A model generated the notes under the pieces. It was not told the DNA's origin. It saw nothing but the letters and a program-made list of their open reading frames with translations, and searched no databases. This document shows, piece after piece, positions 1 to 64,000 of a stretch of DNA of 64,000 nucleotides; positions within the stretch are counted from its first letter, which is position 1, and each line of letters opens with the position of its first letter. The DNA is taken from positions 2,905,001 to 2,969,000 of the forward strand of contig OY282353.1 in the NCBI GenBank assembly GCA_958295465.1. Direction: 5' to 3'. Position numbers and translations under genes: made by a program. This stretch comes from an uncultured Gammaproteobacteria bacterium. GTDB taxonomy: Bacteria; Pseudomonadota; Gammaproteobacteria; HK1.

Positions 1-1
1 G

Positions 2-565
2 GAGACCGAGGGAACGTTCGTCAACCTCTCGGGAATCTGGCAGAGCTTCGGCGCCGCGGTGTCTCCTTACGCGGATGCGCGTCCGGCGTGGCGGGTGTTG
101 CGGGTCCTCGGCAACCTCCTCGATCTCCCCGGCTTCGAGCAGGAGACGATCGAGGACGTGCGTGCGGCACTCGGCGTGCCGGCGGCGGCCGCGGAGCCGG
201 CGGCCGGGAGTGCCGGATGGACCCTGCCTCGAAGGCTGCCGGAGCCTGTCGAGGGGACCGAGGGGATCGCCCGTATCGCCCCCGTCCCGATGCACGCGGT
301 GGATGCACTGGTGCGCCGCTCGAAGCCGTTGCAGGCGACGAAGGATGCGGAGTTCCGAGGGGTGGGGCTCAGCCCGACTACGATCGAACGCTTGGGCTTG
401 GCGGAAGGCGAGCCGGCGGTGGTGCGGCAGAACGGGGGATCGGTCACCCTCCGCGTTGTTGCGGACCGGCGGGTCCCGGACGATTGCGCGTACCTGCCGG
501 TTGGGGTTCCGGGCACCGTAGCGCTCGGCGCAGGTGACGGTACGATTGTGATCGATAGGCCCTGA
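2..565 (+). CDS. nuoG: NADH-quinone oxidoreductase subunit G, C-terminal end (partial)
   Basis: The reading frame is already open at base 2 (ETEGTFVNLSG...) and stops at 565, so only about the last 187 codons of the gene are in the window. The start of this segment (NLSGIWQSFGAAVSPYADARPAWRVLRVLGNLLDL) is the typical late part of the molybdopterin-oxidoreductase-like domain of NuoG. That domain ends the peripheral arm subunit of complex I, which carries the N1b/N4/N5-type Fe-S clusters in its missing N-terminal half. In most proteobacteria nuoH follows within a few bases. Here the next gene is an unrelated toxin-like fusion 45 bp downstream, and nuoH begins only at 6443. Confidence 0.9.
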   Translation, partial: ETEGTFVNLSGIWQSFGAAVSPYADARPAWRVLRVLGNLLDLPGFEQETIEDVRAALGVPAAAAEPAAGSAGWTLPRRLPEPVEGTEGIARIAPVPMHAVDALVRRSKPLQATKDAEFRGVGLSPTTIERLGLAEGEPAVVRQNGGSVTLRVVADRRVPDDCAYLPVGVPGTVALGAGDGTIVIDRP

Positions 566-610
566 TTCCGTAGCACACGGCACACGAAAGACCAACAAGC
601 TGATGCAGCC

Positions 611-1879
611 ATGTCGTACCGACCTTCCAGTAAAGTGTTGTTCCTGACGAACTGTTCGCTGACCAAGACGAGAGGAGGAATTCCCGAATACGATGAGCAA
701 GAAGCAATAACGTCGGTGTTGCCGACATCTCTCAAGAATCGGTTTCTTGATCGGCGAGAGAAGGCGCTCCAATATGTCAAAGTGGCGCGCGAATTCACTT
801 GGCAAGGTACGCCTGTGTCGGAGCTTGAATTCAATAAGAATCTTGCCAAAGGAAAGGACTTTGGAGGAAGGCGCACGTGCGCTTATTTGCCTGCTCTCCA
901 TCGCTATGAAGGACGTTTCTTTCAAGCCTTGGGGCTGGATGGTCGGAACAAACTTGAAAACTCCAAGCACCATACATTGTTCTTGTCCGGTTTGTATGGA
1001 TTGTTGCGACCGCTTGAGCCGATTCAAATCTATAGTTGCCCATTGGATGATCATGTATCGAAATTTTGGCGAGAAAAATCCTTGCTTACAGAAATCCTAC
1101 TCAAATATATCAATCGCTTCAAAATCAGGCGAGTCATTGATTTGACCGCTATAGACGCCTACCGACAGTTGATCGATTGGGGAAAAATAGCCGAAACGAA
1201 AACAGACGTACTGCATTGTTTCCACGTTATGGCAGCAGGAGATTACGCGCTGACATTCTTTGGCATGTTACTTGGAGATTTACTCAATTTGTCGGAAGAT
1301 GATCTCGCAACATTGGAGTCGAATACCAGGAAGAGAGATGTGATTTTTCGATCTCTTGATGAAACGGAATTCGGTTTACCAAAGGAACATCCGCCTGAGA
1401 AACCGATTGAGCCAGAGCCCGAACCGATCTGGAAGTTCGCATCCACGTTACAATTCCGCAGGAAAGTGCGGGAATCTATGAATCAATTTACAAAGATAAT
1501 GCAAGCCGCCATGGATATTTGCAGAGAACCGATAGCCTGTCGTGAGAACACGATAGAACCATGGGAGGGCCGGGCATCCACGTGGCAATATAGGCTGGGT
1601 GATCTCCGCCTCATCTATCAACTTGATAAAGATAAGAGAATTGTATACTTCCAGAATATTCTGGTTCGCGAAGATTCCGGTGTCCTGAAAGTTCGAGAGC
1701 TCGTCGCAGAACTGAAATCGCACGGATTCGTTGAAACAAAGGGCGGTGGTAAAGGATCTCACCGGAAGTTCAAGCATCCGAGAATTCCCGGGGCTGTGAC
1801 GGTGAGCGGCGGGGCAGGAGACGATGCAAGTCCGGACTTGGTGCGTCAGGTTCAACGCGCAGTTGATCAAGTGATGTAA
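611..1879 (+). CDS. Three-domain fusion: YaaA-like + RelE-like + HicA-like toxin
   Basis: A 422-residue protein. Residues about 8-260 resemble the YaaA/DUF328 peroxide-stress family: an LFLTNCS opening, LHRYEGRFFQALG and the hallmark LSGLYGLLRPLEPIQIY. Residues about 280-355 look like a RelE/ParE mRNA interferase fold, with the strand pair YRLGDLRLIYQLDKD followed by an acidic/basic end. Residues about 362-422 match HicA (RELVAELKSHGFVETKG, then GSHRKFKHP with the catalytic-type GSH histidine, then a VTVSGG strand). The start is ATG 611, and no stop or frame slip separates the three parts. A HicB antitoxin follows 21 bp downstream, so the pair probably works as a TA module whose toxin carries extra domains. 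Base composition is clearly lower in GC than the flanking nuo genes, suggesting transfer. The domain calls are by eye. The combined architecture is one I do not recognise. Confidence 0.75.
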   Translation: MSYRPSSKVLFLTNCSLTKTRGGIPEYDEQEAITSVLPTSLKNRFLDRREKALQYVKVAREFTWQGTPVSELEFNKNLAKGKDFGGRRTCAYLPALHRYEGRFFQALGLDGRNKLENSKHHTLFLSGLYGLLRPLEPIQIYSCPLDDHVSKFWREKSLLTEILLKYINRFKIRRVIDLTAIDAYRQLIDWGKIAETKTDVLHCFHVMAAGDYALTFFGMLLGDLLNLSEDDLATLESNTRKRDVIFRSLDETEFGLPKEHPPEKPIEPEPEPIWKFASTLQFRRKVRESMNQFTKIMQAAMDICREPIACRENTIEPWEGRASTWQYRLGDLRLIYQLDKDKRIVYFQNILVREDSGVLKVRELVAELKSHGFVETKGGGKGSHRKFKHPRIPGAVTVSGGAGDDASPDLVRQVQRAVDQVM

Positions 1880-1900
1880 TAGAACGTCAGGAGGTGCCCG

Positions 1901-2122
1901 ATGAGGCCGAGTGACAGACACCACAAATGGATCGAGTGGAGCGACGAGGACAATGCCTACCTTGGGCGTTACCCCGACGTCATCACCGGGATTCACGGCA
2001 GCGACCCCATACGGTTGTACCGGGAACTCTGCGAAGTGGTGGATGACGTTCTGACCTCCTTCCAGGCATCCGGGCGCACGTTGCCGGAACCGATGACCAA
2101 GCCGATGCGCGAAGTGGCATGA
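1901..2122 (+). CDS. hicB: HicB-family antitoxin
   Basis: A 73-residue protein of the short HicB type: KWIEWSDEDNAYLGRYPDVITGIHG, then YRELCEVVDDVLTSFQASGRTLPEPM. This is the usual RNase-H-like HicB fold that binds and blocks HicA. The start ATG 1901 has a strong ribosome site (AGGAGGTG about 5 nt upstream). It lies 21 bp after the fusion toxin and is almost certainly co-transcribed with it. The toxin-before-antitoxin order is the normal order for hicAB. No separate DNA-binding domain is visible, so autoregulation would depend on the complex. Confidence 0.8.
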   Translation: MRPSDRHHKWIEWSDEDNAYLGRYPDVITGIHGSDPIRLYRELCEVVDDVLTSFQASGRTLPEPMTKPMREVA

Positions 2123-2309
2123 TTGCTCGACTTCAGTCTCTGGATGACCCTCACCCGTCGAGCGCCGACCTCGGTGGAGATGAACACCCAGTTTTGTATT
2201 TCCAACGACAGGACAACGCACGGCAAGACGATAGTGCGGGCGGAGGCCCGCGTACCTTGGTGCAGTTCCATTCGAGCACGGGTGGGAGACTTCCCGCCCA
2301 CTCCATTCG

Positions 2310-2780
2310 ATGGTACTGTTCGAAGCATCCAGACACCGAGGGAAACTCGCCGTGGAGCACCCGGCTGCTGTCAAACGAATCGAGGGCATCGGCATTCCTT
2401 CCGCTGCTTTCGTCGATCAGGCGGTCTACATCCGGACGGTGCGAGCGGGGCTGTCCGGGGAAGTCGTCAAGCAGGCCATCGACGCAATCGGCCATCGCGA
2501 CTTCTTCGTTCGCCTGCTGGGAACGACCTCCGGTCATCTGAACCGGCTCTACGGTCGAAAGTCCCTCGGCCCGGCTCGAACCGAGGGGCTTCTGGACACG
2601 TTACGCATTTTCGCCGCCGCTGCCGCCGCATTCGGCGGCCTTGAACGCACACAAGATTGGCTTGGCACCGCGCTGCCCGCCCTGGAAGGCGACCGCCCCA
2701 TCGATCTCTGCGACACGTTCGAGGGGCGCCGTCTGGTACGGGAGATCATTCGCAAAATCGAGTACGGCGAATTCCCCTGA
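2310..2780 (+). CDS. Xre/MbcA/ParS-type antitoxin, orphaned from its RES toxin
   Basis: A 156-residue protein matching the antitoxin of RES-Xre modules. A helical N-terminal region (VRAGLSGEVVKQAIDAIGHRDFFVRLLG) is followed by the toxin-binding domain (LLDTLRIFAAAAAAFGGLERTQDWLGTALPALEGDRPIDLCDTFEGRRLVREIIRKIEYGEFP). In known modules the RES toxin gene follows directly and depletes NAD+. Here a membrane protein and a nuclease-like domain intervene, and only a frame-shifted C-terminal RES piece survives at 3757-4034. The antitoxin itself seems intact. ATG 2310 is taken as the start; GTG 2352 is an alternative. Confidence 0.7.
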   Translation: MVLFEASRHRGKLAVEHPAAVKRIEGIGIPSAAFVDQAVYIRTVRAGLSGEVVKQAIDAIGHRDFFVRLLGTTSGHLNRLYGRKSLGPARTEGLLDTLRIFAAAAAAFGGLERTQDWLGTALPALEGDRPIDLCDTFEGRRLVREIIRKIEYGEFP

Positions 2781-2849
2781 TGCGGCTGTATCGCAATGGT
2801 AGTATTTCGGTAAGCGCCCGCCGGGCGCGTTTGCGTGGAGGATAGGGAG

Positions 2850-3281
2850 ATGCCAGTCATTCCTTCTATCGAGTTGGTATCTTATGTCGTTTGGATAATC
2901 TTCGCGATAATCAGTGTGTATATCACTTTACAGGCATTATTCCGAATCCGAGACAAAATCAGTTGGGGCAAAGCACGGTACATGGGGATACCTATGACCA
3001 TATTCGCCTGGATGAAATTCATTTATGTACTCGTTCTGTTCCAAGTCGCCTACGGATTTGTAAGCTTCATTCTTGACTGGCCGATCTGGATGATCTGGAT
3101 TGATATTTCGTTATTTCTCGTAGTGCTGATGCTGTCTTTGGGGCTATATTTCAAACTGCTTCACAGAGAAAAATTAAAACCAAATCTTTTTGTGGCTCTC
3201 TTTCTCGTTCCTCTAGGTATTCCAGGAATTCCCACGGCAGCAAAACTGATAAAACTGATACTCGCGTCGGTCCTGAGATAA
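2850..3281 (+). CDS. Small integral membrane protein of unknown function
   Basis: A 143-residue protein starting MPVIPSIELVSYVVW. ATG 2850 is chosen because a GGAGG-like ribosome site lies at the right distance just upstream. Four hydrophobic helices are visible, at about residues 8-30, 50-75, 80-105 and 115-140, and the loops are basic. It is AT-rich compared with the nuo genes, as is the following toxin-like gene, so the two probably arrived together. It could be an immunity or membrane-targeting partner of that gene, but nothing in the sequence proves this. I do not recognise the family. Confidence 0.6.
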   Translation: MPVIPSIELVSYVVWIIFAIISVYITLQALFRIRDKISWGKARYMGIPMTIFAWMKFIYVLVLFQVAYGFVSFILDWPIWMIWIDISLFLVVLMLSLGLYFKLLHREKLKPNLFVALFLVPLGIPGIPTAAKLIKLILASVLR

Positions 3282-3760
3282 TTACGCAGAAAGTTCTCAG
3301 GGCCAAACCACGTTTTCCACAAAAGATCCAGATATCCGATTCGGGCTGGGTTGTCGAATTTCCGAATCCTCATTCGAAAGGGCGTCTCGGCGACTCCTTG
3401 ACGGCCCGCACACTGACAGCCCGAGGTTACGAAAAGGCAATATCGAAAATCGATAAAATACATGGCATTGATGGGGTATACATAAAATACGACGTCAATC
3501 GCCGCCCAAAAGAAATACTTGTCTTGGAGAACAAGGTCGACGGAAGTCAACTCGCAGGGGATCAAATGACCGCCAACTGGATCACCAGGAATGTGGACAG
3601 GATGGTTGCCCATTCAGACGTGAATGTTCGGCGCACGGGAGAGTTGATACGAAGGAATCCTGGTATGGTGCACAAGCAGTTGTGGCATCACGACTTGGGT
3701 AGTGGAAGAACAACCATCAGCACTCTGGATGACAAAGCGAGGAAATCACGGGTGAGGTGA
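3281..3760 (+). CDS. Polymorphic-toxin-like C-terminal nuclease domain (start unclear)
   Basis: The segment reads DSLTARGYEKAISKIDKIHGIDGVYIKYD, then EILVLENKVDGSQLAGDQMTANWI. This looks like nuclease domains at the C-termini of polymorphic/contact-dependent toxins, with a D-x(n)-E-x-K signature (GIDGVY ... ENK) of PD-(D/E)xK type. The frame is open from 3113, but no ATG, GTG or TTG occurs before TTG 3398, which would cut the domain. An ATT at 3281 overlaps the stop of the upstream membrane gene. So this is either a coupled gene with a non-canonical start or a toxin tip that has lost its delivery domains. The homology call is by eye; the family name is not certain. Confidence 0.5.
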   Translation: MTQKVLRAKPRFPQKIQISDSGWVVEFPNPHSKGRLGDSLTARTLTARGYEKAISKIDKIHGIDGVYIKYDVNRRPKEILVLENKVDGSQLAGDQMTANWITRNVDRMVAHSDVNVRRTGELIRRNPGMVHKQLWHHDLGSGRTTISTLDDKARKSRVR

Positions 3761-4034
3761 GTGACGAGGTCGCTCTCGAACGTTGGCATGTCCATGATCT
3801 TCCGGAGGGCTGGGACCGTTACCCTCATCCCCGATCCACGCGGCGAATGGGCACCTTGTGGTTGATGCGAAAGGAACGCCCTTGTTGGCCATACCGAGCG
3901 TGGCGGTGCCCGGAGGCCTGGAAAGTATCGTGCTGGCCAATCCGAACATCCTCGGCGAGGGAACAGTCCGGCTGATCGCCGTGGAAGAGCGAATCTACAA
4001 CTCAAGGATGTTCGTGTCGGAGCAGGGGAGATAG
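3757..4034 (+). pseudogene. RES-domain toxin, C-terminal remnant with frameshift
   Basis: Two frames together rebuild the second half of a RES toxin. The first frame gives LPEGWDRYPHPRSTRRMG. From about 3865 a shifted frame gives PLLAIPSVAVPGGLESIVLANPNI and ends at 4034. In RES proteins the W...P.P.STR motif leads into a 'VPSVVVP ... LLNP' strand pair in just this way. The N-terminal half, with the first catalytic arginine, is missing. The remnant starts directly at the stop of the nuclease-like gene. Its antitoxin survives at 2310-2780, so the module appears to have been split by an insertion and then decayed. Confidence 0.65.
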
Positions 4035-4050
4035 GCAGCCCCGTTCATTG

Positions 4051-4107
4051 TCCACGCCTCGGAAAAGTTGCGAACACAAGCACCTCGAACTTGCCGGCAC
4101 GCGGAAG
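4051..4107. repeat. 57-bp direct repeat, copy 1 (flanks macrodomain gene)
   Basis: This sequence, starting TCCACGCCTCGGAA and ending CACGCGGAAG, recurs at 4838-4894 in the same orientation with roughly 80% identity. The two copies bracket the minus-strand macrodomain gene. Read on the minus strand both encode a similar peptide (about KFEVxVF...PRRG). They may therefore be two copies of a gene end rather than an att site. Confidence 0.6.
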
Positions 4108-4206
4108 AGGCTCGATCATCCATATGGTCGCCGGCGGCTCGATGCAGGTCGGCCCGAAGAGCGTGGCGGTGCCTGATCATGGTCGCCGACGACCGTGGCG
4201 AGCCGT

Positions 4207-4740
4207 TCACAGGGGCGGAGCGGCGGCGTTTTCCAGGGCGCGCTCATGGGCCTGTCGCGACTCACGCCCGAAGCAGCACAGGACGATGCGGCGGAGGGAG
4301 GGATGCTCCGCGGCCTCCGCCGCCACCGTCCGGACCGCGATCTCCGCCGCACGCGGCGCCGGAAAGCCATAGGCGCCGGTCGAAATCGCCGGGAACGCGA
4401 TGGTCTCGACGCCGTGCGCGGAAGCGAGCCGGAGCGATTCCCGGTAGCAGCTCTCGAGAAGGGCCTCCTCGCCGTGGCCCCCTCCCCGCCATACCGGACC
4501 GACGGTATGGACGACGTGGCGGGCCGGAAGATCGTATGCGCCGGTGATACGGGCCTCACCGGTCGGACATCCGCCGAGCCGGCGGCATTCTTCGAGAAGC
4601 CGGGGGCCGGCCGCGCGATGGATTGCACCGTCCACGCCGCCCCCGCCGAGCAGTGATTCGTTCGCGGCGTTGACGATCGCATCCACCTCCAGCCGCGTGA
4701 TGTCACCTTCAATGACTTCGATACAGTTTGTTGCGTTCAT
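4207..4740 (-). CDS. Macrodomain protein (O-acetyl-ADP-ribose deacetylase type)
   Basis: A 177-residue single macrodomain. The N-terminus reads [39 protein letters not shown], with the NAAN and GGGVDGAIH motifs that bind ADP-ribose in the MacroD/YmdB class. [12 protein letters not shown] follows in the C-terminal half, supplying the second ligand loop. Such enzymes hydrolyse O-acetyl-ADP-ribose or remove mono-ADP-ribose from proteins or nucleic acids. The start is ATG 4740 on the minus strand. It is the only minus-strand gene in the accessory block inside nuo, and it is flanked by a 57-bp direct repeat. Being near RES and other NAD-linked toxins may be meaningful, but that is inference. Confidence 0.88.
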
Positions 4741-5369
4741 GGAGACCACCGTGTTTCCAGCTCCTTTCAGGAGACCGGCCAAGGATTCAATCCCGGCGAA
4801 CTCGCTACCCGCACGGGCACATTTGAAGCCGATATCTTCCACGCCTCGGAAGAATCGTGAACACACGCACTTCGAACTTGCTGACACGCGGAAGCTTGTG
4901 CGACGCCTTCGACAGTGAATCACCCACCCTCGGAGAACGCCGGCTCCGCAATCCGGCTCACTCCCTGGAACGCGAACATCCTGGCGCGGCGGCCTCGAAC
5001 AGGAGCGTGACCGTCGATGAGTGATAGACTCCGCCACCGTGTCATTGTGCGCCGGAGAGGAGCCCCGGCGCCGACCGCCACGGAGCCTCGACATGACGTT
5101 TGACGCGCCGTTGGACAGTCCCTTCTCCCCGAGTGAAGGCGTTGTGTGCCGCCACTTCGGCGGGATTCCGCTCATGAGTGCGTATCGAGCCCCGGCCGGT
5201 TCCCGGCCTTCCCCCGCGTGGACATGCTCGCCGTTCGCCGGCCTCGTGCCGCGGGAGAGTGGCGATCGGTTCACGCGATGCGTGTTCGAACGGCGCTACG
5301 CGGCCCGGCCGGACGTCAGGAAGGTCGAGCTGGAGATGGTGCCGGAACGGGACGGATGGTAGTACCGTC
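4741..5369. other. 629-bp stretch without a convincing gene
   Basis: It contains repeat copy 2 (4838-4894). No open frame here has a recognisable protein signature. An 89-residue frame from ATG 5092 reaches 5362, but its composition looks like the shadow of GC-rich DNA, and other frames are equally open. It is best read as eroded coding DNA between the divergent macrodomain gene and hicB. Confidence 0.4.
4838..4894. repeat. 57-bp direct repeat, copy 2
   Basis: Partner of 4051-4107 in the same orientation. It lies about 100 bp upstream of the macrodomain start on that gene's strand. Confidence 0.6.
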
Positions 5370-5651
5370 ATGAGCAAAGGTTCCGTCGAGACGAGCATGG
5401 AGCCCTGTGTCTACAAGTATCGGGTGCTGATCGAGCCGGCCGAGGAAGGCGGCTTCGTCGTCACCGCGCCCGCTCTTCCGGGCTGTGTCACGCAAGGCGA
5501 GACTCGGGATGAAGCCGTGGCGATGGCTCGCGACTGCATCGAGGGATTCCTGGCGTGTCTCGCCGAGGCGGGCGAACCCATCCCGGTGGAGCCGGAGCCC
5601 GCCGATGCCGTTGCGGTCTGGATGGAAGTGGCAGGGCCGGTCGCGGCGTGA
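5370..5651 (+). CDS. hicB: HicB-family antitoxin
   Basis: A 93-residue protein. Residues about 14-75 form the standard HicB fold: YKYRVLIEPAEEGGFVVTAPALPGCVTQGETRDEAVAMARDCIEGFLACLAEAGEPIPVEP. It should neutralise the HicA-like product encoded immediately downstream. No C-terminal helix-turn-helix is present, so it is the short form. The start is ATG 5370. Antitoxin-first order is common in this HicBA subtype. Confidence 0.85.
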   Translation: MSKGSVETSMEPCVYKYRVLIEPAEEGGFVVTAPALPGCVTQGETRDEAVAMARDCIEGFLACLAEAGEPIPVEPEPADAVAVWMEVAGPVAA

Positions 5652-6033
5652 GGGTCGCCTGCCGTCGCTTCGCCCGCGACGGCTCATCGCCGCATTGAAA
5701 CGTGGTGGTTTCGTGGAACGCCGGCAAACGGGGAGCCATCTCTTTCTGGCTCACCCCGATCGGCCCGGAATGCCTGTGCCCATTCCCATACATGCTCGCG
5801 AGTTGAAACGGGGCACGCTGGTAGCCATTCTCCGGCAGGCGGGAGTCACGGTCGAAGAGCTACGGGAGCTTCTTCGAGTGCTTTGCGTGTATGGAACGAG
5901 ACTGTTCCTCGCTCGTCTGCGATGCTGGCCGGGGCGCCCGCGATTCCGCGTAGCGCAATCGCCAGGCAAACGCGCCAGCGGTTGCCGCTCTGCGGCGTGG
6001 CTTGTGTCGGGCGCCGGCCGGACGCTTGCGTGA
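5611..6033 (+). CDS. hicA: HicA-family toxin with aberrant start and run-on C-terminus
   Basis: The core LPSLRPRRLIAALKRGGFVERRQTGSHLFLAHPDRPGMPVPIPIHARELKRGTLVAILRQAGVTVEELRELL is a full HicA dsRBD-like fold with the catalytic GSH histidine. Two things are odd. The natural start, a GTG overlapping the hicB stop at 5648, is in the wrong frame by one base, so either an internal TTG (5611) or CTG (5659) is used or the gene has a 1-nt deletion. At the other end the frame runs about 55 codons past the domain. It runs into a sequence shared with 37330-37374, which suggests that the original stop was lost by recombination. Activity is doubtful. Confidence 0.6.
   Translation: MRSGWKWQGRSRREGRLPSLRPRRLIAALKRGGFVERRQTGSHLFLAHPDRPGMPVPIPIHARELKRGTLVAILRQAGVTVEELRELLRVLCVYGTRLFLARLRCWPGRPRFRVAQSPGKRASGCRSAAWLVSGAGRTLA
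5886..5930. repeat. 45-bp repeat shared with 37330-37374
   Basis: The core ACTGTTCCTCGCTCGTCT is identical at both places and its flanks are similar. The copies are about 31 kb apart, one in the run-on tail of hicA and the other in a mosaic of RiPP gene fragments. Confidence 0.55.
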
Positions 6034-6096
6034 CGGGGTGGACTGCGCTCGCACGATCGGGGGCGTTGAACACCACCGCGAAGATGGAGCACGACG

Positions 6097-6405
6097 ATGA
6101 CACAACCAGGCGCATTCCAGAGCGCATTCTCGGGATGGAAGGCATGGTCCTGGCACCGGGAGCGCCTCAAGCTCCGCTTGCTGGGCGTGGGCATGAGCGC
6201 GTTCGCGGCATGGCTGCTCTGGGAAGGCGGAGGGCCGTGGCCCGTCGCGGTCGGGGTGGGGGTGATCGAGCACTGGTCGCGGGAAGTCATGCGGAAGTAC
6301 GAGAAAGACACCGGGGCAATCCCCGACTGGGTCACGGGGGTGAACCTGCTCGCCAACGTCGCAGCCGCCGGACTGCTCATTGCCGGATTCATCCTGACAC
6401 GGTGA
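6097..6405 (+). CDS. Small membrane protein, unknown function
   Basis: A 102-residue protein starting at ATG 6097. A basic, Trp-rich N-terminus (SGWKAWSWHRERLKLRLL) precedes a hydrophobic helix at about residues 28-52. A charged loop (SREVMRKYEKDTG) follows, then a second helix at about residues 80-100 (LLANVAAAGLLIAGFIL). It sits 38 bp before nuoH on the same strand, so it is probably read together with the complex I genes. I do not recognise the family. Complex I membrane subunits of comparable size (NuoA, NuoK) do not match it. Confidence 0.5.
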   Translation: MTQPGAFQSAFSGWKAWSWHRERLKLRLLGVGMSAFAAWLLWEGGGPWPVAVGVGVIEHWSREVMRKYEKDTGAIPDWVTGVNLLANVAAAGLLIAGFILTR

Positions 6406-6442
6406 GCGCAGCCCATGCCTCCTGACACGGTGACCCCCGCTC

Positions 6443-7510
6443 ATGCCTGAACCTCTCGCCACCGCCCTCGGATGGCTCCCCTACGAGCTCGCGCTGCTCG
6501 TCGAGACGCTGCTCAAGATCGTGGCGCTGCTCGTCCCCCTGCTGCTGACGGTGGCGTGGTACACCTACGCCGAGCGCAAGGTCATCGGGTACATGCAGGT
6601 GCGCCTCGGCCCCAACCGGGTGGGGCCGAAGGGGTTGCTGCAACCGGTGGCGGACGCCGTGAAGCTCATGTTCAAGGAGCTGATCGTCCCGGCCGGCGCG
6701 AACCGGGCGCTGTTCGTGCTGGCGCCGGTGATCTCGCTGACCTCCGCGCTGGCGGCGTGGGCGGTGGTGCCGTTCTCGGATTTCCTGGTGATCGCCGACG
6801 TCAACGCCGGGCTGCTCTACGTCCTCGCGATGACCTCGCTCGGGGTGTACGGGGTCATCATCGCGGGATGGGCCTCGAACTCGAAGTACGCCCTGCTCGG
6901 CGCGATGCGCTCCGCCGCCCAGATCGTGGCCTACGAGATCGCGATGGGGTTCGCCCTCGTCGTGGTGCTGATGGCCGCGGGCAGCCTCAATCTCCGCGAG
7001 ATCGTGCTCGCCCAGGAGGGGGGGCTGGTCCAGTGGTTCTGGCTGCCCCTGCTGCCGATGTTCGCGGTCTACGTGATCTCCGGGATCGCGGAGACCAACC
7101 GCGCTCCCTTCGACGTCGCCGAGGGCGAATCCGAGATCGTGGCCGGCTTCCACGTGGAGTACTCGGGGATGGCGTTCTCGGTGTTCTTCCTCGCCGAGTA
7201 CGCGAACATGATCCTGATCAGCGCGCTGACCGTGATCATGTTCCTCGGCGGCTGGCTCTCGCCCTTCCCGGAGTGGGCGGACGCGCCCTACGTCGGATGG
7301 GTGTTCGAGCCCGGCGTACACTGGTTCGCCGGCAAGCTCGTGCTCTTCATGTTCCTGTACCTGTGGCTGCGCGCCACCTTCCCGCGCTACCGCTACGACC
7401 AGATCATGCGGCTCGGATGGAAGGTCTTCATTCCGCTCACGATCATCTGGATCGTGGTGGTCGGGATCGCCATCATGGCCGGCCTGCCGCCGTGGTTCGA
7501 CGGAGTGTGA
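6443..7510 (+). CDS. nuoH: NADH-quinone oxidoreductase subunit H
   Basis: A 355-residue membrane subunit linking the peripheral arm to the proton-pumping arm and forming much of the quinone channel. The family hallmarks are present: [24 protein letters not shown] near residues 40-65, and the conserved acidic loop [26 protein letters not shown] near 215-240. Hydrophobic helices fill the rest, and the length is normal. The start is ATG 6443, 38 bp after the small membrane gene. Its separation from nuoG by 5.9 kb of accessory genes is unusual and raises the question of whether it has its own promoter. Confidence 0.97.
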
Positions 7511-7553
7511 GGCCGACATGAGCAAAGACCGCTGTCATCCGGGTGCTTTTCCT

Positions 7554-7570
7554 GGGAACGCGCCGTTCCC
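7554..7570. other. Perfect hairpin after nuoH
   Basis: GGGAACG-cgc-CGTTCCC lies 43 nt past the nuoH stop, in an otherwise gene-free 208-bp gap before nuoI. No T-run follows, so it is more likely an mRNA stability or attenuation hairpin, or a decayed repeat, than a classical terminator. Nothing else is recognisable between 7511 and 7718. Confidence 0.4.
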
Positions 7571-7718
7571 AAGGGGAGCCGGCGTCACCGGAATCAACAG
7601 CCGGTTGGTGAATCATTCATCGTCATGGTGTTCAAGACCTCACGGGAAAGAGACTCGAAGGCAGCGTCTCACGCCACCCTCGCGGCTCGACGGAGCGTAA
7701 AACCATCATGAATCCGCC

Positions 7719-8207
7719 ATGAACAGGATCCACCACTACCTGAGGAGCTTCCTCCTCCTCGAGCTGCTGAAGGGGCTGCGCCTCACGTTGCGCTACTTCG
7801 TGAGCGAGAAGTTCACGGTGCAGTACCCGGAGCAGAAGACCCCCATGTCGCCGCGCTTCCGCGGGCTCCACGCGTTGCGCCGCTACCCGAACGGGGAGGA
7901 GCGCTGCATCGCCTGCAAGCTCTGCGAGGCGGTGTGCCCGGCGCTGGCCATCACCATCGACTCGGAGGTGCGCGCGGACGGGACGCGGCGCACCACGCGC
8001 TACGACATCGACCTCTTCAAGTGCATCTTCTGCGGGTTCTGCGAAGAATCCTGCCCCGTCGATTCCATCGTGGAGACGCGGGTGCACGAATACCACTTCG
8101 AGAAGCGCGGCGAGAACATCATGACCAAGGACAAGCTGCTGGCCATCGGCGACGCCCGCGAGAAGGAGATCGCGGCGGACCGCCTCGCGGATGCGCTCTA
8201 CCGCTGA
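7719..8207 (+). CDS. nuoI: NADH-quinone oxidoreductase subunit I (two 4Fe-4S clusters)
   Basis: A 162-residue ferredoxin-like subunit that carries clusters N6a and N6b toward the quinone site. Two complete binding motifs are seen: [13 protein letters not shown] (about residues 63-75) and [13 protein letters not shown] (about 102-114). The N-terminal [13 protein letters not shown] and [18 protein letters not shown] segments are typical of proteobacterial NuoI. The start is ATG 7719. The 200-bp gaps on both sides are unusual, since these genes normally abut. Confidence 0.97.
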
Positions 8208-8417
8208 CCATCGCCGATTACTGCCGACTGCCACTATGCCATTGACTACCGCCATTGCCGCCGACTGCCACTGGCTACCGCCATTACCGCCGACTACCGC
8301 CAACTGCCACTGGCTACCGTCATTGCCGCCGACTGCCGCCAACTGCCGCTATGCCGCTGACTACCGCCGTTAACGCCGACTGCCGCTAACTACCGCCAAT
8401 TACCACCGATACTGCCG
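8208..8417. repeat. Low-complexity tandem repeat between nuoI and nuoJ
   Basis: The whole gap is an imperfect array of short units such as GACTACCGCC, AACTGCCACTGGCTACC and GCCGACTGCC, all variants of (A/G)ACTxCCGCC. It has no coding signature. Its regular mix of ACTGCC and ACTACC words points to slippage-driven expansion. It lies inside the nuo transcript and could form varied secondary structure or change in length between isolates. Confidence 0.75.
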
Positions 8418-9035
8418 ATGTTCGTCCAACTCGTCTTCTACGTCCTCGGCGCCGTCCTCGTGGCGTCGGCGGTCGCGGTGATCACCGCGAGGAATCCGGT
8501 GCATTCCGCGCTCTTCCTCGTCCTCGCCTTCTTCACCAGCGCCGGCATCTGGCTTCTCCTCGAAGCGGAGTTCCTCGCCATCGTCCTCGTCCTGGTCTAC
8601 GTCGGCGCGGTGATGGTGCTGTTCCTGTTCGTGGTGATGATGCTCGACGTGAACCTCGCGCCCCTGCGCGAAGGGTTCATCCGCTACCTCCCGGTCGGGG
8701 CGGCGGTGGCGGTGGTGGTGGTGGTGGAGATCGCGCTGGTGATCGGGGCCTCCGGCTTCGACCTCGGCTCGATGCCGGCCCCGCCCGCCCACGAGGCCGG
8801 GTACAGCAACACCAAGGAGCTGGGGGCGCTGCTCTATACGGTGTACGTCTACCCCTTCGAGATCGCGGGGGCGATCCTGCTCGTCGCTATCGTCGCGGCC
8901 ATCGCGCTGACCATGCGGCGGCGCAGCGGGGTCAAGACCCAGGACCCGGCCCGGCAGGTCGAGGTGCGGCGCGCGGACCGTGTGCGCATCGTGCGGATGC
9001 CGGCCGAGAAGCGCGAGCGGGTCTCCGACCGATGA
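8418..9035 (+). CDS. nuoJ: NADH-quinone oxidoreductase subunit J
   Basis: A 205-residue membrane subunit. It opens with [38 protein letters not shown]. The conserved glycine-rich helix [25 protein letters not shown] (the TM3 pi-bulge region) is followed by further helices up to about residue 170. The C-terminal tail is basic ([24 protein letters not shown]). The start is ATG 8418. The stop overlaps the nuoK start by 4 bp (ATGA), indicating coupled translation. Confidence 0.96.
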
Positions 9036-9337
9036 TCCCGCTCTCCCACTTCATCGTGCTCGGGGCGATCCTCTTCTGCATCAGCATGGCGGGGATCTTC
9101 CTCAACCGGAAGAACGTGATCGTCCTGCTCATGTCGATCGAGCTGATGCTGCTCTCGGTGAACCTGAACTTCGTCGCGTTCTCGCGCTTTCTCGGCGACA
9201 CCGCCGGCCAAGTGTTCGTCTTCTTCATCCTGACCGTGGCGGCGGCGGAAGCGGCGATCGGCCTCGCGATCCTCGTCGTCCTGTTCCGCAACCGGGGCAC
9301 GATCAACGTCGCGGATCTGGATACGGCCAAAGGGTAG
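9032..9337 (+). CDS. nuoK: NADH-quinone oxidoreductase subunit K
   Basis: A 101-residue subunit with three membrane helices, the normal size. Landmarks are the [49 protein letters not shown] segment, with its helix-2 glutamate (SIEL), and the [22 protein letters not shown] helix with a second buried glutamate. These acidic residues lie on the proton path. The start ATG 9032 overlaps the end of nuoJ. Confidence 0.97.
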
Positions 9338-9345
9338 GGCGGACG

Positions 9346-11307
9346 ATGATGTTCCAGGTCTATCTGTGGATCGTGCTCGCCCCGCTGATCGGGGCGCTGA
9401 TCGCAGGGCTGCTCGGCCGGGTCATCGGGCGTGCGGGCGCGCACCGGGTGACGATCGCCGCGGTGGCGGTCTCCACCGTGCTCTCGGCCGTCGCGTACTA
9501 CGACGTGGTGGTGGCCGGCAACCCCGGGTTCGACGGCACGGTGTACACCTGGGGCGTCGTCGGCGCCCTGGAGATCCCCATCGGCTTCCTCATCGACGAG
9601 CTCAGCGTGACGATGATGGCCGTGGTCACCTTCGTCTCCCTGATGGTCCACATCTACACCATCGGCTACATGCGCGACGATCCCGGCTACCAGCGCTTCT
9701 TCAGCTACATCTCCCTGTTCACCTTCGCGATGCTGATGCTCGTGATGTCGAACAACTTCATGCAGCTCTTCTTCGGCTGGGAGGCGGTGGGCGTCGTCTC
9801 CTACCTGCTCATCGGCTTCTGGTTCGACCGCGAGTCCGCCATCCGGGCGAACCTCAAGGCGTTCCTCGTCAACCGGGTGGGGGACTTCGGGTTCCTCCTC
9901 GGGATCGCCTGCCTGTTCACGTACTTCGGCTCGCTCCACTACGCCGAGGTCTTCGCCGCCGCGCCGGGGCTGCGCGACGCCACGATGACCGCGCCCTGGG
10001 GCGGCGAATGGCCGGTGCTGGCGGTGGCCTGCATCTGCCTCTTCGTCGGCGCGATGGGCAAGTCCGCGCAGTTCCCGCTGCACGTCTGGCTGCCGGATTC
10101 GATGGAGGGGCCGACCCCGATCTCGGCCCTCATCCACGCCGCCACCATGGTCACCGCCGGCATCTTCATGGTGGCGCGCATGTCGCCGCTGTTCGAGCTC
10201 TCGGAGGCCGCCCTGAGCCTGGTGCTGGTGGTGGGCGCGCTCACCGCCTTCTTCATGGGGCTGCTGGGGCTGGTGCAGCACGACATCAAGCGGGTGGTGG
10301 CGTACTCGACGCTCTCCCAGCTCGGCTACATGACGGTGGGGCTCGGCGCTTCGGCCTACGCGGCCAGCATCTTCCATCTCGGCACCCACGCGTTCTTCAA
10401 GGCGCTGCTGTTCCTCGCGGCCGGCTCGGTGATCATCGCGATGCACCACGAACAGGACATGCGCAGGATGGGGGGCTTGCGCAAGTACATGCCGATCACC
10501 TGGATCACCTCCCTCATCGGCACCCTGGCCCTGATCGGCACGCCTGGGTTCGCGGGCTTCTTCTCCAAGGAATCGCTCATCGAGGCGGTCCGCCACTCGA
10601 CGCTGCCCGGCGCCGGGTTCGCCTGGGTCTGCGTGCTGGCCGGGGTCTTCGTCACCGCGCTCTACAGCTTCCGCATGTACTTCCTGGTGTTCCACGGCAA
10701 GGAACGCATGGACGCGCACGCGCGCGAGCACCTGCACGAGACCCCGGCGGTGGTGACGGTGCCGCTGATCCTGCTGGCCGTCCCCTCGGTGGTGGTGGGC
10801 TGGATGTTCGTCGAGCCCATGCTCTACGGCGCGCATTACGGCGGGAGCATTCACGTCGCCCCGGCCCACGACGTGCTCGGGCGGATGCAGGCGTCCTGGC
10901 ACGGGGCGGGGGCGATGGTGCTGCACGCCTTCGTGACCGCGCCGTTCTGGCTCGCGGCGCTCGGCGTCGCGACCGCCTGGTATCTGTGGTGCCGGCGGCC
11001 CGACCTCCCCGGGCGCATCGCCGATCGGTTCCGCACCCTCCACACGGTGCTGGCGCGCAAGTATTACTTCGACGAGCTCTACGAATCCGTGCTCGCGGCG
11101 TTCGGCCGCGCCGTCGGCGGGGGCTTGTGGCAGGTGGGGGACGTGCGGCTCATCGACGGGCTCGCGGTCAACGGCAGCGCCCGCGGCGTGGGCTGGCTTT
11201 CCGGCGTGGTCCGCCGGCTGCAAACCGGGCTGCTGTACCACTATGCGTTCGCGATGATCATCGGGCTGCTGCTGCTGGTGTCGCTGTTCGTGGTGGTGCG
11301 GTTGTGA
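9346..11307 (+). CDS. nuoL: NADH-quinone oxidoreductase subunit L
   Basis: A 653-residue Mrp-antiporter-like subunit at the far end of the membrane arm. It shows the proton-channel signatures of the family: FFGWEAVGVVSYLLIGFW (glutamate in helix 5), KSAQFPLHVWLPDSMEGPTPISALIHAATMVTAGIFMVAR (lysine and broken helix 7) and HDIKRVVAYSTLSQLGYM. The C-terminus has the long lateral helix and a final membrane anchor. ATG 9346 is taken as the start; ATG 9349 is also possible. The gap to nuoK is only 8 bp. Confidence 0.97.
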   Translation: MMFQVYLWIVLAPLIGALIAGLLGRVIGRAGAHRVTIAAVAVSTVLSAVAYYDVVVAGNPGFDGTVYTWGVVGALEIPIGFLIDELSVTMMAVVTFVSLMVHIYTIGYMRDDPGYQRFFSYISLFTFAMLMLVMSNNFMQLFFGWEAVGVVSYLLIGFWFDRESAIRANLKAFLVNRVGDFGFLLGIACLFTYFGSLHYAEVFAAAPGLRDATMTAPWGGEWPVLAVACICLFVGAMGKSAQFPLHVWLPDSMEGPTPISALIHAATMVTAGIFMVARMSPLFELSEAALSLVLVVGALTAFFMGLLGLVQHDIKRVVAYSTLSQLGYMTVGLGASAYAASIFHLGTHAFFKALLFLAAGSVIIAMHHEQDMRRMGGLRKYMPITWITSLIGTLALIGTPGFAGFFSKESLIEAVRHSTLPGAGFAWVCVLAGVFVTALYSFRMYFLVFHGKERMDAHAREHLHETPAVVTVPLILLAVPSVVVGWMFVEPMLYGAHYGGSIHVAPAHDVLGRMQASWHGAGAMVLHAFVTAPFWLAALGVATAWYLWCRRPDLPGRIADRFRTLHTVLARKYYFDELYESVLAAFGRAVGGGLWQVGDVRLIDGLAVNGSARGVGWLSGVVRRLQTGLLYHYAFAMIIGLLLLVSLFVVVRL

Positions 11308-11410
11308 CGGCGTTTGGCGCGGAGGGGATGGCCGCCGCCGGTGGCCGGGAGGCCCATCGGAGTGCGGCGGTGTCCGTGCCCGGCCCGAGGAAGGCAGGGC
11401 GCCCGTCGCG

Positions 11411-12925
11411 ATGATCGACCTTCCACTCCTCAGCATCGTGATCTGGACGCCGATCGCCGGCGGCCTGTGGGTGTTGCTGCTCGCGGGTGGCGAGCGCAGC
11501 GGTGCCACGGTGCGGGCGGTGGCGCTCGCCGTCTCGCTCCTGACCTTCGCGCTGTCGATCCCCCTGTGGGCGGGGTTCGACCCGGGCACGCACGAGATGC
11601 AGTTCGTCGAGCGCGCGGCGTGGATCCCCGCGTTCCACATCCACTACCACCTGGGGGTGGACGGCATCTCGATGCCCCTCATCCTCCTGACCACGCTGAT
11701 GACGGTGCTGGTGGTGCTGGCCGGATGGGAGGTCATCCGGTATCGCCCGGCGCAGTACATGGCCGCCTTCCTCATCCAGGAAGGGCTGATGGTGGGGGCG
11801 TTCTCGGCGCTGGATTCGATCCTGTTCTACGTCTTCTGGGAGGCATTGCTCATCCCGATGTTCCTCATCATCGGGATCTGGGGCGGTCCGCGGCGCATCT
11901 ACGCCACCGTGAAGTTCTTCCTCTACACCTTCCTCGGCTCGGTGCTGATGCTGGTGGCGCTGCTCTACCTCTATTCCGAGGCGGGCTCCTTCGCGGTGCT
12001 GGACCTGCACGCGCTGCCGCTGGGGCTGACCGCGCAGAAGCTCGTGTTCCTGGCGTTCCTGGTGGCGTTCGCGGTGAAGGTGCCCATGTGGCCGGTGCAC
12101 ACCTGGCTGCCGGACGCGCACGTGGAGGCGCCGACCGGGGGCTCGGTCATCCTCGCCGCGATCATGCTCAAGCTCGGCGGGTACGGCTTCGTGCGCTTCA
12201 GCCTGCCGATCACGCCGGATGCGAGCAGCGAGCTGGCGATGTTCATGATCGTGCTGTCGCTGGTGGCGATCGTGTACGTGGGATTCGTGGCGCTGGTGCA
12301 GCCGGACATGAAGAAGCTGATCGCGTACTCGTCGGTGTCGCACATGGGGTTCGTGACCCTGGGGTTCTTCATCGTGTTCGCGCTGGTGCAGTCCGGGGAC
12401 GCGACGGGGGCGGCGCTCGGCATCGAGGGCGCGCTGGTGCAGATGATCTCCCACGGGTTCATCTCCGGGGCGCTGTTCCTGTGCGTGGGGGTGATGTACG
12501 ACCGCCTGCACAGCCGGATGATTGGGGACTACGGGGGCGTGGCGCATCGGATGCCGGCGTTCGCGGCGTTCATGATGCTGTTCGCGCTGGCGAACTCGGG
12601 GCTGCCGGGGACGTCGGGGTTCGTGGGGGAGTTCATGGTGATCCTGGCGAGCTTCAAGGCGGGGGCGTGGATCGCGGTGCTGGCGGCGACGACCCTGGTG
12701 CTGGGGGCGGCGTACACGCTGTGGATGTACAAGCGGGTGGTGTACGGCCCGGTGGCGAACGAGGGGGTGGGGGCGCTGGAGGACGTCGGCCGGCGGGAGT
12801 TCGTGGTGCTGGCGGTGCTGGCGCTGATGGTGCTGCTGTTCGGGGTATGGCCGGCGCCGCTGCTGGAGGTGATGGGGCCGAGCGTGGAGCATCTGGTCGA
12901 GCATCTGTCGAGGTCGAAGCTGTGA
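11411..12925 (+). CDS. nuoM: NADH-quinone oxidoreductase subunit M
   Basis: A 504-residue antiporter-like subunit of normal length. Key motifs are [41 protein letters not shown] (helix-5 glutamate), [27 protein letters not shown] (lysine and broken helix) and [18 protein letters not shown]. The start is ATG 11411, about 100 bp after nuoL. A shrunken second copy of this gene lies at 27479-27732. Confidence 0.97.
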
Positions 12926-12956
12926 GCGGCGATCGCCGGTTTCGGAAGGACGTCCG

Positions 12957-14417
12957 ATGACCCCGCCCGGATTCGTCCTGCCCGACATGCTGCCCGCGGC
13001 GGCGGAGATCTTCCTCCTCGGCATGGCGTGCATCGTGCTGGTGGTGGACGTGTACCTGCCGGAGCGGTTCCGGCGCTTCACCTACCAGCTTTCGCAGGCG
13101 TCGCTGGCCGGGGCCGCGCTGCTCGTGCTCGCGACGTTCCCCGACACGCGGGCGACGACGTTCGAGGGCGCCTTCGTGGCCGACCCGATGGCGGCGGTGC
13201 TCAAGATGTTCATCCTCGTGGTCAGCGGCTTCGGGCTCTTCTACTCCCGGGTTCATCTCGAAGCGCGCCGCCTGATGCGGGGCGAGTACTTCGTGCTCGG
13301 GCTGTTCGCGGTGCTGGGGATGCTGGTGCTGGTGTCCGCCGGCAGCTTCCTGACCCTGTACCTGGGCCTGGAGCTGCTCTCGCTCTCGCTGTACGCGATG
13401 GTGGCCCTCGACCGGGAGTCCCGATTGGCGTCCGAGGCGGCGATGAAGTACTTCGTGCTCGGGGCGCTGGCCTCGGGGATGCTGCTGTACGGAATCTCGA
13501 TGATCTACGGCAGCACCGGCAGCCTCGGCTTCAGCGCGGTCGCCGAATCGGTCGGGGCTGCGGCCACGTCCGGGAGCGGGATGCGGCTCACGCTGGTGCT
13601 CGGTCTGGTGTTCGTGGTGGTGGGGGTGGCGTTCAAGCTGGGCGCGGTACCGTTCCACATGTGGGTGCCGGACGTGTACGAGGGGGCGGCGACGCCGGTG
13701 ACCCTGTTCATCGGCACGGCGCCGAAGATCGCGGCGTTCGGGATGCTGATGCGCGCGCTGGTGGAGGGGTTGGGGGCGTTGCAGGCGGACTGGTCGCAGA
13801 TGCTGGTGGTGCTGGCGGTGCTGTCGATGGGAGCGGGGAACGTCATCGCGCTGGCCCAGACCAACATCAAGCGGATGCTGGCGTATTCGACGATCGCGCA
13901 CGTGGGGTTCATCTTCGTGGGGGTGGTGTCGGGGACCGCGGCGGGGTACGCGGCGTCGATGTTCTACGTGCTGACCTACGCGCTGATGGCGCTGGGCGGT
14001 TTCGCGATGGTGATCTGGCTGGGGAGCGCGGGTGAGGAAGCGGACCGTCTGGAAGACTTCCGGGGGTTGAACGAGCGCAACCCGTGGTTCGCGTTCATGA
14101 TGCTGATCCTGATGCTGTCGATGGCGGGGATGCCGCCGTTCGTGGGTTTCTGGGCGAAGTGGTCGGTGCTGCGGGAAGTGGTGGCGTCGGGGATGACGTG
14201 GCTGGCGGTGGTGGCGGTGCTGTTCTCGGTGGTGGGGCTGTTCTACTACCTGCGGGTGGTGCGGCTGATGTACTTCGATTCGCCGGAGGAGAAGGCGCCG
14301 GTGTCGTCGCTGGCGGACATGCGGGTGGTGGTGAGCGTGAACGCGCTGGCGATCCTGGCGCTCGGAATTTATCCGGGGGCGCTGCTGAGGCTGTGCGCGG
14401 CGGTGGTGGTGCCTTGA
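12957..14417 (+). CDS. nuoN: NADH-quinone oxidoreductase subunit N
   Basis: A 486-residue antiporter-like subunit and the last gene of the operon. Motifs include [18 protein letters not shown] (helix-5 glutamate), [41 protein letters not shown] and [21 protein letters not shown]. The start is ATG 12957, 31 bp after nuoM. Pieces of a second, degenerate nuoN lie at 26633-26675 (the 3' end) and 27969-28598. Confidence 0.97.
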
Positions 14418-14660
14418 TGGGACCTGGACTGGTGGTGGGTTCGTCGGCTGCGCCTGCGCTGCGCGGTCGTCCCGCCATGTGTTCGTGACGACAAGGCCCC
14501 CGGGTGCATCGACCGTCGGCGTGGCATGGCTTTCCGAGGATCCGGATACGGAATTGCGGCGGCGCGTCGAGCTTGCAGCGGAAGATGTCGTCATCGCCCG
14601 TGAAGAGACGATCGCCGACGCCCGTTTGACGCCAATCCGGTGTTCCACTACGTTGGGGCC

Positions 14661-14903
14661 ATGAAGAACGTCACCGTCACACTGCCGGAGGATGTTGCGC
14701 TGTGGCTGCGGGTTCGGGCCGCCGAGGACGGGCGCAGCGTCTCCAAATGGCTGGCCGACCTGCTCGAAAGGATGCGGCGCCAGGAGGACGAGTACGAGGT
14801 CGTGATGGAGCGCTTCCTGGCCAGAAAGCCCCGCAAGATGGAGTGGGTGGACGGCCGCAAGCCAGCCCGGGACGAGTTGCATGATCGGGCCGGTTTTCGT
14901 TGA
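14661..14903 (+). CDS. Ribbon-helix-helix antitoxin (VapB-like)
   Basis: An 80-residue protein. MKNVTVTLPEDVALWLRVRAAEDGRSVSKWLADLLERMR is an RHH/CopG-type DNA-binding fold. The charged C-terminus (FLARKPRKMEWVDGRKPARDELHDR) is the part that would wrap the PIN toxin. ATG 14661 is chosen because the RHH strand starts right after it. The gene overlaps the following PIN gene by 23 bp, which is normal for vapBC. The partner is truncated, so this antitoxin is probably an orphan. The 243 bp between nuoN and this gene show no supported feature. Confidence 0.8.
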   Translation: MKNVTVTLPEDVALWLRVRAAEDGRSVSKWLADLLERMRRQEDEYEVVMERFLARKPRKMEWVDGRKPARDELHDRAGFR

Positions 14904-15090
14904 CACCAATGTTCTCGTCTACCGGCACGATGTCTCGGATCCGGTAAAGCAGTCCCGTGCCCACGATTGGCTCACATTCTTTCCGGCGGGCGCGCCTGTT
15001 ACTGGGTGGCCGCGTCCACTCGTTGATCATGTTGTTCTGCCGCATGTGTACTCCGGGGTTCGTGTCGGCGGTTCAACCGATGATGGCTGA
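14881..15090 (+). pseudogene. PIN-domain (VapC) toxin, truncated
   Basis: The first 33 residues are a clean PIN N-terminus (MIGPVFVDTNVLVYRHDVSDPVKQSRAHDWL) with the first catalytic aspartate in VDTNV. After about base 14980 the match ends and the frame runs through unrelated sequence to 15090. A neighbouring frame briefly continues as CYWVAAST before a stop. The remaining acidic residues of the active site are absent, so the toxin cannot be functional. Confidence 0.7.
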
Positions 15091-15114
15091 CACTTGTCAA
15101 TCGAGAATTTGGAC

Positions 15115-16602
15115 ATGCTGACCCGATTGCAAATCTCCGGCTTCAAGAACCTGGTGGACGTGGATGTGCGCTTCGGTCCGTTCACCTGCGTGATCGGACC
15201 CAATGGCGTAGGCAAGTCGAATCTGTTCGACGCGATCCGGTTTCTGAATGCGCTGGCCAGTCAAACATTGATGGAAGCCGCGGCCTCGGTGCGCGACCAG
15301 GACAGCCGTACCGCGGACGTGCGCAACCTCTTCCACCGTGTCGGTGGCCGTTATGCCGAGCGCATGTCCTTCGCCGCGGAGATGATCGTACCGAGGAAGG
15401 CCGTCGACGATCTGGGACAGGAGGCCGAGGCCAGTATTACGTTCCTGCGCTATTCGTTGGAGCTTGCCTACAAGGAAATCGACGACAGCCTGACGCCGGG
15501 CGCCCTGGAAATCATGAAGGAGGAACTGGTGCACATCCCCCAACGTGCTGCGGGGAAGCACCTTCCGTTTCCTCATAAGGTAAAGGACTGGCGAAAGTCG
15601 GTGGTGCGTGGCCAGCGCCGCGTCCCCTTTTTCATCTCGGCCGAAGGAGAAGGCGGGAGCCGGGTCATCAAGCTGCATCAGGATGGCGGCAGTAGCGGCC
15701 GTCCGTTGCGCAGACCGGCGGCCAATCTGCCTCGCACGGTTCTTTCGGCGGCCAACGCGGCGGAAAGTCCTACCGTAGTAGCCGCTCGCAGGGAAATGGA
15801 AGCGTGGCGGATGCTGCAACTGGAACCATCTGCCCTCAGGCGGCCGGATGAGTTCGCTTCTCCCACGCGCCTGGGGACGGATGGCAGTCATCTGCCCGCC
15901 ACCCTGTACCGCTTGGCTCGCAATTCGGGACGGAAAGGCAATGGTCCATTGAAGGAGGACAAAGCAGCACAGATCTACAGCCGGATCGCCAATCGACTGC
16001 ACGAGCTTATCGACGACGTGTACGACGTCAACATCGACCGGGATGAGAAGCGGGAAATCCTGACCCTGTGTGTCAAAGACGGAGAAGGAACCCTGCATCC
16101 GGCCCGGGCATTGTCGGACGGCACCTTGCGCTTCCTGGCTTTGGCCGTGCTGGAGATGGATCCGGAGGTTCAGGGCGTACTCTGTCTGGAAGAACCGGAA
16201 AATGGCATTCATCCGGCGCGGATTCCGGCCATCCTGCAATTGCTGCGCGATATCGCAGTGGATACGTCCGAACCGGCGGGGCTGGACAATCCGCTACGCC
16301 AAGTGATCGTCAACACACACTCACCGGCGGTCTTGCTACAGGTTCCGGAAGACAGCGTCGTATTTGTAAAACCAATAGAAGTTGTGGATGACCATGATCA
16401 ATTTTTCAAGGCGGCTAGGTTTCATTATCTGCCGGGTACCTGGAGAGCCAAAGGAGACAATGAATCCGATCTTGTAGCCTACGGTGATCTGCTGGCCTAT
16501 CTGAACCCGGCGCTTCCGAAGAATTCACAAGAAGAAGCGGCAGAGGAGAGGCGAGTAGTCGATCGGGATGATATACAGCTACTGCTCCCTTTTAGTTCAT
16601 GA
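15115..16602 (+). CDS. OLD/ABC-type AAA ATPase, putative defence component
   Basis: A 495-residue ATPase of the AAA_15/AAA_21 kind found in OLD-like anti-phage systems. It begins MLTRLQISGFKNLVDVDVRFG. The Walker A GPNGVGKSN lies at about residues 28-36, the signature-type HPARALSDGTLRFLAL at about 330-345, and the Walker B CLEEPENGIHPARI at about 360-373. A D-loop and switch histidine region follow (VIVNTHSPAVL). ATG 15115 places the conserved strand right at the N-terminus. A TOPRIM-like gene starts 12 bp downstream, so the pair is likely one two-gene system in which the ATPase senses infection and the partner acts as effector. Confidence 0.8.
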   Translation: MLTRLQISGFKNLVDVDVRFGPFTCVIGPNGVGKSNLFDAIRFLNALASQTLMEAAASVRDQDSRTADVRNLFHRVGGRYAERMSFAAEMIVPRKAVDDLGQEAEASITFLRYSLELAYKEIDDSLTPGALEIMKEELVHIPQRAAGKHLPFPHKVKDWRKSVVRGQRRVPFFISAEGEGGSRVIKLHQDGGSSGRPLRRPAANLPRTVLSAANAAESPTVVAARREMEAWRMLQLEPSALRRPDEFASPTRLGTDGSHLPATLYRLARNSGRKGNGPLKEDKAAQIYSRIANRLHELIDDVYDVNIDRDEKREILTLCVKDGEGTLHPARALSDGTLRFLALAVLEMDPEVQGVLCLEEPENGIHPARIPAILQLLRDIAVDTSEPAGLDNPLRQVIVNTHSPAVLLQVPEDSVVFVKPIEVVDDHDQFFKAARFHYLPGTWRAKGDNESDLVAYGDLLAYLNPALPKNSQEEAAEERRVVDRDDIQLLLPFSS

Positions 16603-16614
16603 ATCTGGTGTCGA

Positions 16615-17283
16615 GTGCAAAGACTGCGCTTTACGCTGGTAGGTGACGGCTCGTCCGATCGGGCGCTCATACCCATTCTCCGCTGGCTGCTACGCCAGCA
16701 CTGGGAGGGTGTTCCCATTCAGGCAGAATTTTCCGATCTGCGACCTCTCCCGAATCCTCCCAGAGAGCTGTCTCGGCGTATCGACAAGAGCATGGAACTG
16801 TACCCTTGCGATCTGCTCTTCGTGCATCGGGACGCGGAGGGCGAATCAGTGGAGAAGCGTTCGGAAGAAATTCGCAAGGCTTTGGAACGGAGCGAGAGAG
16901 GAAAGATCCTGCCGGTCGTCTGCGTCGTTCCGGTGCGAATGCAGGAAGCATGGCTGCTCATTGACGAGTTCGCCCTGAGAATAGCTGCCGGAAATCCATC
17001 GGGTCGCAAGCCCTTGTCCATGCCGGATTTGAGGAGGCTCGAAGATCTGGCAAATCCCAAGAAAGATCTCCGAGAGTTGTTGTGTCAGGCGAGTGGCCTT
17101 CAAGGCCGACGGTTGAAACATTTCAAGCGGGATTTGGGCAAGTGCGTACAGCGCGTGGCCCAGCAGATTGGTGATTTTCGTCTTCTGCGTGGATTGACTG
17201 CTTTCCGGGAATTGGAAGAGCGAGTGGCTTGTCATCAGCAGCGCGTTGCCAAGCATGGACGTTCGCCAACCGTCCCTCGGTGA
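16615..17283 (+). CDS. TOPRIM-like putative nuclease partner (DUF4276-like)
   Basis: A 222-residue protein starting at GTG 16615, 12 bp after the ATPase. The strand LRFTLVGDGSSDRALIPILRWLL resembles the first TOPRIM-type motif (G-x-G-x-x-D/E). LLFVHRDAEGES near residue 66 looks like the following acidic metal-binding motif, and PVRMQEAWLLID is typical of DUF4276-type proteins encoded next to OLD-like ATPases. The logic resembles the PARIS and Gabija systems, but the family assignment is by eye. The last about 50 codons and the following 90 bp are duplicated at 30433-30675. Confidence 0.6.
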   Translation: MQRLRFTLVGDGSSDRALIPILRWLLRQHWEGVPIQAEFSDLRPLPNPPRELSRRIDKSMELYPCDLLFVHRDAEGESVEKRSEEIRKALERSERGKILPVVCVVPVRMQEAWLLIDEFALRIAAGNPSGRKPLSMPDLRRLEDLANPKKDLRELLCQASGLQGRRLKHFKRDLGKCVQRVAQQIGDFRLLRGLTAFRELEERVACHQQRVAKHGRSPTVPR

Positions 17284-17376
17284 GTGGAGTGAGGCCGCCC
17301 ATGATCCATGGTGGTGTCCTCGGTGATCCCTCCGCTCAGCATGGACACGGAGGCGCCGCAACGTAGTTCTCGAAGC
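17136..17376. repeat. 240-bp duplicated segment, copy 1 (donor)
   Basis: Covers the 3' end of the TOPRIM-like gene and about 90 bp beyond. It recurs at 30433-30675 at roughly 90% identity in the same orientation. Here the first 150 bp are in frame with an intact gene, so this copy is presumably the original. Confidence 0.85.
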
Positions 17377-17463
17377 GGAAGACGAACCGCCGGTTGCGGG
17401 ACAGGCGAACGCTCTATCGGCCGCCCGTGTACCTGCGCCTCCCTTGACGACCAGACAGCATCA

Positions 17464-17910
17464 TCATTGACTTGTGAAGCCTTGCTGCTCGACGTTCAGC
17501 ATCGCTTCCTCCCACACCGCGCGAGCCGCCAACTCGACCGAGTGCTGTTTTTGCCACTCCCGTCGATCTCCGTCGTCAGGCAGGTTCAGGCAGATATCCG
17601 CATGGTAGGGATTCGATTCGAGTGGTGTGGCTTCCACGGTTCTTCCATTCGTCTCCGCATCGGCGACGGTCAGGATCGCCCAACCGTAGAACTCTCTGTC
17701 TCGCTCCAGGCCGCGCGCTACCGCAAGTTCCACCATCTCGGCGCGCGTCGCATGATCCATCCGGTCCACGGAAATCCGGTCATCCTCCCGGCGCACGAGA
17801 AATGCCTCCGGAACAGGCTGCGGCCGTCCGGCTCTCTTGGCGAGCCTGCCTGAAAACACGCTTCGACCGAGATGCTCCGTCTCGATCAACCGCGGCACTC
17901 GGTGATTCAT
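17464..17910 (-). CDS. Conserved-looking hypothetical protein, third gene of a minus-strand operon
   Basis: A 148-residue soluble protein starting MNHRVPRLIETEHLGRSVFSGRLAKRAGR. It continues with a patterned segment (DRISVDRMDHATRAEMVELA, FYGWAILTVADAETNGRTVEATPLESNPYHADICLNLP) and a C-terminal helix (QHSVELAARAVWEEAM). No catalytic motif or membrane segment is evident. Its ATG overlaps the stop of the preceding gene by 4 bp, so the two are translationally coupled. I cannot name the family. Confidence 0.65.
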   Translation of the reverse strand: MNHRVPRLIETEHLGRSVFSGRLAKRAGRPQPVPEAFLVRREDDRISVDRMDHATRAEMVELAVARGLERDREFYGWAILTVADAETNGRTVEATPLESNPYHADICLNLPDDGDRREWQKQHSVELAARAVWEEAMLNVEQQGFTSQ

Positions 17911-18632
17911 AGGCGGGGCGAGAGGGCAGGTCTTCTCAAGGTCCGTAAACGCGCGCCTGCGAATTGATCCGGCAGCCTTGGTGAATCTTCGTAATGTTCA
18001 CGCCGGTCTTCCTCGTGTATCGGCAAGCAGCGGGCTGCCCTTTTTTCGTGGTTCATCGGAAGCAACTCGACGGTCGCTGCCGATGTTTGTGAAAGGGTCG
18101 ATTCTCTCAACGCACGTAAACATTCCATCAGGAAGTCATCGGGCAGCTTCGAAGAATCGTCGTAACGTTTGCGCCGGCTTTCTCCATGTATCGACGAGTA
18201 GCAGGCTGCCCCGCCCTCGTTGTTCACCAGGATCAGCAATGCAGCGGCCGCAACCGGCGATTTGAAATAGACGGCGATCTCGCCGTCCATCGAAGGGTAC
18301 ACCGCGGGTTCTATCGGACAACCGTTCACCGCGGAGAGAAGCTGCTTTGCCCTCCTTTTCGCCTCGTCATTGATTGGAGGATAGCTTTCCTCGGCAGCTT
18401 CCTCGTCTATCTGCTTCAATTGGACCAGCGATCGAGCAAGCCATCTCGAACCGAATCCGCTTCGACTCGTGGTAGAAGACCGTACGTCCGACCGGACGCT
18501 TGCACCAAAGAACCGAGATGTTTCTGGCTGCCAGCTCTGAAACGCCGAAGATCCCCAACTCAACCGCGCCTGACGTTCGGCGTGGAGATCGCGGAACGTA
18601 TGCCGAGCATCACTAGCCGTTTGGCTTGTCAT
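17907..18632 (-). CDS. Hypothetical protein with an internal duplication, second gene of operon
   Basis: A 241-residue protein. ATG 18632 lies inside the last codons of the upstream gene (20-bp overlap), which decides the start. The C-terminal half contains two related blocks: YSSIHGESRRKRYDDSSKLPDDF and, about 45 residues later, LPIHEEDRREHYEDSPRLPDQF. The DNA of the two blocks is also similar, so the duplication is recent. A hydrophobic strand pair (SPVAAAALLILVNNEGG) precedes the first block. The function is unknown. Confidence 0.6.
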   Translation of the reverse strand: MTSQTASDARHTFRDLHAERQARLSWGSSAFQSWQPETSRFFGASVRSDVRSSTTSRSGFGSRWLARSLVQLKQIDEEAAEESYPPINDEAKRRAKQLLSAVNGCPIEPAVYPSMDGEIAVYFKSPVAAAALLILVNNEGGAACYSSIHGESRRKRYDDSSKLPDDFLMECLRALRESTLSQTSAATVELLPMNHEKRAARCLPIHEEDRREHYEDSPRLPDQFAGARLRTLRRPALSPRL

Positions 18633-19338
18633 CGGTCTCTTCCATCCGGTATTCGATACCAATTGCACGATCGGCGATATTCGAGATCTGCTCATTCCAG
18701 CGATATTCTTCCTCAAACGGTGTCACCACCGAAGCCGCAACGAAGATGCGCGTCGTGATATACAGGCCATTGGGCAAGACTTCGGATTGCTCGACTGTGC
18801 GCCGCAACACCCTGTTTTCGTCGTCGCTTGCAAGAATGAATCCAGCGGATGGGCGGTACGTCACCCGTGGTTCGTCTTCTATCGTGCTTGATATGCCATT
18901 GTTCGCAAACCGCGCAACATAGCCTTCCGCGGAACCTTCCATCACTGCGACATGGCGATTGGAAGCCAATGAGTACGAAGATCGGCCGTAGTCACCAAGC
19001 ACGGGTAACAGAATCTCCATTCCCTTTCCGATCAGCTCTTCCAGCCACGGATAGTCGGCATCCAGCAATCCCGGAAAATCGAATTGGAGCGAATCCGGCC
19101 GGAGGATGATCATGCGCGATCCATCGAACATCCGGTATTTGCACCACGTCTCCCCGAGGTCCGCCGACGAGGAAGCGGCGGTGAAGTCCTGTGGACGAAC
19201 TGCCAGCCGGTCGCCGAATTCACGCGCTATAAAGGAAACGAACGCCTGCCTTGCTTTTTCCCATTCAGTGATGAACGGCTCCAGATGGAAAGTAAGCAAT
19301 AGCTGGTGTCGGTCGAGTCGCACCGGCAGATTTTTCAT
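18613..19338 (-). CDS. Hypothetical protein, first gene of operon
   Basis: A 241-residue soluble protein starting MKNLPVRLDRHQLLLTFHLEPFITEWEKARQAFVSFIAREFG. Alternating strands follow (YRMFDGSRMIILRPDSLQFDF, VTYRPSAGFILASDDENRVLRR) and an acidic C-terminus. This strand-rich layout is reminiscent of TIGR04255-type proteins, but I am not sure of it. It has no signal peptide or membrane helix. It leads an operon of three overlapping genes whose location, between an OLD-like ATPase pair and a type III restriction system, makes a defence role plausible. Confidence 0.6.
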   Translation of the reverse strand: MKNLPVRLDRHQLLLTFHLEPFITEWEKARQAFVSFIAREFGDRLAVRPQDFTAASSSADLGETWCKYRMFDGSRMIILRPDSLQFDFPGLLDADYPWLEELIGKGMEILLPVLGDYGRSSYSLASNRHVAVMEGSAEGYVARFANNGISSTIEDEPRVTYRPSAGFILASDDENRVLRRTVEQSEVLPNGLYITTRIFVAASVVTPFEEEYRWNEQISNIADRAIGIEYRMEETDDKPNG

Positions 19339-19584
19339 CGGCCTCGTCCTCCGTCGTCCGCCTTCGGACCAATGCCGTCACGGCTCCTCCCTTCCGCACG
19401 CGGCGCCGCAGGCGGGAGGATAGGGAGCATGGTACAAGCTCTCACTTCTCTTTCCAAATCGGAACGAGGGGGTAGGGCGCGCCCCGCGCCGCCAAACCGC
19501 AGGACAGCGCTCTGCCGAGATGAATGGCATGTCCTGAAACCGGACCGACCGCAGGGGAGGCGCACCGGGTGCATCTCACGTCGC

Positions 19585-22500
19585 TCATATCCGAAAGACC
19601 TTCATGACCTCGTCGCCCAAGTGGTTGATGACCTTGACGGCGATGCGGCCGGATCGGGGTTTGGGGAAGGGGCGGGAGATGTCGCTGTGGAGGGTCGTCC
19701 AGGCTTCTGCGTCGATCTCGGCTTTGAGGGTGGTCTTGAGGGACTTGTAGGGGTCGTTCGCGCCGAGGAAGTAGGCGTGGCGAACGAAGAAGCTCTCCTC
19801 GTCGTAGTCGGTGTCGATGAACCAGCAGGCGATGCCGTCGGGGCCGTCCGAGCGGACTTCGCCGGTGTTCGGGTGGAAGACGTCCACACCGTTGATCCTG
19901 ACCTGGATGTATTCGCCTTGTTCGCCCCTGCCTTCGATAGAAGGTGCAGCTTCCGTCGAAGCCGCAGCTTCCGTGGACACCGCTGCGTCCAGGATGTCGA
20001 TGTCCGGCTCGCCGAAGATGACGAAGAGGTTGCCCTTGCCGGTGTTCTTGAGATCGCCCGCCATGTGGAGGTCGGCGTTCATCCGCGCCTTGAGGACGGG
20101 GATGCGGCCGAGCTTGTCGAAGTCCGAGGAGGGGGCGTCGTAGCTGAACGCGCAGGAGACGAGCACGTCGAATCTGGCGTCGCCGGCTTCGCGGGCGGCG
20201 GCGACCAGATCCGGACGGGACACGGTGCCGAACTCCGGGCCGACGAAGATCGCGGCGCGTTTCTCGGGGGCGGTGCTTCCCTCGTCGTCTTCGCCGCCGC
20301 CCTCGACGTAGCGGCCTTCGGCGCAGACGAAGTGGCCCGGCCAGGGGAAGAGCGAGGTGAACGCGATCCGGTCTTCCTTCCGGGCCTGCTGGACGCCGGA
20401 GGTCTTGAGGTTTTCGAGGATCATGGCGGTGAAGCCGGCTTCTTCTGTTTCCTTTCCGTAGCGGCCTTCGGCGTCCGCTACCTTGTCGATCAGCTCGTCG
20501 TTCTCGTCCACCCCGAGCGTGCGATGGGGAGAGAGGCTTTCGACGGTGAAGGGTCCCGCGGTCCGCACGGTGTTCCTGTCTTCACAGGGTTTGTCGTAGA
20601 GGTACTCGAACTCGGCCCTGGCCGCGATCGAGGCGTCGATCTCCCGCTGTCGTGCGATGCGCGCTTCCCACCATCGGCGGTGCAGATCGGTGGGGCCGGC
20701 ATCCCACGGGTCGCGGGGCTGGCCGGGAACGTCATCCAGGGTATAGCGTCGGCCCAGGGCGCGATTCAGGGTGTGTAGCGCCGCCGCCTTCTCGTCGTCG
20801 GTGTGTGCGGCCCGGATGTCGTTCCACGCCGCAGCCGCGGCCTCCGGCCATGGCTCGCCCGCTTCCCGGGGGAGCTCCCACTCCTCCCAGCTTCGGCCGA
20901 GTGCGGCGTTCAGCTCGCGGCGCAAGGGCTCCAGCGTTTCCTGGAACTTCTCCCAGATGACGTCGATCTCGGCGTTGTTGGCGATGGACTTGAGGGTGAC
21001 GTGGGGGACCCGCTCGTACACGAACCCCTGCCGGATTCTGCCGTAGGTGGGCGCGTCGCTGGGCGCGGTACGGGTGATCTCCGCTTCCTTCCGCTGCCCT
21101 TCCGGGCTGTCGGCGAGGAGGTAGAAGGGGTAGCGGGCGCCCATCACGCGGGCGCGGGCGAGTGCGAGGGCCACGCGGGAGGTGTCGATGGTGATCCAGC
21201 GCCGGCCCCACTGTTCGGCGACGTAGGCGGTAGTGCCGGAGCCGCATGTCGGGTCCAGGACCAGATCGCCGGGGTCGGTGGTCATGAGGATGCAGCGTTG
21301 AACTGCAATTGCTGCCGTTTGGACAACGTAAACTGGAAATTTTTCCCCGTGTATGTCCGCCCATATGTTGGACAATGCTACTCGGTTCCAATCGTCCCAG
21401 AAAACGATGCCTCCGAGGGATTCGCCACCACCATCGAATAGGCGGCCTGCCTTCTCAATCCTAGGTAAGCCATCATCAGGACTGAATCTCCATTGTTTGT
21501 TATATCCACAAGTCTTATCTCTGCCTCGAAACAAGTAGTTCTTACTTCGAATTTCACTCGGATGTTGGCTCACAATCGGATAGTTCACTCTAGCCCATCG
21601 TGCGCCAAGGGAGATTAGTTCTTCAATCTTCTCGTTGGATGTCTTGCTGATGTTATGGAAAACCATTGGTTGGGTTACAAGCGTATTAAATTTTCCCTCT
21701 TCCTCCGGGATCGTCCGCTTCTCAAACAAATTCCGGACTTTCAGATCTTGACGGGATTTACAGTACCAAACGATATGATCGAATACGGACTCTGTAATAT
21801 ATGTTGCACTTTTTTTCTTGAAAGCAATCGTATTGACGTGGTTATCTTCTCCGAACACTTCGTCCATCACCGACCGCACCCGATGGACGTTCTCATCCCC
21901 GATCTGCACGAACACCGAACCGCTCTCCGTCAACAGGTCCCGCGCTACCGTCAACCTGTCCCGCAGATACGTCAGGTACGAATGGATGCCGTCCCGCCAC
22001 GTATCTCGAAACGCCTTGACCTGCTCCGGCTCGCGGGTGATGTGATCGGCCTTGCCGTCCCGCACGTCGCGGCTGGTCGTGGACCACTGGAAGTTGGAGT
22101 TGAACTTGATGCCGTAGGGCGGATCGACGTAGATGCACTGGACCCGGCCCCGCAGCCCTTCGCGTTCCGCCAGGGACGCCATCACCTGGAGACTGTCGCC
22201 CAGGATCATGCGGTTGCTCCAGTTGGCGTCGTGCCGGTAGAACTCCGTTCGGGCGTTGCCGTCGGGCAGGCCGTTGAAGTCGGCGAAGAGGTCGATCTGC
22301 TCGCCGGCCGGCTCGCCGTTCGCACCGCCAAGCCGGATCAGATCGTCGATCAGCGCCTTGGGGTGCACCTTCTCCTGGATGTAGAGGGGAGGGGCCTGGA
22401 CGATCAGGTCCGACCAGTCCTGTCCGTCCTTGCCGCGCCAGACGAGTTGCGGATCGAGATCCCGGCTGCGCCGCTCATAGGCCACCCGGACCGGATTCAA

Positions 22501-22617
22501 TTCCTCGTCCCGCATGACCGGCTGGAATTCGACGGTCGGGATGTTCTTGCGGTTCGCTCCCTCGTGGGTCAGGGTCTCGACCGCCTTCGGAGTCCGCCGG
22601 GTCCGTCTTTTCGCCAT
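19585..22617 (-). CDS. mod: Type III restriction-modification, DNA methyltransferase (Mod)
   Basis: A 1010-residue protein. The catalytic DPPYG (residues 165-169) comes before the S-adenosylmethionine motif DPTCGSGTTAYVAEQWGRRW in the middle of the chain, the order of beta-class N6-adenine/N4-cytosine methyltransferases. A target-recognition region lies between them. The long C-terminal half is typical of the large Mod subunits paired with BPTD_3080-type Res proteins. The start is ATG 22617. Its restriction partner lies upstream at 23309-26497 on the same strand with a TA pair between them. The target sequence cannot be read from the protein. Confidence 0.9.
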   Translation of the reverse strand: MAKRRTRRTPKAVETLTHEGANRKNIPTVEFQPVMRDEELNPVRVAYERRSRDLDPQLVWRGKDGQDWSDLIVQAPPLYIQEKVHPKALIDDLIRLGGANGEPAGEQIDLFADFNGLPDGNARTEFYRHDANWSNRMILGDSLQVMASLAEREGLRGRVQCIYVDPPYGIKFNSNFQWSTTSRDVRDGKADHITREPEQVKAFRDTWRDGIHSYLTYLRDRLTVARDLLTESGSVFVQIGDENVHRVRSVMDEVFGEDNHVNTIAFKKKSATYITESVFDHIVWYCKSRQDLKVRNLFEKRTIPEEEGKFNTLVTQPMVFHNISKTSNEKIEELISLGARWARVNYPIVSQHPSEIRSKNYLFRGRDKTCGYNKQWRFSPDDGLPRIEKAGRLFDGGGESLGGIVFWDDWNRVALSNIWADIHGEKFPVYVVQTAAIAVQRCILMTTDPGDLVLDPTCGSGTTAYVAEQWGRRWITIDTSRVALALARARVMGARYPFYLLADSPEGQRKEAEITRTAPSDAPTYGRIRQGFVYERVPHVTLKSIANNAEIDVIWEKFQETLEPLRRELNAALGRSWEEWELPREAGEPWPEAAAAAWNDIRAAHTDDEKAAALHTLNRALGRRYTLDDVPGQPRDPWDAGPTDLHRRWWEARIARQREIDASIAARAEFEYLYDKPCEDRNTVRTAGPFTVESLSPHRTLGVDENDELIDKVADAEGRYGKETEEAGFTAMILENLKTSGVQQARKEDRIAFTSLFPWPGHFVCAEGRYVEGGGEDDEGSTAPEKRAAIFVGPEFGTVSRPDLVAAAREAGDARFDVLVSCAFSYDAPSSDFDKLGRIPVLKARMNADLHMAGDLKNTGKGNLFVIFGEPDIDILDAAVSTEAAASTEAAPSIEGRGEQGEYIQVRINGVDVFHPNTGEVRSDGPDGIACWFIDTDYDEESFFVRHAYFLGANDPYKSLKTTLKAEIDAEAWTTLHSDISRPFPKPRSGRIAVKVINHLGDEVMKVFRI

Positions 22618-22710
22618 CCGCTCGTCCTCTAGCCGCCTTCGGAGAACGCTGCCCCGAGGAGTACCGAGCTTCCTTGCGTACGGGCTCGCCGGGGTCGCTG
22701 CTCGGGACAG

Positions 22711-23027
22711 TCAGCCATTTTGTACGGGCGGAGGCTGGAGCCGGACGAGCCAGTACGCCGGCCGCCGCCGGTGATGCGCCACCGCCAGGATCTCGACCTG
22801 ACCTCCAACCTCCCGATGGAGAATCGTAAACGGGAATCGCCGCATCCGGGCTCGGCGACATCGTGACGGCGGTCGACCGGGTGGCGATACGGATTCCCGC
22901 ATACCTGCTTCAACACCAGCTCGAACTCCGCAAGATCCCGGGCGCCAAGTCCGGCTCTCCGGCTCTCGTACCATGCCACCGTCTCGAGATGCTCCGCCTC
23001 CGCCGCGGGATGGAACCGATATCTCAC
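22711..23027 (-). pseudogene. ParE/RelE-family toxin with frameshift
   Basis: It begins at GTG 23027, overlapping the antitoxin stop, with VRYRFHPAAEAEHLETVAWYESRRAGLGARDLAEFE. Around 22855 the reading must move by one base to continue as MRRFPFTILHREVGGQVEILAVAHHRRRPAYWLVRL, the usual ParE C-terminus with its final Arg-rich strand. Without the shift the ending is unrelated. Either the gene is dead or the assembly has an indel. In the intact state it would be a gyrase- or ribosome-directed toxin. Confidence 0.75.
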
Positions 23028-23248
23028 CGGAGCAAAGCCCGAGCCTTCCGCCGCACTTCCTCCGCGGAGATCGGTTCCACCTCCCTGCGATCGATCTCGC
23101 CGGCACGCTGCTCCGCTTCCAGGAGCCAAGTCTGTGCCAGCTCCTCTTCCGACGGATCATCGAGGCTGAGCAGCAGCTTCCGGGCGAGGTCCGCACGTTC
23201 ATTCGGTGGCAGATCCAGAACGGCTTCTTGCAGCGTCTTGGGTTTCAT
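23024..23248 (-). CDS. Addiction-module antitoxin (ParD/RelB-like)
   Basis: A 74-residue protein: MKPKTLQEAVLDLPPNERADLARKLLLSLDDPSEEELAQTWLLEAEQRAGEIDRREVEPISAEEVRRKARALL. This is the standard small antitoxin with a helical N-terminus and an ISAEEV linker near the C-terminus. The start ATG 23248 is preferred over an upstream start 33 bp earlier because the family begins at this methionine. It overlaps the toxin start by 3 bases. The pair is wedged between the res and mod genes. Confidence 0.8.
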   Translation of the reverse strand: MKPKTLQEAVLDLPPNERADLARKLLLSLDDPSEEELAQTWLLEAEQRAGEIDRREVEPISAEEVRRKARALLR

Positions 23249-23308
23249 GATGTCTTCCCTTGCGAATTCCTGAATTTTCAATCCGGATCGAAGTGTCGGC
23301 GAGGATCA

Positions 23309-26300
23309 TCACGGCAACGGACTCTTGCGGCGCGGGATGCCGCCGAGGTCCGGCCGGCTGCCGCCAGCCATGACCACGCTCCGGCCCGCTTCCGCCCGCG
23401 CCCTGTGCAAGAACGGCCCGGTCACGCTTTCGAATTCGTCATGGATCCTGCCTTCGATGCCAAGGTCTTCCTGCATCGTGTACACGTCCCGGAGTTCGGC
23501 GAAGGCCCACCGGCCATAGCCGCCGAGGCGGTTCACCCCCGGCACCCAGCAGGTCTCCATCACCGCCTTCTTGTCCTTGGCGTCCTCCCCCCGATACCCC
23601 TTGACCTCGACGACCAGGTGCAGGAGGTCGTCTTCTCCGTGCCCGTCGTCGAGCAGCACGATGAAGTCGGGGAGGTACGTCCGGGTGTGCGAGCCGGTGC
23701 GGTACGGCACCTCGAAGCCGAGGTTGTGGTTCTTCACCCAGGCCACCACCTGCGGATGGCCCTCGACCACCCGGCACAGCTCCGCTTCCCAGCCACTATC
23801 GAGAATGGCCCAGTTGACGTGGCAGCGGCGGGGGTCGGTCTCGTACCGGCTCGTCCTGGAGGTCCGGAAGTTGACGCGCGCCGTCGATCCCCTCGGGTTG
23901 TAGGGATCGAGAACGACCTTCATCGGATTCTCCAGGTGCTCCCTCCCGAGCTGCGAGCGCGTGATGCCGGCGGCGATCTTTTGGCAGGCCCTGTCGGCGA
24001 TCGTCTTGTACGCCAACTGCGAAACGCAGGTCCCGCCCTTGCAGACGAGATGGTTGTCCAGCCACTCGCGGACGATGCGCTTCAGTTGCCCGAACAGGTG
24101 CAGCCGCGGCTCTCCGTTCGCGTCCCGGAACTTGTCGAGCAACAGGTACGAGGTGAGCTCGTAGACGACCTGGGAGGTCCGCACGCCGCCGGTGTGCGCG
24201 AGGTCGAGGTCTACGGTCTCGCCGATGATCCCCGAGTTCCGGGTCTCGGTGGCCCCGACCAGCTCGGGGGTGAGCTCCAGCACGGAGTCTTCGTTGAAGT
24301 CGGCGGTGAGGCGGTCCGCGGGCAGCTCGACGCCGTAGCCCGCGACCCGGGGGAAGCGGATCTCCAGGTGGTCCCGCTCCGGCCGGACGGCCTTCACATG
24401 AACGGTCTCGAGCGGCGGCCGGGGCGGCGTGGCGACCGGGGTGGCGGTGAAGTCGAAGGGGATGCCGAGCACGTCCGCGTATTCGACGGTGAACAGCTCT
24501 TCCCCGTCTGGCTCGTAGGACTGGCGGCGAAGGGCGCGCCCCACCACCTGCTCGCAGAGCAACTGGGTGCCGAAGGCCCGGACTCCCAGCACGTGCGTCA
24601 CCGTATTGGCGTCCCAGCCTTCGCTCAGCATCGCCACGGAGACGACGCAGCGTATCGAATCGCCGAGCCTTCCCGCCTTTCCGACGGTGTTCATGACCTC
24701 GCGGAGCAGGTCCTCGTCGCCCAGGTTCTCGGCCTGGCGGCGGTCGCCGGTGCGTTCGACGATCTCGCGGCGAAACCGGTCGATCTCGGGGGCGGCCATC
24801 CGGCGGAAGCTCGGGTCGAAGGCGTCCCCGGATTCGAGCTGTTCGCTGTTGATCAACAGGGTGCGGGGGCGGCCGAAGGGCCGGCCGTCCCGGTCGAAGT
24901 TCCGGAACAGCTCGAAGTGGCCGTTTTCCAGGACCCTGGAGCCGTCCTCCCGCGTGCGGTGGAAGCCGGAGACGTAGTCGTACACCAGCTTGGAGGCGGC
25001 GATGTTGTGGCAGACGATGATGAAGCAGGGCGGTACGGGAATTCCCGCTTCCTCCCAAAGCCCGAACGTCCGCTCATAGTGCCCGTAGAGCGCGTCCAGC
25101 GCGGTTCGAAGCTCGGGGGGCAGGCCGGCCGGATCGAGGAAGCCCCCGGCCTTTCCGCGTCCCTGTCCGGGCATCCGGGTCCGGATGTGTTTCCAGAGCT
25201 CCCGGTACATCGGCATTTCGTTGCCGGGCACGTTGTCGGCCACCGGCACCCTCGGCAGCTTGACGATGCCGCACTCGATGGAGTCCATGAGCGAGAAATC
25301 GCACATCGTCCAGGGAAAGAGGGTGCCTTCCGCGTAGCCGGAGCCGCTGAGGAAGAAGGGGGTGGCGGAAAGATCGAGCACCCGGCCCACGCCGAGCGTG
25401 CGGTTCACCGCCTCCAGGCCCGATATCCAGAGCCGCGCCGCTTCCCGGTTCTTCTCCGCCTCCTTCCTCTCGTCGCCCTTGAGCGTTTCCTCGTCCCTTT
25501 CGCCCCGCTTTTCCCGGTAGCAGTGATGGGCTTCGTCGTTCAGCACCAGGACGTTCTTGAGCCCCATGAGCTCCGGCATCACCCGCCGCAGCATCTGGCC
25601 TTCGGACTCCCGGGTGTCGGGCGCGGGGCCACGGCCCTGGAGGAGCGACCGGCCTCCCTTCGCGATCTCGACGCGCTCCCGGCGCCGGAAGGCGTGGTAG
25701 TTGGTGATGACGATCTTCGCCCGGTCCAGGTCGGCCAGCAGGTCGTTCGGAACGAGGTCGCGGCCGCGGTAGTAGCTGTCCGGGTCGTTCGGCTTCAGCA
25801 CCCGCAGCCGGTCCCTGATGGTGAGGCCGGGGGTGACGATCAGGAATCCCCGCGTGAACCGGCGGCTCTGCGGCCGGCGCACCGCGTTGACGGCCTGCCA
25901 GGCGATCAGCATGGCCATCACGGTGGTCTTGCCCGCGCCGGTGGCGAGCTTGAGGGCGAGGCGGAGCAGCCCCGGATTCGCTTCCTGGCCGGCGTCCTCC
26001 AGGTATTGGAGGAAGCGCCGGCCGGCCTTGCCCGAGTGGGGGGCGACCTCGGCCAGCCAGATGGCGGTCTCGACCGCCTCGATCTGGCAGAAGAAGGGGC
26101 GGATATCGGTGAACCGGTGATGCCGCCAGTGCCGGAGCAGGCGCGCGGTCTCCGGGGTCACCCGCCACTGCTGCGGGTCCGGCCGGCGGCGCCACTCGTC
26201 GACCTCGCGGCGGACGCTGTTGATGATCTCGGCGTGTTGTTCGTACTGCTGTTCGCGGGTCGAGAGCCCCTTGCCTTCGTCGAAGATCAGGGATTCCTGG

Positions 26301-26497
26301 GAGTGTCGGGATTCCTGCCCCGCCGGGCTCTTCCCGCCGCGTTTCTTCGGCTTCGGAATGGGCGAGATGAACTCGGCGCGGCGGCGGCTTTCGATGATCT
26401 TCCGGGTCGGCTGGCCGTCGCCGTCGAGCTCCCAATGCCGGCTGGGATACCGGTACGGGGAGTTGAGGATCGGGTTCTCGAAGAATCGGTGGTTCAT
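23309..26497 (-). CDS. res: Type III restriction enzyme Res subunit (SF2 helicase-nuclease)
   Basis: A 1062-residue protein. The Walker A LATGAGKTT lies at about residues 184-192, and the DEAD-type motif II LVLNDEAHHCYR near 320. Motif VI-like QVVGRALRR and a 'VAMLSEGWD' motif V follow at about 630-660. At the C-terminus YLPDFIVLLDDG ... LHLVVEVKG gives the PD-(D/E)xK nuclease signature. This is the BPTD_3080-like branch of type III Res proteins, which translocate on DNA and cut together with Mod. The start is ATG 26497. All motifs look intact, so the system is probably active. Confidence 0.9.
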   Translation of the reverse strand: MNHRFFENPILNSPYRYPSRHWELDGDGQPTRKIIESRRRAEFISPIPKPKKRGGKSPAGQESRHSQESLIFDEGKGLSTREQQYEQHAEIINSVRREVDEWRRRPDPQQWRVTPETARLLRHWRHHRFTDIRPFFCQIEAVETAIWLAEVAPHSGKAGRRFLQYLEDAGQEANPGLLRLALKLATGAGKTTVMAMLIAWQAVNAVRRPQSRRFTRGFLIVTPGLTIRDRLRVLKPNDPDSYYRGRDLVPNDLLADLDRAKIVITNYHAFRRRERVEIAKGGRSLLQGRGPAPDTRESEGQMLRRVMPELMGLKNVLVLNDEAHHCYREKRGERDEETLKGDERKEAEKNREAARLWISGLEAVNRTLGVGRVLDLSATPFFLSGSGYAEGTLFPWTMCDFSLMDSIECGIVKLPRVPVADNVPGNEMPMYRELWKHIRTRMPGQGRGKAGGFLDPAGLPPELRTALDALYGHYERTFGLWEEAGIPVPPCFIIVCHNIAASKLVYDYVSGFHRTREDGSRVLENGHFELFRNFDRDGRPFGRPRTLLINSEQLESGDAFDPSFRRMAAPEIDRFRREIVERTGDRRQAENLGDEDLLREVMNTVGKAGRLGDSIRCVVSVAMLSEGWDANTVTHVLGVRAFGTQLLCEQVVGRALRRQSYEPDGEELFTVEYADVLGIPFDFTATPVATPPRPPLETVHVKAVRPERDHLEIRFPRVAGYGVELPADRLTADFNEDSVLELTPELVGATETRNSGIIGETVDLDLAHTGGVRTSQVVYELTSYLLLDKFRDANGEPRLHLFGQLKRIVREWLDNHLVCKGGTCVSQLAYKTIADRACQKIAAGITRSQLGREHLENPMKVVLDPYNPRGSTARVNFRTSRTSRYETDPRRCHVNWAILDSGWEAELCRVVEGHPQVVAWVKNHNLGFEVPYRTGSHTRTYLPDFIVLLDDGHGEDDLLHLVVEVKGYRGEDAKDKKAVMETCWVPGVNRLGGYGRWAFAELRDVYTMQEDLGIEGRIHDEFESVTGPFLHRARAEAGRSVVMAGGSRPDLGGIPRRKSPLP

Positions 26498-26632
26498 GTC
26501 CGCCCGTCTTCCGCCTGGTTTCAGCCGATCGCTGTGCCCGTGACGGGGAGGGGGGAGTCTACCCGTATCTTCAGTCCGGTTTGACGCTGGCGAACGTGCC
26601 GGGTGATTCTCGCATTCGGGGGCTACCCGGAG

Positions 26633-26675
26633 GCGCTGCTGAGGCTCTGTACGGCGATTAATCGGCTTTGATGGG
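26633..26675 (+). pseudogene. nuoN: Remnant of the nuoN 3' end
   Basis: A short stretch (GGCGCTGCTGAGGCT...TTTGATGGG, with a less conserved lead-in from about 26605) copies the last codons, stop and first downstream bases of intact nuoN (about 14375-14421). It marks the far boundary of the defence island and belongs with the other nuoMN scraps at 27479-28598. The remainder of the gap 26498-26722 holds nothing recognisable. Confidence 0.55.
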
Positions 26676-26722
26676 CGAAGTGCGGACTCACGCCGCCCAC
26701 GCGACGGCTTGTGCCAGTTGCG

Positions 26723-27343
26723 CTACCTTGCACGATAGTAGCGATGGTCGAGACAACAGTCGCAGGTGTCTCGGTCGATTCGGATCCAGTCCGTCTTGTT
26801 GATGCCGCGCGTATTCTTCGCCGTCGGACTGGCCGGAAACGCTGATGCGATTTTCAGCCAGCGTTGATTGACCCGCGAGATCCTTCGGATCTCATCGGCA
26901 ACTTCGGAGAGATCCTGATCCTGGCTGAATATCAGGGCTACGTCATAGCTGTCTTCGGCGGCCAGGTGGACGACGTCGAGGGCGATCCTCACGTCGATAC
27001 CTTTCTCATGCCCGGCCAAGCAGGTGTGTTGCCTCCCGTCGGGAAGCCGCACCGTCTTGTTCTGATAACGAAGCGGACGGAAATACGTCCGAACATCACG
27101 TCGTCCCAACTGAGCCAGTTTCGCCTGCCAGAATCTGTGCCAGCGTGCATCGTCCTGGAGATCCGGTACCCCGGTGTAGAAACGAACCTGCTCAAGCTGC
27201 CAGCCTTGGCCGTCGCATACGGCTCGTGCGAGTTTCAGAGGGTCGTAGTTCGGGTAGGTGTAGCCGAAAGCCTCCTTGGCAGCGTGGAAGAGATTCTGGC
27301 CGTCAACGAAGGTGACGGCGCGCGGGGAGGGCGGCATTCGCAT
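26723..27343 (-). CDS. NYN-domain putative ribonuclease
   Basis: A 206-residue protein from ATG 27343. AVTFVDGQNLFHAAKEAFG supplies the first NYN/PIN aspartate, EKGIDVRIALDVVHLAAEDSYDVALIFSQDQDLSEVADEI the remaining acidic cluster (two further conserved aspartates), and VNQRWLKIASAFP the last strand. NYN proteins are PIN-like endoribonucleases. The gene stands alone between a nuoN scrap and the nuoM pseudogene. Candidate roles are RNA processing or defence; neither is shown. Confidence 0.8.
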   Translation of the reverse strand: MRMPPSPRAVTFVDGQNLFHAAKEAFGYTYPNYDPLKLARAVCDGQGWQLEQVRFYTGVPDLQDDARWHRFWQAKLAQLGRRDVRTYFRPLRYQNKTVRLPDGRQHTCLAGHEKGIDVRIALDVVHLAAEDSYDVALIFSQDQDLSEVADEIRRISRVNQRWLKIASAFPASPTAKNTRGINKTDWIRIDRDTCDCCLDHRYYRAR

Positions 27344-27478
27344 CGGGGAACTTGCCTGAAAGGATAACCCCGCCCGAGGCCCCGGGGGGCGTGTCGGGCA
27401 GGGAGCAAGTAGTTCGACTGTAGCCGGATCCACAATTGATGTCCAGGAATTCTTCGTAGCCGGGTGAGCACAATCCAC

Positions 27479-27732
27479 TCACCTGTGGGCGGGGTTCGAT
27501 GTCGGCACGTACGAGATACAGCTCGTCGAGCGCGCGGCATGGGTCACCGCGTTCCACATCCACTACCACCTGGGGATGGACGGCATCTCGATACCCCTCA
27601 TCCTTCTGACCACACTGATGACGGTGCTGGTGGTGCTGGCGCTGATGGTACTGCTGCTCGGGCTTGTGGTCGGTGCCGCTGCTGGAGGTGATGGGACCGA
27701 GTGTGGAGCATCTGTCGAGGTCGAAGCTGTGA
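27479..27732 (+). pseudogene. nuoM: nuoM fragment with a 1.1-kb internal deletion
   Basis: The first part (27479-27640) matches intact nuoM 11561-11722 ([35 protein letters not shown]). It jumps to 12821 and then follows the 3' end through the stop into the nuoM-nuoN gap. The junction sits on a shared GTGCTGGCGCTGATGGT word, so the deletion arose between short direct repeats. Scattered substitutions show that the copy is not recent. Confidence 0.85.
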
Positions 27733-27844
27733 GCGGCGACCGCTGGCGGGGCGGCCTGGAGCGGAGGGGAATGCCGATTGGCTCCGCCGGGAACCGTCCG
27801 CACCACGCGGAATCCCGGGAGGGGAATCCTGAGAACGGCATCCT

Positions 27845-27937
27845 GGGAGCGCGGGCGTCTTGCCCGCAACGGGCCGAAGGCCCGTGAATCGATAAAGCGG
27901 TCAAGACGCCCGTGTCCGGCCAGGACACGCCGCTCCC
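27845..27937. repeat. 93-bp inverted-repeat element (REP/MITE-like)
   Basis: The outer arms GGGAGCG...CGCTCCC and inner arms GGCGTCTTG...CAAGACGCC enclose further small stems (GGGCC...GGCCC and GTGTCC...GGACAC). It sits between the degenerate nuoM and nuoN copies, where the intact genes are separated by only 31 bp, so it inserted after the duplication. It has no coding capacity. Confidence 0.65.
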
Positions 27938-27968
27938 GGGAGCTGCGCCGATTTCGGGAGCACGTCCG

Positions 27969-28598
27969 ATGACCCCGCCCGGATTCGTCCTGCCCGACAT
28001 GCTGCCCGCAACGGCGGAGATCTTCCTCCTCGGCATGGCGTGCATCGTGCTGGTGGTGGACGTGTACCTGCCGGAGCGGTTCCGGCGCTTCACCTGCCAG
28101 CTTTCGCAGGCGTCGCTGGCCCGGGGCCGCCGCTGCTCGTGCTCGCGATGTTCCCCGACACGCGGGTGATGACGTTCGAGGGCGCCCTCGCGGCCGACCC
28201 GATGCCGGCGGTTCCACATGTGGGTGCCGGACGCGTACGAGGGGGCGGCGACGCCGGTGACCCTGTTCATCGGCACGGCGCCGAAGATCGCGGCGTTCGG
28301 GATGCTGATGCGCGCGTCTGGTGGAAGGGTTGGGGGCGTTGCAGGCGGACTGGTCGCAGATGCTGGTGGTGCTGGCGGTGCTGTCGATGGGAGCGGGGAA
28401 CGTCATCGCGCTGGCCCAGACCAACATCAAGCGGATGCTGGCGTATTCGACGATCGCGCACGTGGGGTTCATCTTCGTGGGGGTGGTGTCGGGGACCGCG
28501 GCGGGGTACGCGGCGTCGATGTTCTACGTGCTGACCTACGCGCTGATGGCGTTGGGCGGTTTCGCGATGGTGATCTGGCTGGAGAGCGCGGGTGAGCT
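27969..28598 (+). pseudogene. nuoN: nuoN fragment with internal deletion and lost 3' end
   Basis: It starts at the nuoN ATG (27969) and follows intact nuoN to about 13196. It then jumps about 450 bp to [21 protein letters not shown], with further single-base frame changes near 28115 and 28318. It ends at the equivalent of 14037, where it abuts a reversed fragment of an MBL-fold gene. It cannot make a working subunit. Confidence 0.9.
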
Positions 28599-28755
28599 GC
28601 TCGCGGAGCAGGTTCGCGACATCGGGAGTATCGTCGTCGGGGTCGTCTGCTGTCGTTCGAATATTCAAATCAAACAACATCTTGCGGCCGGACTCCAGCT
28701 CAACGAGAGTCATGTCGCCGTTGCCGACCGGAAAGAACGAAAGCATGCTGGCCAT
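28599..28755 (-). pseudogene. N-terminal fragment of an MBL-fold hydrolase gene
   Basis: On the minus strand ATG 28755 opens with [23 protein letters not shown], followed by LFDLNIR and a [18 protein letters not shown] acidic stretch. This is the typical start of MBL-fold (ComEC-C-like) hydrolases found in defence islands, just before their HxHxDH zinc motif. The match ends exactly where nuoN-derived sequence begins, so the rest of the gene was lost in that rearrangement. Confidence 0.6.
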
Positions 28756-28902
28756 GGTGTCATCTCCATGGGGATTCGATCCCATGGTATGTTCGCTCAT
28801 CATATCAACAGAGGAAAATTTTGACAATTCTGGTCCGATTTGCAATGTTGAGGCCAACGGAGGCGGGAACGCCTGCTTCCCTGCGCATTGGAGGGAGGAT
28901 TC

Positions 28903-30141
28903 ATGCACTCAATCAAGCTCGGACGCCGGCTGCGAGCCGCGCGTGAGGCGCGGGGGCTGAGCCAGCGGGCAGTGGCGGAGGCCCTTGGCGTGCCCCGCAC
29001 GGCGGTCACCCAGGTCGAAGCGGGGAACCGATCCGTCTCCACGCTGGAGCTGACGAAGCTGGCCGAATGCTATCGCCGCTCCATCTCGCACTTCTTCGAG
29101 CAAGCCGTGGAAGACGAAGGCGAGGGCGTTCTGATCGCCCTGCACCGAACCGTTCCGGGCCTGGAGCAGAGCGGGGGTGTGCGGGAACAGGTGGACCGTT
29201 GTGTCGCCCTGTGCCGTGAAGGAGTCGTCCTGGAGAAGCTCCTGGGGCAGGCCCCCCGGATTGGTCCGCCCGTGTATGACATGCGTGCTCCGCGCACGGT
29301 CGGGGAGGCCGTGACGCAAGCGGAGCAGCTCGCCGAGGAGGAGCGGCGACGGCTCAACATCGGAAACGCTCCCCTATCTGACGTTTCGGAGCTGATCGGC
29401 TCTCAGGGCATTTGGGCGTCCGGCCTTGAACTGCCTGATCACATGTCCGGTCTCTTCTTGCGTCATCCTTCCATCGGTCTTTCCATTCTCGTCAACGCCT
29501 CGCATCCGCGTGGACGAAAGCGCTTTTCCTATGCCCATGAATATGCGCACGCACTGTTGGACCGGGAAGGCACTGTTTCGGTGTCCAGCATCGGCAATTC
29601 AGCCGATTTGGTGGAGAAGCGGGCGAACGCCTTTGCCGCGGCGTTCCTCATGCCGAGAGGTGGCGTATCAGAGGTGTTGCGAAGCCTCGACAAGGGACTC
29701 CCAAGCCGCCACGAGCAGACGATCTTCGATGCGGCGACCGGAGGATGTATCGAGACGGAGTTTCGCCCTCCCGTCGGATCTCAGAAAATCACTTACAAGG
29801 ACGTTGCACTTGTGGCCCACCATTTCGGTGTGAGCTATCAGGCGGCCCTCTATCGCCTGAAAAGTCTCAAACATGTCTCGCAACGAGACTCCGATGGCCT
29901 TCTGGAACGGGAGGGTTTCGGCAGGGAATATCTCAAACTCCTCGGCATGCTCGACGAGCTGGAAGAGCCAGAGCAACGACGATACTGGGATCGTGGATTG
30001 CGTAGTGAAATCGCACACTTGGCGATCGAAGCGTATCGCCGAGAGGAAATCTCTCGCGGACGGCTTCTCGAACTGGGCAAGACGCTTGAGATCGATGGCG
30101 GAACTCTCCTGAGCCTTGCGGAAGTGGCGCACGAAGGCTGA
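28903..30141 (+). CDS. Xre-type HTH + ImmA/IrrE metallopeptidase
   Basis: A 412-residue protein. Residues 5-55 are a classical helix-turn-helix (LRAAREARGLSQRAVAEALGVPRTAVTQVEAGNRSVS). Residues 170-300 are an ImmA/IrrE (COG2856) peptidase with the zinc motif HEYAH at 212-216. The remaining C-terminal part is helical. ATG 28903 follows a good ribosome site (GGAGGGAGG). These proteins are commonly the antitoxin/regulator of a downstream PIN-type toxin, and a PIN gene starts here 9 bp after the stop. That gene is truncated, so this gene may persist as a stand-alone regulator. Confidence 0.85.
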   Translation: MHSIKLGRRLRAAREARGLSQRAVAEALGVPRTAVTQVEAGNRSVSTLELTKLAECYRRSISHFFEQAVEDEGEGVLIALHRTVPGLEQSGGVREQVDRCVALCREGVVLEKLLGQAPRIGPPVYDMRAPRTVGEAVTQAEQLAEEERRRLNIGNAPLSDVSELIGSQGIWASGLELPDHMSGLFLRHPSIGLSILVNASHPRGRKRFSYAHEYAHALLDREGTVSVSSIGNSADLVEKRANAFAAAFLMPRGGVSEVLRSLDKGLPSRHEQTIFDAATGGCIETEFRPPVGSQKITYKDVALVAHHFGVSYQAALYRLKSLKHVSQRDSDGLLEREGFGREYLKLLGMLDELEEPEQRRYWDRGLRSEIAHLAIEAYRREEISRGRLLELGKTLEIDGGTLLSLAEVAHEG

Positions 30142-30150
30142 TCATGGGTG

Positions 30151-30492
30151 ATGAACTTCACGAGCCTGAGCGTCATCGCGGCGGACACGTCGGTTCTCAT
30201 CAACTTCCTGCGTGTCGATCGGATGGATCTGATTGCTCGCCACTCCCATCGGTTCATCGTTACGGATCACGTGGCGGCCGAAGTGACGGACTTCTACCCG
30301 GACCAGAGGACACGCCTCGACATCGCTCTCTGCTCCGGCGCTCTGCAACAAGTCAGCATTGACGATCAACGAGAGGTCGCGCTGTTCGGTTCATTGATCG
30401 CATCCCAACGTCTGGGCTCTGGCGAGTGTTCTGCAAGCGCGTACAGCGCGTGGCCCAGCAGATTGGCGATTTTCGTCTTCTGCGCGGATTGA
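30151..30492 (+). pseudogene. PIN-like toxin truncated by the 240-bp duplicated segment
   Basis: The start is intact: VIAADTSVLINFLRVDRMDLIARHSHRFIVTDHVAAEVTDF, with the first PIN aspartate in ADTSVLI. The protein runs to LFGSLIASQRLGSGECSA, the motif with the third acidic residue. At about 30433 the sequence switches to the copy of the TOPRIM-gene tail, and the last strands and final aspartate are lost. The frame then ends at 30492 in foreign sequence. Confidence 0.75.
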
Positions 30493-30675
30493 CTGCTTTC
30501 CGGGAATTGGAAGATCGGGTGGCTTGTCATCGGCAGCGCGTTGCCAAGCATGGACGTTCGCCAACCGTCCCTCGGTGAGTGGAGTGGGGCGGCTCATGAT
30601 CCATGGCGGTGTCCATGGTGATCCATCCGCTCAGCGTGGGACACGGAGGCGCCGCAATGTAGTTCTCGAATGCGA
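30433..30675. repeat. 240-bp duplicated segment, copy 2 (inserted)
   Basis: A copy of 17136-17376, about 13 kb away. It interrupts the PIN-like gene and runs on into an IS3 transposase fragment. The frame that was coding in copy 1 is still partly readable (RVAQQIGDFRLLRGLTAFRELE) but has no start. Confidence 0.85.
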
Positions 30676-30868
30676 GCTGCTCGACCGCACGCACTTCCAC
30701 GACCATCACCAGGCGCGAAGCGCAATCTTCGGATTCATCGAGGGATGGTATCACCCGCATCGTCGTCACCAAGGCCTCGGTCGGCAATCCCCGATGGCCT
30801 TCGAGAGGAACTATCAGGGAGCTGCATGAACCCCAAGCCCTTCACTGTCCACTGAAACGGGACAACTC
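30657..30868 (+). mobile_element. IS3-family transposase OrfB, C-terminal scrap plus IS end
   Basis: The segment encodes ECELLDRTHFHDHHQARSAIFGFIEGWYHPHRRHQGLG, then PMAFERNYQ. This is the standard end of the IS3 DDE integrase core (the conserved E...W.N.RRRH.LG block). The stop is at 30827-30829. A terminal-repeat-like sequence (TGTCCACTGAAACGGGACAA) follows, similar to the end seen at 40467-40491. The 5' part of the element is gone. Confidence 0.8.
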
Positions 30869-31438
30869 CAAGTACAGCCTGCGCAGGTAGTCGCGGTTGG
30901 CGCGAGCTACCTCCGGCGTCTTCAGCGCATCGAGAATCGGCTTGTCGTACTCGTCCACCAGCACCACTGCGCGCTCACCGGTACGCTCGTGCAGCGTCCG
31001 GATCAGGTGCCGGAAGCGGGCGGGGGTGATGTCGTGGCGCGCGGTGACTTCCGCCTCGCTTTCGATGGCATCCAACTGGGCCGTCACCTCCTGGTGCAGG
31101 TAGCCCGGATCGCCGTAGATGCCGCTGCCGAAGTCCAGCCGCAGCACGGGACGGGAAACCGACCAATCCCAATGCCCGTGGACGTCCAGCCCCCGGAACA
31201 GCGGCTCGTTGCCCTCGAACAGCTCCCTGATGGTGTCCAGCAGCAGGCTCTTGCCGAAACGCCGCGGACGGGAGAGGAAGTAATGTGCGCCTTCGTCCAC
31301 CGGCCGCCGGATGAACGGCGTCTTGTCCACGTAGTAGCAGCCATCCTCCCGGATCTTGCGGAAGATCTGGATGCCGATGGGCAGCTTGCGCCTGGCCAGT
31401 GATGGCTCCGCGGCCGGGCCGGGTTCCGTGAGTGGCAT
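30842..31438 (-). pseudogene. AAA-ATPase-like/PD-(D/E)xK protein, C-terminally truncated
   Basis: From ATG 31438: LPIGIQIFRKIREDGCYYVDKTPFIRRPVDEGAHYFLSRPRRFGKSLLLDTIRELFEG, followed by AVVLVDEYDKPIL. This is the AAA-ATPase_like (PF09820-type) protein with a diverged P-loop (RRFGKS) and a Walker B DEYD. The family normally continues for another 300 residues with a DUF1703 nuclease domain. Here it stops at 30842, exactly at the IS3 end, so the gene was cut by that element. Upstream it is fused in frame to a fragment of family X. Confidence 0.75.
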
Positions 31439-31489
31439 CGGTTCCGCTCTCGGCTGAGTTGCCCCGATTATCGGCCCGCCCGCGTGCCT

Positions 31490-31753
31490 CTGCCATGCCT
31501 TCGAGCCCGGATGCGCGGCTTTGCCTCTGCGGATGAAGTGTCGTGCGATCGGGCTCCCCGGTCTGACCACTACGAACAGGTCCGCCGCGGGTGTGTCCTT
31601 ACCGAGCCGAAACTCGCAACCGAGGAACGTCCCTAACCCGGCGTCCGGCAACTCCGCGACATGGGCCGGCAACCGGTCCCATCCGGGACCGTCGAGCAAA
31701 GCGCGCGACCCGGTGGAGTTCCGCAAGCCCCATCCCTGGCGCACGACGCGCAT
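31490..31753 (-). pseudogene. Family X remnant (N-terminal part)
   Basis: The text RALLDGPGWDRLPAHVAELPDAGLGTFLGCEFRLGKDTPAADLFVVVRPGSPIARHFIRRGKA aligns with the first about 100 residues of the two intact family X proteins (LLDSSGWERLL ... DADLFVVVLPGSDLSRHYI). It lies directly downstream of precursor 1, in the same precursor-then-X order as elsewhere. The frame then continues without a stop into the AAA-ATPase fragment. Confidence 0.65.
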
Positions 31754-31860
31754 CAGGGACGGTGCAGTACGCCGCGGGCCCGGCTCAGCAGTCTCACCCG
31801 AGGAAAACCGGTTCGACGCCATGATGCGCGCCGGCAGGACCGCTGAGCGGCTTGGCGGGA

Positions 31861-32151
31861 TCACCAATTGGCCGTGTCCCTACCCCAGTCCGACGAATCA
31901 TAGCCGCCGATGGTGCCTCCGCCGGCGACCGCCTGCAGATCGCCCTCGCTCAGCTTGCTGTGGGGGGGAAGAACCAGATGCGCGGTCGCCCCGTTTTCCT
32001 CGTGAACCTCGACTATCAGCGAATCCGGGATGGTGACGCTCAACTCTTGCGCGAGCGCTGCCTTCGGATCACTCAGCAGCCGGGCGCGAAAGTCCGCATC
32101 CGTGGCCGCCTTGTCCATGACCTTCGCCCGCATTTCCTTCGGTGTTTCCAT
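31861..32151 (-). CDS. RiPP precursor 1, NHLP-type leader
   Basis: A 96-residue protein. The leader ETPKEMRAKVMDKAATDADFRARLLSDPKAALAQELSVTIPDS and then VEVHEENGATAHLVLPP is the nitrile-hydratase-alpha-like leader (NHLP, TIGR03793 type). It ends in LSEGDLQAVAGG. The presumed core after GG is GTIGGYDSSDWGRDTANW. ATG 32151 has an AAAGGAG ribosome site. A small palindrome (CCGCTGAGCGG) lies at 31840-31850, just after the stop, and also follows precursor 6. Unlike the other five it has no conserved upstream box and probably depends on readthrough from precursor 2. Confidence 0.85.
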   Translation of the reverse strand: METPKEMRAKVMDKAATDADFRARLLSDPKAALAQELSVTIPDSLIVEVHEENGATAHLVLPPHSKLSEGDLQAVAGGGTIGGYDSSDWGRDTANW

Positions 32152-32246
32152 TGGATTGCTCCTTTGGGTTGATGGTGTCAGGTTGGACAGGATATCCAGC
32201 GCCGCCACTGTCGCTGGCTGATGGAATTGCCGTTGACGTTCGAGAG

Positions 32247-32277
32247 TGAACCGCCTCGGGATTCCCGGGGCGGTTCA
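32247..32277. terminator. GC-rich hairpin after precursor 2
   Basis: TGAACCGCCTCGGG-att-CCCGGGGCGGTTCA lies about 25 nt beyond the stop of precursor 2. No T-run follows on the minus strand, so it may be an mRNA stabiliser or a weak terminator. A nearly identical hairpin occurs at 46465-46495. Confidence 0.45.
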
Positions 32278-32301
32278 GAGTTACTCACCTGGTTACACCC
32301 G

Positions 32302-32574
32302 TTACCAATTGATGTTGTAGAACCCCTCATGCCGTTCAAACCCGCCGGCGACCGCCCGCAGGTCGCCTTCGCTCAGCTTGCTGTCGGGCGGAAGCACCAG
32401 ATGCGCGGCCCCGGCGCTTTCCTCGTGAACCTCGACCGTCAGCGAATCCGGGATGGTGACGCTCAACTCTTGCGCGAGCGCTGCCTTCGGATCGCTCAGC
32501 AGCCGGGCGCGAAAGTCCGCATCCGTGGCTGCCTTGCCCACGATCTTCGCCCGCATTTCATTCGGTGTTTCCAT
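32302..32574 (-). CDS. RiPP precursor 2, NHLP-type leader
   Basis: A 90-residue protein, closest to precursors 1 and 6 (METPNEMRAKIVGKAATDADFRARLLSDPKAALAQELSVTIPDSLTVEVHEES). The leader ends LSEGDLRAVAGG. The short core is FERHEGFYNINW, again ending in Trp. The start is ATG 32574 with an upstream GAGGAGC-type ribosome site. The conserved 17-nt box lies at 32670-32686, but the promoter sequence beyond it has diverged. A hairpin follows the gene. Confidence 0.87.
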   Translation of the reverse strand: METPNEMRAKIVGKAATDADFRARLLSDPKAALAQELSVTIPDSLTVEVHEESAGAAHLVLPPDSKLSEGDLRAVAGGFERHEGFYNINW

Positions 32575-32669
32575 TGGTTCGCTCCTCTCGGGTGATGGTG
32601 TAGTCCATGTCATGCCGCCACGCTTCCAGCGGCGCGCGTATCCTTGTGGCATCCGCCGAATGGACCATC

Positions 32670-32686
32670 AACCCTAATTTCACTTC
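32670..32686 (-). promoter_or_regulatory. Conserved upstream box of precursor 2 (promoter part lost)
   Basis: The minus-strand GAAGTGAAATTAGGGTT matches the box of the other precursors, but the TT(A/G)CCG-N17-TATAGT promoter that follows elsewhere is replaced by unrelated sequence. Confidence 0.6.
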
Positions 32687-32761
32687 ACTCCTGCGCTTGC
32701 CGCCGGTGCTCTCGTCTTTCGGAGCTCCCGTCCGCATTCCCTTCCCTGACCAAGCCGGATT

Positions 32762-33832
32762 TCATGCCCGCGGCGGGCGGAGCATCGAGCCGTCCGGACG
32801 TACGCTCATGCCGACGTAGGCCTTCGCCACCGTCCGGGCGCCCCGTTCGATGACGACCTTGACGTGATTGATGCCCTGGCGGACGAGGTGGATCTCTGCG
32901 TTGCCGCGCAGCCGTTCGGCGCCCGGCCAGCGCCGCAGCCCCTCGGCTTTCGCGGGAAGGCACCATCCGAGCTCCTCGAGCCGGGCGATGAAGGGGCGCC
33001 ACCCCGTGCGATCGACCGCGAACCATTTCAGGGGGCGGTACAGCTCCAGACCGAGCCGCGGTCCCGTCCCCCGCGCGCTCACGTCCAGGCTCACGGCGAT
33101 GTAGTCGACGAGGTCGTCCATCGAGGCGAGCACGTCCGCCGCCTCGCCGGTCGGGCCGGGCCATCCCACCTGCTCCAGCAGGGCGGGAACCTCCTCCCTG
33201 GCGATGCCCTTGAGAAGAATCCGGAATGCCCGCGGGGAACGCGCGGGGAGGGCGCCCGCATGGAACACGTAGCCGCGTTCCGGCAGCGCCGCGAAGATGC
33301 GCTCGACCGTTCCGAGCATCCCCTCGTGACCGTTCCAGCCGACGGTGGCGGCCAGCGCCGCGAGCAGGCCCGCGGGATCCCGGTGCCCGGAAAAACCGTC
33401 CCACGATCCGGGGGCGGAGCGCCGCGGCGACAGGAAGACCCCGGGGGGAGGCGTCGGCCGGCCCGGCGCGAGTCCGGCCAGATCGTACTCCAGCACCACG
33501 CCGGACACGGAACGGGCGAGGTACGAATCCGGATTCCCGGCCTGTTCTTGCAGTCCTGCCGCGAGGGCGGCGGCCGGCGACCCCCGTTCGGCGCGCGCGC
33601 CCTCGCGGATATAGTGTCGCGACAGATCCGAGCCGGGGAGCACGACGACGAAGAGATCGGCGTCCGGACTCGGCTCCCCGAGATGAAATTCGAAGCCGAA
33701 ATGGGTGTCGAGCACCGAACGGGGCAGCAGCCTCGCCCGGTCCAGCAGACGCTCCCAGCCGCTGGAGTCGAGCAGTTCCGGCGGGAACAGGGGACGGCAT
33801 CCATCGAGGATCGAAGCGAAGGAGCCGCCCAC
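32762..33832 (-). CDS. Family X protein 1, probable RiPP-associated enzyme (unrecognised)
   Basis: 356 residues. The frame is open further upstream (GTG 33898), but GTG 33832 is preceded by AAGGAGG at ideal spacing. The same choice in the paralogue at 38067-39137 gives exactly the same length. Conserved blocks shared by the two are ADLFVVVLPGSDLSRHYI (about residue 60), LAALAATVGWNGHE, YVFHAGALPARSPRAFRI, GLELYRPLKWF.VDRTGWRPFIARLEE, RGNAEIHLVRQGINHVKVVIERG and AKAYVGMSVRP at the C-terminus. There is no membrane helix, metal motif or P-loop. It lies between precursors 3 and 2. A peptide-modifying or carrier role is inferred only from context. Confidence 0.75.
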   Translation of the reverse strand: MGGSFASILDGCRPLFPPELLDSSGWERLLDRARLLPRSVLDTHFGFEFHLGEPSPDADLFVVVLPGSDLSRHYIREGARAERGSPAAALAAGLQEQAGNPDSYLARSVSGVVLEYDLAGLAPGRPTPPPGVFLSPRRSAPGSWDGFSGHRDPAGLLAALAATVGWNGHEGMLGTVERIFAALPERGYVFHAGALPARSPRAFRILLKGIAREEVPALLEQVGWPGPTGEAADVLASMDDLVDYIAVSLDVSARGTGPRLGLELYRPLKWFAVDRTGWRPFIARLEELGWCLPAKAEGLRRWPGAERLRGNAEIHLVRQGINHVKVVIERGARTVAKAYVGMSVRPDGSMLRPPRA

Positions 33833-33923
33833 ATCTCCTCCTTGAACGCGGACAGGAACAAACCCTGCCCCTTGCGCGAGGGACGAGGGGCGAGCCACTG
33901 CGCCTGTTTGCCGAGTCCCTCAA

Positions 33924-34059
33924 CCCCGCCCCTTGCGCGGGGGACGGGGCACTCCCGGAGACGAACACCCTGCCGGTTCGTGACCCGCGACCGATTCCCG
34001 GGCCATCCGACATGCCTGCCGTCACCGGGAGGCCTTCTCCTTTCCCGGCCGGCCGCGTC
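33924..34059. repeat. 136-bp repeat, copy 1 (downstream of precursor 3)
   Basis: It matches 39522-39659 (downstream of precursor 5) at high identity, including GACGAACACCCTGCCGGTTCG and CCATCCGACATGCCTGCCGTC. Both copies lie between a precursor and the following family X gene, evidence that this unit was duplicated as a block. Confidence 0.8.
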
Positions 34060-34095
34060 GGCCGGCCGTCCAGCGGTCCGGTCCCGGAACGTGGC

Positions 34096-34395
34096 TCAGA
34101 AGTCGTCCCAGAACGTGATCGCTTCGTCGTTCCCGGAACCTCGCCCGCCTGCCACCTGTTGCAGGTCGGCTTCTCCGAGTGCCGCGGATGGCGGAAGCAC
34201 CAGATGGCTGGTGTCCGCGGCGTCCTCGTGCACCTCGATGGTGAAGCCGGGAGGAATGGCCAGGCCCAGCTCTTCATTGACCGCGGCCTTCGGGTCGGAG
34301 AGCAATCGGGCGCGGAACGCTTCGTCCGCGTCCGCCTTCGCGATCAGCCGCTCACGCATCTCACCGGGAGTCGGGGTTTCGGTCTTGGAGCTCAT
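34096..34395 (-). CDS. RiPP precursor 3, NHLP-type leader
   Basis: A 99-residue protein from ATG 34395 (ribosome site GAGGTG). The leader is TPGEMRERLIAKADADEAFRARLLSDPKAAVNEELGLAIPPGFTIEVHEDAADTSHLVLPPSAALGEADLQQVAGG, and the core is RGSGNDEAITFWDDF. The final ITFWDDF is shared exactly with precursor 4, which suggests that these two cores are modified the same way. It has a well-formed upstream promoter and box at 34456-34499. It follows the JmjC gene on the same strand. Confidence 0.88.
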   Translation of the reverse strand: MSSKTETPTPGEMRERLIAKADADEAFRARLLSDPKAAVNEELGLAIPPGFTIEVHEDAADTSHLVLPPSAALGEADLQQVAGGRGSGNDEAITFWDDF

Positions 34396-34455
34396 GTCAA
34401 TCACCTCTGAAGTGAGTTCTCGTCCGCATCATGGTCGTCCGCGAACGCGGCCGGC

Positions 34456-34499
34456 ACTATAAGAAAGGGTTGACCGGACGGTAACCCTAATTTCACTTC
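34456..34499 (-). promoter_or_regulatory. Promoter and 17-nt box of precursor 3
   Basis: Reading the minus strand: the box GAAGTGAAATTAGGGTT, overlapping a -35-like TTACCG, then exactly 17 nt, then the -10-like TATAGT (minus strand of 34456-34461). The start codon is about 60 nt downstream. The same arrangement, spacing included, occurs before precursor 5. Confidence 0.7.
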
Positions 34500-34594
34500 G
34501 CTTCCCGCGGTTGCGGCCGGTGCTCTCGTCATCGCGAACACCTCTTGATTCTCCGTGGCCGCTGCTGCGCGAGGGTTGACGGTCGGATGCTCGC

Positions 34595-35995
34595 TCAGCG
34601 CTCCGGCCCGGAGGCCGCGGCCGGCGGGACGGCCTGCGCGATCCCCCGCATGACCAGCAGCGTGGCGAGATCGTCGGCGAACGATGTCGAGATCCCTTCG
34701 GGAGCGGCCCCTTCGGCCACGGCCCCTTCGGCCGCGGCTTCCCGGAAGGCGCCGACGCGCACGGTCCCGCCCCGGAGCAGGGGGGCCATCAGCGCCATGC
34801 ACCGGCCGTCGAGGGTCCAGCGGTAGCCGTTGGCCTCCAGCACCAGGTCCCCGTCGGCGTTCCGCTCCATGGTCGCGTGCGAGGCGCCCCGGAGCCGGAT
34901 CCCGTAATGCGCCCAGTCGGGAGACTTCCAGGGCTCGATGGTCGGGCCGAGGCTCGTCCGCGGGCGCTCGGACCACGTGGATCGCAGGTGGCCGCGGAAC
35001 CTCCGTCCGAGGTCCCCTTGCAGCTCTTCGATGACGAGCTCCCTGAGGGCCGCGTAGTGGGCGTCGCCGGTCCCGTCCGTGGGGTGGGGGAGGTCGCGGC
35101 GGAACGTCTCGTGGCGGGCGAGCCTTCCGGAGAGCCACTCCATGAGGTCGAGTCCGGTGGCCGGGAGGACGCTGCAGCTCAGGTGCAGGCTGCCGGCGCC
35201 GTCCGCATCGTCGCCGGGCTCGGTGCGGGCGTCGTGCCACCACCCCCGCGGGATGTAGAAGACGTCACCCGCCTCCAACACCCCGCTCCACACCGTCTCC
35301 CGGGGCGGCTTCACGGTCGGCTCCGCGTCGCGGGTGAGCGGGAAGCGGCGGGTCTCGCCGTACAGATGCCAGCGTTTTGCGCCGGCGACCTGCAGGACGA
35401 ACACGTCGTGGTCGTCCCAGTGCGTGGCAAAGCCGCGGGTCGCCGCCCAGGAGGCGTAGAGGTTGACCCCGGTGTAGCCGCCCAGGGTCTCATCGAGTGC
35501 ATCGGCCAGAGGGCGGACGGGGGGATGGATCTCCTGGAGACCGGGCATGATGATGGTGGCGCCCTTGCGGAGGAAGGCCGCCAGCCGCCCGTCGTCGAGC
35601 AGGCGTTCGTTCGAGCCTCCCCTTCTCGATCTCCATCCATGGCCGAAGTACGGCGTGGTGTAGTAGTGCTCGGGGATCGGCTTGCCGTCCCGGACGAGGT
35701 GCATCCGGCCCTGCCAGGCGGCGGAGGACAGCAGCCCGTTGAGCGCGTCCCAGGTGCACAGGGAGGCGAAGCGCGACCCCTCCGACCGGAACAGGACCGG
35801 ACGCTTGTCCCGGTAGCGGGTGTCGAGAAACTCCTGCGCGGCAAGGGGCCGGACGATGCCGTCGAGCCAGGACGCCGGGGCCGGCGGCCGGCCCTGGCCG
35901 GCGACGAGCACCTCGACGGGGGAGGCAGCGCCGGCCCCGATTCCCGAAGGATCCGCTTCCCGGCGGGAGGCGGGCGGCGTCTCGGGCTCAATCAT
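34595..35995 (-). CDS. JmjC/cupin-type Fe(II)/2-oxoglutarate oxygenase
   Basis: 466 residues of the Cupin_4 (ribosomal-oxygenase-like) JmjC group. The iron site is H192-x-D194 (THWDDHDVF) plus H254 (IPRGWWHDAR). LQVAGAKRWHLY and the preceding GVNLYASWAATRG belong to the same double-stranded beta-helix, and PIPEHYYTTPYFGHG is at about 107-120. Homologues hydroxylate amino-acid side chains. In this setting the precursor cores, rich in Trp, Asp and Asn, are the obvious candidate substrates (inference). ATG 35995 overlaps the end of the toroid gene by 8 bp, so the two are translated together. Confidence 0.85.
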   Translation of the reverse strand: MIEPETPPASRREADPSGIGAGAASPVEVLVAGQGRPPAPASWLDGIVRPLAAQEFLDTRYRDKRPVLFRSEGSRFASLCTWDALNGLLSSAAWQGRMHLVRDGKPIPEHYYTTPYFGHGWRSRRGGSNERLLDDGRLAAFLRKGATIIMPGLQEIHPPVRPLADALDETLGGYTGVNLYASWAATRGFATHWDDHDVFVLQVAGAKRWHLYGETRRFPLTRDAEPTVKPPRETVWSGVLEAGDVFYIPRGWWHDARTEPGDDADGAGSLHLSCSVLPATGLDLMEWLSGRLARHETFRRDLPHPTDGTGDAHYAALRELVIEELQGDLGRRFRGHLRSTWSERPRTSLGPTIEPWKSPDWAHYGIRLRGASHATMERNADGDLVLEANGYRWTLDGRCMALMAPLLRGGTVRVGAFREAAAEGAVAEGAAPEGISTSFADDLATLLVMRGIAQAVPPAAASGPER

Positions 35996-37283
35996 GCTTC
36001 CTGCCCTTTCCCGCGGGCTCCGCGGGTCGAGGCTCCTCCGCGGCAGGGTCCGGGACGATCTCGATGCTGATGCGTGGAACGGGGCTGCCGGAGTGGTCGG
36101 CGGAAAGGGCGAGATGGACGCCCGCTTCCTGCTGGAAGGCGCTCTGGGAGGCAAGGCATACGATCGGCGTCCCGCCCCGCACGATCTTCCGTTCCTGCAT
36201 CCGGTCCGCCCCGGTCCCGGAGCTCGATCGGAGTGCAGGCTCCCGGGAAGCCCGTGCATGGCCCGCCTCGGGCGCATCCGCCTCGGACGGCGACCGCGGC
36301 ACGTCCAGCTCGGGGTCCGTGGGGAAGGGGATCGAGCGGACGAGGGCCTCGACGCACGAGGCGGTGTCGAGCATTACGGAGGCGAATCCCACCGATGGGG
36401 GATCCGGCGGCAGGGGCCCCTGCCAGAAGCGGTGCTCCGGCCAGCTTCCGTCCGGCCGTTGCCGGCGCAGGATCCGCTCGACCGTGGCCCACAGCGCTTC
36501 GCCCTCCGGCGGAGCGCCGAGGACGTGCAGGGCGGAGAGGGCGCGCGCGGTGCGCAACGTGTCGCCGTACCCGCCGTCCGGGCCGCGACGAGCCTGGATC
36601 CGGTCCACGAGCAGAGCCCCGAGCTCCTGGAACGCGGGCACGCCCCGTTCGCGGGCGCGGGCCAGGGCGTCGTACAGGTCCAGTGTGTCGGGGTAGTAGT
36701 GGGAGCTCCCCTCCGCGTTCCCTTCCCTGACCAGGCCGGCCAGCCACGCCGCCGCCTGCTCACCCAGCGCGTTCCGGCCCTGGGAGGCGAGGTAGCCGAC
36801 GACGTTGGCGTTCACCACGCTGTCCACGTCCACGCCGTCGGCTTCGTTGGACGGGGCCAGCCAGGTCCTGAACCTTCCCCGGCCGTCCTGCGCCGTGGGC
36901 AGACATCCGAGGTTCATGCCGAACAGCACCCAGGGGTGCCACGGCACCGCCTGGGAGCAGAGGCTGAGGCTGTCGAGATCGTTCGGGAGATTCGGCCAGT
37001 AGCGCCATACGCCCGGATGGCGCATGGACCGGACGATGAACTCCCCGGACCGGTTCTGGAGCGACCGGGCCCGGGGGTCGGCGCAGGCGGCCAGGGTGAG
37101 CGCACCGAGGGCGGCCACGAAGGGGGCCAGCTCCTCCTCCGCGGACCCCGTGAGCTCCAGGTTCCAGTACATCCGCGACGGCCAGGCCCCGTCGGGACGG
37201 ATGGAGGCTTCGAGAAAGCCGAGTCCCCGGCCCACGGCGCCGCGCACCGCCTCCCGGAGTCGTGACGGGGATTGTGACGGCAT
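35988..37283 (-). CDS. Terpene-cyclase/prenyltransferase-like alpha/alpha-toroid protein
   Basis: A 431-residue protein. The first 300 residues have repeats typical of the squalene-cyclase/prenyltransferase toroid: LEASIRPDGAWPSRMYWN (about residue 26), RRGPDGGYGDTLRTARALSALHVLG (about 240) and RRQRPDGSWPEHRFW (about 280). DVDSVVNANVVGYL and YYPDTLDLYDALARA lie between them. A Pro/Ala-rich region and a final strand segment (HLALSADHSGSPVPRISIEIVPD) form an added C-terminal domain. It is too short and lacks the DXDD motif of true cyclases, so a peptide-binding or modification role is more likely than terpene synthesis. It is coupled to the JmjC gene. The start is ATG 37283. Confidence 0.75.
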   Translation of the reverse strand: MPSQSPSRLREAVRGAVGRGLGFLEASIRPDGAWPSRMYWNLELTGSAEEELAPFVAALGALTLAACADPRARSLQNRSGEFIVRSMRHPGVWRYWPNLPNDLDSLSLCSQAVPWHPWVLFGMNLGCLPTAQDGRGRFRTWLAPSNEADGVDVDSVVNANVVGYLASQGRNALGEQAAAWLAGLVREGNAEGSSHYYPDTLDLYDALARARERGVPAFQELGALLVDRIQARRGPDGGYGDTLRTARALSALHVLGAPPEGEALWATVERILRRQRPDGSWPEHRFWQGPLPPDPPSVGFASVMLDTASCVEALVRSIPFPTDPELDVPRSPSEADAPEAGHARASREPALRSSSGTGADRMQERKIVRGGTPIVCLASQSAFQQEAGVHLALSADHSGSPVPRISIEIVPDPAAEEPRPAEPAGKGRKHD

Positions 37284-37319
37284 GGCCGCTGCTCCTCCGA
37301 TCTCACCGGCCGGCCGCGT

Positions 37320-37530
37320 CAGCCCGGCTTGTGTGGAACAAGACTGTTCCTCGCTCGTCTACGGCGCTGGCCCCCGCGCGCTCACGCCCAGACTCACGGC
37401 ACGGACCACCGGCCTCTGCGACGCGGACGAGGATGTAGGCGACGAGGTCGCCCGTGGAGGCGATGGCGTCCGCCGCCGCTTGCTCGCCCAGCGCGTTCCG
37501 GCGCTGCTCGGCGAGTTTCGACGGCGAACG
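37320..37530. other. Mosaic of duplicated gene fragments
   Basis: The stretch mixes pieces found elsewhere in the cluster. 37376-37475 resembles the family X gene around 38374-38450 (GAGGATGTAGGCGACGAGGTCG). 37475-37515 resembles the toroid gene around 36750-36790 (GCTCACCCAGCGCGTTCCGG). 37330-37374 is the repeat shared with the hicA tail. No intact gene is present. It fills the gap between precursor 4 and the toroid gene. Confidence 0.65.
37330..37374. repeat. 45-bp repeat shared with 5886-5930
   Basis: Partner of the copy in the hicA run-on tail, in the same orientation. Confidence 0.55.
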
Positions 37531-37561
37531 GCCGTCCAACGGTTCCGTCCCGGAACGTGGC

Positions 37562-37897
37562 TCAGAAGTCGTCCCAGAACGTGATCGCCTGGTCGTTCTC
37601 CTGCCAATATCTCGACCCGTCCGATCTGTATACCCAATTCCCGGCTCCGCCCGCCGCCTGTCGCAGATCGGCCTCGTCGAGCCCAGCGGACGGCGGAAGC
37701 ACCAGATGGCTGGTGTCCGCGGCCTCCTCGTGCACCTTGATGGTGAATCCGGCCGGAATCGCCAAGCCCAGCTCATCCTGGACCGCGTCCTTCGGATCCG
37801 TGAGCAACCGGGCGCGAAACGCTTCGTCCGTGGTCGCCTTCGCGATCAGCCGCTCACGCATCTCGCTGGCAGTCGTGGTTTCGGTTTTGGAATCCAT
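37562..37897 (-). CDS. RiPP precursor 4, NHLP-type leader, longest core
   Basis: A 111-residue protein from ATG 37897. The leader (ASEMRERLIAKATTDEAFRARLLTDPKDAVQDELGLAIPAGFTIKVHEEAADTSHLVLPP) ends GLDEADLRQAAGG. The 27-residue core starts AGNWVYRSDGSRYW and ends with ITFWDDF, the same ending as precursor 3. It contains three Trp and several Asp/Asn. It precedes the toroid/JmjC pair, separated by the mosaic stretch. Confidence 0.88.
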   Translation of the reverse strand: MDSKTETTTASEMRERLIAKATTDEAFRARLLTDPKDAVQDELGLAIPAGFTIKVHEEAADTSHLVLPPSAGLDEADLRQAAGGAGNWVYRSDGSRYWQENDQAITFWDDF

Positions 37898-37987
37898 GTC
37901 AATCACCTCCGAAGTGGGTTCTTGTCCGCGTCATAGTCGCCAGCGGACGTGGCGGGCACAGGTAAGAACAAAGGCTGATCGGACGGC

Positions 37988-38004
37988 AACCCTAATTTCA
38001 CTTC
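37988..38004 (-). promoter_or_regulatory. Conserved upstream box of precursor 4
   Basis: Minus-strand GAAGTGAAATTAGGGTT followed by TTGCCG as the -35-like element. The expected -10 position is weak (CTTACC). It lies about 90 nt before the start codon, as in the other copies. Confidence 0.65.
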
Positions 38005-38066
38005 ACTCCTGCGGTTGCGGCTGGTTGGACTCCTGGTCGAGGCAACCGGTTGCGGCGATGGCGCGG

Positions 38067-39137
38067 TCATGCCCGCGGCGGGCCGAGCATCGAGCCGTGC
38101 GGACGTACGCTCATGCCGACGTAGGCCTTCGCCACCGTTCGGGCGCCCCGTTCGATGACGACCTTGACGTGGTTGATGCCCTGGCGGACGAGGTGGATCT
38201 CTGCGTTGCCGAGCAGCCGTTCGGTGCCCGGCCAGCGTCGCAGCCCCTCGGCTTTCGCGGGGAGGCACCAGCCGCATTCTTCAATCCGGGCGATGAAGGG
38301 GCGCCACCCCGTGCGGTCGACCTCGAACCACCTCGTCGCGCGGTACAGCTCCAGACCGAGCCGCGGGCCGGGGCCTCGCGCGCTCACGTCCATGCTGACG
38401 AGGACGTAGGCGACGAGGTCGCCCGTGGAGGCGATGACGTCCGCCGCCGTCGCGGTTGGGCCGGGCCACTCCACCCGCTCCAGCAGGGCGGGAACCTCTT
38501 CCTTCGCGACGCCCGCGACGACGATCCGGAACGCCCGCGGGGAACGTGCGGGGAGGGCGCCCGCCTGGAACACGTAGCCGCGTTCCGGCAGCGCTGCGAA
38601 GAGGTGTTCGACCGTTCCGAGCGCCTCTTCGTGGCCGTTCCAGCCGACGGTGGCGGCAAGCGCCGCGAGCAGGCCCGCGGGGTCCCGGTGCTCGGGACAC
38701 CCGGCCCGTGGTCCAGAGGCGGAGGTCTGCGGCGCGAAGAAGATGCCGGGAGCAGGCGGCGGCCGGCGCGGCGCCGGTCCGACCAGATCGTACTCCAGCA
38801 CCACCGCGGCCACGGCACGGGCGAGGTACGAATCCGGATTCGCGGTCTGTTCGTGAAGTCCGGCCGCGAGGGCGGCCGCCGGCGATCCCGGTTCGGCGTG
38901 AGCCCCCTCGGCAATGTAGTGACGCGACAGATCCGATCCCGGGAGGGCGACTACGCAAAGGTCGGCGTCCGCGGCCGCCTCCGCGAGATGGAATTCGAAG
39001 CCGAAATGGGAGTCGAGCACCGAACGGGGCAGCCGCTTCGCCCGGTCCAGCAGACGTCCCCAACCGGTGGAGTCGAGCAGTTCCGGCGGGAACAGGGAGC
39101 GGCATCCCTCGAGGATCGGGGCGAAGGCGCCGCACAC
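38067..39137 (-). CDS. Family X protein 2 (paralogue of 32762-33832)
   Basis: 356 residues, the same length and highly similar throughout to the copy at 32762-33832 (for example ELLDSTGWGRLLDRAKRLPRSVLDSHFGFEFHL, YVFQAGALPARSPRAFRIVV, RQGINHVKVVIERG, AKAYVGMSVRP). GTG 39137 has the same AAGGAGG ribosome site and gives matching ends. The variable segment at residues 130-170 (rich in Pro, Ser and Arg) differs most between the two, so it is likely a loop. It follows precursor 5 and the zinc-ribbon gene and precedes precursor 4. I do not recognise the family. Confidence 0.75.
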   Translation of the reverse strand: MCGAFAPILEGCRSLFPPELLDSTGWGRLLDRAKRLPRSVLDSHFGFEFHLAEAAADADLCVVALPGSDLSRHYIAEGAHAEPGSPAAALAAGLHEQTANPDSYLARAVAAVVLEYDLVGPAPRRPPPAPGIFFAPQTSASGPRAGCPEHRDPAGLLAALAATVGWNGHEEALGTVEHLFAALPERGYVFQAGALPARSPRAFRIVVAGVAKEEVPALLERVEWPGPTATAADVIASTGDLVAYVLVSMDVSARGPGPRLGLELYRATRWFEVDRTGWRPFIARIEECGWCLPAKAEGLRRWPGTERLLGNAEIHLVRQGINHVKVVIERGARTVAKAYVGMSVRPHGSMLGPPRA

Positions 39138-39208
39138 ATTTCCTCCTTGAACGCAGACAGGAACAAACCCCGCCCACCGTGTGCGGGGGACGGGGCGCCG
39201 CCGAACCC

Positions 39209-39370
39209 CTAAATCCGTTTCAACTTCCCTTTGCGGCAAGTCTTGCAACGGGCATTTTGAGAGCCGCTACACGGAGGGCAGCCCCTTTCTCCGCAAACAT
39301 CGCACTTCATCATACTGCCAAACGTTTTCCCACACTTCGGACACGGACTCTTTCTTGTCCAAACAGGCAT
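39209..39370 (-). CDS. 53-residue zinc-ribbon protein
   Basis: From ATG 39370: MPVWTRKSPCPKCGKTFGS, then MKCDVCGERGCPPC and RCKTCRKGKLKRI. It has four CxxC motifs, enough for two zinc sites, and a lysine-rich end suited to nucleic acid contact. It is too short for usual gene-length cut-offs. It lies between precursor 5 and family X 2 on the same strand. It could be a regulator or a structural partner; nothing more can be said. Confidence 0.65.
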   Translation of the reverse strand: MPVWTRKSPCPKCGKTFGSMMKCDVCGERGCPPCSGSQNARCKTCRKGKLKRI

Positions 39371-39521
39371 GTCTTAACTTCCCTGATTATGGGACAGACT
39401 GGTTAGGTATCCCGCGCTCCGCGGTATCGCCGTTGCGCGCAATGCCGTACCGCATTCTACCAGCCCCCGTGCGTCAGCCACCGGGCACCATGACCCCATC
39501 GCGCCATTCGCTTTCGATACG

Positions 39522-39659
39522 CCCCGCCCCCCGTGCGCGGGGGACGGGGGACTACCGGAGACGAACACCCTGCCGGTTCGTGATCCGCGACCGATCCCCG
39601 GGCCATCCGACATGCCTGCCGTCACCGGGAAGTCTTCTCCTTTCCCGGCCGGCCGCGTC
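39522..39659. repeat. 136-bp repeat, copy 2 (downstream of precursor 5)
   Basis: Partner of 33924-34059. The rest of the 39371-39779 gap shows no gene. Confidence 0.8.
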
Positions 39660-39779
39660 TCGGTCCCCACAACCCTCCCTTCCTGGCCGCCTGCTCCGGT
39701 CAACGCGGTGCGGGGGTTGCGCGACGACTCCTCCGTTCCCGGCGTCGGTGCGGCATGACTTTCGGCTGTCAAAGGTCGC

Positions 39780-40082
39780 TCACAGGTTGGATTGCCCCCA
39801 GCCGGTTCTCACGCCATCCCAGATGTCGGCGCCACCTGCCGCCAGCGCCAGCTCGGCCTCGTCGAGGCCTGCGAGCGGCGGAAGCACCAGATGGCTGGTG
39901 TCCGCGGCGTCCTCGTGCACCTTGATGGTGAATCCGGCCGGAATCGCCAACCCCAACTCATCCTGGACCGCGGCCTTCGGGTCGGAGAGCAACCGGGCGC
40001 GGAACGTCTCGTCCCCGGTCGCCTTCGCGAGCAGCCGCTCACGCATCTCACTGACAGTCGTGGTTTCAGTCTTGGTGTCCAT
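39780..40082 (-). CDS. RiPP precursor 5, NHLP-type leader
   Basis: A 100-residue protein from ATG 40082 (ribosome site GGAGG). The leader VSEMRERLLAKATGDETFRARLLSDPKAAVQDELGLAIPAGFTIKVHEDAADTSHLVLPP is nearly that of precursor 4. It ends LDEAELALAAGG. The core is ADIWDGVRTGWGQSNL. The promoter and box lie at 40143-40186. Confidence 0.88.
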   Translation of the reverse strand: MDTKTETTTVSEMRERLLAKATGDETFRARLLSDPKAAVQDELGLAIPAGFTIKVHEDAADTSHLVLPPLAGLDEAELALAAGGADIWDGVRTGWGQSNL

Positions 40083-40142
40083 ATCAGTCGCCTCCGAAGT
40101 GATCTCATGTCCGCATCATGGCCGTCAGCGAACGTGGCAGGC

Positions 40143-40186
40143 ACTATAGGAAAAGGCTGACTGGACGGTAACCCTAATTTCACTTC
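40143..40186 (-). promoter_or_regulatory. Promoter and 17-nt box of precursor 5
   Basis: Minus strand: the box GAAGTGAAATTAGGGTT overlapping TTACCG, 17 nt, then TATAGT (minus strand of 40143-40148). Layout and spacing are identical to precursor 3. Confidence 0.7.
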
Positions 40187-40249
40187 GCTCCTGCGGTTGC
40201 GGCTGATTGGATCCCCGGTCGAGGTAACCGACTGAGGCGATGGCGCGGT

Positions 40250-40491
40250 CATGTCCGCGGCGCCGCTTCAGCCCGTTTCCGCCGGTCCCGGCCGGGACCG
40301 TCGAGCAAGGCGCGCGGTAGCAGTGGGCGGAGGAGCTCCGCAAGCACCGACCCCGTCGGGCGGCGCGCCCGGACCAAGGCGACGCGCACACCATCTGGCG
40401 CCGGTACTCCGGCGCGTAGGGAAGACGTCTTTCTGCCATCGGAACACCTCCTCTGCACAATGGTCAGGTGTCCACCAAAACGGAGCAACTC
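40250..40491 (-). mobile_element. IS3-family OrfA start and IS end, fused to a family X scrap
   Basis: On the minus strand a terminal-repeat-like sequence at 40467-40491 (like the end at 30844-30868) is followed by MAERRLPYAPEYRRQMV. After a frame slip VALVRARRPTGSVLAELL follows, together the N-terminus of an IS3 OrfA. Below about 40345 the text changes to LLPRALLDGPGRDR, which resembles the family X N-terminus. This is a decayed IS insertion scar next to precursor 5. Confidence 0.55.
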
Positions 40492-40520
40492 CACCCGCGG
40501 GCATTCCCGTGTGTTGCCGG

Positions 40521-41756
40521 TCACCCGTCGGAGCGAAACGACGTGGCAGCGGGACCGCCCGCATGTCCTGCCTCCCGCGCCAAGTGCCCAAGGCCGACCA
40601 CCCGGACCCTCTCCGCCAGCGGGTAGGCGTCGTTGCCCGGACAGACGATGGTGATCCGATCGAGATCGAGGTCCGCGAGCGCCGAGTGCATCGACCGGGT
40701 GACCCTCGGCGCCGACGAGTACTTGAACTCGAAGGCCGTCTTCCCGGCGCCGTGCACGATCAGCAGGTCCAGCTCGGCTCGCGTGTGGGTCGCCCAGAAG
40801 TAGCACTCGCCGGCGTCGGCACGGCAGATCCGGATGACCTGCTCCAACGCGAATCCCTCCCATGACGCGCCGACCGCGGGATGGGCGCGTAACGCGGCCA
40901 GATCCGGCAGGTTCAACAGCGCATGGAGGATCCCGGCATCCCGGAAGTAGATCTTCGGCGACTTGACCTGGCGTTTGCGGAGGTTCGCGTACCAGGGCTG
41001 GAGCGTGCGGATCATGAAAGTGCCGTCGAGTATGTCGAGGTACCGCTTGATGGTGGGCGACGAGACATCCAGCGAGCGCGCCAGATCGGATGCATTGAAG
41101 ACATTGCCGTGCCAGTGCGCGAGCATCATCCAGAATCGGCGCATGGTATTGGTGGCGAAGTCGATGCCCAGGGCCGGCACGTCCCGCTCCAGGAAGGTGG
41201 TGACGTAAGCCTTTCGCCAGATCATGCTGTCGTCGTCGGAGAGCGCGAGATATGCCGGGGGAAAGCCGCCCCGTAGCCACAGGCGGGGGAGATCTTCGGC
41301 CTCGAAGGCGGTGAACGGGGGCAGTTCCAGGTACGCGATCCTGCCCGCGAGCGTTTCGGAAGACTGGCGGATCAACTCGCGGGACGCGCTGCCGAGGATC
41401 AGGTAGCGCTGGCTCGGGGATTTGCGATCGATCAATACGCGCAACAGCGGGAACAATTCGGGGGTGCGCTGGATCTCGTCGATGACGATCAGGCCCTCGA
41501 GTGGCTCCAGGGCGAGTTTCGGGTCCGCCAGCCGGTTGAGATGCCCAGGGTCTTCGAGGTCGAAGTAGTGGATCTGCCGATCGGGAAGTGCGGCGATGTA
41601 GTCACGCGCCAGCGTCGTCTTGCCACACTGGCGCGGGCCGAGGATCCCGACCATGGGATGGCTGCGGAACAATTTCGCGATTTGCCCCAGGAAAATGGCT
41701 CTTTCCACTGCATAACCCGAAAAATTGAAAATCCCACTTTGAATTTTCAATATCAT
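40521..41756 (-). CDS. AAA_14/DUF4143 family ATPase
   Basis: About 411 residues. The P-loop is MVGILGPRQCGKTTLARDY. The Walker B-like motif is LIVIDEIQRTPELFPLLRVLID, followed by LILGSASRELIRQSSETLAGRI with the sensor region. The DUF4143 C-terminal domain includes a nuclease-like core (GECYFWATHTRAELDLLIVHGAGKTAFEFKYSSAP). ATG 41756 is used; GTG 41708 fits the usual family N-terminus better. An 8-bp inverted repeat (TTGAAAAT...ATTTTCAA) lies just after ATG 41756. These are widespread accessory ATPases of unclear function, and the gene probably has nothing to do with the RiPP genes around it. Confidence 0.85.
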   Translation of the reverse strand: MILKIQSGIFNFSGYAVERAIFLGQIAKLFRSHPMVGILGPRQCGKTTLARDYIAALPDRQIHYFDLEDPGHLNRLADPKLALEPLEGLIVIDEIQRTPELFPLLRVLIDRKSPSQRYLILGSASRELIRQSSETLAGRIAYLELPPFTAFEAEDLPRLWLRGGFPPAYLALSDDDSMIWRKAYVTTFLERDVPALGIDFATNTMRRFWMMLAHWHGNVFNASDLARSLDVSSPTIKRYLDILDGTFMIRTLQPWYANLRKRQVKSPKIYFRDAGILHALLNLPDLAALRAHPAVGASWEGFALEQVIRICRADAGECYFWATHTRAELDLLIVHGAGKTAFEFKYSSAPRVTRSMHSALADLDLDRITIVCPGNDAYPLAERVRVVGLGHLAREAGHAGGPAATSFRSDG

Positions 41757-41780
41757 ACAGAAACATGTCAATGCCCGGTG

Positions 41781-41972
41781 TGGCTTGCGAGCGACGCGGG
41801 ACGCGCCGAGGTGACCCGGGAGGACGTGCAGGTCCGCGACGCGGGCATCACCGGTGCTCCCTGCTTCATCCTCGATGTGATCGGGGGCTCGAAGCCGCGG
41901 CCCTTGATCGCGAAATGGGTATGGGGCGCCCGGCCCGGACAGGCCACCGGCCGGATGGTGCGGAACAGGTAA
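41781..41972 (+). pseudogene. DsbA-like (FrnE-type) thioredoxin, C-terminal scrap
   Basis: The text WLASDAGRAEVTREDVQVRDAGITGAPCFILDV matches the end of DsbA/FrnE-family oxidoreductases (xLASDEGxxxVxxxDxxAxxxGIxGVPxFI). The N-terminal CxxC half is absent, and the frame then runs into GGSKPRPLIAKWVWG without family resemblance. Confidence 0.5.
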
Positions 41973-42571
41973 CGCCCGGCTGCACCGTGGTCTCGGCCGT
42001 CGCCCTGGAGGTTCTCGTCAGCAGGGTGATTTCATGCTGGCCGGACCTTCGCCTTCGGTGCGAATGGCATCGGCCGAGAGGGATTCCCGCCCCCCGCTTT
42101 CGCGGGGACAAGCGTGCGCGGGGATGACGTGATCCCCGGTCACCGCCACCATCATTCCCACGGAAGCGGGAATCCTGGGGTGATGAACCCCGAAACTCAA
42201 ACCATCCATAGCGTGAAACGACCCTGATTCTCGTCGAGAAGCGCGTTGCGCCGGTCGCGCGGGTGGTGGTAGCGCCCGTTCGCATCGCACTGCCGGATTC
42301 TCCACCTGCGCGCCGGGCGCCGGCTTGGCGCGGGAGTCCCGCACCACTTCGCTCAGGTGGGTGGTCACCCCTTGGGCGAGGGTGTCGCGCCCACCGACCC
42401 GGATCGGATCGGCGGGAGCAACCCTCGTCTCTCGTACTCCAACCGCTGCCGTTTTGCCGTCTCGGCTCGTAGTGGGTAGACGGCCCGCCCTCCGCGGCTC
42501 CACCGTCCGCACCGTGGTCTCGGCCGTCCCTCGACCGCGCGCCCGCAGGACCGCTGAGCGGCCCGGCGGGA
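41973..42571. other. 600-bp gap with a REP-like element, no gene
   Basis: 42081-42175 is bounded by perfect 10-bp inverted repeats (GGATTCCCGC...GCGGGAATCC) and has inner GC-rich stems, the form of the common 'GCGGGAATCC' intergenic element. The rest has long but uninformative open frames. Near the end, 42551-42561 (CCGCTGAGCGG) is the palindrome that also follows precursor 1. Confidence 0.5.
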
Positions 42572-42850
42572 TCACCAGTGGCTTGTGGCTCGCCGATAGG
42601 CTGCCCAAGTCAGCTCGCCGCCGGCGACCGCCTGCAGATCGCCTTCGCTCAGCTTGCTGTCGGGGGGAAGAACCAGATGCGCGGTCGTGCCGCTCTCTTC
42701 GTGGACCCCGATCGACAGGGACTCAGGAATGGTGACGCCCAACTCCTGCCCGATCGCTCCCTTCGGATCGCTGAGCAGCCGGGCACGGAAGTCCGCGTCC
42801 TCGGTCGCCTTGCCCACGATCTTCATCCGCATTTCCTTCGGTGTTTCCAT
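42572..42850 (-). CDS. RiPP precursor 6, NHLP-type leader
   Basis: A 92-residue protein from ATG 42850, of the precursor 1/2 type (METPKEMRMKIVGKATEDADFRARLLSDPKGAIGQELGVTIPESLSIGVHEESGTTAHLVLPP). The leader ends LSEGDLQAVAGG. The core is ELTWAAYRRATSHW, again with a C-terminal Trp. It is the most upstream precursor and is separated from precursor 5 by the DUF4143 gene and repeat DNA. The promoter box is at 43013-43029. Confidence 0.88.
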   Translation of the reverse strand: METPKEMRMKIVGKATEDADFRARLLSDPKGAIGQELGVTIPESLSIGVHEESGTTAHLVLPPDSKLSEGDLQAVAGGELTWAAYRRATSHW

Positions 42851-42985
42851 TGGTTCGCTCCTCTCGGGTGATGGTGTAGTCCATGGCATACCCCGTCGCG
42901 CTTCCAGCGGCAAACCCCTTGACGACTATCCCAATGACAAGTGAGTTCCTGTCCGTATCGTGACCGTAAGCGGACGTGTCAGGCA

Positions 42986-43029
42986 CTGTAAAGACGAGGC
43001 TGACCGGACGGCAACCCTAATTTCACTTC
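42986..43029 (-). promoter_or_regulatory. Promoter and 17-nt box of precursor 6
   Basis: Minus strand: GAAGTGAAATTAGGGTT overlapping TTGCCG, about 17 nt, then TTACAG/TACAGT in the -10 position. It lies 140-180 nt before the start codon. Confidence 0.6.
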
Positions 43030-43061
43030 ACCCGGCACACCGGGGGCGCCACGGCGCCGGT

Positions 43062-46000
43062 TCAGCCCGTTCCCGCCACGGCCTGCGCCGCGGGCCGCTC
43101 CCACCGGGTGGCCACCGCCTCGTGCAGGCACAGCAGGGCCGGGACCAGCAGCAGCACCAGGAACGTGGCCACGCCCAACCCGAACGCGATCGACACCGCC
43201 ATCGGGATCAGGAACTGCGCCTGCAGCGAGGTCTCGAACATCAGCGGCGTGAGACCCCCGATGGTGGTCAGCGAGGTCAGCAGCACCGCCCGCAGCCGCA
43301 AGCAGGCCGCCTCCACGATCGCCTGGCGCCACGGCGTCCCGGACTGCTTCAGCGCCTTGTAGGAGACGATCAGGATGATCGAATCGTTGACCACGATGCC
43401 GGCCAGGCCGAACAGCCCGAACAGCGACAGGATGGTGAGGTCGATGCCCAGCAGCCAGTGGCCGAAGATGGCCCCGATCAGACCGAAGGGGATCACCGAC
43501 ATCACCACCAGCGGCCAGCCGTAGGAGGCGAAGACGAAGGCGAGCACCAGATAGATCAGCGCGAGCCCGAGCACCGCGCCCAATGCCATATCGCCCGCGA
43601 TCCGGCTCTGCTGCGCCTGTCCGCCCCCCAGTCCCCACTCGACGCCGTGGCGCTCGATGATCGCGGGCAGCGGCCCCGCCTCGAGATCCGCCATCACCGC
43701 GTTGCTGTTGTTGACGAGCGAGTCCACGTCCGCGGAAACCTCTACCGCCAGCCGCCCGTTGAAATGGCGCAGGACGGCGAAGCCCCGTCCGGGCTCGATC
43801 TCGACTGCGGAGAGCAATGGCATGCGGCCTCCCTCGGGCAGCATGACGCTGAGGTTGCCGAGGCTCGCCGGGTCGCGGCGCTCCGCGTCGGGCAGGACCA
43901 CGCGGACCTCCAGCTCCTCGCCCTCGTGCTGGAAGATCTGCGCGAGGTGTCCGTCGTAGGCGGCGCGAAGCTGCTCGCCCACGGCGGCCACGGTGAGCCC
44001 GAGGGCGCTGGCCTGGGGGGTCAATCGGTAGACGAGCTGCTCCTGGCCGAAGGGCAGGTCGTCCTCGACGCCGCTCACGCCGGGCGCCGCCGCCAGCACC
44101 GCGGCCAGGTCGAGTGCGGCGGCCTTGAGGGCGCCGGCGTCGTCTCCGGTCAGGTTCACCACGATGTCCCGCCCCGACGGTCCGTCGCGTTGCTCGACCA
44201 GCGACAGCGATTCCATGCCTGGCGGCGGTTCGATGCGCTCGCGCCAGGCGGCGATGAGCGCGGGGTTGCGGGTCTCCCGCCGGTCGGGCTCGACGAGCTC
44301 CACGATGAGGTCCGCGGACTGGTCGCCGATGCGGGCGACCGTGATCTTGACCAGCGGCTCGCCGAAGTGCGCCTCCGTCTCCCGCAATGCATCCGCCAGG
44401 TGCGTGGCGAAACCTTCCACTCGGGCCGGCGGGGTCCCGGAGATGAACTTCGCCTCGGCGTTCACGATGGCGGTCTCCGGCGAGGGGAACAAGGAGAACG
44501 CCAGCCATTCGCCCCGGACCAGCCCGACGCTGAGCAGCAGCGCGGCCAGCGCGCAGCTCAGCACCGTCCAGGGCTGGCCGACGGCGGCCGTCACCAGGGG
44601 CCGGAAGACCCGCTCGCGGAAGCGCTCGAAGCCCCGGTCGAGCCGGCGCCGAACCGCCCCCGCCTCTTTCCCCGAGAGGCGCCGGAACCCGTGGTACAGA
44701 TGTCCCGGCAGGATGAGGAAGCTCTCCACCAGGGACGCGAGGATCACGCAGATCACCACCAGGGGGATGGCGAACAGGATGCTGCCGAGGGGGCCGCCCA
44801 CCAGCATCAGCGGCAGGAATGCGGCGATCGTGGTCAACGACGACGACAGCACCGGCGCGAGCATCCGCCGGGCGCCGGCCTGCGCCGACGCCAGAGGCCC
44901 GGCGCCGCGCTGGTACTGGACGAACGCATCCTCCCCCACCACGATCGCGTCGTCGACGATGATGCCCAGCGTGATGATGAGCGCCATCAGGCTCACCATG
45001 TTGATGCTGCCGCCCATCGCCCAGAGCCCCCCGAGCGCGGCCATGAACGAGACCGGGATCCCCACCGCCACCCAGAACGCGACCCGGCCGTTGAGGAACA
45101 GGAACAGCACCGCGACCACCAGGGCGAGGCCGCCCGCGCCGTTCTCGACCAGCAGCAGGGTCCGCTTGCGTATCTGCTCCCAGGACTCGTCGTAGCTGAA
45201 CACCTCGACTCCGGGCGGCCACCGGCCGTGCTGCTCGTCGAGCCAGTCGTGCAGGATGCGGGCCGATTCGAGGCTGTCCGTGCCGCTCGCGCGGCTGAGC
45301 AGCAGGTCCACCGCGGGACGGCCCTCGTGGAGGGTGCGGACCTCGGAGCCGCGCGCGCGCCGCTCGATGGTCGCCACGTCGCCCAGGGTGACGAGCCGGC
45401 CGCTGTCGTCGGAGAGCAGCGGCAGATCCTCGAACCCGATCTCGCGACGCCGCTGCTCCAGCGCGCGGAGCTGCTTCGAGCCTCCGCCGCGGCCGACGTT
45501 GCCGGCCGGGAGGTCCAGGCTCAGGGCCGCCACCCGGCGGGCGATCCCGGCGAGCGAGGTGTCGAGCTCGCGCAGCGCGGCGGACGGCACCTGGATCGCG
45601 ATCTCCTCTGGCGGCAGACCGTCGATGCCGATCCTGGCGATGCCGCGGTCGAGCAGCTCGCGCTCGATGCGGCGCACAATGGGACGCAGGCTCTGCCGGT
45701 CGCCGCCGGTCACCAGCAGCCGGGCCACCGGCTCGTAGTTGACGATGCGCGAGATCTCCGGCTCCTCCGCGGTGGCCGGCAGGTTGCGGATCGACGCGAC
45801 CCGCTCCTTCACCTCTTCGAGGGCCAGCACCATGTCGGCGCCCTCGTCGTACCTCAGGGAGAGCCGCGCCGCTCCCTGGCTCGACGAGGAGGTCACCTCC
45901 TTCAGGGCGCCGAGGTTCAGCAGCTCCCGCTCCAGCGGCGCGGTGATCGCCGCCTCGACGTCCTCCGCCGTCGCACCGGTCCAGACCATCCGCACGGTGA

Positions 46001-46181
46001 TGACGTTGACGTCGAAGTTCGGGTAGGTCTGCGTGTTCAGCCGGGTCAGCGCCGCCGCCCCGGCGAGCAGCATGATCACCATCAGCAGGTTGCAGGCGAC
46101 GGGGTGGCGCGTGAACGCTTCGATGAGGCCCGCCCGGGGGGTGGGGGCAGAGGACACGGGAGGCCTGGGAGGCGTGGTCAT
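43062..46181 (-). CDS. RND efflux transporter permease (HAE-1/AcrB-like)
   Basis: A 1039-residue inner-membrane pump. It starts LIEAFTRHPVACNLLMVIMLLAGAAALTRLNTQTYPNFD. The proton-relay motif ALIITLGIIVDDAIVVGEDAF in TM4 has the double aspartate, and the second half repeats with AGIVVNDSIIL. Two large periplasmic loops fill residues about 40-330 and 555-860. The start is ATG 46181. No membrane-fusion or outer-membrane partner gene is adjacent, so it must recruit them from elsewhere or work differently. It is transcribed toward the RiPP genes. Export of their product is possible but unsupported, since RND pumps are not the usual RiPP exporters. Confidence 0.9.
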   Translation of the reverse strand: MTTPPRPPVSSAPTPRAGLIEAFTRHPVACNLLMVIMLLAGAAALTRLNTQTYPNFDVNVITVRMVWTGATAEDVEAAITAPLERELLNLGALKEVTSSSSQGAARLSLRYDEGADMVLALEEVKERVASIRNLPATAEEPEISRIVNYEPVARLLVTGGDRQSLRPIVRRIERELLDRGIARIGIDGLPPEEIAIQVPSAALRELDTSLAGIARRVAALSLDLPAGNVGRGGGSKQLRALEQRRREIGFEDLPLLSDDSGRLVTLGDVATIERRARGSEVRTLHEGRPAVDLLLSRASGTDSLESARILHDWLDEQHGRWPPGVEVFSYDESWEQIRKRTLLLVENGAGGLALVVAVLFLFLNGRVAFWVAVGIPVSFMAALGGLWAMGGSINMVSLMALIITLGIIVDDAIVVGEDAFVQYQRGAGPLASAQAGARRMLAPVLSSSLTTIAAFLPLMLVGGPLGSILFAIPLVVICVILASLVESFLILPGHLYHGFRRLSGKEAGAVRRRLDRGFERFRERVFRPLVTAAVGQPWTVLSCALAALLLSVGLVRGEWLAFSLFPSPETAIVNAEAKFISGTPPARVEGFATHLADALRETEAHFGEPLVKITVARIGDQSADLIVELVEPDRRETRNPALIAAWRERIEPPPGMESLSLVEQRDGPSGRDIVVNLTGDDAGALKAAALDLAAVLAAAPGVSGVEDDLPFGQEQLVYRLTPQASALGLTVAAVGEQLRAAYDGHLAQIFQHEGEELEVRVVLPDAERRDPASLGNLSVMLPEGGRMPLLSAVEIEPGRGFAVLRHFNGRLAVEVSADVDSLVNNSNAVMADLEAGPLPAIIERHGVEWGLGGGQAQQSRIAGDMALGAVLGLALIYLVLAFVFASYGWPLVVMSVIPFGLIGAIFGHWLLGIDLTILSLFGLFGLAGIVVNDSIILIVSYKALKQSGTPWRQAIVEAACLRLRAVLLTSLTTIGGLTPLMFETSLQAQFLIPMAVSIAFGLGVATFLVLLLVPALLCLHEAVATRWERPAAQAVAGTG

Positions 46182-46387
46182 TCGCGGGTCGGCCGGCCCC
46201 GAGCGGCTCGCGCCGGACTTTCCTCCCGACGCATGCCGCCAAGCCGGCGATGCCCGGCGGCGATGATCGGCACCGGCGCTACGATCCGGACGATTCGCAA
46301 GAGCACGGCCTCCCGGGAGGAGAGCGTGAGTCCAGCAATATGCGGCAACGTGGAATCATGTTCAATCTGCGGCCTTCATTGTGGAAG

Positions 46388-46464
46388 GTGACCAGGATGA
46401 TCGAGTCGTTGACCACGATGCCGGTCAGGCCGAAGAGGCCGAACATCGACAGGATGGTGAGGTC
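46388..46464 (-). pseudogene. RND permease fragment (77 bp)
   Basis: It resembles 43367-43440 of the neighbouring permease at about 85% identity (encodes LTILSMFGLFGLTGIVVNDSIILV on the minus strand). It is the conserved second-half TM motif of an RND pump and nothing more. Confidence 0.75.
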
Positions 46465-46495
46465 TGAACCGCCCCGGGTTTCCCGGGGCGGTTCA
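46465..46495. terminator. Strong GC hairpin
   Basis: TGAACCGCCCCGGG-ttt-CCCGGGGCGGTTCA is a perfect 14-bp stem starting exactly where the RND fragment ends. It is almost the same as 32247-32277, so it is probably a dispersed element rather than a gene-specific terminator. Confidence 0.5.
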
Positions 46496-47111
46496 CGGGT
46501 TCACGCATCGGAACCGTTGACATGATGGTTGTCCGCAAGACTCGTGTCTCTCGACAGGATACGGCGGCGAGGTGCCGGACTCCACCAGAGCAGAGGAACC
46601 AGCCTGACCCGGCGACCGGCACACCGGCCTGTCGGGGCCGGAGCCGGGGCTCCAGGGACCTGCGTCAACCGTCAAGGCTCGACGGCGTGGATCCTCACCG
46701 CCGGACCCCTTGCAATTCCCCCGCGGCTTTGGCCAGACTTTCCGCGAGCATGAGTCGTCTTTCGGATGCCCGGACAGCATCGAAGCTCCCGACTGTCCGA
46801 CGAGACCGACGTTCCGATTTCCGCGTCCCTCCCGCCCGGCACCCGGACCGTGCGGGGAATCGAAGGGCGGCTCGTCCGGCCATGACCCACAGTGCGCGGG
46901 AGCTCCGGATGTTTCAGGCGCGGCAGGCTTTCAAGTGAGCAGGCGCCTGTCCGGCCCGCCTCGACGGCATGCCGAGGGCCACGGCAACCGCGAAGTACGG
47001 CGCCGTCCGCCATCTGCCCGGGATGTCGCACGGGAAAGCGCCGCGCGGCCCGCGAAGGACGGGTAGAACATTCCACCGACCTGCATCCGCGCACAACCGG
47101 TTCACCCTGCC
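46496..47111. other. 616-bp gap, no feature recognised
   Basis: Several GC-rich frames are open, but none carries a family signature or a good start. It presumably contains the promoter of the puuE gene. Confidence 0.4.
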
Positions 47112-48017
47112 ATGACCACCTACCCGAGAGACATGCGCGGCTACGGCCGCAACCCGCCCGACCCGAAATGGCCCGGCGGCGCGCGCATCGCGCTCCAGTT
47201 CGTCGTCAACTACGAGGAGGGCGGGGAGAACTGCGTGCTGCACGGCGACGAGGCGTCGGAGGCGTTCCTCTCCGAGATCGTCGGGGCGCAGCCCCTGCCC
47301 GGCGTGCGCCACATGAACATGGAGTCGATCTACGAGTACGGCTCCCGGGCCGGGTTCTGGCGGCTGTGGCGGACATTCACGCGCCGCGCGATGCCGGTCA
47401 CCGTCTACGGGGTGGCGATGGCGCTCGAACGCAACCCCGAGGCGGTGGCTGGGATGCTGGAAGCGGACTGGGAGATCGCGAGCCACGGTCTGCGCTGGAT
47501 CGACTACCAGTTCGTGCCGCTGGACGTCGAACGCGCGCATTTCGAGGAGGCCATCGCGATCCACACCCGGGTGACCGGCACCCGTCCGCTGGGGTGGTAC
47601 ACGGGCCGGACCAGCCCGAACACGCGGGATCTGGTCAAGGCGGAGGGCGGCTTTCTCTACGACGCCGACTCGTACGCGGACGATCTGCCGTACTGGGAGC
47701 CCGGCCCGCACGGCCCGCATCTCGTCGTCCCGTACACCCTGGACGCGAACGACATGCGCTTCGCCACCGCCCAGGGGTTCAACTCCGGAGACCAGTTCTA
47801 CGCCTATCTCCGGGACAGCTTCGACACGCTGTACGCGGAAGGAGCGGAAAGCCCGAAGATGATGTCGGTAGGGCTCCATTGCCGGCTCGCCGGCAGGCCG
47901 GGCCGTGCGGCGGCTCTCGACCGCTTCCTCGCCTACGTCGCCGGGCACGACGGGGTGTGGGTGGCCCGGCGCATCGACGTCGCCCGGCATTGGCACGCGC
48001 ACCACGAACCCTCATGA
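47112..48017 (+). CDS. puuE: Allantoinase PuuE (polysaccharide-deacetylase fold)
   Basis: 301 residues: YPRDMRGYGRNPPDPKWPGGARIALQFVVNYEEGGENCVLHGDEASEAFLSEIVG, followed by MESIYEYGSRAGFWR and WEIASHGLRWIDYQ. This is the cofactor-light allantoinase of the NodB-like family, which opens allantoin to allantoate. The GW.TGRTSPNTRDL and SDSYADDLPYW-type segments are family marks. The start is ATG 47112. With the aminotransferase 280 bp downstream it indicates use of purines as a nitrogen source. Confidence 0.9.
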   Translation: MTTYPRDMRGYGRNPPDPKWPGGARIALQFVVNYEEGGENCVLHGDEASEAFLSEIVGAQPLPGVRHMNMESIYEYGSRAGFWRLWRTFTRRAMPVTVYGVAMALERNPEAVAGMLEADWEIASHGLRWIDYQFVPLDVERAHFEEAIAIHTRVTGTRPLGWYTGRTSPNTRDLVKAEGGFLYDADSYADDLPYWEPGPHGPHLVVPYTLDANDMRFATAQGFNSGDQFYAYLRDSFDTLYAEGAESPKMMSVGLHCRLAGRPGRAAALDRFLAYVAGHDGVWVARRIDVARHWHAHHEPS

Positions 48018-48039
48018 TTCGGCCCCGGATCGCCCCCCG

Positions 48040-48140
48040 GGCGCGACGTGCCCGACGTGCCTTCAGTCTCGAAGAGTTGCGCTCCGAAGCACGATGTGCC
48101 CGGCATGCCTTCCATCCCGAAGGGTCGCGCCCCAGGCACG
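48040..48140. repeat. Two imperfect 46-bp tandem units
   Basis: CGACGTGCCCGACGTGCCTTCAGTCTCGAAG... is followed by CGATGTGCCCGGCATGCCTTCCATCCCGAAG.... The two units lie in the gap between puuE and the aminotransferase gene and show no coding evidence. Confidence 0.5.
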
Positions 48141-48298
48141 CGAACGTCCCGTTCGCCCCGCGCCGCCGGCCCGTGTTCCCGGGAACAACCGCGTCTCCGC
48201 CGAGGCGCACGGCACGCAAGGTCCGGCGCCAGGGCGCCGGCACGGTTGCCGCGCGGCTTCGACCCGGATGACGGCCCCGTCGCGCAAGGAGAGCCTTC

Positions 48299-49552
48299 AT
48301 GAACAACACATTCGAACCGCTGAGCCCTCCCCCGCGCCGGCTGATGGGTCCCGGCCCGGTGGACGTCGACCCCCGCGTCCTCCAGGCGATGGCGCTGCCT
48401 CTGCTCGGGCAGTTCGACCCCCGCTTCACCGAGTACATGAACGAGGTGATGGCGCTCTACCGTCAGGTGTTCCGCACCAGCAACCGATGGACCCTGCTGG
48501 TGGACGGGACCGCCCGCGCGGGCATCGAAGCGGTCCTGGCGTCGGTGCTCGTCCCCGGCGACCGGGTGCTCGTTCCGATCTTCGGCCGCTTCGGCCACCT
48601 GCTGTGCGAGGTCGCGCGCCGCTGCCGGGCCGACGTCGTCGCCGTCGAGACCGAGTGGGGCACCGTGTTCGACCCGCAACGGATCGAGGACGCGGTGAAG
48701 CGCCACCGCCCGAAGCTCGTCGCCGTGGTGCAGGGGGATACCTCGACCACCATGGCCCAGCCGCTCGACGCCATCGGGCGGATCTGCCGCGAGCACGATG
48801 CGCTGATCTACGTCGATGCGACCGCCTCGGTGGCCGGCATGCCGCTGGAGACCGACGCCTGGCGGCTCGACGCGGTGTCCGCCGGGCTGCAGAAGTGCCT
48901 GTCCGGCCCACCGGGGATCGCGCCGCTGACCTTCAACGAGCGGGTGGAGGCGGTGGTGCGCGCGCGCAAACACGTGGAGCAGGGGATCCGCCCGGAGGAT
49001 TACGAGGAGGGCGCCGGGCGGATCATCCAGTCGAACTACTTCGACCTCTCGATGCTGATGGACTACTGGAGCGAGTCGCGGCTGAACCACCACACCGAGG
49101 CGACCTCGATGCTCTACGCGGCGCGCGAATGCGCCCGCCTCGCCCTCGCCGAAGGGCTCGAAAACCGCTTCGAGCGCCACGCCCGCGCGAGCCGCGCGAT
49201 GACCGCCGGCCTGCGGGCGATGGGTCTCGCGCTGTTCGGCGACCAGGCCCACAAGATGCCCAACGTCACCGGTGTGTACATCCCCGAGGGCGTGCCGGGA
49301 GACGGCGTGCGCCAAGCGTTGCTCGACGATTTCGGACTGGAGATCGGGACCTCGTTCGGCCCGCTGCACGGCAGGATCTGGCGGATCGGCACGATGGGAT
49401 ACGGCTGCCGCCGGGACAACGTGATGACCTGCCTCGCGGCGCTGGAAGTGACCCTGCGCCGCTTCGGCCACGCCTGCGCGCCGGGCGCCGGGGTCGAAGC
49501 CGCGCTCGCGGCCTGGGATGCGGAAGAATCCGGCGCCGGCGCGAATGACTGA
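48299..49552 (+). CDS. pucG: Class V aminotransferase, PucG-like ((S)-ureidoglycine-glyoxylate type)
   Basis: A 417-residue PLP enzyme of the alanine-glyoxylate aminotransferase fold. It begins PPRRLMGPGPVDVDPRVLQAMALPLLGQFDPRFTEYMNEV. YVDATASVAGMPLETDAWRLDAVSAGLQKCLSGPPG contains the PLP-binding aspartate region and the Schiff-base lysine (QK). RIGTMGYGCRRDNV near the end binds the substrate carboxylate. The neighbouring allantoinase favours the ureidoglycine-glyoxylate activity over serine- or alanine-glyoxylate transamination, but these cannot be separated by eye. ATG 48299 has an AAGGAGA ribosome site. Confidence 0.82.
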   Translation: MNNTFEPLSPPPRRLMGPGPVDVDPRVLQAMALPLLGQFDPRFTEYMNEVMALYRQVFRTSNRWTLLVDGTARAGIEAVLASVLVPGDRVLVPIFGRFGHLLCEVARRCRADVVAVETEWGTVFDPQRIEDAVKRHRPKLVAVVQGDTSTTMAQPLDAIGRICREHDALIYVDATASVAGMPLETDAWRLDAVSAGLQKCLSGPPGIAPLTFNERVEAVVRARKHVEQGIRPEDYEEGAGRIIQSNYFDLSMLMDYWSESRLNHHTEATSMLYAARECARLALAEGLENRFERHARASRAMTAGLRAMGLALFGDQAHKMPNVTGVYIPEGVPGDGVRQALLDDFGLEIGTSFGPLHGRIWRIGTMGYGCRRDNVMTCLAALEVTLRRFGHACAPGAGVEAALAAWDAEESGAGAND

Positions 49553-49740
49553 GCTGAGCTCCGGCGCCCGCTCGTTCGAGGAGGACCGGCGCGCGGTCGC
49601 CGCTCGAAGGAGCCTGCGGCGCGCTCTGTCCGGCGAACCGTTCCGCCGTACCCGGCGTGACGAATGCGCCGGTGTTGGACCTTCGCGGCGCGGACGCGCA
49701 ATATGGAGACGGGCCGGACGGTACGGGGTCGAGAACGCCG

Positions 49741-50124
49741 GTGAAGCAGACGTTGACCTGCTGGAAGTGCGGGGCCTCACTCGCGGACGTGCCCGTTCCC
49801 TTCGCGCGGGTCGCCGAGTGCCTGCGGTGCGGCGCGGATCTCCACGTGTGCAGGATGTGCGAATTCATCGACCCCGGGGTGCGCCGGGGCTGCAAGGAGC
49901 CGGTGGCGGACGACGTGTCGGACCGGGAGCGCGCGAACTTCTGCGGGTACTTCACGCCCGCCGCGGGCCTGGGCCCCGGCGTGGAGGATGGGGCGTCGCA
50001 GGCCGCGCGTGCGGAGCTCGACAGCCTCTTCGGCCTGGCCCCGCCGAGCTCCGCCTCGTCGGACGATGCGGACGAGGCGCGGCGCCGGCTCGACGAGTTG
50101 TTCGGGGCCGAGACCAGAAAATGA
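49741..50124 (+). CDS. Zinc-ribbon protein of unknown function
   Basis: About 127 residues. CWKCGASL and CLRCGADLHVCRMC are a zinc ribbon, followed by GCKEPVADDVSDRERANFCGYF. The C-terminal tail is acidic and helical (DADEARRRLDELFG) and repeats the 'LDxLFG' word seen 25 residues earlier (ELDSLFGLA). GTG 49741 begins right before the ribbon; GTG 49657 would add 28 residues without resemblance. It lies 12 bp before a DksA-like gene, so both may act on transcription or translation. Confidence 0.6.
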   Translation: MKQTLTCWKCGASLADVPVPFARVAECLRCGADLHVCRMCEFIDPGVRRGCKEPVADDVSDRERANFCGYFTPAAGLGPGVEDGASQAARAELDSLFGLAPPSSASSDDADEARRRLDELFGAETRK

Positions 50125-50136
50125 TCCGGGGACGCC

Positions 50137-50487
50137 ATGGACGATGCCATTGACGTCGCGGCTTTCCGCGACCTGTTGCTCGCGCGCGAACGCACGCTGA
50201 TCGAGGAGGAGGCGAGCAGCGGCGATTCCGCGAGCACCATCGAGCTGGATCAGGCGCGGGTCGGGAGGCTGTCGCGCGTGGATGCGCTGCAAGCGCAACA
50301 GATGGCCAAGGCGTCGAGCCGGCGCCGGCACGCGGAACGGGGACGGATCGCGGCCGCCCTCAAGCGGATCGATGACGGCGAGTACGGGTACTGCCTGAGC
50401 TGCGGCGAGATGATTCCGGTCCCCCGCCTGAAGATCGAGCCCGCCGTGCCGCAGTGCGTGGGCTGTGCGGCGAATTCCGAGGCATGA
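50137..50487 (+). CDS. DksA/TraR-family zinc-finger protein
   Basis: A 116-residue protein from ATG 50137. A coiled-coil N-terminal half (FRDLLLARERTLIEEEASSGDSASTIELDQARVGRLSRVDALQAQQMAKASSRR) is followed by RIDDGEYGYCLSCGEMIPVPRLKIEPAVPQCVGC, the four-cysteine finger of the family. Members bind the secondary channel of RNA polymerase. The Asp-x-x-Asp tip motif of true DksA is not clear, so this is a shorter TraR/YbiI-like relative. Confidence 0.85.
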   Translation: MDDAIDVAAFRDLLLARERTLIEEEASSGDSASTIELDQARVGRLSRVDALQAQQMAKASSRRRHAERGRIAAALKRIDDGEYGYCLSCGEMIPVPRLKIEPAVPQCVGCAANSEA

Positions 50488-50779
50488 CGACGCGGGGGGC
50501 CGCCGCTTCCTCGCGGTTGCATGGCCGCCCGTGGCGTTCCGGGCAGGGTAGGGGTGCCCGGTCCGGTCGGGCTCACGACCCACCGGGCTCGATGCCGGAT
50601 GTGGTCTCGTGCCGGACGATTCGCGGGATGCGGCGCGGGGGGCACACACCGCACCGGGGAGGCGCCGCGAGCGGCCGTGCAACACACGTGATACGCGGCA
50701 TTCGATGAGCCGGCGCACTCGTGTCACGGCATCTACGACCGGTTGCGGCCGGCGGCTGATCGGAGAAACGGAGGTGGTC

Positions 50780-51979
50780 ATGGATCGGCGGCGATTTCTC
50801 GGAGTGGGAACCGGAGTGACGGCAGGTCTTGCGGGGTTCGGGCTCGCATCCGGCGTGAGCCGGGCAGACGCGCCCCGCATCCGGCGCCACGTCACCCTCG
50901 GAAACACCGGCCTGCGGGTCTCGGACATTTCCTTCGGATCCAGCCGGTCCTCGGATCCGCGGCTCGTCCGCCACGCGGCGGCTCGCGGAATCACCTGCTT
51001 CGACACCGCCGAGAGCTATCGCGGCGGCCGGGCGGAGGAAGCCATCGGCGAGGCGCTGCGGGGCGAGCGCGACCGCTACGTCATCACTTCGAAGCACAAG
51101 GCGTGGGGAGGCGAGACCCGCCGGCAGATGATGGCCGCGCTCGAAGGATCGTTGCGGCGGCTTCGCACCGACTATGTCGACATCTACTTCAACCATGCCG
51201 TCAACGACGTGCGGCGATTGCAGAATCCCGAATGGGCGGAGTTCATGGAGCGGGCGATCCGCGACGGCAAGATCCGGTTTCGCGGCATGTCCGGCCACGG
51301 GGGCGCGCTGGTCGAATGCGTGGACTACGCGCTCGACCACGATCTCGCCGACGTCATTCTCGTGGCCCACAACTTCGCGCAGGACGCGAGCTTCTACGAG
51401 AAGCTGCGTGCGCGGCTCCACTACGTGGCGCTCCAACCCGAGCTGGGGCGGGCCATCGAGCGGGCCAGCTCCAAAGGGGTCGGGGTGATCGCGATGAAGA
51501 CGTTGATGGGCGCGCGCATCAACGACATGCGGCCCTACGAATCGGGCGGCGCCACCTTCTCGCAGGCCGCGTTCCGGTGGGTGCTGTCCAATCCGCATGT
51601 GGACGGCCTGGTCGTCTCGATGACCAGCACCGCGGACATCGACGAGTACGTGGCCGCCTCCGGCTCCGGTCCGATCGGCGCCGCGGACATGCGCCTGCTC
51701 GCACGCTACGCGGCTCTGCAAGGGCCGCGGTACTGCCGGCACGCCTGCAATGCGTGCGAGGAGAGTTGTCCGGCCGGCGTCGAGATCTCCGAGGTGTTGA
51801 GAACGCGGATGTACGACGTCGACTATCGCGATCCGGTGCTCGCGCGCGCCGACTACGCCGCGCTCGGCGCCGGCGCCCGCGCCTGCCTCGCATGCGACGG
51901 AGCACCCTGCCTGGGCGCCTGCCCGAACGGCATCCCGATCTCCGCGTTCACCCGGGACGCCGCGATCCGGCTCGGCTGA
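50780..51979 (+). CDS. Tat-exported aldo/keto reductase with C-terminal ferredoxin-like cysteines
   Basis: 399 residues from ATG 50780 (ribosome site GGAGG). The signal MDRRRFLGVGTGVTAGLAGFGLASGVSRA is a Tat leader, but with a truncated RRxFL. Residues 35-310 are an aldo/keto reductase barrel (TLGNTGLRVSDISFG, TCFDTAESYRGGRAEEAIGEAL, VITSKHK with the catalytic lysine). The tail has CRHACNACEESCP and CLACDGAPCLGACP, the pattern of the Fe-S domain fused to many such reductases. Some cysteines in the second set differ from the classical CxxCxxCxxxCP. It probably acts in the periplasm on an unknown carbonyl substrate. Confidence 0.82.
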   Translation: MDRRRFLGVGTGVTAGLAGFGLASGVSRADAPRIRRHVTLGNTGLRVSDISFGSSRSSDPRLVRHAAARGITCFDTAESYRGGRAEEAIGEALRGERDRYVITSKHKAWGGETRRQMMAALEGSLRRLRTDYVDIYFNHAVNDVRRLQNPEWAEFMERAIRDGKIRFRGMSGHGGALVECVDYALDHDLADVILVAHNFAQDASFYEKLRARLHYVALQPELGRAIERASSKGVGVIAMKTLMGARINDMRPYESGGATFSQAAFRWVLSNPHVDGLVVSMTSTADIDEYVAASGSGPIGAADMRLLARYAALQGPRYCRHACNACEESCPAGVEISEVLRTRMYDVDYRDPVLARADYAALGAGARACLACDGAPCLGACPNGIPISAFTRDAAIRLG

Positions 51980-52177
51980 GCGGCCGCCGGTTCGATGCCT
52001 GACGATATGTTCCGCCCGTGCCCCGATCTTCGCGCTTGTGCGAGACGGCGCCTCGGGCCGGCTCGATGGAACGGCGACCGACCCGATGCCTGAACGCACA
52101 CCAGAACGACAGTCCGATGGCCGGACTCGAGCAAGACCCCGTGACCCGGTTCGGCCGGGTGGCGTCCGGCCCGCGCC

Positions 52178-52567
52178 ATGACCCATTTCCTCGCCCATTT
52201 CCTCTTCGTCCTGGCCGCGTGGACGGTGGTGATCAAGTACCTGTTCCCGGTCGGCTACGCCCTTGCGCATGGGCTGGCCCCCGCCACCCACATCTACCTC
52301 GACTTCTGGCCGGTGGTGCACGTCTGGCTCGGCTGGGCGCTGCTCGCCCGTCCGCGCTACACCTATGCGCTCGCGCTCGCCGTTGCGGTCCTCGAGATCG
52401 GGATCGTGGTGACGAAGTTCGTCCTGTTCCTCGACGAGCCGCAGTGGACGATCTGGACGACGAACTGGTTCGTCAACAAGCTTTTCGTGCTCGGCTGCTT
52501 CGTCCTGATGCTCGGGCATCTGCTGGGGCGACGACAGGAGTACGCATCGCGGTCCGCGGCGGTGTGA
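52178..52567 (+). CDS. Four-helix membrane protein, unknown
   Basis: A 129-residue protein from ATG 52178. Its hydrophobic helices are FLAHFLFVLAAWTVVIKYLFPVGYAL, HIYLDFWPVVHVWLGWALLAR, YTYALALAVAVLEIGIVVTKFVLFL and FVNKLFVLGCFVLMLGHLL. Conserved-looking Trp and His residues lie in the short loops. It has no recognisable family signature. It lies upstream of the selenoprotein on the same strand. Confidence 0.65.
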   Translation: MTHFLAHFLFVLAAWTVVIKYLFPVGYALAHGLAPATHIYLDFWPVVHVWLGWALLARPRYTYALALAVAVLEIGIVVTKFVLFLDEPQWTIWTTNWFVNKLFVLGCFVLMLGHLLGRRQEYASRSAAV

Positions 52568-52798
52568 GGCCCACGACGGAGCCGCGGCATCCGATGCCCG
52601 GGAATCGCGGCGACGGCCGATGAGCCCTGCGGCCGGTGGAAGACGGAATCGTCCCACGCTTGCATGTGCAGGACGCAGTACGGACGTGCCGGCGATCCCC
52701 TGGACTCCTTCCCGGCTCCGCCGGCTTCCATCAGCGTCTTTCCCGCACTATCTTTCCTTCGAGGGTGCGCGCCGCCCATTCGAAAACGGAGTCAATCC

Positions 52799-53719
52799 AT
52801 GCCAAGGCCGCCGGTCGACTACATCGAACGCACGAGGGAGCAGTACGCCTCGCTCGGCTACCCGCCCTACCAGTGGATCCACAACGAGGACGAGCCCCCG
52901 TTCGCGGCTGTCTCGAAGTCGCTCGCGGAGTCGCGGATCGGGCTCATCGCCTCGGGCGGGATCTACCGCGAGGGGCAGATCGCGTTCCACTACCGGGACG
53001 ACTTCAGCTTCAGGATCATTCCGAGCGACACCGGGAAGTCGACGCTTCGCGTGACGCACTTCGCCTACGACGTGACCGACGCACGCTCCGATCCGAACGT
53101 CGTGTTCCCGCTCGAGACGCTGCGCGCGGAGGCTCGCGAGCGGGGCATCGCCGAGGTCGGACCGAATGCGTACACGTTCATGGGCGGGATCTACTCGGTG
53201 CGCAAGGTGCGCGAACGCCTCGCCGCGGCGCTCGCCGAGCGCATGGAGGACGACGCGGTCGACGCCGCGCTGCTCGTACCGGCCTGACCGGTGTGCCATC
53301 AGTCCGTCGGATTGATCGCACGAGAGATCGAGCGCCGCGGGATCCCGACCGTCTCCATGTCGAGCGCGTGGTCGATCACCGCGGCCGTCAACCCGCCCCG
53401 CGCCGTGTACCTGGACTTCCCGCTCGGACACACGGCGGGAAAACCGCATGATCCGGCGCTGCAACGTCGGATCCTGCGGGACACGCTGGAAGCGCTCGTC
53501 ACCATCGACACCCCCGGGACGATCCGCCGGCTGCCGTACCGGTGGGCCGAGGACGATGCCTGGAAGGACCTCGTGATGCGTCCGGACCCCGGCGGGTCGG
53601 GCGGGGACGACCGTATCGAGCGGCATCCCGATCCGCAGTACCAGTACGAAGAGGACCGGGTCACGGCGGAAGCCGCGTTCGAGCGCGACGGATGCCCGAG
53701 CTGCGTGTTTCTCGCGTAG
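52799..53719 (+). CDS. Selenoprotein of the GrdB/PrdB (glycine/betaine/proline reductase B) family; UGA = Sec163
   Basis: A 306-residue protein if the in-frame TGA at 53285-53287 is read as selenocysteine. The first half (DYIERTREQYASLGYPPYQWIHNEDEPPFAAVSKSLAESRIGLIASGGIY ... FRIIPSDTGKSTLRVTHFAYDVTDARSDPNVVFPLETL) ends at AALLVPA. Reading through gives U-P-V-C followed by HQSVGLIAREIERRGIPTVSMSSAWSITAAVNPPRAVYLDFPLGHTAGKP, which is exactly the UxxC redox motif and C-terminal domain of this family. The two halves share one frame, no other start makes sense of the second half, and a SECIS-like hairpin follows the TGA. Automatic annotation would split it into two genes. Its substrate is unknown. 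SelA/B/C/D genes are not in this window. Confidence 0.85.
53291..53321 (+). promoter_or_regulatory. Bacterial SECIS hairpin
   Basis: Starting 4 nt after the TGA: GTGTG (53291-53295) pairs with CGCAC (53317-53321), a CC bulge follows, then ATCAGTCC (53298-53305) pairs with GGATTGAT (53309-53316), leaving the loop GTC. The loop G is 19 nt past the UGA, within the 16-37 nt range known for bacterial SECIS elements read by SelB. Confidence 0.8.
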
Positions 53720-53881
53720 CGGCCCGGATTCGAGGGCGATGGTATCGGTTCGGCGCCCGCGCTCCGTCATCGCGCCGGCGGCCGGTAGCGTGGGATCACG
53801 GGAGCGACACCCGGAACGGGTCACGGAAGCGGGAGCACGGTCGGCGTGGTTCGGATCTCGCGGGCCCGGGGCGCCGCCGGC

Positions 53882-54658
53882 TCAGAAGTCGTCTTCCAGG
53901 CTGTCGACCGCGGATCGGTCGTAGCCGCGGCTCGCCATCAGAAGCTGCCGCGTGTACGGGTGCTCGGGGGCGTTGGCGCGCAGCCGCTGCACCGACAACG
54001 TCTCCAGCACCGCCCCATGCTGCATCACCGACAGCCGGTCGCACATGTGGCTGACCACCGCGAAGTCGTGGCTCACCAGCACGTAGGTGAGGCCGTGTTC
54101 GCGCTTGAGCCGGGTCAGCAGGTTGAGCACCTCCGCCTGCACCGACACGTCCAGCGCGGAGGTCGGCTCGTCGAGGAGCACCACGTCCGGCTCGATGATC
54201 AGGGCACGGGCGACCGCTACCCGCTGGCGCTGCCCGCCGGAGATCTGGTGCGGATAGCGGAAGCGGAACGAGGCGTCCAGCCCGACCTCCTCCAGCCAGC
54301 GCACCACCCGCGCCTCGATTCCATCGAAGCGGTGGATGCGGGCCGGCTCGCTCAGGATCTGATCGACGGTGTGGCGCGGATGCAGCGAGCCGTAGGGGTC
54401 CTGGAACACCATCTGCACGCGCTTGCGAAATCGCCGCGATCGACGGCGCCCCAGGGTGTCGCCGTCTACACGCATGACCCCCGCCGCATTGCGGATGAGC
54501 CCGGCCAGGGCGCGCAACACCGTGGACTTGCCCGAGCCCGACTCTCCGACCAGCCCGAAGCTCTCGCCGCGCGGCACGGAGAAGGTCACGTCGCGTACCG
54601 CGTGCACGCGCTGCGCACCGTGCCCGAACACGACGTCCAGGTTCTCCACCTCGATCAC
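53882..54658 (-). CDS. Oligopeptide-type ABC transporter ATP-binding protein (OppF/DppF-like)
   Basis: About 258 residues. GTG 54658 ([12 protein letters not shown]) is used; a longer open frame to 54730 adds only repeat-derived sequence. The Walker [11 protein letters not shown]-loop [14 protein letters not shown], signature [16 protein letters not shown], Walker [13 protein letters not shown] and H-loop VSHDF are all present. It is the last gene of a five-gene importer operon and hydrolyses ATP together with the OppD-like partner. Being the F-type subunit, it normally has an EHPYTR tail, seen here as [13 protein letters not shown]. Confidence 0.92.
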
Positions 54659-54705
54659 GTCACGTCCCGCGCCCGCCGGTCTTCCGCGTCGAGCCCGCCC
54701 GAACG

Positions 54706-54812
54706 ACGACGCCCGGATTCTCCGACTCAATCACCGCCCGGTCGCTGGTCGTAGCGGGTGCCGGCGTCGGCCGAACGACGACGTCCGGGTGCTCCAACTC
54801 AATCACGCCCCG
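54706..54812. repeat. Two about 44-bp direct repeats between the two ATPase genes
   Basis: GAACGACGACGCCCGGATTCTCCGACTCAATCACCGCCCGG (54706-54750) recurs as GAACGACGACGTCCGGGTGCTCCAACTCAATCACGCCCCGG (54772-54812). On the minus strand each starts with a GTG-ATT-GA like the downstream gene start, so they look like multiplied gene-start fragments. Confidence 0.6.
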
Positions 54813-55659
54813 GACCCTGCTCCGCAAGCCACGCGGGATCGCGTTGCAGGACCGGCAGGGTCTCGGCGTCCCGGTCGATCCCGGGCAGGCAGCGCATCAG
54901 GCCGCGGGTGTATCCGTGGCTCGACCGGCCCAGGTCGCGCGCGTCCAGGGTCTCCATGATCTGCCCGCCGTACATGATGATCACGCGGTCGCAGAACGAC
55001 GCCACGAGGTTGAGATCGTGGCTGATCATCATCAGCCCCATGCCGCGTTCGCCGACCATGTCGTCGAGAATGGCCAGGACCTGCATCCGGACCGTCACGT
55101 CCAGGGCCGAGGTCGGCTCGTCGGCGATGATGACCTCCGGGTTCGGGATCATCATCATCGCGATCATGATGCGCTGGCCCATGCCGCCCGACATCTCGTG
55201 CGGCCAGGCGCGATAGACGCGCTCCGGGTTGCGGATGCGCACCGCCGCGAGCATCTCCAGGGTGCGCTCGCGCGCCTCGCGGCGGCCGGCGCGGGTGTGG
55301 ACCAGGAACGCCTCTTCGATCTGCTTGCCGACGGTGATGACGGGGTTCAGGGAGTACTTGGGGTCCTGCATGACCATCGAGATGTGGTCACCGCGGATCC
55401 GGCGCATGGTGCGTTCGCTCGCGTTCAGCAGGTCGACGTCCCGAAACGCCATGCGCCGCGCCCGCACCTCGCCGTTGCGGGGGATCAGGCCCAGGATCGC
55501 CCGCCCGGTCTGCGTCTTTCCGGAGCCCGACTCGCCGACGATGCCGAGGCGTTCCCGTCCGAGCGTGAAGCTCACCCCGCGCACCGCGTCCACGACCCCC
55601 TTGGGGGTCCGGTACCGGACCCGCAGGTCCTCGATCGTCAGCAGTGGCCCGTCATCCAC
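54799..55659 (-). CDS. Oligopeptide-type ABC transporter ATP-binding protein (OppD/DppD-like)
   Basis: About 286 residues from GTG 55659 (VDDGPLLTIEDLRVRYRTPKGVVDAVRGVSFTLG). It has the Walker A GESGSGKTQT, a Q-loop in MVMQDPKYSLNPVITVGKQIEE, the signature MSGGMGQRIMIAMMM, the Walker [14 protein letters not shown] and the D-type tail GYTRGLMRCLPGID. The methionine-rich signature region is a little unusual, but all catalytic residues are present. It pairs with the OppF-like subunit. Confidence 0.92.
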   Translation of the reverse strand: MDDGPLLTIEDLRVRYRTPKGVVDAVRGVSFTLGRERLGIVGESGSGKTQTGRAILGLIPRNGEVRARRMAFRDVDLLNASERTMRRIRGDHISMVMQDPKYSLNPVITVGKQIEEAFLVHTRAGRREARERTLEMLAAVRIRNPERVYRAWPHEMSGGMGQRIMIAMMMIPNPEVIIADEPTSALDVTVRMQVLAILDDMVGERGMGLMMISHDLNLVASFCDRVIIMYGGQIMETLDARDLGRSSHGYTRGLMRCLPGIDRDAETLPVLQRDPAWLAEQGPGRD

Positions 55660-55731
55660 GTCACTGCCCGCTCTTCGGGTCGAGCATGTCCCGTCCTGTT
55701 TCAATGGGTTCTCGTATTGCGAGGGTCCACG

Positions 55732-56664
55732 TCACCGCCCGCTCTTCGGATCGAGCACGTCGCGCAGGCCGTCGCCGAGCAGGTTGAAGCCCAGGCTCAC
55801 GACGAATATCGCGATGCCCGGAACGGTGGGGACCCACCACTGGTCGAGCAGGTACTGCCGGCCGGTGGAGATCATCGCCCCCCATTCCGGGGTCGGCGGC
55901 TGCGCGCCGAGTCCGAGGAATCCGAGCCCCGCCGCGGTCAGGATGATGCCCGCCATGTCCAGCGTGAGCCGCACGATCACCGACGAGACACAGAGCGGCA
56001 TGACGTGGCGGTAGAGGATGCCGATGGTGGAAGCGCCCTGCACCTGCGCGGCCAGGATGAACTCGCTGTTGCGGATGGTGAGCGCCTCGGCGCGGGCGAT
56101 GCGTGCGTACGGCGACCAGGTGGTGAGGGCGATGGCCAGGATCGCGTTCTCGAGCCCGGGGCCCAGGGCCGCGACCAGCGCCAGCGCGAGGATCAGGCGG
56201 GGAAAGGCCAGGAAGACGTCGGTGATTCGCATCAGCACGTTGTCGACCACCCCCCCGACGTATCCGGCCACGGTGCCGATCAGCAAGCCCACCGGGACCA
56301 CGATGATCCCCACCAGCCCCACGATGTAGAGCGTGATGCGCGATCCCCAGATGACGCGATCCCTCAGGTCCCGGCCAAGCTGGTCGGTGCCGAACCAGTG
56401 CTCGGCGCTCGCGCCCTGAAGGCGGTTGCCGAGCTCCGGCTCCAGCCCGCTGCCGTTCGTAATCCACGGCGCAAGAATGGCCATGAGCACCAGGGCCGCG
56501 ACGATGCCGAGGCCGGTCATGGCGATGGGGTTCGACCGGAAGGCCAGCCACGCGAGGTAGAAGCGCTGGCAGCGCGCCTGCGCGACCGACGCCGGCGTAT
56601 CGGACAGCAGCCAGGTGCGCAGCCCGGTGCGCGGCGGTCGTTCCTGGTGGGTGTCCGCGCTCAT
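55732..56664 (-). CDS. Oligopeptide-type ABC permease (OppC/DppC-like)
   Basis: 310 residues from ATG 56664. A cytoplasmic N-terminus leads to the first helix (AMTGLGIVAALVLMAILAPWITNG). The permease core includes FGTDQLGRDLRDRVIWGSRITLYIVGLVGIIVVPVGLLIGTVAGY and the EAA-type coupling loop around YARIARAEALTIRNSEFILAAQVQG. The C-terminus ends DGLRDVLDPKSGR. It overlaps the permease-B gene by 4 bp. A 35-bp copy of its last codons lies just downstream (about 55659-55693), one of several small duplicated gene ends in this window. Confidence 0.93.
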   Translation of the reverse strand: MSADTHQERPPRTGLRTWLLSDTPASVAQARCQRFYLAWLAFRSNPIAMTGLGIVAALVLMAILAPWITNGSGLEPELGNRLQGASAEHWFGTDQLGRDLRDRVIWGSRITLYIVGLVGIIVVPVGLLIGTVAGYVGGVVDNVLMRITDVFLAFPRLILALALVAALGPGLENAILAIALTTWSPYARIARAEALTIRNSEFILAAQVQGASTIGILYRHVMPLCVSSVIVRLTLDMAGIILTAAGLGFLGLGAQPPTPEWGAMISTGRQYLLDQWWVPTVPGIAIFVVSLGFNLLGDGLRDVLDPKSGR

Positions 56665-57704
56665 GCCCGTGCTCTCGGGTCGACCAGCCGGTAGAGCAGG
56701 TCGGAGAACATGTTGATGCCGACGAAGCAGACCCCCACCACGATGGTGCCCCCGAGCACCGCGGGCATGTCGCCGTTGAACAGCGAGGTGGTGATGTATT
56801 GGCCGATCCCGGGCCACGAGAAGACCGTCTCGGTCAACACCGAACCTTCGAGCAGGGATGCGTAGGTCAGCCCGATGATGGTGATGAGCTGCACCAGGAC
56901 GTTGCGGAACGCATGGCGCCAGATCACCGCGGGCTCGGACACGCCCTTGACCCGGGCGGTCAGGACATACTCCTGGTTGAGCTGGTCGAGCATGAAGCTG
57001 CGCGTCATCCGGGCGATGTAGGCGAGCGCGAAGGTGGCGAGTACCAGCGATGGCAGGATCAGGTGCGAGACCGCGTTGTCGAAGATCTCCCACTCGCCGG
57101 CCAGCGCGGCGTCGACCAGGATCAGGCCGGTGACGGGCTCCACGATCCCGTCGTGGAACACGTCGATCCGGCCCGGCCCGCCCACCCAGTCCAGGTTCGC
57201 GTAGAAGACGAGCAGCGCCACCATGCCGAGCCAGAAGATCGGCATGGAATAGCCGATGAGCCCGAGCACCCGGACCACGTGATCCGGCCATTGGCCCTGG
57301 CGCACCGCCGCCAGCACCCCCATGGGGATCCCCAGGAAGACCCCCAGCACCGTCGCGATGGTGGCCAGCTCCAGCGTCGCCGGGAAGAACCTGATCAGGT
57401 CGTCGAGGACCGGCCGGGCGGTCATGATCGACGTGCCCAGATCGCCCCGCGAGAGCTGCTCGAGGTAACGCCAGTACTGCTCGTACAGCGGCCGGTCCAG
57501 ACCCATCTGCCGGTAGACGAGGTCGTAGACGTCCTGCGGGGCGCGGTCGCCGACGACCGCGAGCACCGGATCGGCAGGCATGACCCGGCCGATGACGAAC
57601 GTCACCGCGGTCAGGCCGATGAACGTGAGCAGCAGGGTGAAACCCACCCCGCCGACGATTCTTGCCGCCGCCCGGGGACGGCCGGCGGCGTTCGCGATGG
57701 ACAT
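56661..57704 (-). CDS. Oligopeptide-type ABC permease (OppB/DppB-like)
   Basis: 347 residues from ATG 57704. The N-terminal helix LLLTFIGLTAVTFVIGRVMPADPVLAVVGDRAP is followed by QMGLDRPLYEQYWRYLEQLSRGDLGTSI, the usual DppB lead-in. The core is then FPATLELATIATVLGVFLGIPMGVLAAV, with the EAA loop YVLTARVKGVSEPAVIWRHAFRN and the C-terminal FSWPGIGQYITTSLFNGDMPAVLG. All landmarks are present. It is preceded by the substrate-binding protein gene with a 41-bp gap. Confidence 0.94.
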   Translation of the reverse strand: MSIANAAGRPRAAARIVGGVGFTLLLTFIGLTAVTFVIGRVMPADPVLAVVGDRAPQDVYDLVYRQMGLDRPLYEQYWRYLEQLSRGDLGTSIMTARPVLDDLIRFFPATLELATIATVLGVFLGIPMGVLAAVRQGQWPDHVVRVLGLIGYSMPIFWLGMVALLVFYANLDWVGGPGRIDVFHDGIVEPVTGLILVDAALAGEWEIFDNAVSHLILPSLVLATFALAYIARMTRSFMLDQLNQEYVLTARVKGVSEPAVIWRHAFRNVLVQLITIIGLTYASLLEGSVLTETVFSWPGIGQYITTSLFNGDMPAVLGGTIVVGVCFVGINMFSDLLYRLVDPRARA

Positions 57705-57745
57705 CAATCCACGGGTGTCGGTTCAGGCCTCCGCGCCCGCTTCGC

Positions 57746-59449
57746 CTACTTGGTCACGTTACGGTAGAACACCAGGTCGAAGTTCGAGCCGGAGACGAAT
57801 CCCTGCACGTTCTTCCGGCGCACCGCCTGCTCGGTCTGCTGGAACATGACCACGTACGGCGAGCTCTCCTGCAGCGAGCGCTGGATTGCGTGGTAGCGCT
57901 GCTCGCGCTTGTCCAGGTCGGGCTCGTTGCGCGCCGCCACCACCATCGCGTTCATGTCCTCGTCCTGCCAGGAATTGCGCCATGCGAGCACGCCGGTCAG
58001 CTTCGCCTCCGGGCGGTTGTCGGGATTGCGCGCGAACGCATCGACGTTCGAATGCGGGTCGGTGTAGTCCGGCGACCAGCGCGCGAGGATGATCTCGTGC
58101 TTGCGTGCCCGGTACATCGGCCACAGGGTCTTGCCCTCGGCGGTGACGATCTCGGCCTCGATCCCCGCCTTGGCCAGCGTCGACTGGATCGACTGGGCGA
58201 CTTCGGGGAACGGCGCCGCGTTCAGGGTGTCGAGCCGGATCCCGAAGCCGTCCGGGTGTCCGGCCTCGGCCAGCAGCGCCTTGGCCGCATCGACGTCCAG
58301 CGAGTAGGGCGTCTCGTCCAGCGCACCCCACAGACCCGACGGCCAGACCGCCTGGTGGATCCGCTGCTGCCCGGCCAGGAACGATCCGGCCATCCCGTCG
58401 TAGTCGACGAGGTAGCGCAACGCCTTCGAAACCCTCGGATCGCCCACGATCGGATGCGCGGCATTGGCCGCCAGATACATGAGCGCCCCCTTGGGATCGG
58501 CGTCCACGGCAAGATCGGGGTTGCCGGCGATACCCTTGATCTGGTCCGGGGTCAGGTTGCGCGCCAGATCGACGTCGCCCTTCTCGACCAGCAGGCGTTG
58601 AGCGGAGGGCTCGTGGACGTGGCGAACGATGACCCGCTTCATCGCCGGTGCGCCGTGGCGATAGCCGGGAAAGGATTCCAGGGTGACCAGCTCGTTGGCC
58701 TTCCACGTCTTCAGCATGAAGGGTCCGGAGCCGGCGCTGTTCGTCTTGAGCCATCCATGCCCGAGGTCGCCGTCCTTCTCGTGCGAGAGCACCGTCTTCC
58801 TGTCCACGACGGAGCCGATACCGGCCGAGAGCGCGTTCAGCACCAGTCCCGGCGAGAACTCCTCGGTGATGGTGATCCTGGCCTTGCCGCCGTCCACCAC
58901 CACGAGGCTGTCGACGTTGTCCGGGGTCCAGCCGAACTGGGTCACGATGAACGAAGGTGTCTTCTTGAGCTTGGCCACGCGGCGCAGCGAAAAGACGACG
59001 TCTTCGGCCGTCACCGGATTTCCGGAGTGGAACGTCAGCCCCGGCCGAATGGAGAACGTGATGACCTTGCCGTCGCCGCTCACCTCCCAGCTCTCGGCCA
59101 CGCCCCCCACCAGCGTGGCCAGATCCTCCGGCTCGTACATCATCAGGCGATCGTAGAGGTTGGCGATGACCTCGCCGCCGGACAGCTCGAAGACCTCGGC
59201 CGGATCCAGCGTGATCAGATCGCTGATGTCCTTGGCCATCACGAACGTGTTCTTCGGCGTCGCCGCATGGGCGCCGGACGCCAGCAGGATCGATGCGCAG
59301 GCCAGGACGAGCGGCGACCGCCGGCGCGGCCGCTTGGCGATTCCGGGTAGCGAAATCGCGGGCGCCCTGTCTATCGCCACGGGCGAGCGGGGGGCAATGG
59401 GTTTGTTCCATCCGAGCAGCGAGGCGAGCCGCTTCAGGGAATGAATCAT
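57746..59449 (-). CDS. Oligopeptide-type ABC substrate-binding protein
   Basis: 567 residues from ATG 59449, which has a strong GAGGAGGAAC ribosome site. The long N-terminus ends in a signal peptide (RRRSPLVLACASILLASGAHAA). The mature part is an SBP_bac_5 protein: LITLDPAEVFELSGGEVIANLYDRLMMYEPED, GKVITFSIRPGLTFHSGNPVTAEDVVFSLRRVAKLKKTP and LARWSPDYTDPHSNVDAFA. It lacks a lipobox cysteine, so it is a free periplasmic protein. It leads the five-gene importer operon. Whether the ligand is a peptide, an opine-like compound or another small molecule cannot be read. Confidence 0.93.
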   Translation of the reverse strand: MIHSLKRLASLLGWNKPIAPRSPVAIDRAPAISLPGIAKRPRRRSPLVLACASILLASGAHAATPKNTFVMAKDISDLITLDPAEVFELSGGEVIANLYDRLMMYEPEDLATLVGGVAESWEVSGDGKVITFSIRPGLTFHSGNPVTAEDVVFSLRRVAKLKKTPSFIVTQFGWTPDNVDSLVVVDGGKARITITEEFSPGLVLNALSAGIGSVVDRKTVLSHEKDGDLGHGWLKTNSAGSGPFMLKTWKANELVTLESFPGYRHGAPAMKRVIVRHVHEPSAQRLLVEKGDVDLARNLTPDQIKGIAGNPDLAVDADPKGALMYLAANAAHPIVGDPRVSKALRYLVDYDGMAGSFLAGQQRIHQAVWPSGLWGALDETPYSLDVDAAKALLAEAGHPDGFGIRLDTLNAAPFPEVAQSIQSTLAKAGIEAEIVTAEGKTLWPMYRARKHEIILARWSPDYTDPHSNVDAFARNPDNRPEAKLTGVLAWRNSWQDEDMNAMVVAARNEPDLDKREQRYHAIQRSLQESSPYVVMFQQTEQAVRRKNVQGFVSGSNFDLVFYRNVTK

Positions 59450-59705
59450 GGGTGTTCCTCCTCTGGATGCGGGAGCCGGCCGGCGGCCGACTCGCGATCG
59501 TCCCGGTGGGGTCCACGGAGCGACCGTGCCGGAAGCAGCCCTCGGCGGTGGGCGGAGTCGCGGGTCTGGTAGTTCGGTCGAGCGCTGCATCGGACCGTTG
59601 AAACGATACCCGATCGGCGAGGGGTGCGCAGCGGGGCGCGGTTCACCTGCCGGTGCCGTGCCCGTATGCTTCCTGCCCCGAAGATGGCCCGTTGCGGGGT
59701 CTGCC

Positions 59706-59954
59706 ATGAGCACGACCCGAGCGTTCCCCGATGTGGATGCCCGGCGCCATTGGGACGCGGATGCCGCATTCTTCGCCGCCCGGCGAGCGGAGTCGGTGAC
59801 GTTCGAGATCGGTGGCGCCGATGTTGCCGATGTCGCTCTCGAGTACGCTGAAGCCTTGGGATTTCTCGATCGGGCGTTCCACGAAAATCTCATCGACCAT
59901 GGGCCGAGCGAGGAGTTGAAGCTTTTCTGCCTCGTCAGCAGAATTTGTGGGTGA
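59706..59954 (+). CDS. Small hypothetical protein (doubtful)
   Basis: 82 residues from ATG 59706 (MSTTRAFPDVDARRHWDADAAFFAARRAESVTFEIGGADVADVALEYAEALGFLDRAFHENLIDHG). The acidic, helical composition looks protein-like, but the last residues are encoded by the antisense of the ISL3 scrap. The true C-terminus may therefore be lost. No family is recognised. Confidence 0.35.
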   Translation: MSTTRAFPDVDARRHWDADAAFFAARRAESVTFEIGGADVADVALEYAEALGFLDRAFHENLIDHGPSEELKLFCLVSRICG

Positions 59955-60207
59955 GTTCGGGCTCGGGTAAGTCGCCAACTGTATGATACAAGGCGACTTC
60001 CAGCGCCTCGTAGGTGCGAAAGCCGAACGCCGAACGCTTTTCTGGTTGTCAGTTCGGCTTTGCCATTGAACCCCTCGACTGCGCCGCTGGACCAACGCCC
60101 CTTGGCGTGGAACCAGTTGAGGATCAGCGCACGATGCGAGCGCATCATGCGTGCCACCTTCTTCATCGGCTTGATGCGAGAGCGCATGGTTCGGATGCAC
60201 CATCGGT
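59936..60207 (-). mobile_element. ISL3-family transposase, C-terminal scrap with frameshift
   Basis: The minus strand reads WCIRTMRSRIKPMKKVARMMRSHRALILNWFHAKGRWSSGAVEGFNGKAELTTRKAFG. It then continues in the next frame as FRTYEALEVALYHTVGDLPEPELTHKFC and a stop at 59936. This is the end of ISL3/IS204-type transposases. The rest of the element is missing, and its upstream side is fused to an RHH-antitoxin fragment. Confidence 0.8.
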
Positions 60208-60211
60208 CCCC

Positions 60212-60314
60212 GCTTCCGCGCCGGAGGACGGAGCTTCCGGCCGAAGCGGCGGCGCTCCGCGAGAGGCTCCCTCGTTTCGATCACGCCTTGGTGGAGGAAG
60301 AAAAGCGCGCCGGG
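60212..60314 (+). pseudogene. Fragment of an RHH antitoxin gene (copy of 62519-62621)
   Basis: The sequence GCGCCGGAGGACGGAGCTTC...GCGAGAGGCTCCCTCGTTTCGATCACGCCTTGGTGGA is about 90% identical to the 3' part of the antitoxin gene at 62394-62630. It overlaps, in antisense, the end of the GNAT toxin gene, whose last residues are consequently altered. Confidence 0.8.
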
Positions 60315-60841
60315 GTGCCGAGCGCCGCCTCGACATCCTTCAGTCGGGCGGCCAGGATCAACGGGTCGATGGGGGATTCGACGAAGCCGCAGGTGAGATA
60401 GAACCGCTTCGCAGCGTCGTTCAGAGCGTGGACGAGCACGGCGGCGACCCCGATTTCGCCTGCCGCCGCGCGGATCCGGAAAAGGGCGTCTCGAACGAGC
60501 GCTCGGCCGATTCCAGAACCTTGTTCGCAGGTGGTTACGGCCAAGCGGGCGAGGACGACGACGGGGATCGGATCGGGCATGTTGCGGCGGACCCGGCTCG
60601 GCGCCTGATGGTGATCGACGGCTCCCGCCGCGAGTGCGTAATACCCCTTTACCTGCTCGCCTCGGCAGACGACGAAGGTCCGGGAGGCGCCGGATTTCCG
60701 GTTCGTCCCGGCGCGTCGCTTGATCCAGGCATCCAGGCTCGGCACGCCGCATTGAAAGGCATCGACCCGGTGCCCCTCGTGAAGGGGTTCCGGGGCGCGG
60801 AGGGGAGGACGAGCCTTCCCGGCGCCGGTCACTCTTCCCAC
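60281..60841 (-). CDS. GNAT-family toxin (TacT/AtaT-like) with altered C-terminus
   Basis: 186 residues from GTG 60841. The acetyl-CoA fold is complete: DAFQCGVPSLDAWIKRRAGTNRKSGASRTFVVCRGEQVKGYYALAAGAVDHH, then VVVLARLAVTTCEQGSGIGRALVRDALFRI with the Q/R-x-x-G-x-G/A loop, then FYLTCGFVESPIDPLILAARL. TacT-like toxins acetylate aminoacyl-tRNA. The gene overlaps the DUF1778 antitoxin by 13 bp. The last about 8 residues (RFSSSTKA) come from the antisense of the RHH fragment, so the natural stop was replaced. Confidence 0.85.
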   Translation of the reverse strand: MGRVTGAGKARPPLRAPEPLHEGHRVDAFQCGVPSLDAWIKRRAGTNRKSGASRTFVVCRGEQVKGYYALAAGAVDHHQAPSRVRRNMPDPIPVVVLARLAVTTCEQGSGIGRALVRDALFRIRAAAGEIGVAAVLVHALNDAAKRFYLTCGFVESPIDPLILAARLKDVEAALGTPARFSSSTKA

Positions 60842-61122
60842 GGCGCCGGAGTCGAAAGGAGTCTGGCGAGTTCCTTGTTCGGACTCGGCGGTCCATCGAG
60901 AAGCGTGACGAAGGCTTCATGGCGATCGGAGTCGAGGCGGAACAGGACGCGATCGAGCAAGGCGTCTTCCGCCGCCTGCCGCGTCGCATCCAGCATGAAC
61001 TCGGAGCGGTTCTTGCCGAGCGCCGCCGCCGCCCGGTCGATCAAGTCCCGATCGCGGGCGCTGACCCGCAGATTGACGAGCGATTTGCGGGCACCTTCGG
61101 TCGTCGTCTGCCGTTGCGCCAT
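60829..61122 (-). CDS. DUF1778/TacA-like RHH antitoxin
   Basis: 97 residues: ARKSLVNLRVSARDRDLIDRAAAALGKNRSEFMLDATRQAAEDALLDRVLFRLDSDRHEAFVTLLDGPPSPNKELARLLSTPAPWEE. An RHH DNA-binding part is followed by the toxin-binding tail with FVTLLDGPP, characteristic of the TacA family. The start ATG 61122 fits the family length. It is the first gene of the TA pair and probably represses its own promoter upstream of 61122. Confidence 0.9.
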   Translation of the reverse strand: MAQRQTTTEGARKSLVNLRVSARDRDLIDRAAAALGKNRSEFMLDATRQAAEDALLDRVLFRLDSDRHEAFVTLLDGPPSPNKELARLLSTPAPWEE

Positions 61123-61267
61123 GGCGCCTTCCTCAAGGAAGCGGGTTTCTGTCGGAATGTAAAGACAATAGATAGATTGTTCAAGGCAACCGGACTTCGT
61201 TGCGGCTGCCCCGCCGCCGCCTCTCGCCATCTGGAACGACTCGTTCCCCGGCAGTCGAGGCGCCAGC

Positions 61268-61321
61268 GGTCGCCGCTCGCCCTGGAAGGGCACGCGCCCG
61301 TACCATCGCGCCGGGCGAACG
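61268..61321. repeat. 54-bp dispersed repeat, copy 1
   Basis: GGTCGCCGCTCGCCCTGGAA...GGGCGAACG occurs again at 63212-63265 with a few changes. Its ends form an imperfect inverted repeat (CGCTCGCCC...GGGCGAACG). It behaves like a REP element upstream of TA genes. Confidence 0.65.
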
Positions 61322-61489
61322 GATGGATTCGTGCGCGAAGCTCTGAGCGAACTTGAACAGCAGCGGGACACCTTGGCCGCGTGACGTCTCCGGCCATATC
61401 GGAGGGCGGGAGAGCAAAGAACGGGCGTCTATCGAGGAGGCGGACCGGCAATCTCGCACGTAGGACCGCTGGCGCGGCAGAGCTTCCGA

Positions 61490-61790
61490 TCAAGCGTCGC
61501 ATAGGAGTCTGCCATGCGATGCGTCGCCGGGTGCGTCTTGGCGTCCTTGTCCACCACCTGCTCGCCCTCGCGCCCCGGCACCACATACCCATCGATGCCC
61601 CACGCTTCAATCTCCGCGTACGCGGAGATCGACAAATCCCGCTGGTTGCAGTACCCGGCGTCAACGAGCACCCGCCCAGGCTGCGCGTCGAAGGTCTCAT
61701 TCACCTCATCGAGCAGCCCCACCATCGCGCCCTGGTCGCTCGCGTTCGAGGTCAACTCCGTCGCGACAATCAACTGAAACGGGCGCGGAG
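61490..61790 (-). mobile_element. IS1182-family transposase scrap
   Basis: The minus strand encodes FQLIVATELTSNASDQGAMVGLLDEVNETFDAQPGRVLVDAGYCNQRDLSISAYAEIEAWGIDGYVVPGREG. The VxDAGYCN motif contains the second catalytic Asp region of IS1182 transposases. Both ends are missing. It has removed the start of the higB gene next to it. Confidence 0.7.
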
Positions 61791-61791
61791 C

Positions 61792-61980
61792 AAGCTGGAC
61801 CGGATCAACTATGCAGTGAGCATCGATGATCTTCGAATACCGCCGGGAAATCGCCTCGAACGGCTGATCGGCGACCGTGACGGCCGGTACAGCATTCGCG
61901 TTTCCCGAGGCTGGCGGCTCTGCTTCGTCTGGCAGGACGGAGACGCCTTCGAGGTGGAATTGAACAACCACTACGATTGA
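61792..61980 (+). pseudogene. higB: HigB toxin, N-terminally truncated
   Basis: The remaining text KLDRINYAVSIDDLRIPPGNRLERLIGDRDGRYSIRVSRGWRLCFVWQDGDAFEVELNNHYD is the last two thirds of a HigB/RelE-type RNase, including the YSIRxxxxWRxCFxW strand pair. The N-terminal strand and helix are replaced by the IS1182 scrap, and no start codon serves it. Confidence 0.75.
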
Positions 61981-61997
61981 TGAGGGGAGCAAAGGAA

Positions 61998-62336
61998 ATG
62001 GCCCGTGTACCCGGCAATCGGATCGCGACACATCCCGGCACCTTGCTGCTCGAACAGATCAGGGAGATGGGGCTGACCGTCAATGGCGTCGCCCGCGACA
62101 TCGACCTGCCGGCGACCCGGCTGCATGAGATTGTTCATGAACGCCGCGGCGTGAGCGCGGAGACCGCGATCGCGCTGGGGGCGTACTTCGGGCAGGCCCC
62201 GGAATTCTGGATGAATGCGCAGAAATCGTATGAGCTCTCGCCTCGTGTCTCGACGGATCCCGGCAGCATACTCACGCCGCGTGAGAGGCGCTGTTCCGCT
62301 CGAACCGAGCCGTTGCCCGGACGCCGGATGGATTGA
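61998..62336 (+). CDS. higA: HigA-family antitoxin with divergent C-terminus
   Basis: 112 residues from ATG 61998. NRIATHPGTLLLEQIREMGLTVNGVARDIDLPATRLHEIVHERRGVSAETAIALGAYFGQAPEFWMNAQKSYEL is a textbook HigA/VapI helix-turn-helix. After YEL the family normally continues with a helix ending in Arg/Pro. Here it becomes SPRVSTDPGSILTPRERR, so a frame change or recombination is likely. It starts 17 bp after the higB stop. Confidence 0.8.
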   Translation: MARVPGNRIATHPGTLLLEQIREMGLTVNGVARDIDLPATRLHEIVHERRGVSAETAIALGAYFGQAPEFWMNAQKSYELSPRVSTDPGSILTPRERRCSARTEPLPGRRMD

Positions 62337-62393
62337 TTCCGATACGCCGGCATCGGAGACTTGCATTCCGGTTTCAGAATGGATGCCGTCACG

Positions 62394-62630
62394 ATGGCTT
62401 CAATCACGATCAAGAGCCTGCCGCCAGCGCTCCACGAGGGGCTGAAGGAGGCTGCCCGGCGCAATCACCGGAGCCTGCAGGGCGAAATCATCGCCTGTCT
62501 GGAGCGTCACGTTGAGGGGCTTCCGCGCCGGAGGGCGGAGCTTCTGGCCGAGGCGGCGGCGCTCCGCGAGAGGCTTCCCCGTTTCGATCACGCCTTGGTG
62601 GACGAATACAAGCGCGCCGGGAGGGCGTGA
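62394..62630 (+). CDS. FitA-like RHH antitoxin
   Basis: 78 residues from ATG 62394: MASITIKSLPPALHEGLKEAARRNHRSLQGEIIACLERHVEG is an Arc/FitA-type RHH fold. The C-terminal helix (LLAEAAALRERLPRFDHALVDEYKRAGRA) binds the PIN toxin. The toxin begins 4 bp downstream. Its 3' end is the source of the fragment at 60212-60314. Confidence 0.88.
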   Translation: MASITIKSLPPALHEGLKEAARRNHRSLQGEIIACLERHVEGLPRRRAELLAEAAALRERLPRFDHALVDEYKRAGRA

Positions 62631-62633
62631 GCG

Positions 62634-63038
62634 GTGAACGTGGTCGTCGATACGAACATCCTGGCGTACTACTGGCTTCCGGGTGCCCGCACGGAGGAAG
62701 CCGTGGCGTTGCGACGATCGACGGACCACTGGTACGGGCCGAAGCTCTGGCGGTCCGAGTTCCGCAACGTCCTTGCCGGGTTCCTGCGCCGGAAGGTCAT
62801 GGGTCCGGCCGCGGCGAAGGCTTTGGTCCGAGCCGCGGAAGCCGAGCTGGCCGACTTCGAATGCGAGATCGATTCGGTCGCGGTCATGGAACTCGTCTCC
62901 GGATCCGACTGCTCCGCTTACGACTGTGAGTTCGTCGCCTTGGCCAGATCGATGGGTATCCCTCTGGTCACCGAAGACAAGGGCATCCGGCGCGATTTTC
63001 CCGGCATCGCGGTCGGAATGGCCGCTCTGATCGCTTGA
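62634..63038 (+). CDS. PIN-domain ribonuclease toxin (VapC/FitB-like)
   Basis: 134 residues from GTG 62634. The four acidic residues of the PIN site are all in place: VVVDTNILAYYWL, WRSEFRNVL, AYDCEFVALA and LVTEDKGIRRDFP. It is intact, unlike the PIN genes at 14881 and 30151, so this module is probably functional. Confidence 0.9.
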   Translation: MNVVVDTNILAYYWLPGARTEEAVALRRSTDHWYGPKLWRSEFRNVLAGFLRRKVMGPAAAKALVRAAEAELADFECEIDSVAVMELVSGSDCSAYDCEFVALARSMGIPLVTEDKGIRRDFPGIAVGMAALIA

Positions 63039-63625
63039 TGGCGGCCATGTCCCAGGGCCTGCCGGGTTGGGAGCGCCTGTGCTGCGCCACGGTGGCTGCT
63101 TGCCGGACGGGAGCGGGTCGCTTGGAACGCCTTGTTCCTCGTAGCCAGTGACGCTTCGCCCGACATTGATTGGCGATTCCGCGTACGCGGAATCGTGAGC
63201 GGCCGTGAAACGGTCGCCGCTCGCCCTGGAAAGGTACACGCCTGTACCATTGCACCGGGCGAACGAATATCCTTTCCGGGTGGACGACGGAGTATCGGGT
63301 GGATACGGTTGAACCGGTCTGATGAGCCGAGAGTGACCGAGAGCCAGTATTTCACTGCCAGAGTGGCGCGATTCGAGGTCTGCGAAGTACGTGACTGCCG
63401 CGAGCAAGGCACCAAAGGCAAGGATGGGGAAGTGAGGCGCGAGGGTGTTCGCTCCGCGTCGACGGCGGGGTGGGTGAGGAAATCGGGTGTGTTCGAGCCC
63501 CGTCGGAGTGGACGTTGGTCCGCGTGTCCTCGCTGCGGAATCGGATTCTCGGGTGGCAAGGTAGGAAGGATGCTTGAGCCGAGTGAGTGGCTTGTGGTTG
63601 ACACGATAATGAACGACGGTAGACC
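63039..63625. other. 587-bp gap with palindrome and repeat, no certain gene
   Basis: It contains a perfect 20-bp palindrome (GATTCCGCGTACGCGGAATC, 63175-63194) and the second copy of the 54-bp repeat (63212-63265). A 166-codon frame from 63132 has no family resemblance; only a short CPRCGIGF near its end looks protein-like. Confidence 0.45.
63212..63265. repeat. 54-bp dispersed repeat, copy 2
   Basis: Partner of 61268-61321, here 17 bp after a perfect palindrome. Confidence 0.65.
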
Positions 63626-63997
63626 ATGTTGATACAAAAATTTCTACAGAAAGCTAGCGATGGAGGTTCACGTTCTAGCGCGCTCAACCCATTGGGGTGG
63701 CTTGTATTTATGCTTTTGTCTGCAACATTGATTTCATTGTATATGGGTGCTCAGGAATGGTTCACCTACCTACTGGGGTTGTGTATCCTTATGGCAGTCA
63801 TAGCCTACATTTTAGCCTACAAATACTTACTATTACATGATAGAGATGCGTTGCGCTCAGAGAAATACACTCTCCAGAAACTCGCGATTGAGCGCGGATC
63901 GGTCGGAGACAGCGAGACCGGCACTTTCGACGAGGGTGAGGCGGGGAATGCGAGATTGCTTTCCAGAAAACGAGAAGATAATGGGGACAGGCCATGA
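63626..63997 (+). CDS. Small AT-rich membrane protein, unknown
   Basis: 123 residues from ATG 63626. Two helices (LGWLVFMLLSATLISLYMGA and FTYLLGLCILMAVIAYILAYKYLLL) are followed by a charged cytoplasmic tail (HDRDALRSEKYTLQKLAIERGS ... RKREDNGDRP). The base composition is much more AT-rich than its surroundings, which points to recent transfer. The two-helix-plus-coil layout resembles small membrane effectors in defence systems, but no family can be named. Confidence 0.6.
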   Translation: MLIQKFLQKASDGGSRSSALNPLGWLVFMLLSATLISLYMGAQEWFTYLLGLCILMAVIAYILAYKYLLLHDRDALRSEKYTLQKLAIERGSVGDSETGTFDEGEAGNARLLSRKREDNGDRP

Positions 63998-64000
63998 TCC

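Follow-up and report, generated by a model that had tools for sequence, protein, structure and literature searches.

A YaaA-RelE-HicA fusion protein with an adjoining hicB gene in an uncultured gammaproteobacterium: a probable secondary chimera of a YaaA-RelE family

Results

Organisation and integrity of the locus

Near the start of the window (the whole 64,000-nucleotide stretch of DNA analysed here, from an uncultured gammaproteobacterium), a forward-strand frame of 422 codons runs without interruption to a double stop (TAA TAG), and encodes a YaaA-like, a RelE-like and a HicA domain in a single chain, with a short hicB gene following after a gap of 21 bases:

611..1879, + strand: YaaA-RelE-HicA fusion gene, 422 aa, with stop
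611..1372, + strand: YaaA/DUF6884-superfamily domain, residues 1-254 (C15xxxK19 and LSGLYGLLRP conserved; PF03883 E 4.4e-11)
1373..1423, + strand: Pro/Glu-rich linker, residues 255-271, where the homology between loci L041 and L042 stops
1424..1678, + strand: RelE/ParE-fold domain, residues 272-356 (R333 and R353 retained, C-terminal tyrosine absent, WRYR changed to WQYR)
1679..1876, + strand: HicA domain, residues 357-422 (PF07927 E 3.6e-10; complete alpha-beta-beta-beta-alpha)
1889..1894, + strand: AGGAGG ribosome-binding site of hicB, read from the sequence
1901..2122, + strand: hicB antitoxin gene, encoding 73 aa with no DNA-binding domain (assigned through homologues, and UPF0150 matches in homologues)

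The original prediction, that three toxin- or stress-related families are fused in one chain with HicB encoded directly behind it, is borne out. Structure prediction of the chain, proposed at the time, was performed with AlphaFold2 and recovers both the RelE and the HicA fold, residues 1-98 being weak (pLDDT <50). Joining of separate genes by a sequencing error, which the prediction had named among the findings that would overturn it, was considered and rejected, with no single frameshift accounting for the RelE/HicA junction, and neither of the other two frames yielding the end of a RelE or the start of a HicA there, such that no frame offers a separate gene. An error is unlikely given these empty frames, the assembly of the contig as one 5.68-Mb chromosome, and divergence from paralogues that is saturated at synonymous sites and low at non-synonymous sites.

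Comparison with related sequences gives pN 0.125 against pS 0.756 for HicA, pN 0.24 against pS 0.80 for YaaA, and a dN/dS of 0.19 for hicB; within the limits set by saturation, these estimates show all parts of the locus to be under constraint, although that on HicA may be largely older than the fusion. The GC3 of the fusion gene is 0.48, compared with about 0.70 in its paralogues, and this lowered GC leaves room for decay of the gene. No promoter-like site was found.

The three-domain form was found in one genome only among those searched. Scans of genome contigs, 398 genomes of the phylum, 185 of relatives and 17 of the order revealed no second copy, and none was found in plasmids, phages or viral contigs; the contig scans used short peptide patterns, by which remote copies may be missed. 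The search of other genomes suggested with the original prediction thus returned nothing besides the window copy.

The YaaA, RelE and HicA domains

The Pfam YaaA match spans residues 43-195, with 43.2 bits against a gathering score of 29.6, whilst the NCBIfam YaaA equivalog score lies far out of reach (26.7 bits against 392). The CxxxK and LSGLYG motifs are invariant in six intact homologues, and for DUF6884, which is distantly related to YaaA, the Pfam authors regard CxxxK and LSAxxG as motifs that may belong to the active site (YaaA sources: PMC4834066, PMC11701544). Together with a remote match of the family profile to 5caj (E 0.007), the CxxxK and LSxxxG motifs link the domain to the YaaA (PF03883)/DUF6884 (PF21818) superfamily; 5caj is not among the top Foldseek rows, which are uninformative here owing to the poor modelling of residues 1-98. 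YaaA in its canonical form is a peroxide-stress protein that consists of one domain, whereas the window copy forms the N-terminus of a toxin chain and falls well below the NCBIfam cut-offs for YaaA. Its most likely contribution would be targeting or sensing.

Domain searches, to which the original prediction had been made subject, recover HicA above the gathering score at residues 362-416, with RelE sub-threshold by itself and backed by homologues and fold. Residues 357-420 of the model superpose on the dsRBD-like fold of HicA with Z 8.7 to 6g26, and the invariant HicA residues are kept, including the GKGSHRKF motif with its predicted catalytic histidine, H384. The conserved YQE motif is replaced by DLV. 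With the HicAB locus L069 of a relative as outgroup, nine changes are particular to the window HicA versus two to the HicA of L009, a separate hicAB pair on the same chromosome, and by this count the window HicA is the faster-evolving since the two split. HicA is most likely the working RNase of the chain, judging from the retained active site.

The Pfam RelE/ParE match of the window protein (residues 295-353, E 0.007) lies under threshold. Nonetheless, the RelE assignment is secure, owing to the matches of its homologues (ParE_toxin at E 4e-10 for the paralogue L008; ParE and YoeB at E 3e-5 to 4e-5 for L043, which passes the ParE cut-off), to a profile of eight family members that matches solved RelE toxins of Thermus, Pyrococcus and Mycobacterium (E 3e-7 to 2khe), and to the fold model, in which residues 272-356 adopt the BECR fold with Z 10.3 to 3oei (RelJK) and 6n90 (YoeB/ParE). 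R333 aligns with R61 of E. coli RelE, and R353 with R85 via the Pyrococcus alignment (R81/R85-equivalent). The tyrosine equivalent to Y87, kept by every relative readable at this position, is absent, the end of RelE that carries it having been replaced by the start of HicA, and the basic residue equivalent to K52 is Gln. The window RelE thus lacks the full catalytic Arg-Arg-Tyr set (R61, R81 and Y87 of E. coli RelE).

The original prediction held that either the RelE-like part is inactive or HicB controls both toxins. The former is the closer, although "weakened" describes the domain better than "inactive", the arginines being kept despite loss of the tyrosine and the basic residue; the RelE part of the window protein is probably weakened and mostly a spacer, as judged from its sequence. 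The latter finds no support, with YaaA-RelE present at seven loci lacking HicA and HicB. A chain in which RelE and HicA both cut RNA, HicB neutralising HicA and blocking RelE sterically, is accordingly quite improbable: the two retained arginines speak for it, since R61, R81 and Y87 are the most important residues of E. coli RelE and the lysines matter little (PMC2807027), but the Y87 equivalent is missing (Y87A lowers activity, PMC2807027), K52 is replaced by Gln, and relatives of the RelE domain occur without any HicB, which is thus not the RelE antitoxin of the family. As for a RelB/Phd-type antitoxin, only HicB lies directly behind the fusion gene in the window, and a non-exhaustive check of the ORFs flanking the relatives gave no adjacent antitoxin family.

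HicB and related hicAB pairs

For the 73-residue HicB itself, neither Pfam nor NCBIfam nor the PDB gave a convincing match. Homologues occur in about twenty gammaproteobacterial genomes, often directly behind hicA-like ORFs reading MPPKIRELI...GKGSHRNF...GDDAKxYQ, and UPF0150 is matched in four of nine sampled. The L009 pair is 73-75% identical in both genes (73% for HicB), and the short form of HicB is considered genuine because its length and its ending, PM(R/Q)(E/D)VA, are common to the window, L009 and L069. HicB most likely restrains the chain via HicA.

The anatomy of hicB fits class 1 HicAB, in which HicB has 60-90 aa and no DNA-binding domain (Gerdes 2024, PMC10865869), and an ordinary class 1 hicAB pair could be envisaged, with YaaA-RelE inert and HicA acting alone after proteolysis or from a start at CTG359. 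CTG codons do lie at residues 351 and 359, but close to the junction the HicA part lacks any ATG, GTG or TTG from which it could be read, and among the homologues YaaA is more conserved than RelE, making this reading highly improbable.

Several further toxin-antitoxin genes were observed. The hicA of L009 (3951-4381, - strand) has ACG where an ATG start is expected, and L069 (1501-2016, - strand) carries HicA and HicB in one open frame, possibly a fused HicAB. Shortly behind hicB, the window encodes an Xre/MbcA/ParS-type antitoxin (2310-2780, + strand; PF09722 E 2e-13), with a similar gene adjoining the YaaA-RelE paralogue at L007 (6937-7401, - strand). A second hic locus of the window (5373-5860, + strand) has the order hicB-hicA, a HicA-like frame lying behind that of HicB (PF15919 E 7e-12), and between both hic loci lies a gene for a macro-domain protein (4207-5274, - strand; PF01661 E 1e-47).

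The YaaA-RelE family and its neighbourhood

The same genome encodes two YaaA-RelE paralogues without HicA, 58 and 50% identical to the window protein, and a genome-wide scan yielded five more gammaproteobacterial YaaA-RelE loci (L041-L045), two of which, L044 and L045, have a frameshift within YaaA in their assembled sequence. A HicA HMM found no HicA in any of these seven loci. As judged from this distribution, YaaA-RelE is the older, ancestral unit and HicAB a secondary addition.

In L041, L042 and L044, a DUF6884 gene, a 250-aa M57B gene and YaaA-RelE follow in this order, whilst in L008 DUF6884 and M57B are fused and convergent to YaaA-RelE, and in L007 a remnant of M57B adjoins it. PADLOC models both neighbours, as PDC-M57A (DUF6884) and PDC-M57B, with E 5e-38 and 6e-78, and has no model for YaaA-RelE itself. 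PDC we take to denote a predicted phage-defence candidate; PDC-M57 is not named in the papers found by literature search, its defence function being that of a database candidate. The description of M57B as GIY-YIG-like is a reading of motifs, the structure model being unusable (pLDDT 41). M57B occurs in two of 398 phylum genomes, the present one included, and owing to this rarity its linkage to five of eight loci is not attributable to chance. A distant member of the phylum (L112) also has a single-domain YaaA-like gene about 60 bases from M57B. HMMs for M57B and DUF6884 gave no match in the window or in L011. By these comparisons, the YaaA-RelE family is small and patchy, and linked to a predicted anti-phage cassette.

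Another intact PDC-M57B gene lies at 2828 kb of the same genome (L113, 6034-6774, + strand), 17 kb from the L007 paralogue. Nuclease and repair-type genes also neighbour YaaA-RelE, with a DUF559 (Vsr-like) nuclease at L043 (5155-5820, + strand) and a uracil-DNA-glycosylase-like protein at L045 (2844-4010, - strand), both of DNA-repair or restriction type.

Between L041 (2307-4772) and L042 (2306-4772), DNA identity is 91% over DUF6884, M57B and YaaA and falls abruptly at the YaaA/RelE boundary, with the flanks and RelE differing outside this block; at the amino-acid level, most of YaaA shows an identity of 0.8-0.9, compared with about 0.4 past the linker. This looks like an exchange of the toxin end, or insertion of the block before a resident relE, and it is from this break that the RelE end is regarded as a replaceable effector. 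L007 resembles L041 less than L042 does in YaaA, but more than L042 does in RelE. RelE diverges faster than YaaA in all compared pairs except L008-L043, where the rates are similar. Seen in this way, the window copy with its HicA represents a further event of this type at the C-terminus.

Discussion

The YaaA-RelE ancestry of the chain, the predicted anti-phage cassette of its relatives, and the secondary nature of HicAB were all missed by the original prediction. A chance deletion may have joined relE to hicA to leave a non-toxic, functionless relic with hicB left over, and this would suit the presence of the fusion in a single genome, the faster evolution of HicA with its altered YQE motif, the lost RelE tyrosine, the reduced GC3, the missing M57 partner genes at the window locus, and the relics of the family nearby, namely the fragment L067 and the M57B remnant of L007. 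In contrast, the 422 codons have stayed open despite saturated synonymous sites relative to the paralogues, with non-synonymous change limited, and the HicA active-site residues, the YaaA motifs and the strong ribosome-binding site of hicB are all retained. Decay is therefore considered unlikely, although it deserves serious weight.

We favour, with a probability of roughly 0.6, a secondary chimera in which a YaaA-RelE protein joined a class 1-like hicAB pair, with HicA working, HicB silencing it, YaaA targeting or sensing, and RelE weakened. In this family, the RelE-like C-terminus is a toxin end open to exchange, attached to a conserved domain of YaaA/DUF6884 type for nucleic-acid binding or, presumably, sensing. 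One YaaA-RelE copy, apart from M57 genes, would have become joined to a complete hicAB pair, losing the start of hicA so that HicA is now read as the C-terminal domain, with hicB staying a separate gene under its own strong ribosome-binding site. Binding of HicB to HicA would keep the entire chain silent. Once HicB is lost, as might happen during phage infection or stress, HicA would cut RNA, and YaaA would either direct the enzyme to nucleic acid or make it responsive to damage or foreign DNA.

A more speculative and rather unlikely extension is that the family comprises modular anti-phage effectors, whose YaaA-type part would sense DNA damage or modification, act with DUF6884 and a GIY-YIG-like nuclease, and carry exchangeable RNase toxins at its C-terminal side, the window copy having become HicB-gated through capture of HicA. 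Whilst PDC-M57 (A: DUF6884; B: GIY-YIG-like) adjoins the YaaA-RelE relatives, neither component was found at the window locus.

The absence of a described toxin-antitoxin system with this layout, as originally claimed, agrees with the survey of HicA contexts (PMC10865869) and with the main text of that of multidomain RelE/ParE toxins (PMC11980606). The locus resembles class 1 HicAB in having hicA first with a short, tightly linked hicB, and in its HicA fold and GSH motif, but HicA of this class is free-standing with 60-85 aa, whereas here it forms the end of a chain of 422 aa; a fusion of HicA with YaaA or RelE is absent from all 14 HicAB classes described, of which class 14 is SMC-HicA (PMC10865869). 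The RelE fold and catalytic arginines are shared with the multidomain RelE/ParE (BECR) toxins as described in the main text of Gerdes 2025 (PMC11980606), which does not mention a YaaA fusion, whereas the C-terminal tyrosine is lost and a RelB/Phd-type antitoxin was not found here.

The window protein stacks two RNase toxin folds on one DNA-binding-type domain, and its route of toxin capture is traceable, since the YaaA-RelE intermediate is clear and a donor-like hicAB pair lies in the same genome. YaaA, a peroxide-stress protein of unclear activity, is now connected both with toxins and with a cassette predicted to act in phage defence, and this link opens a direct approach to the recognition targets of YaaA and DUF6884.
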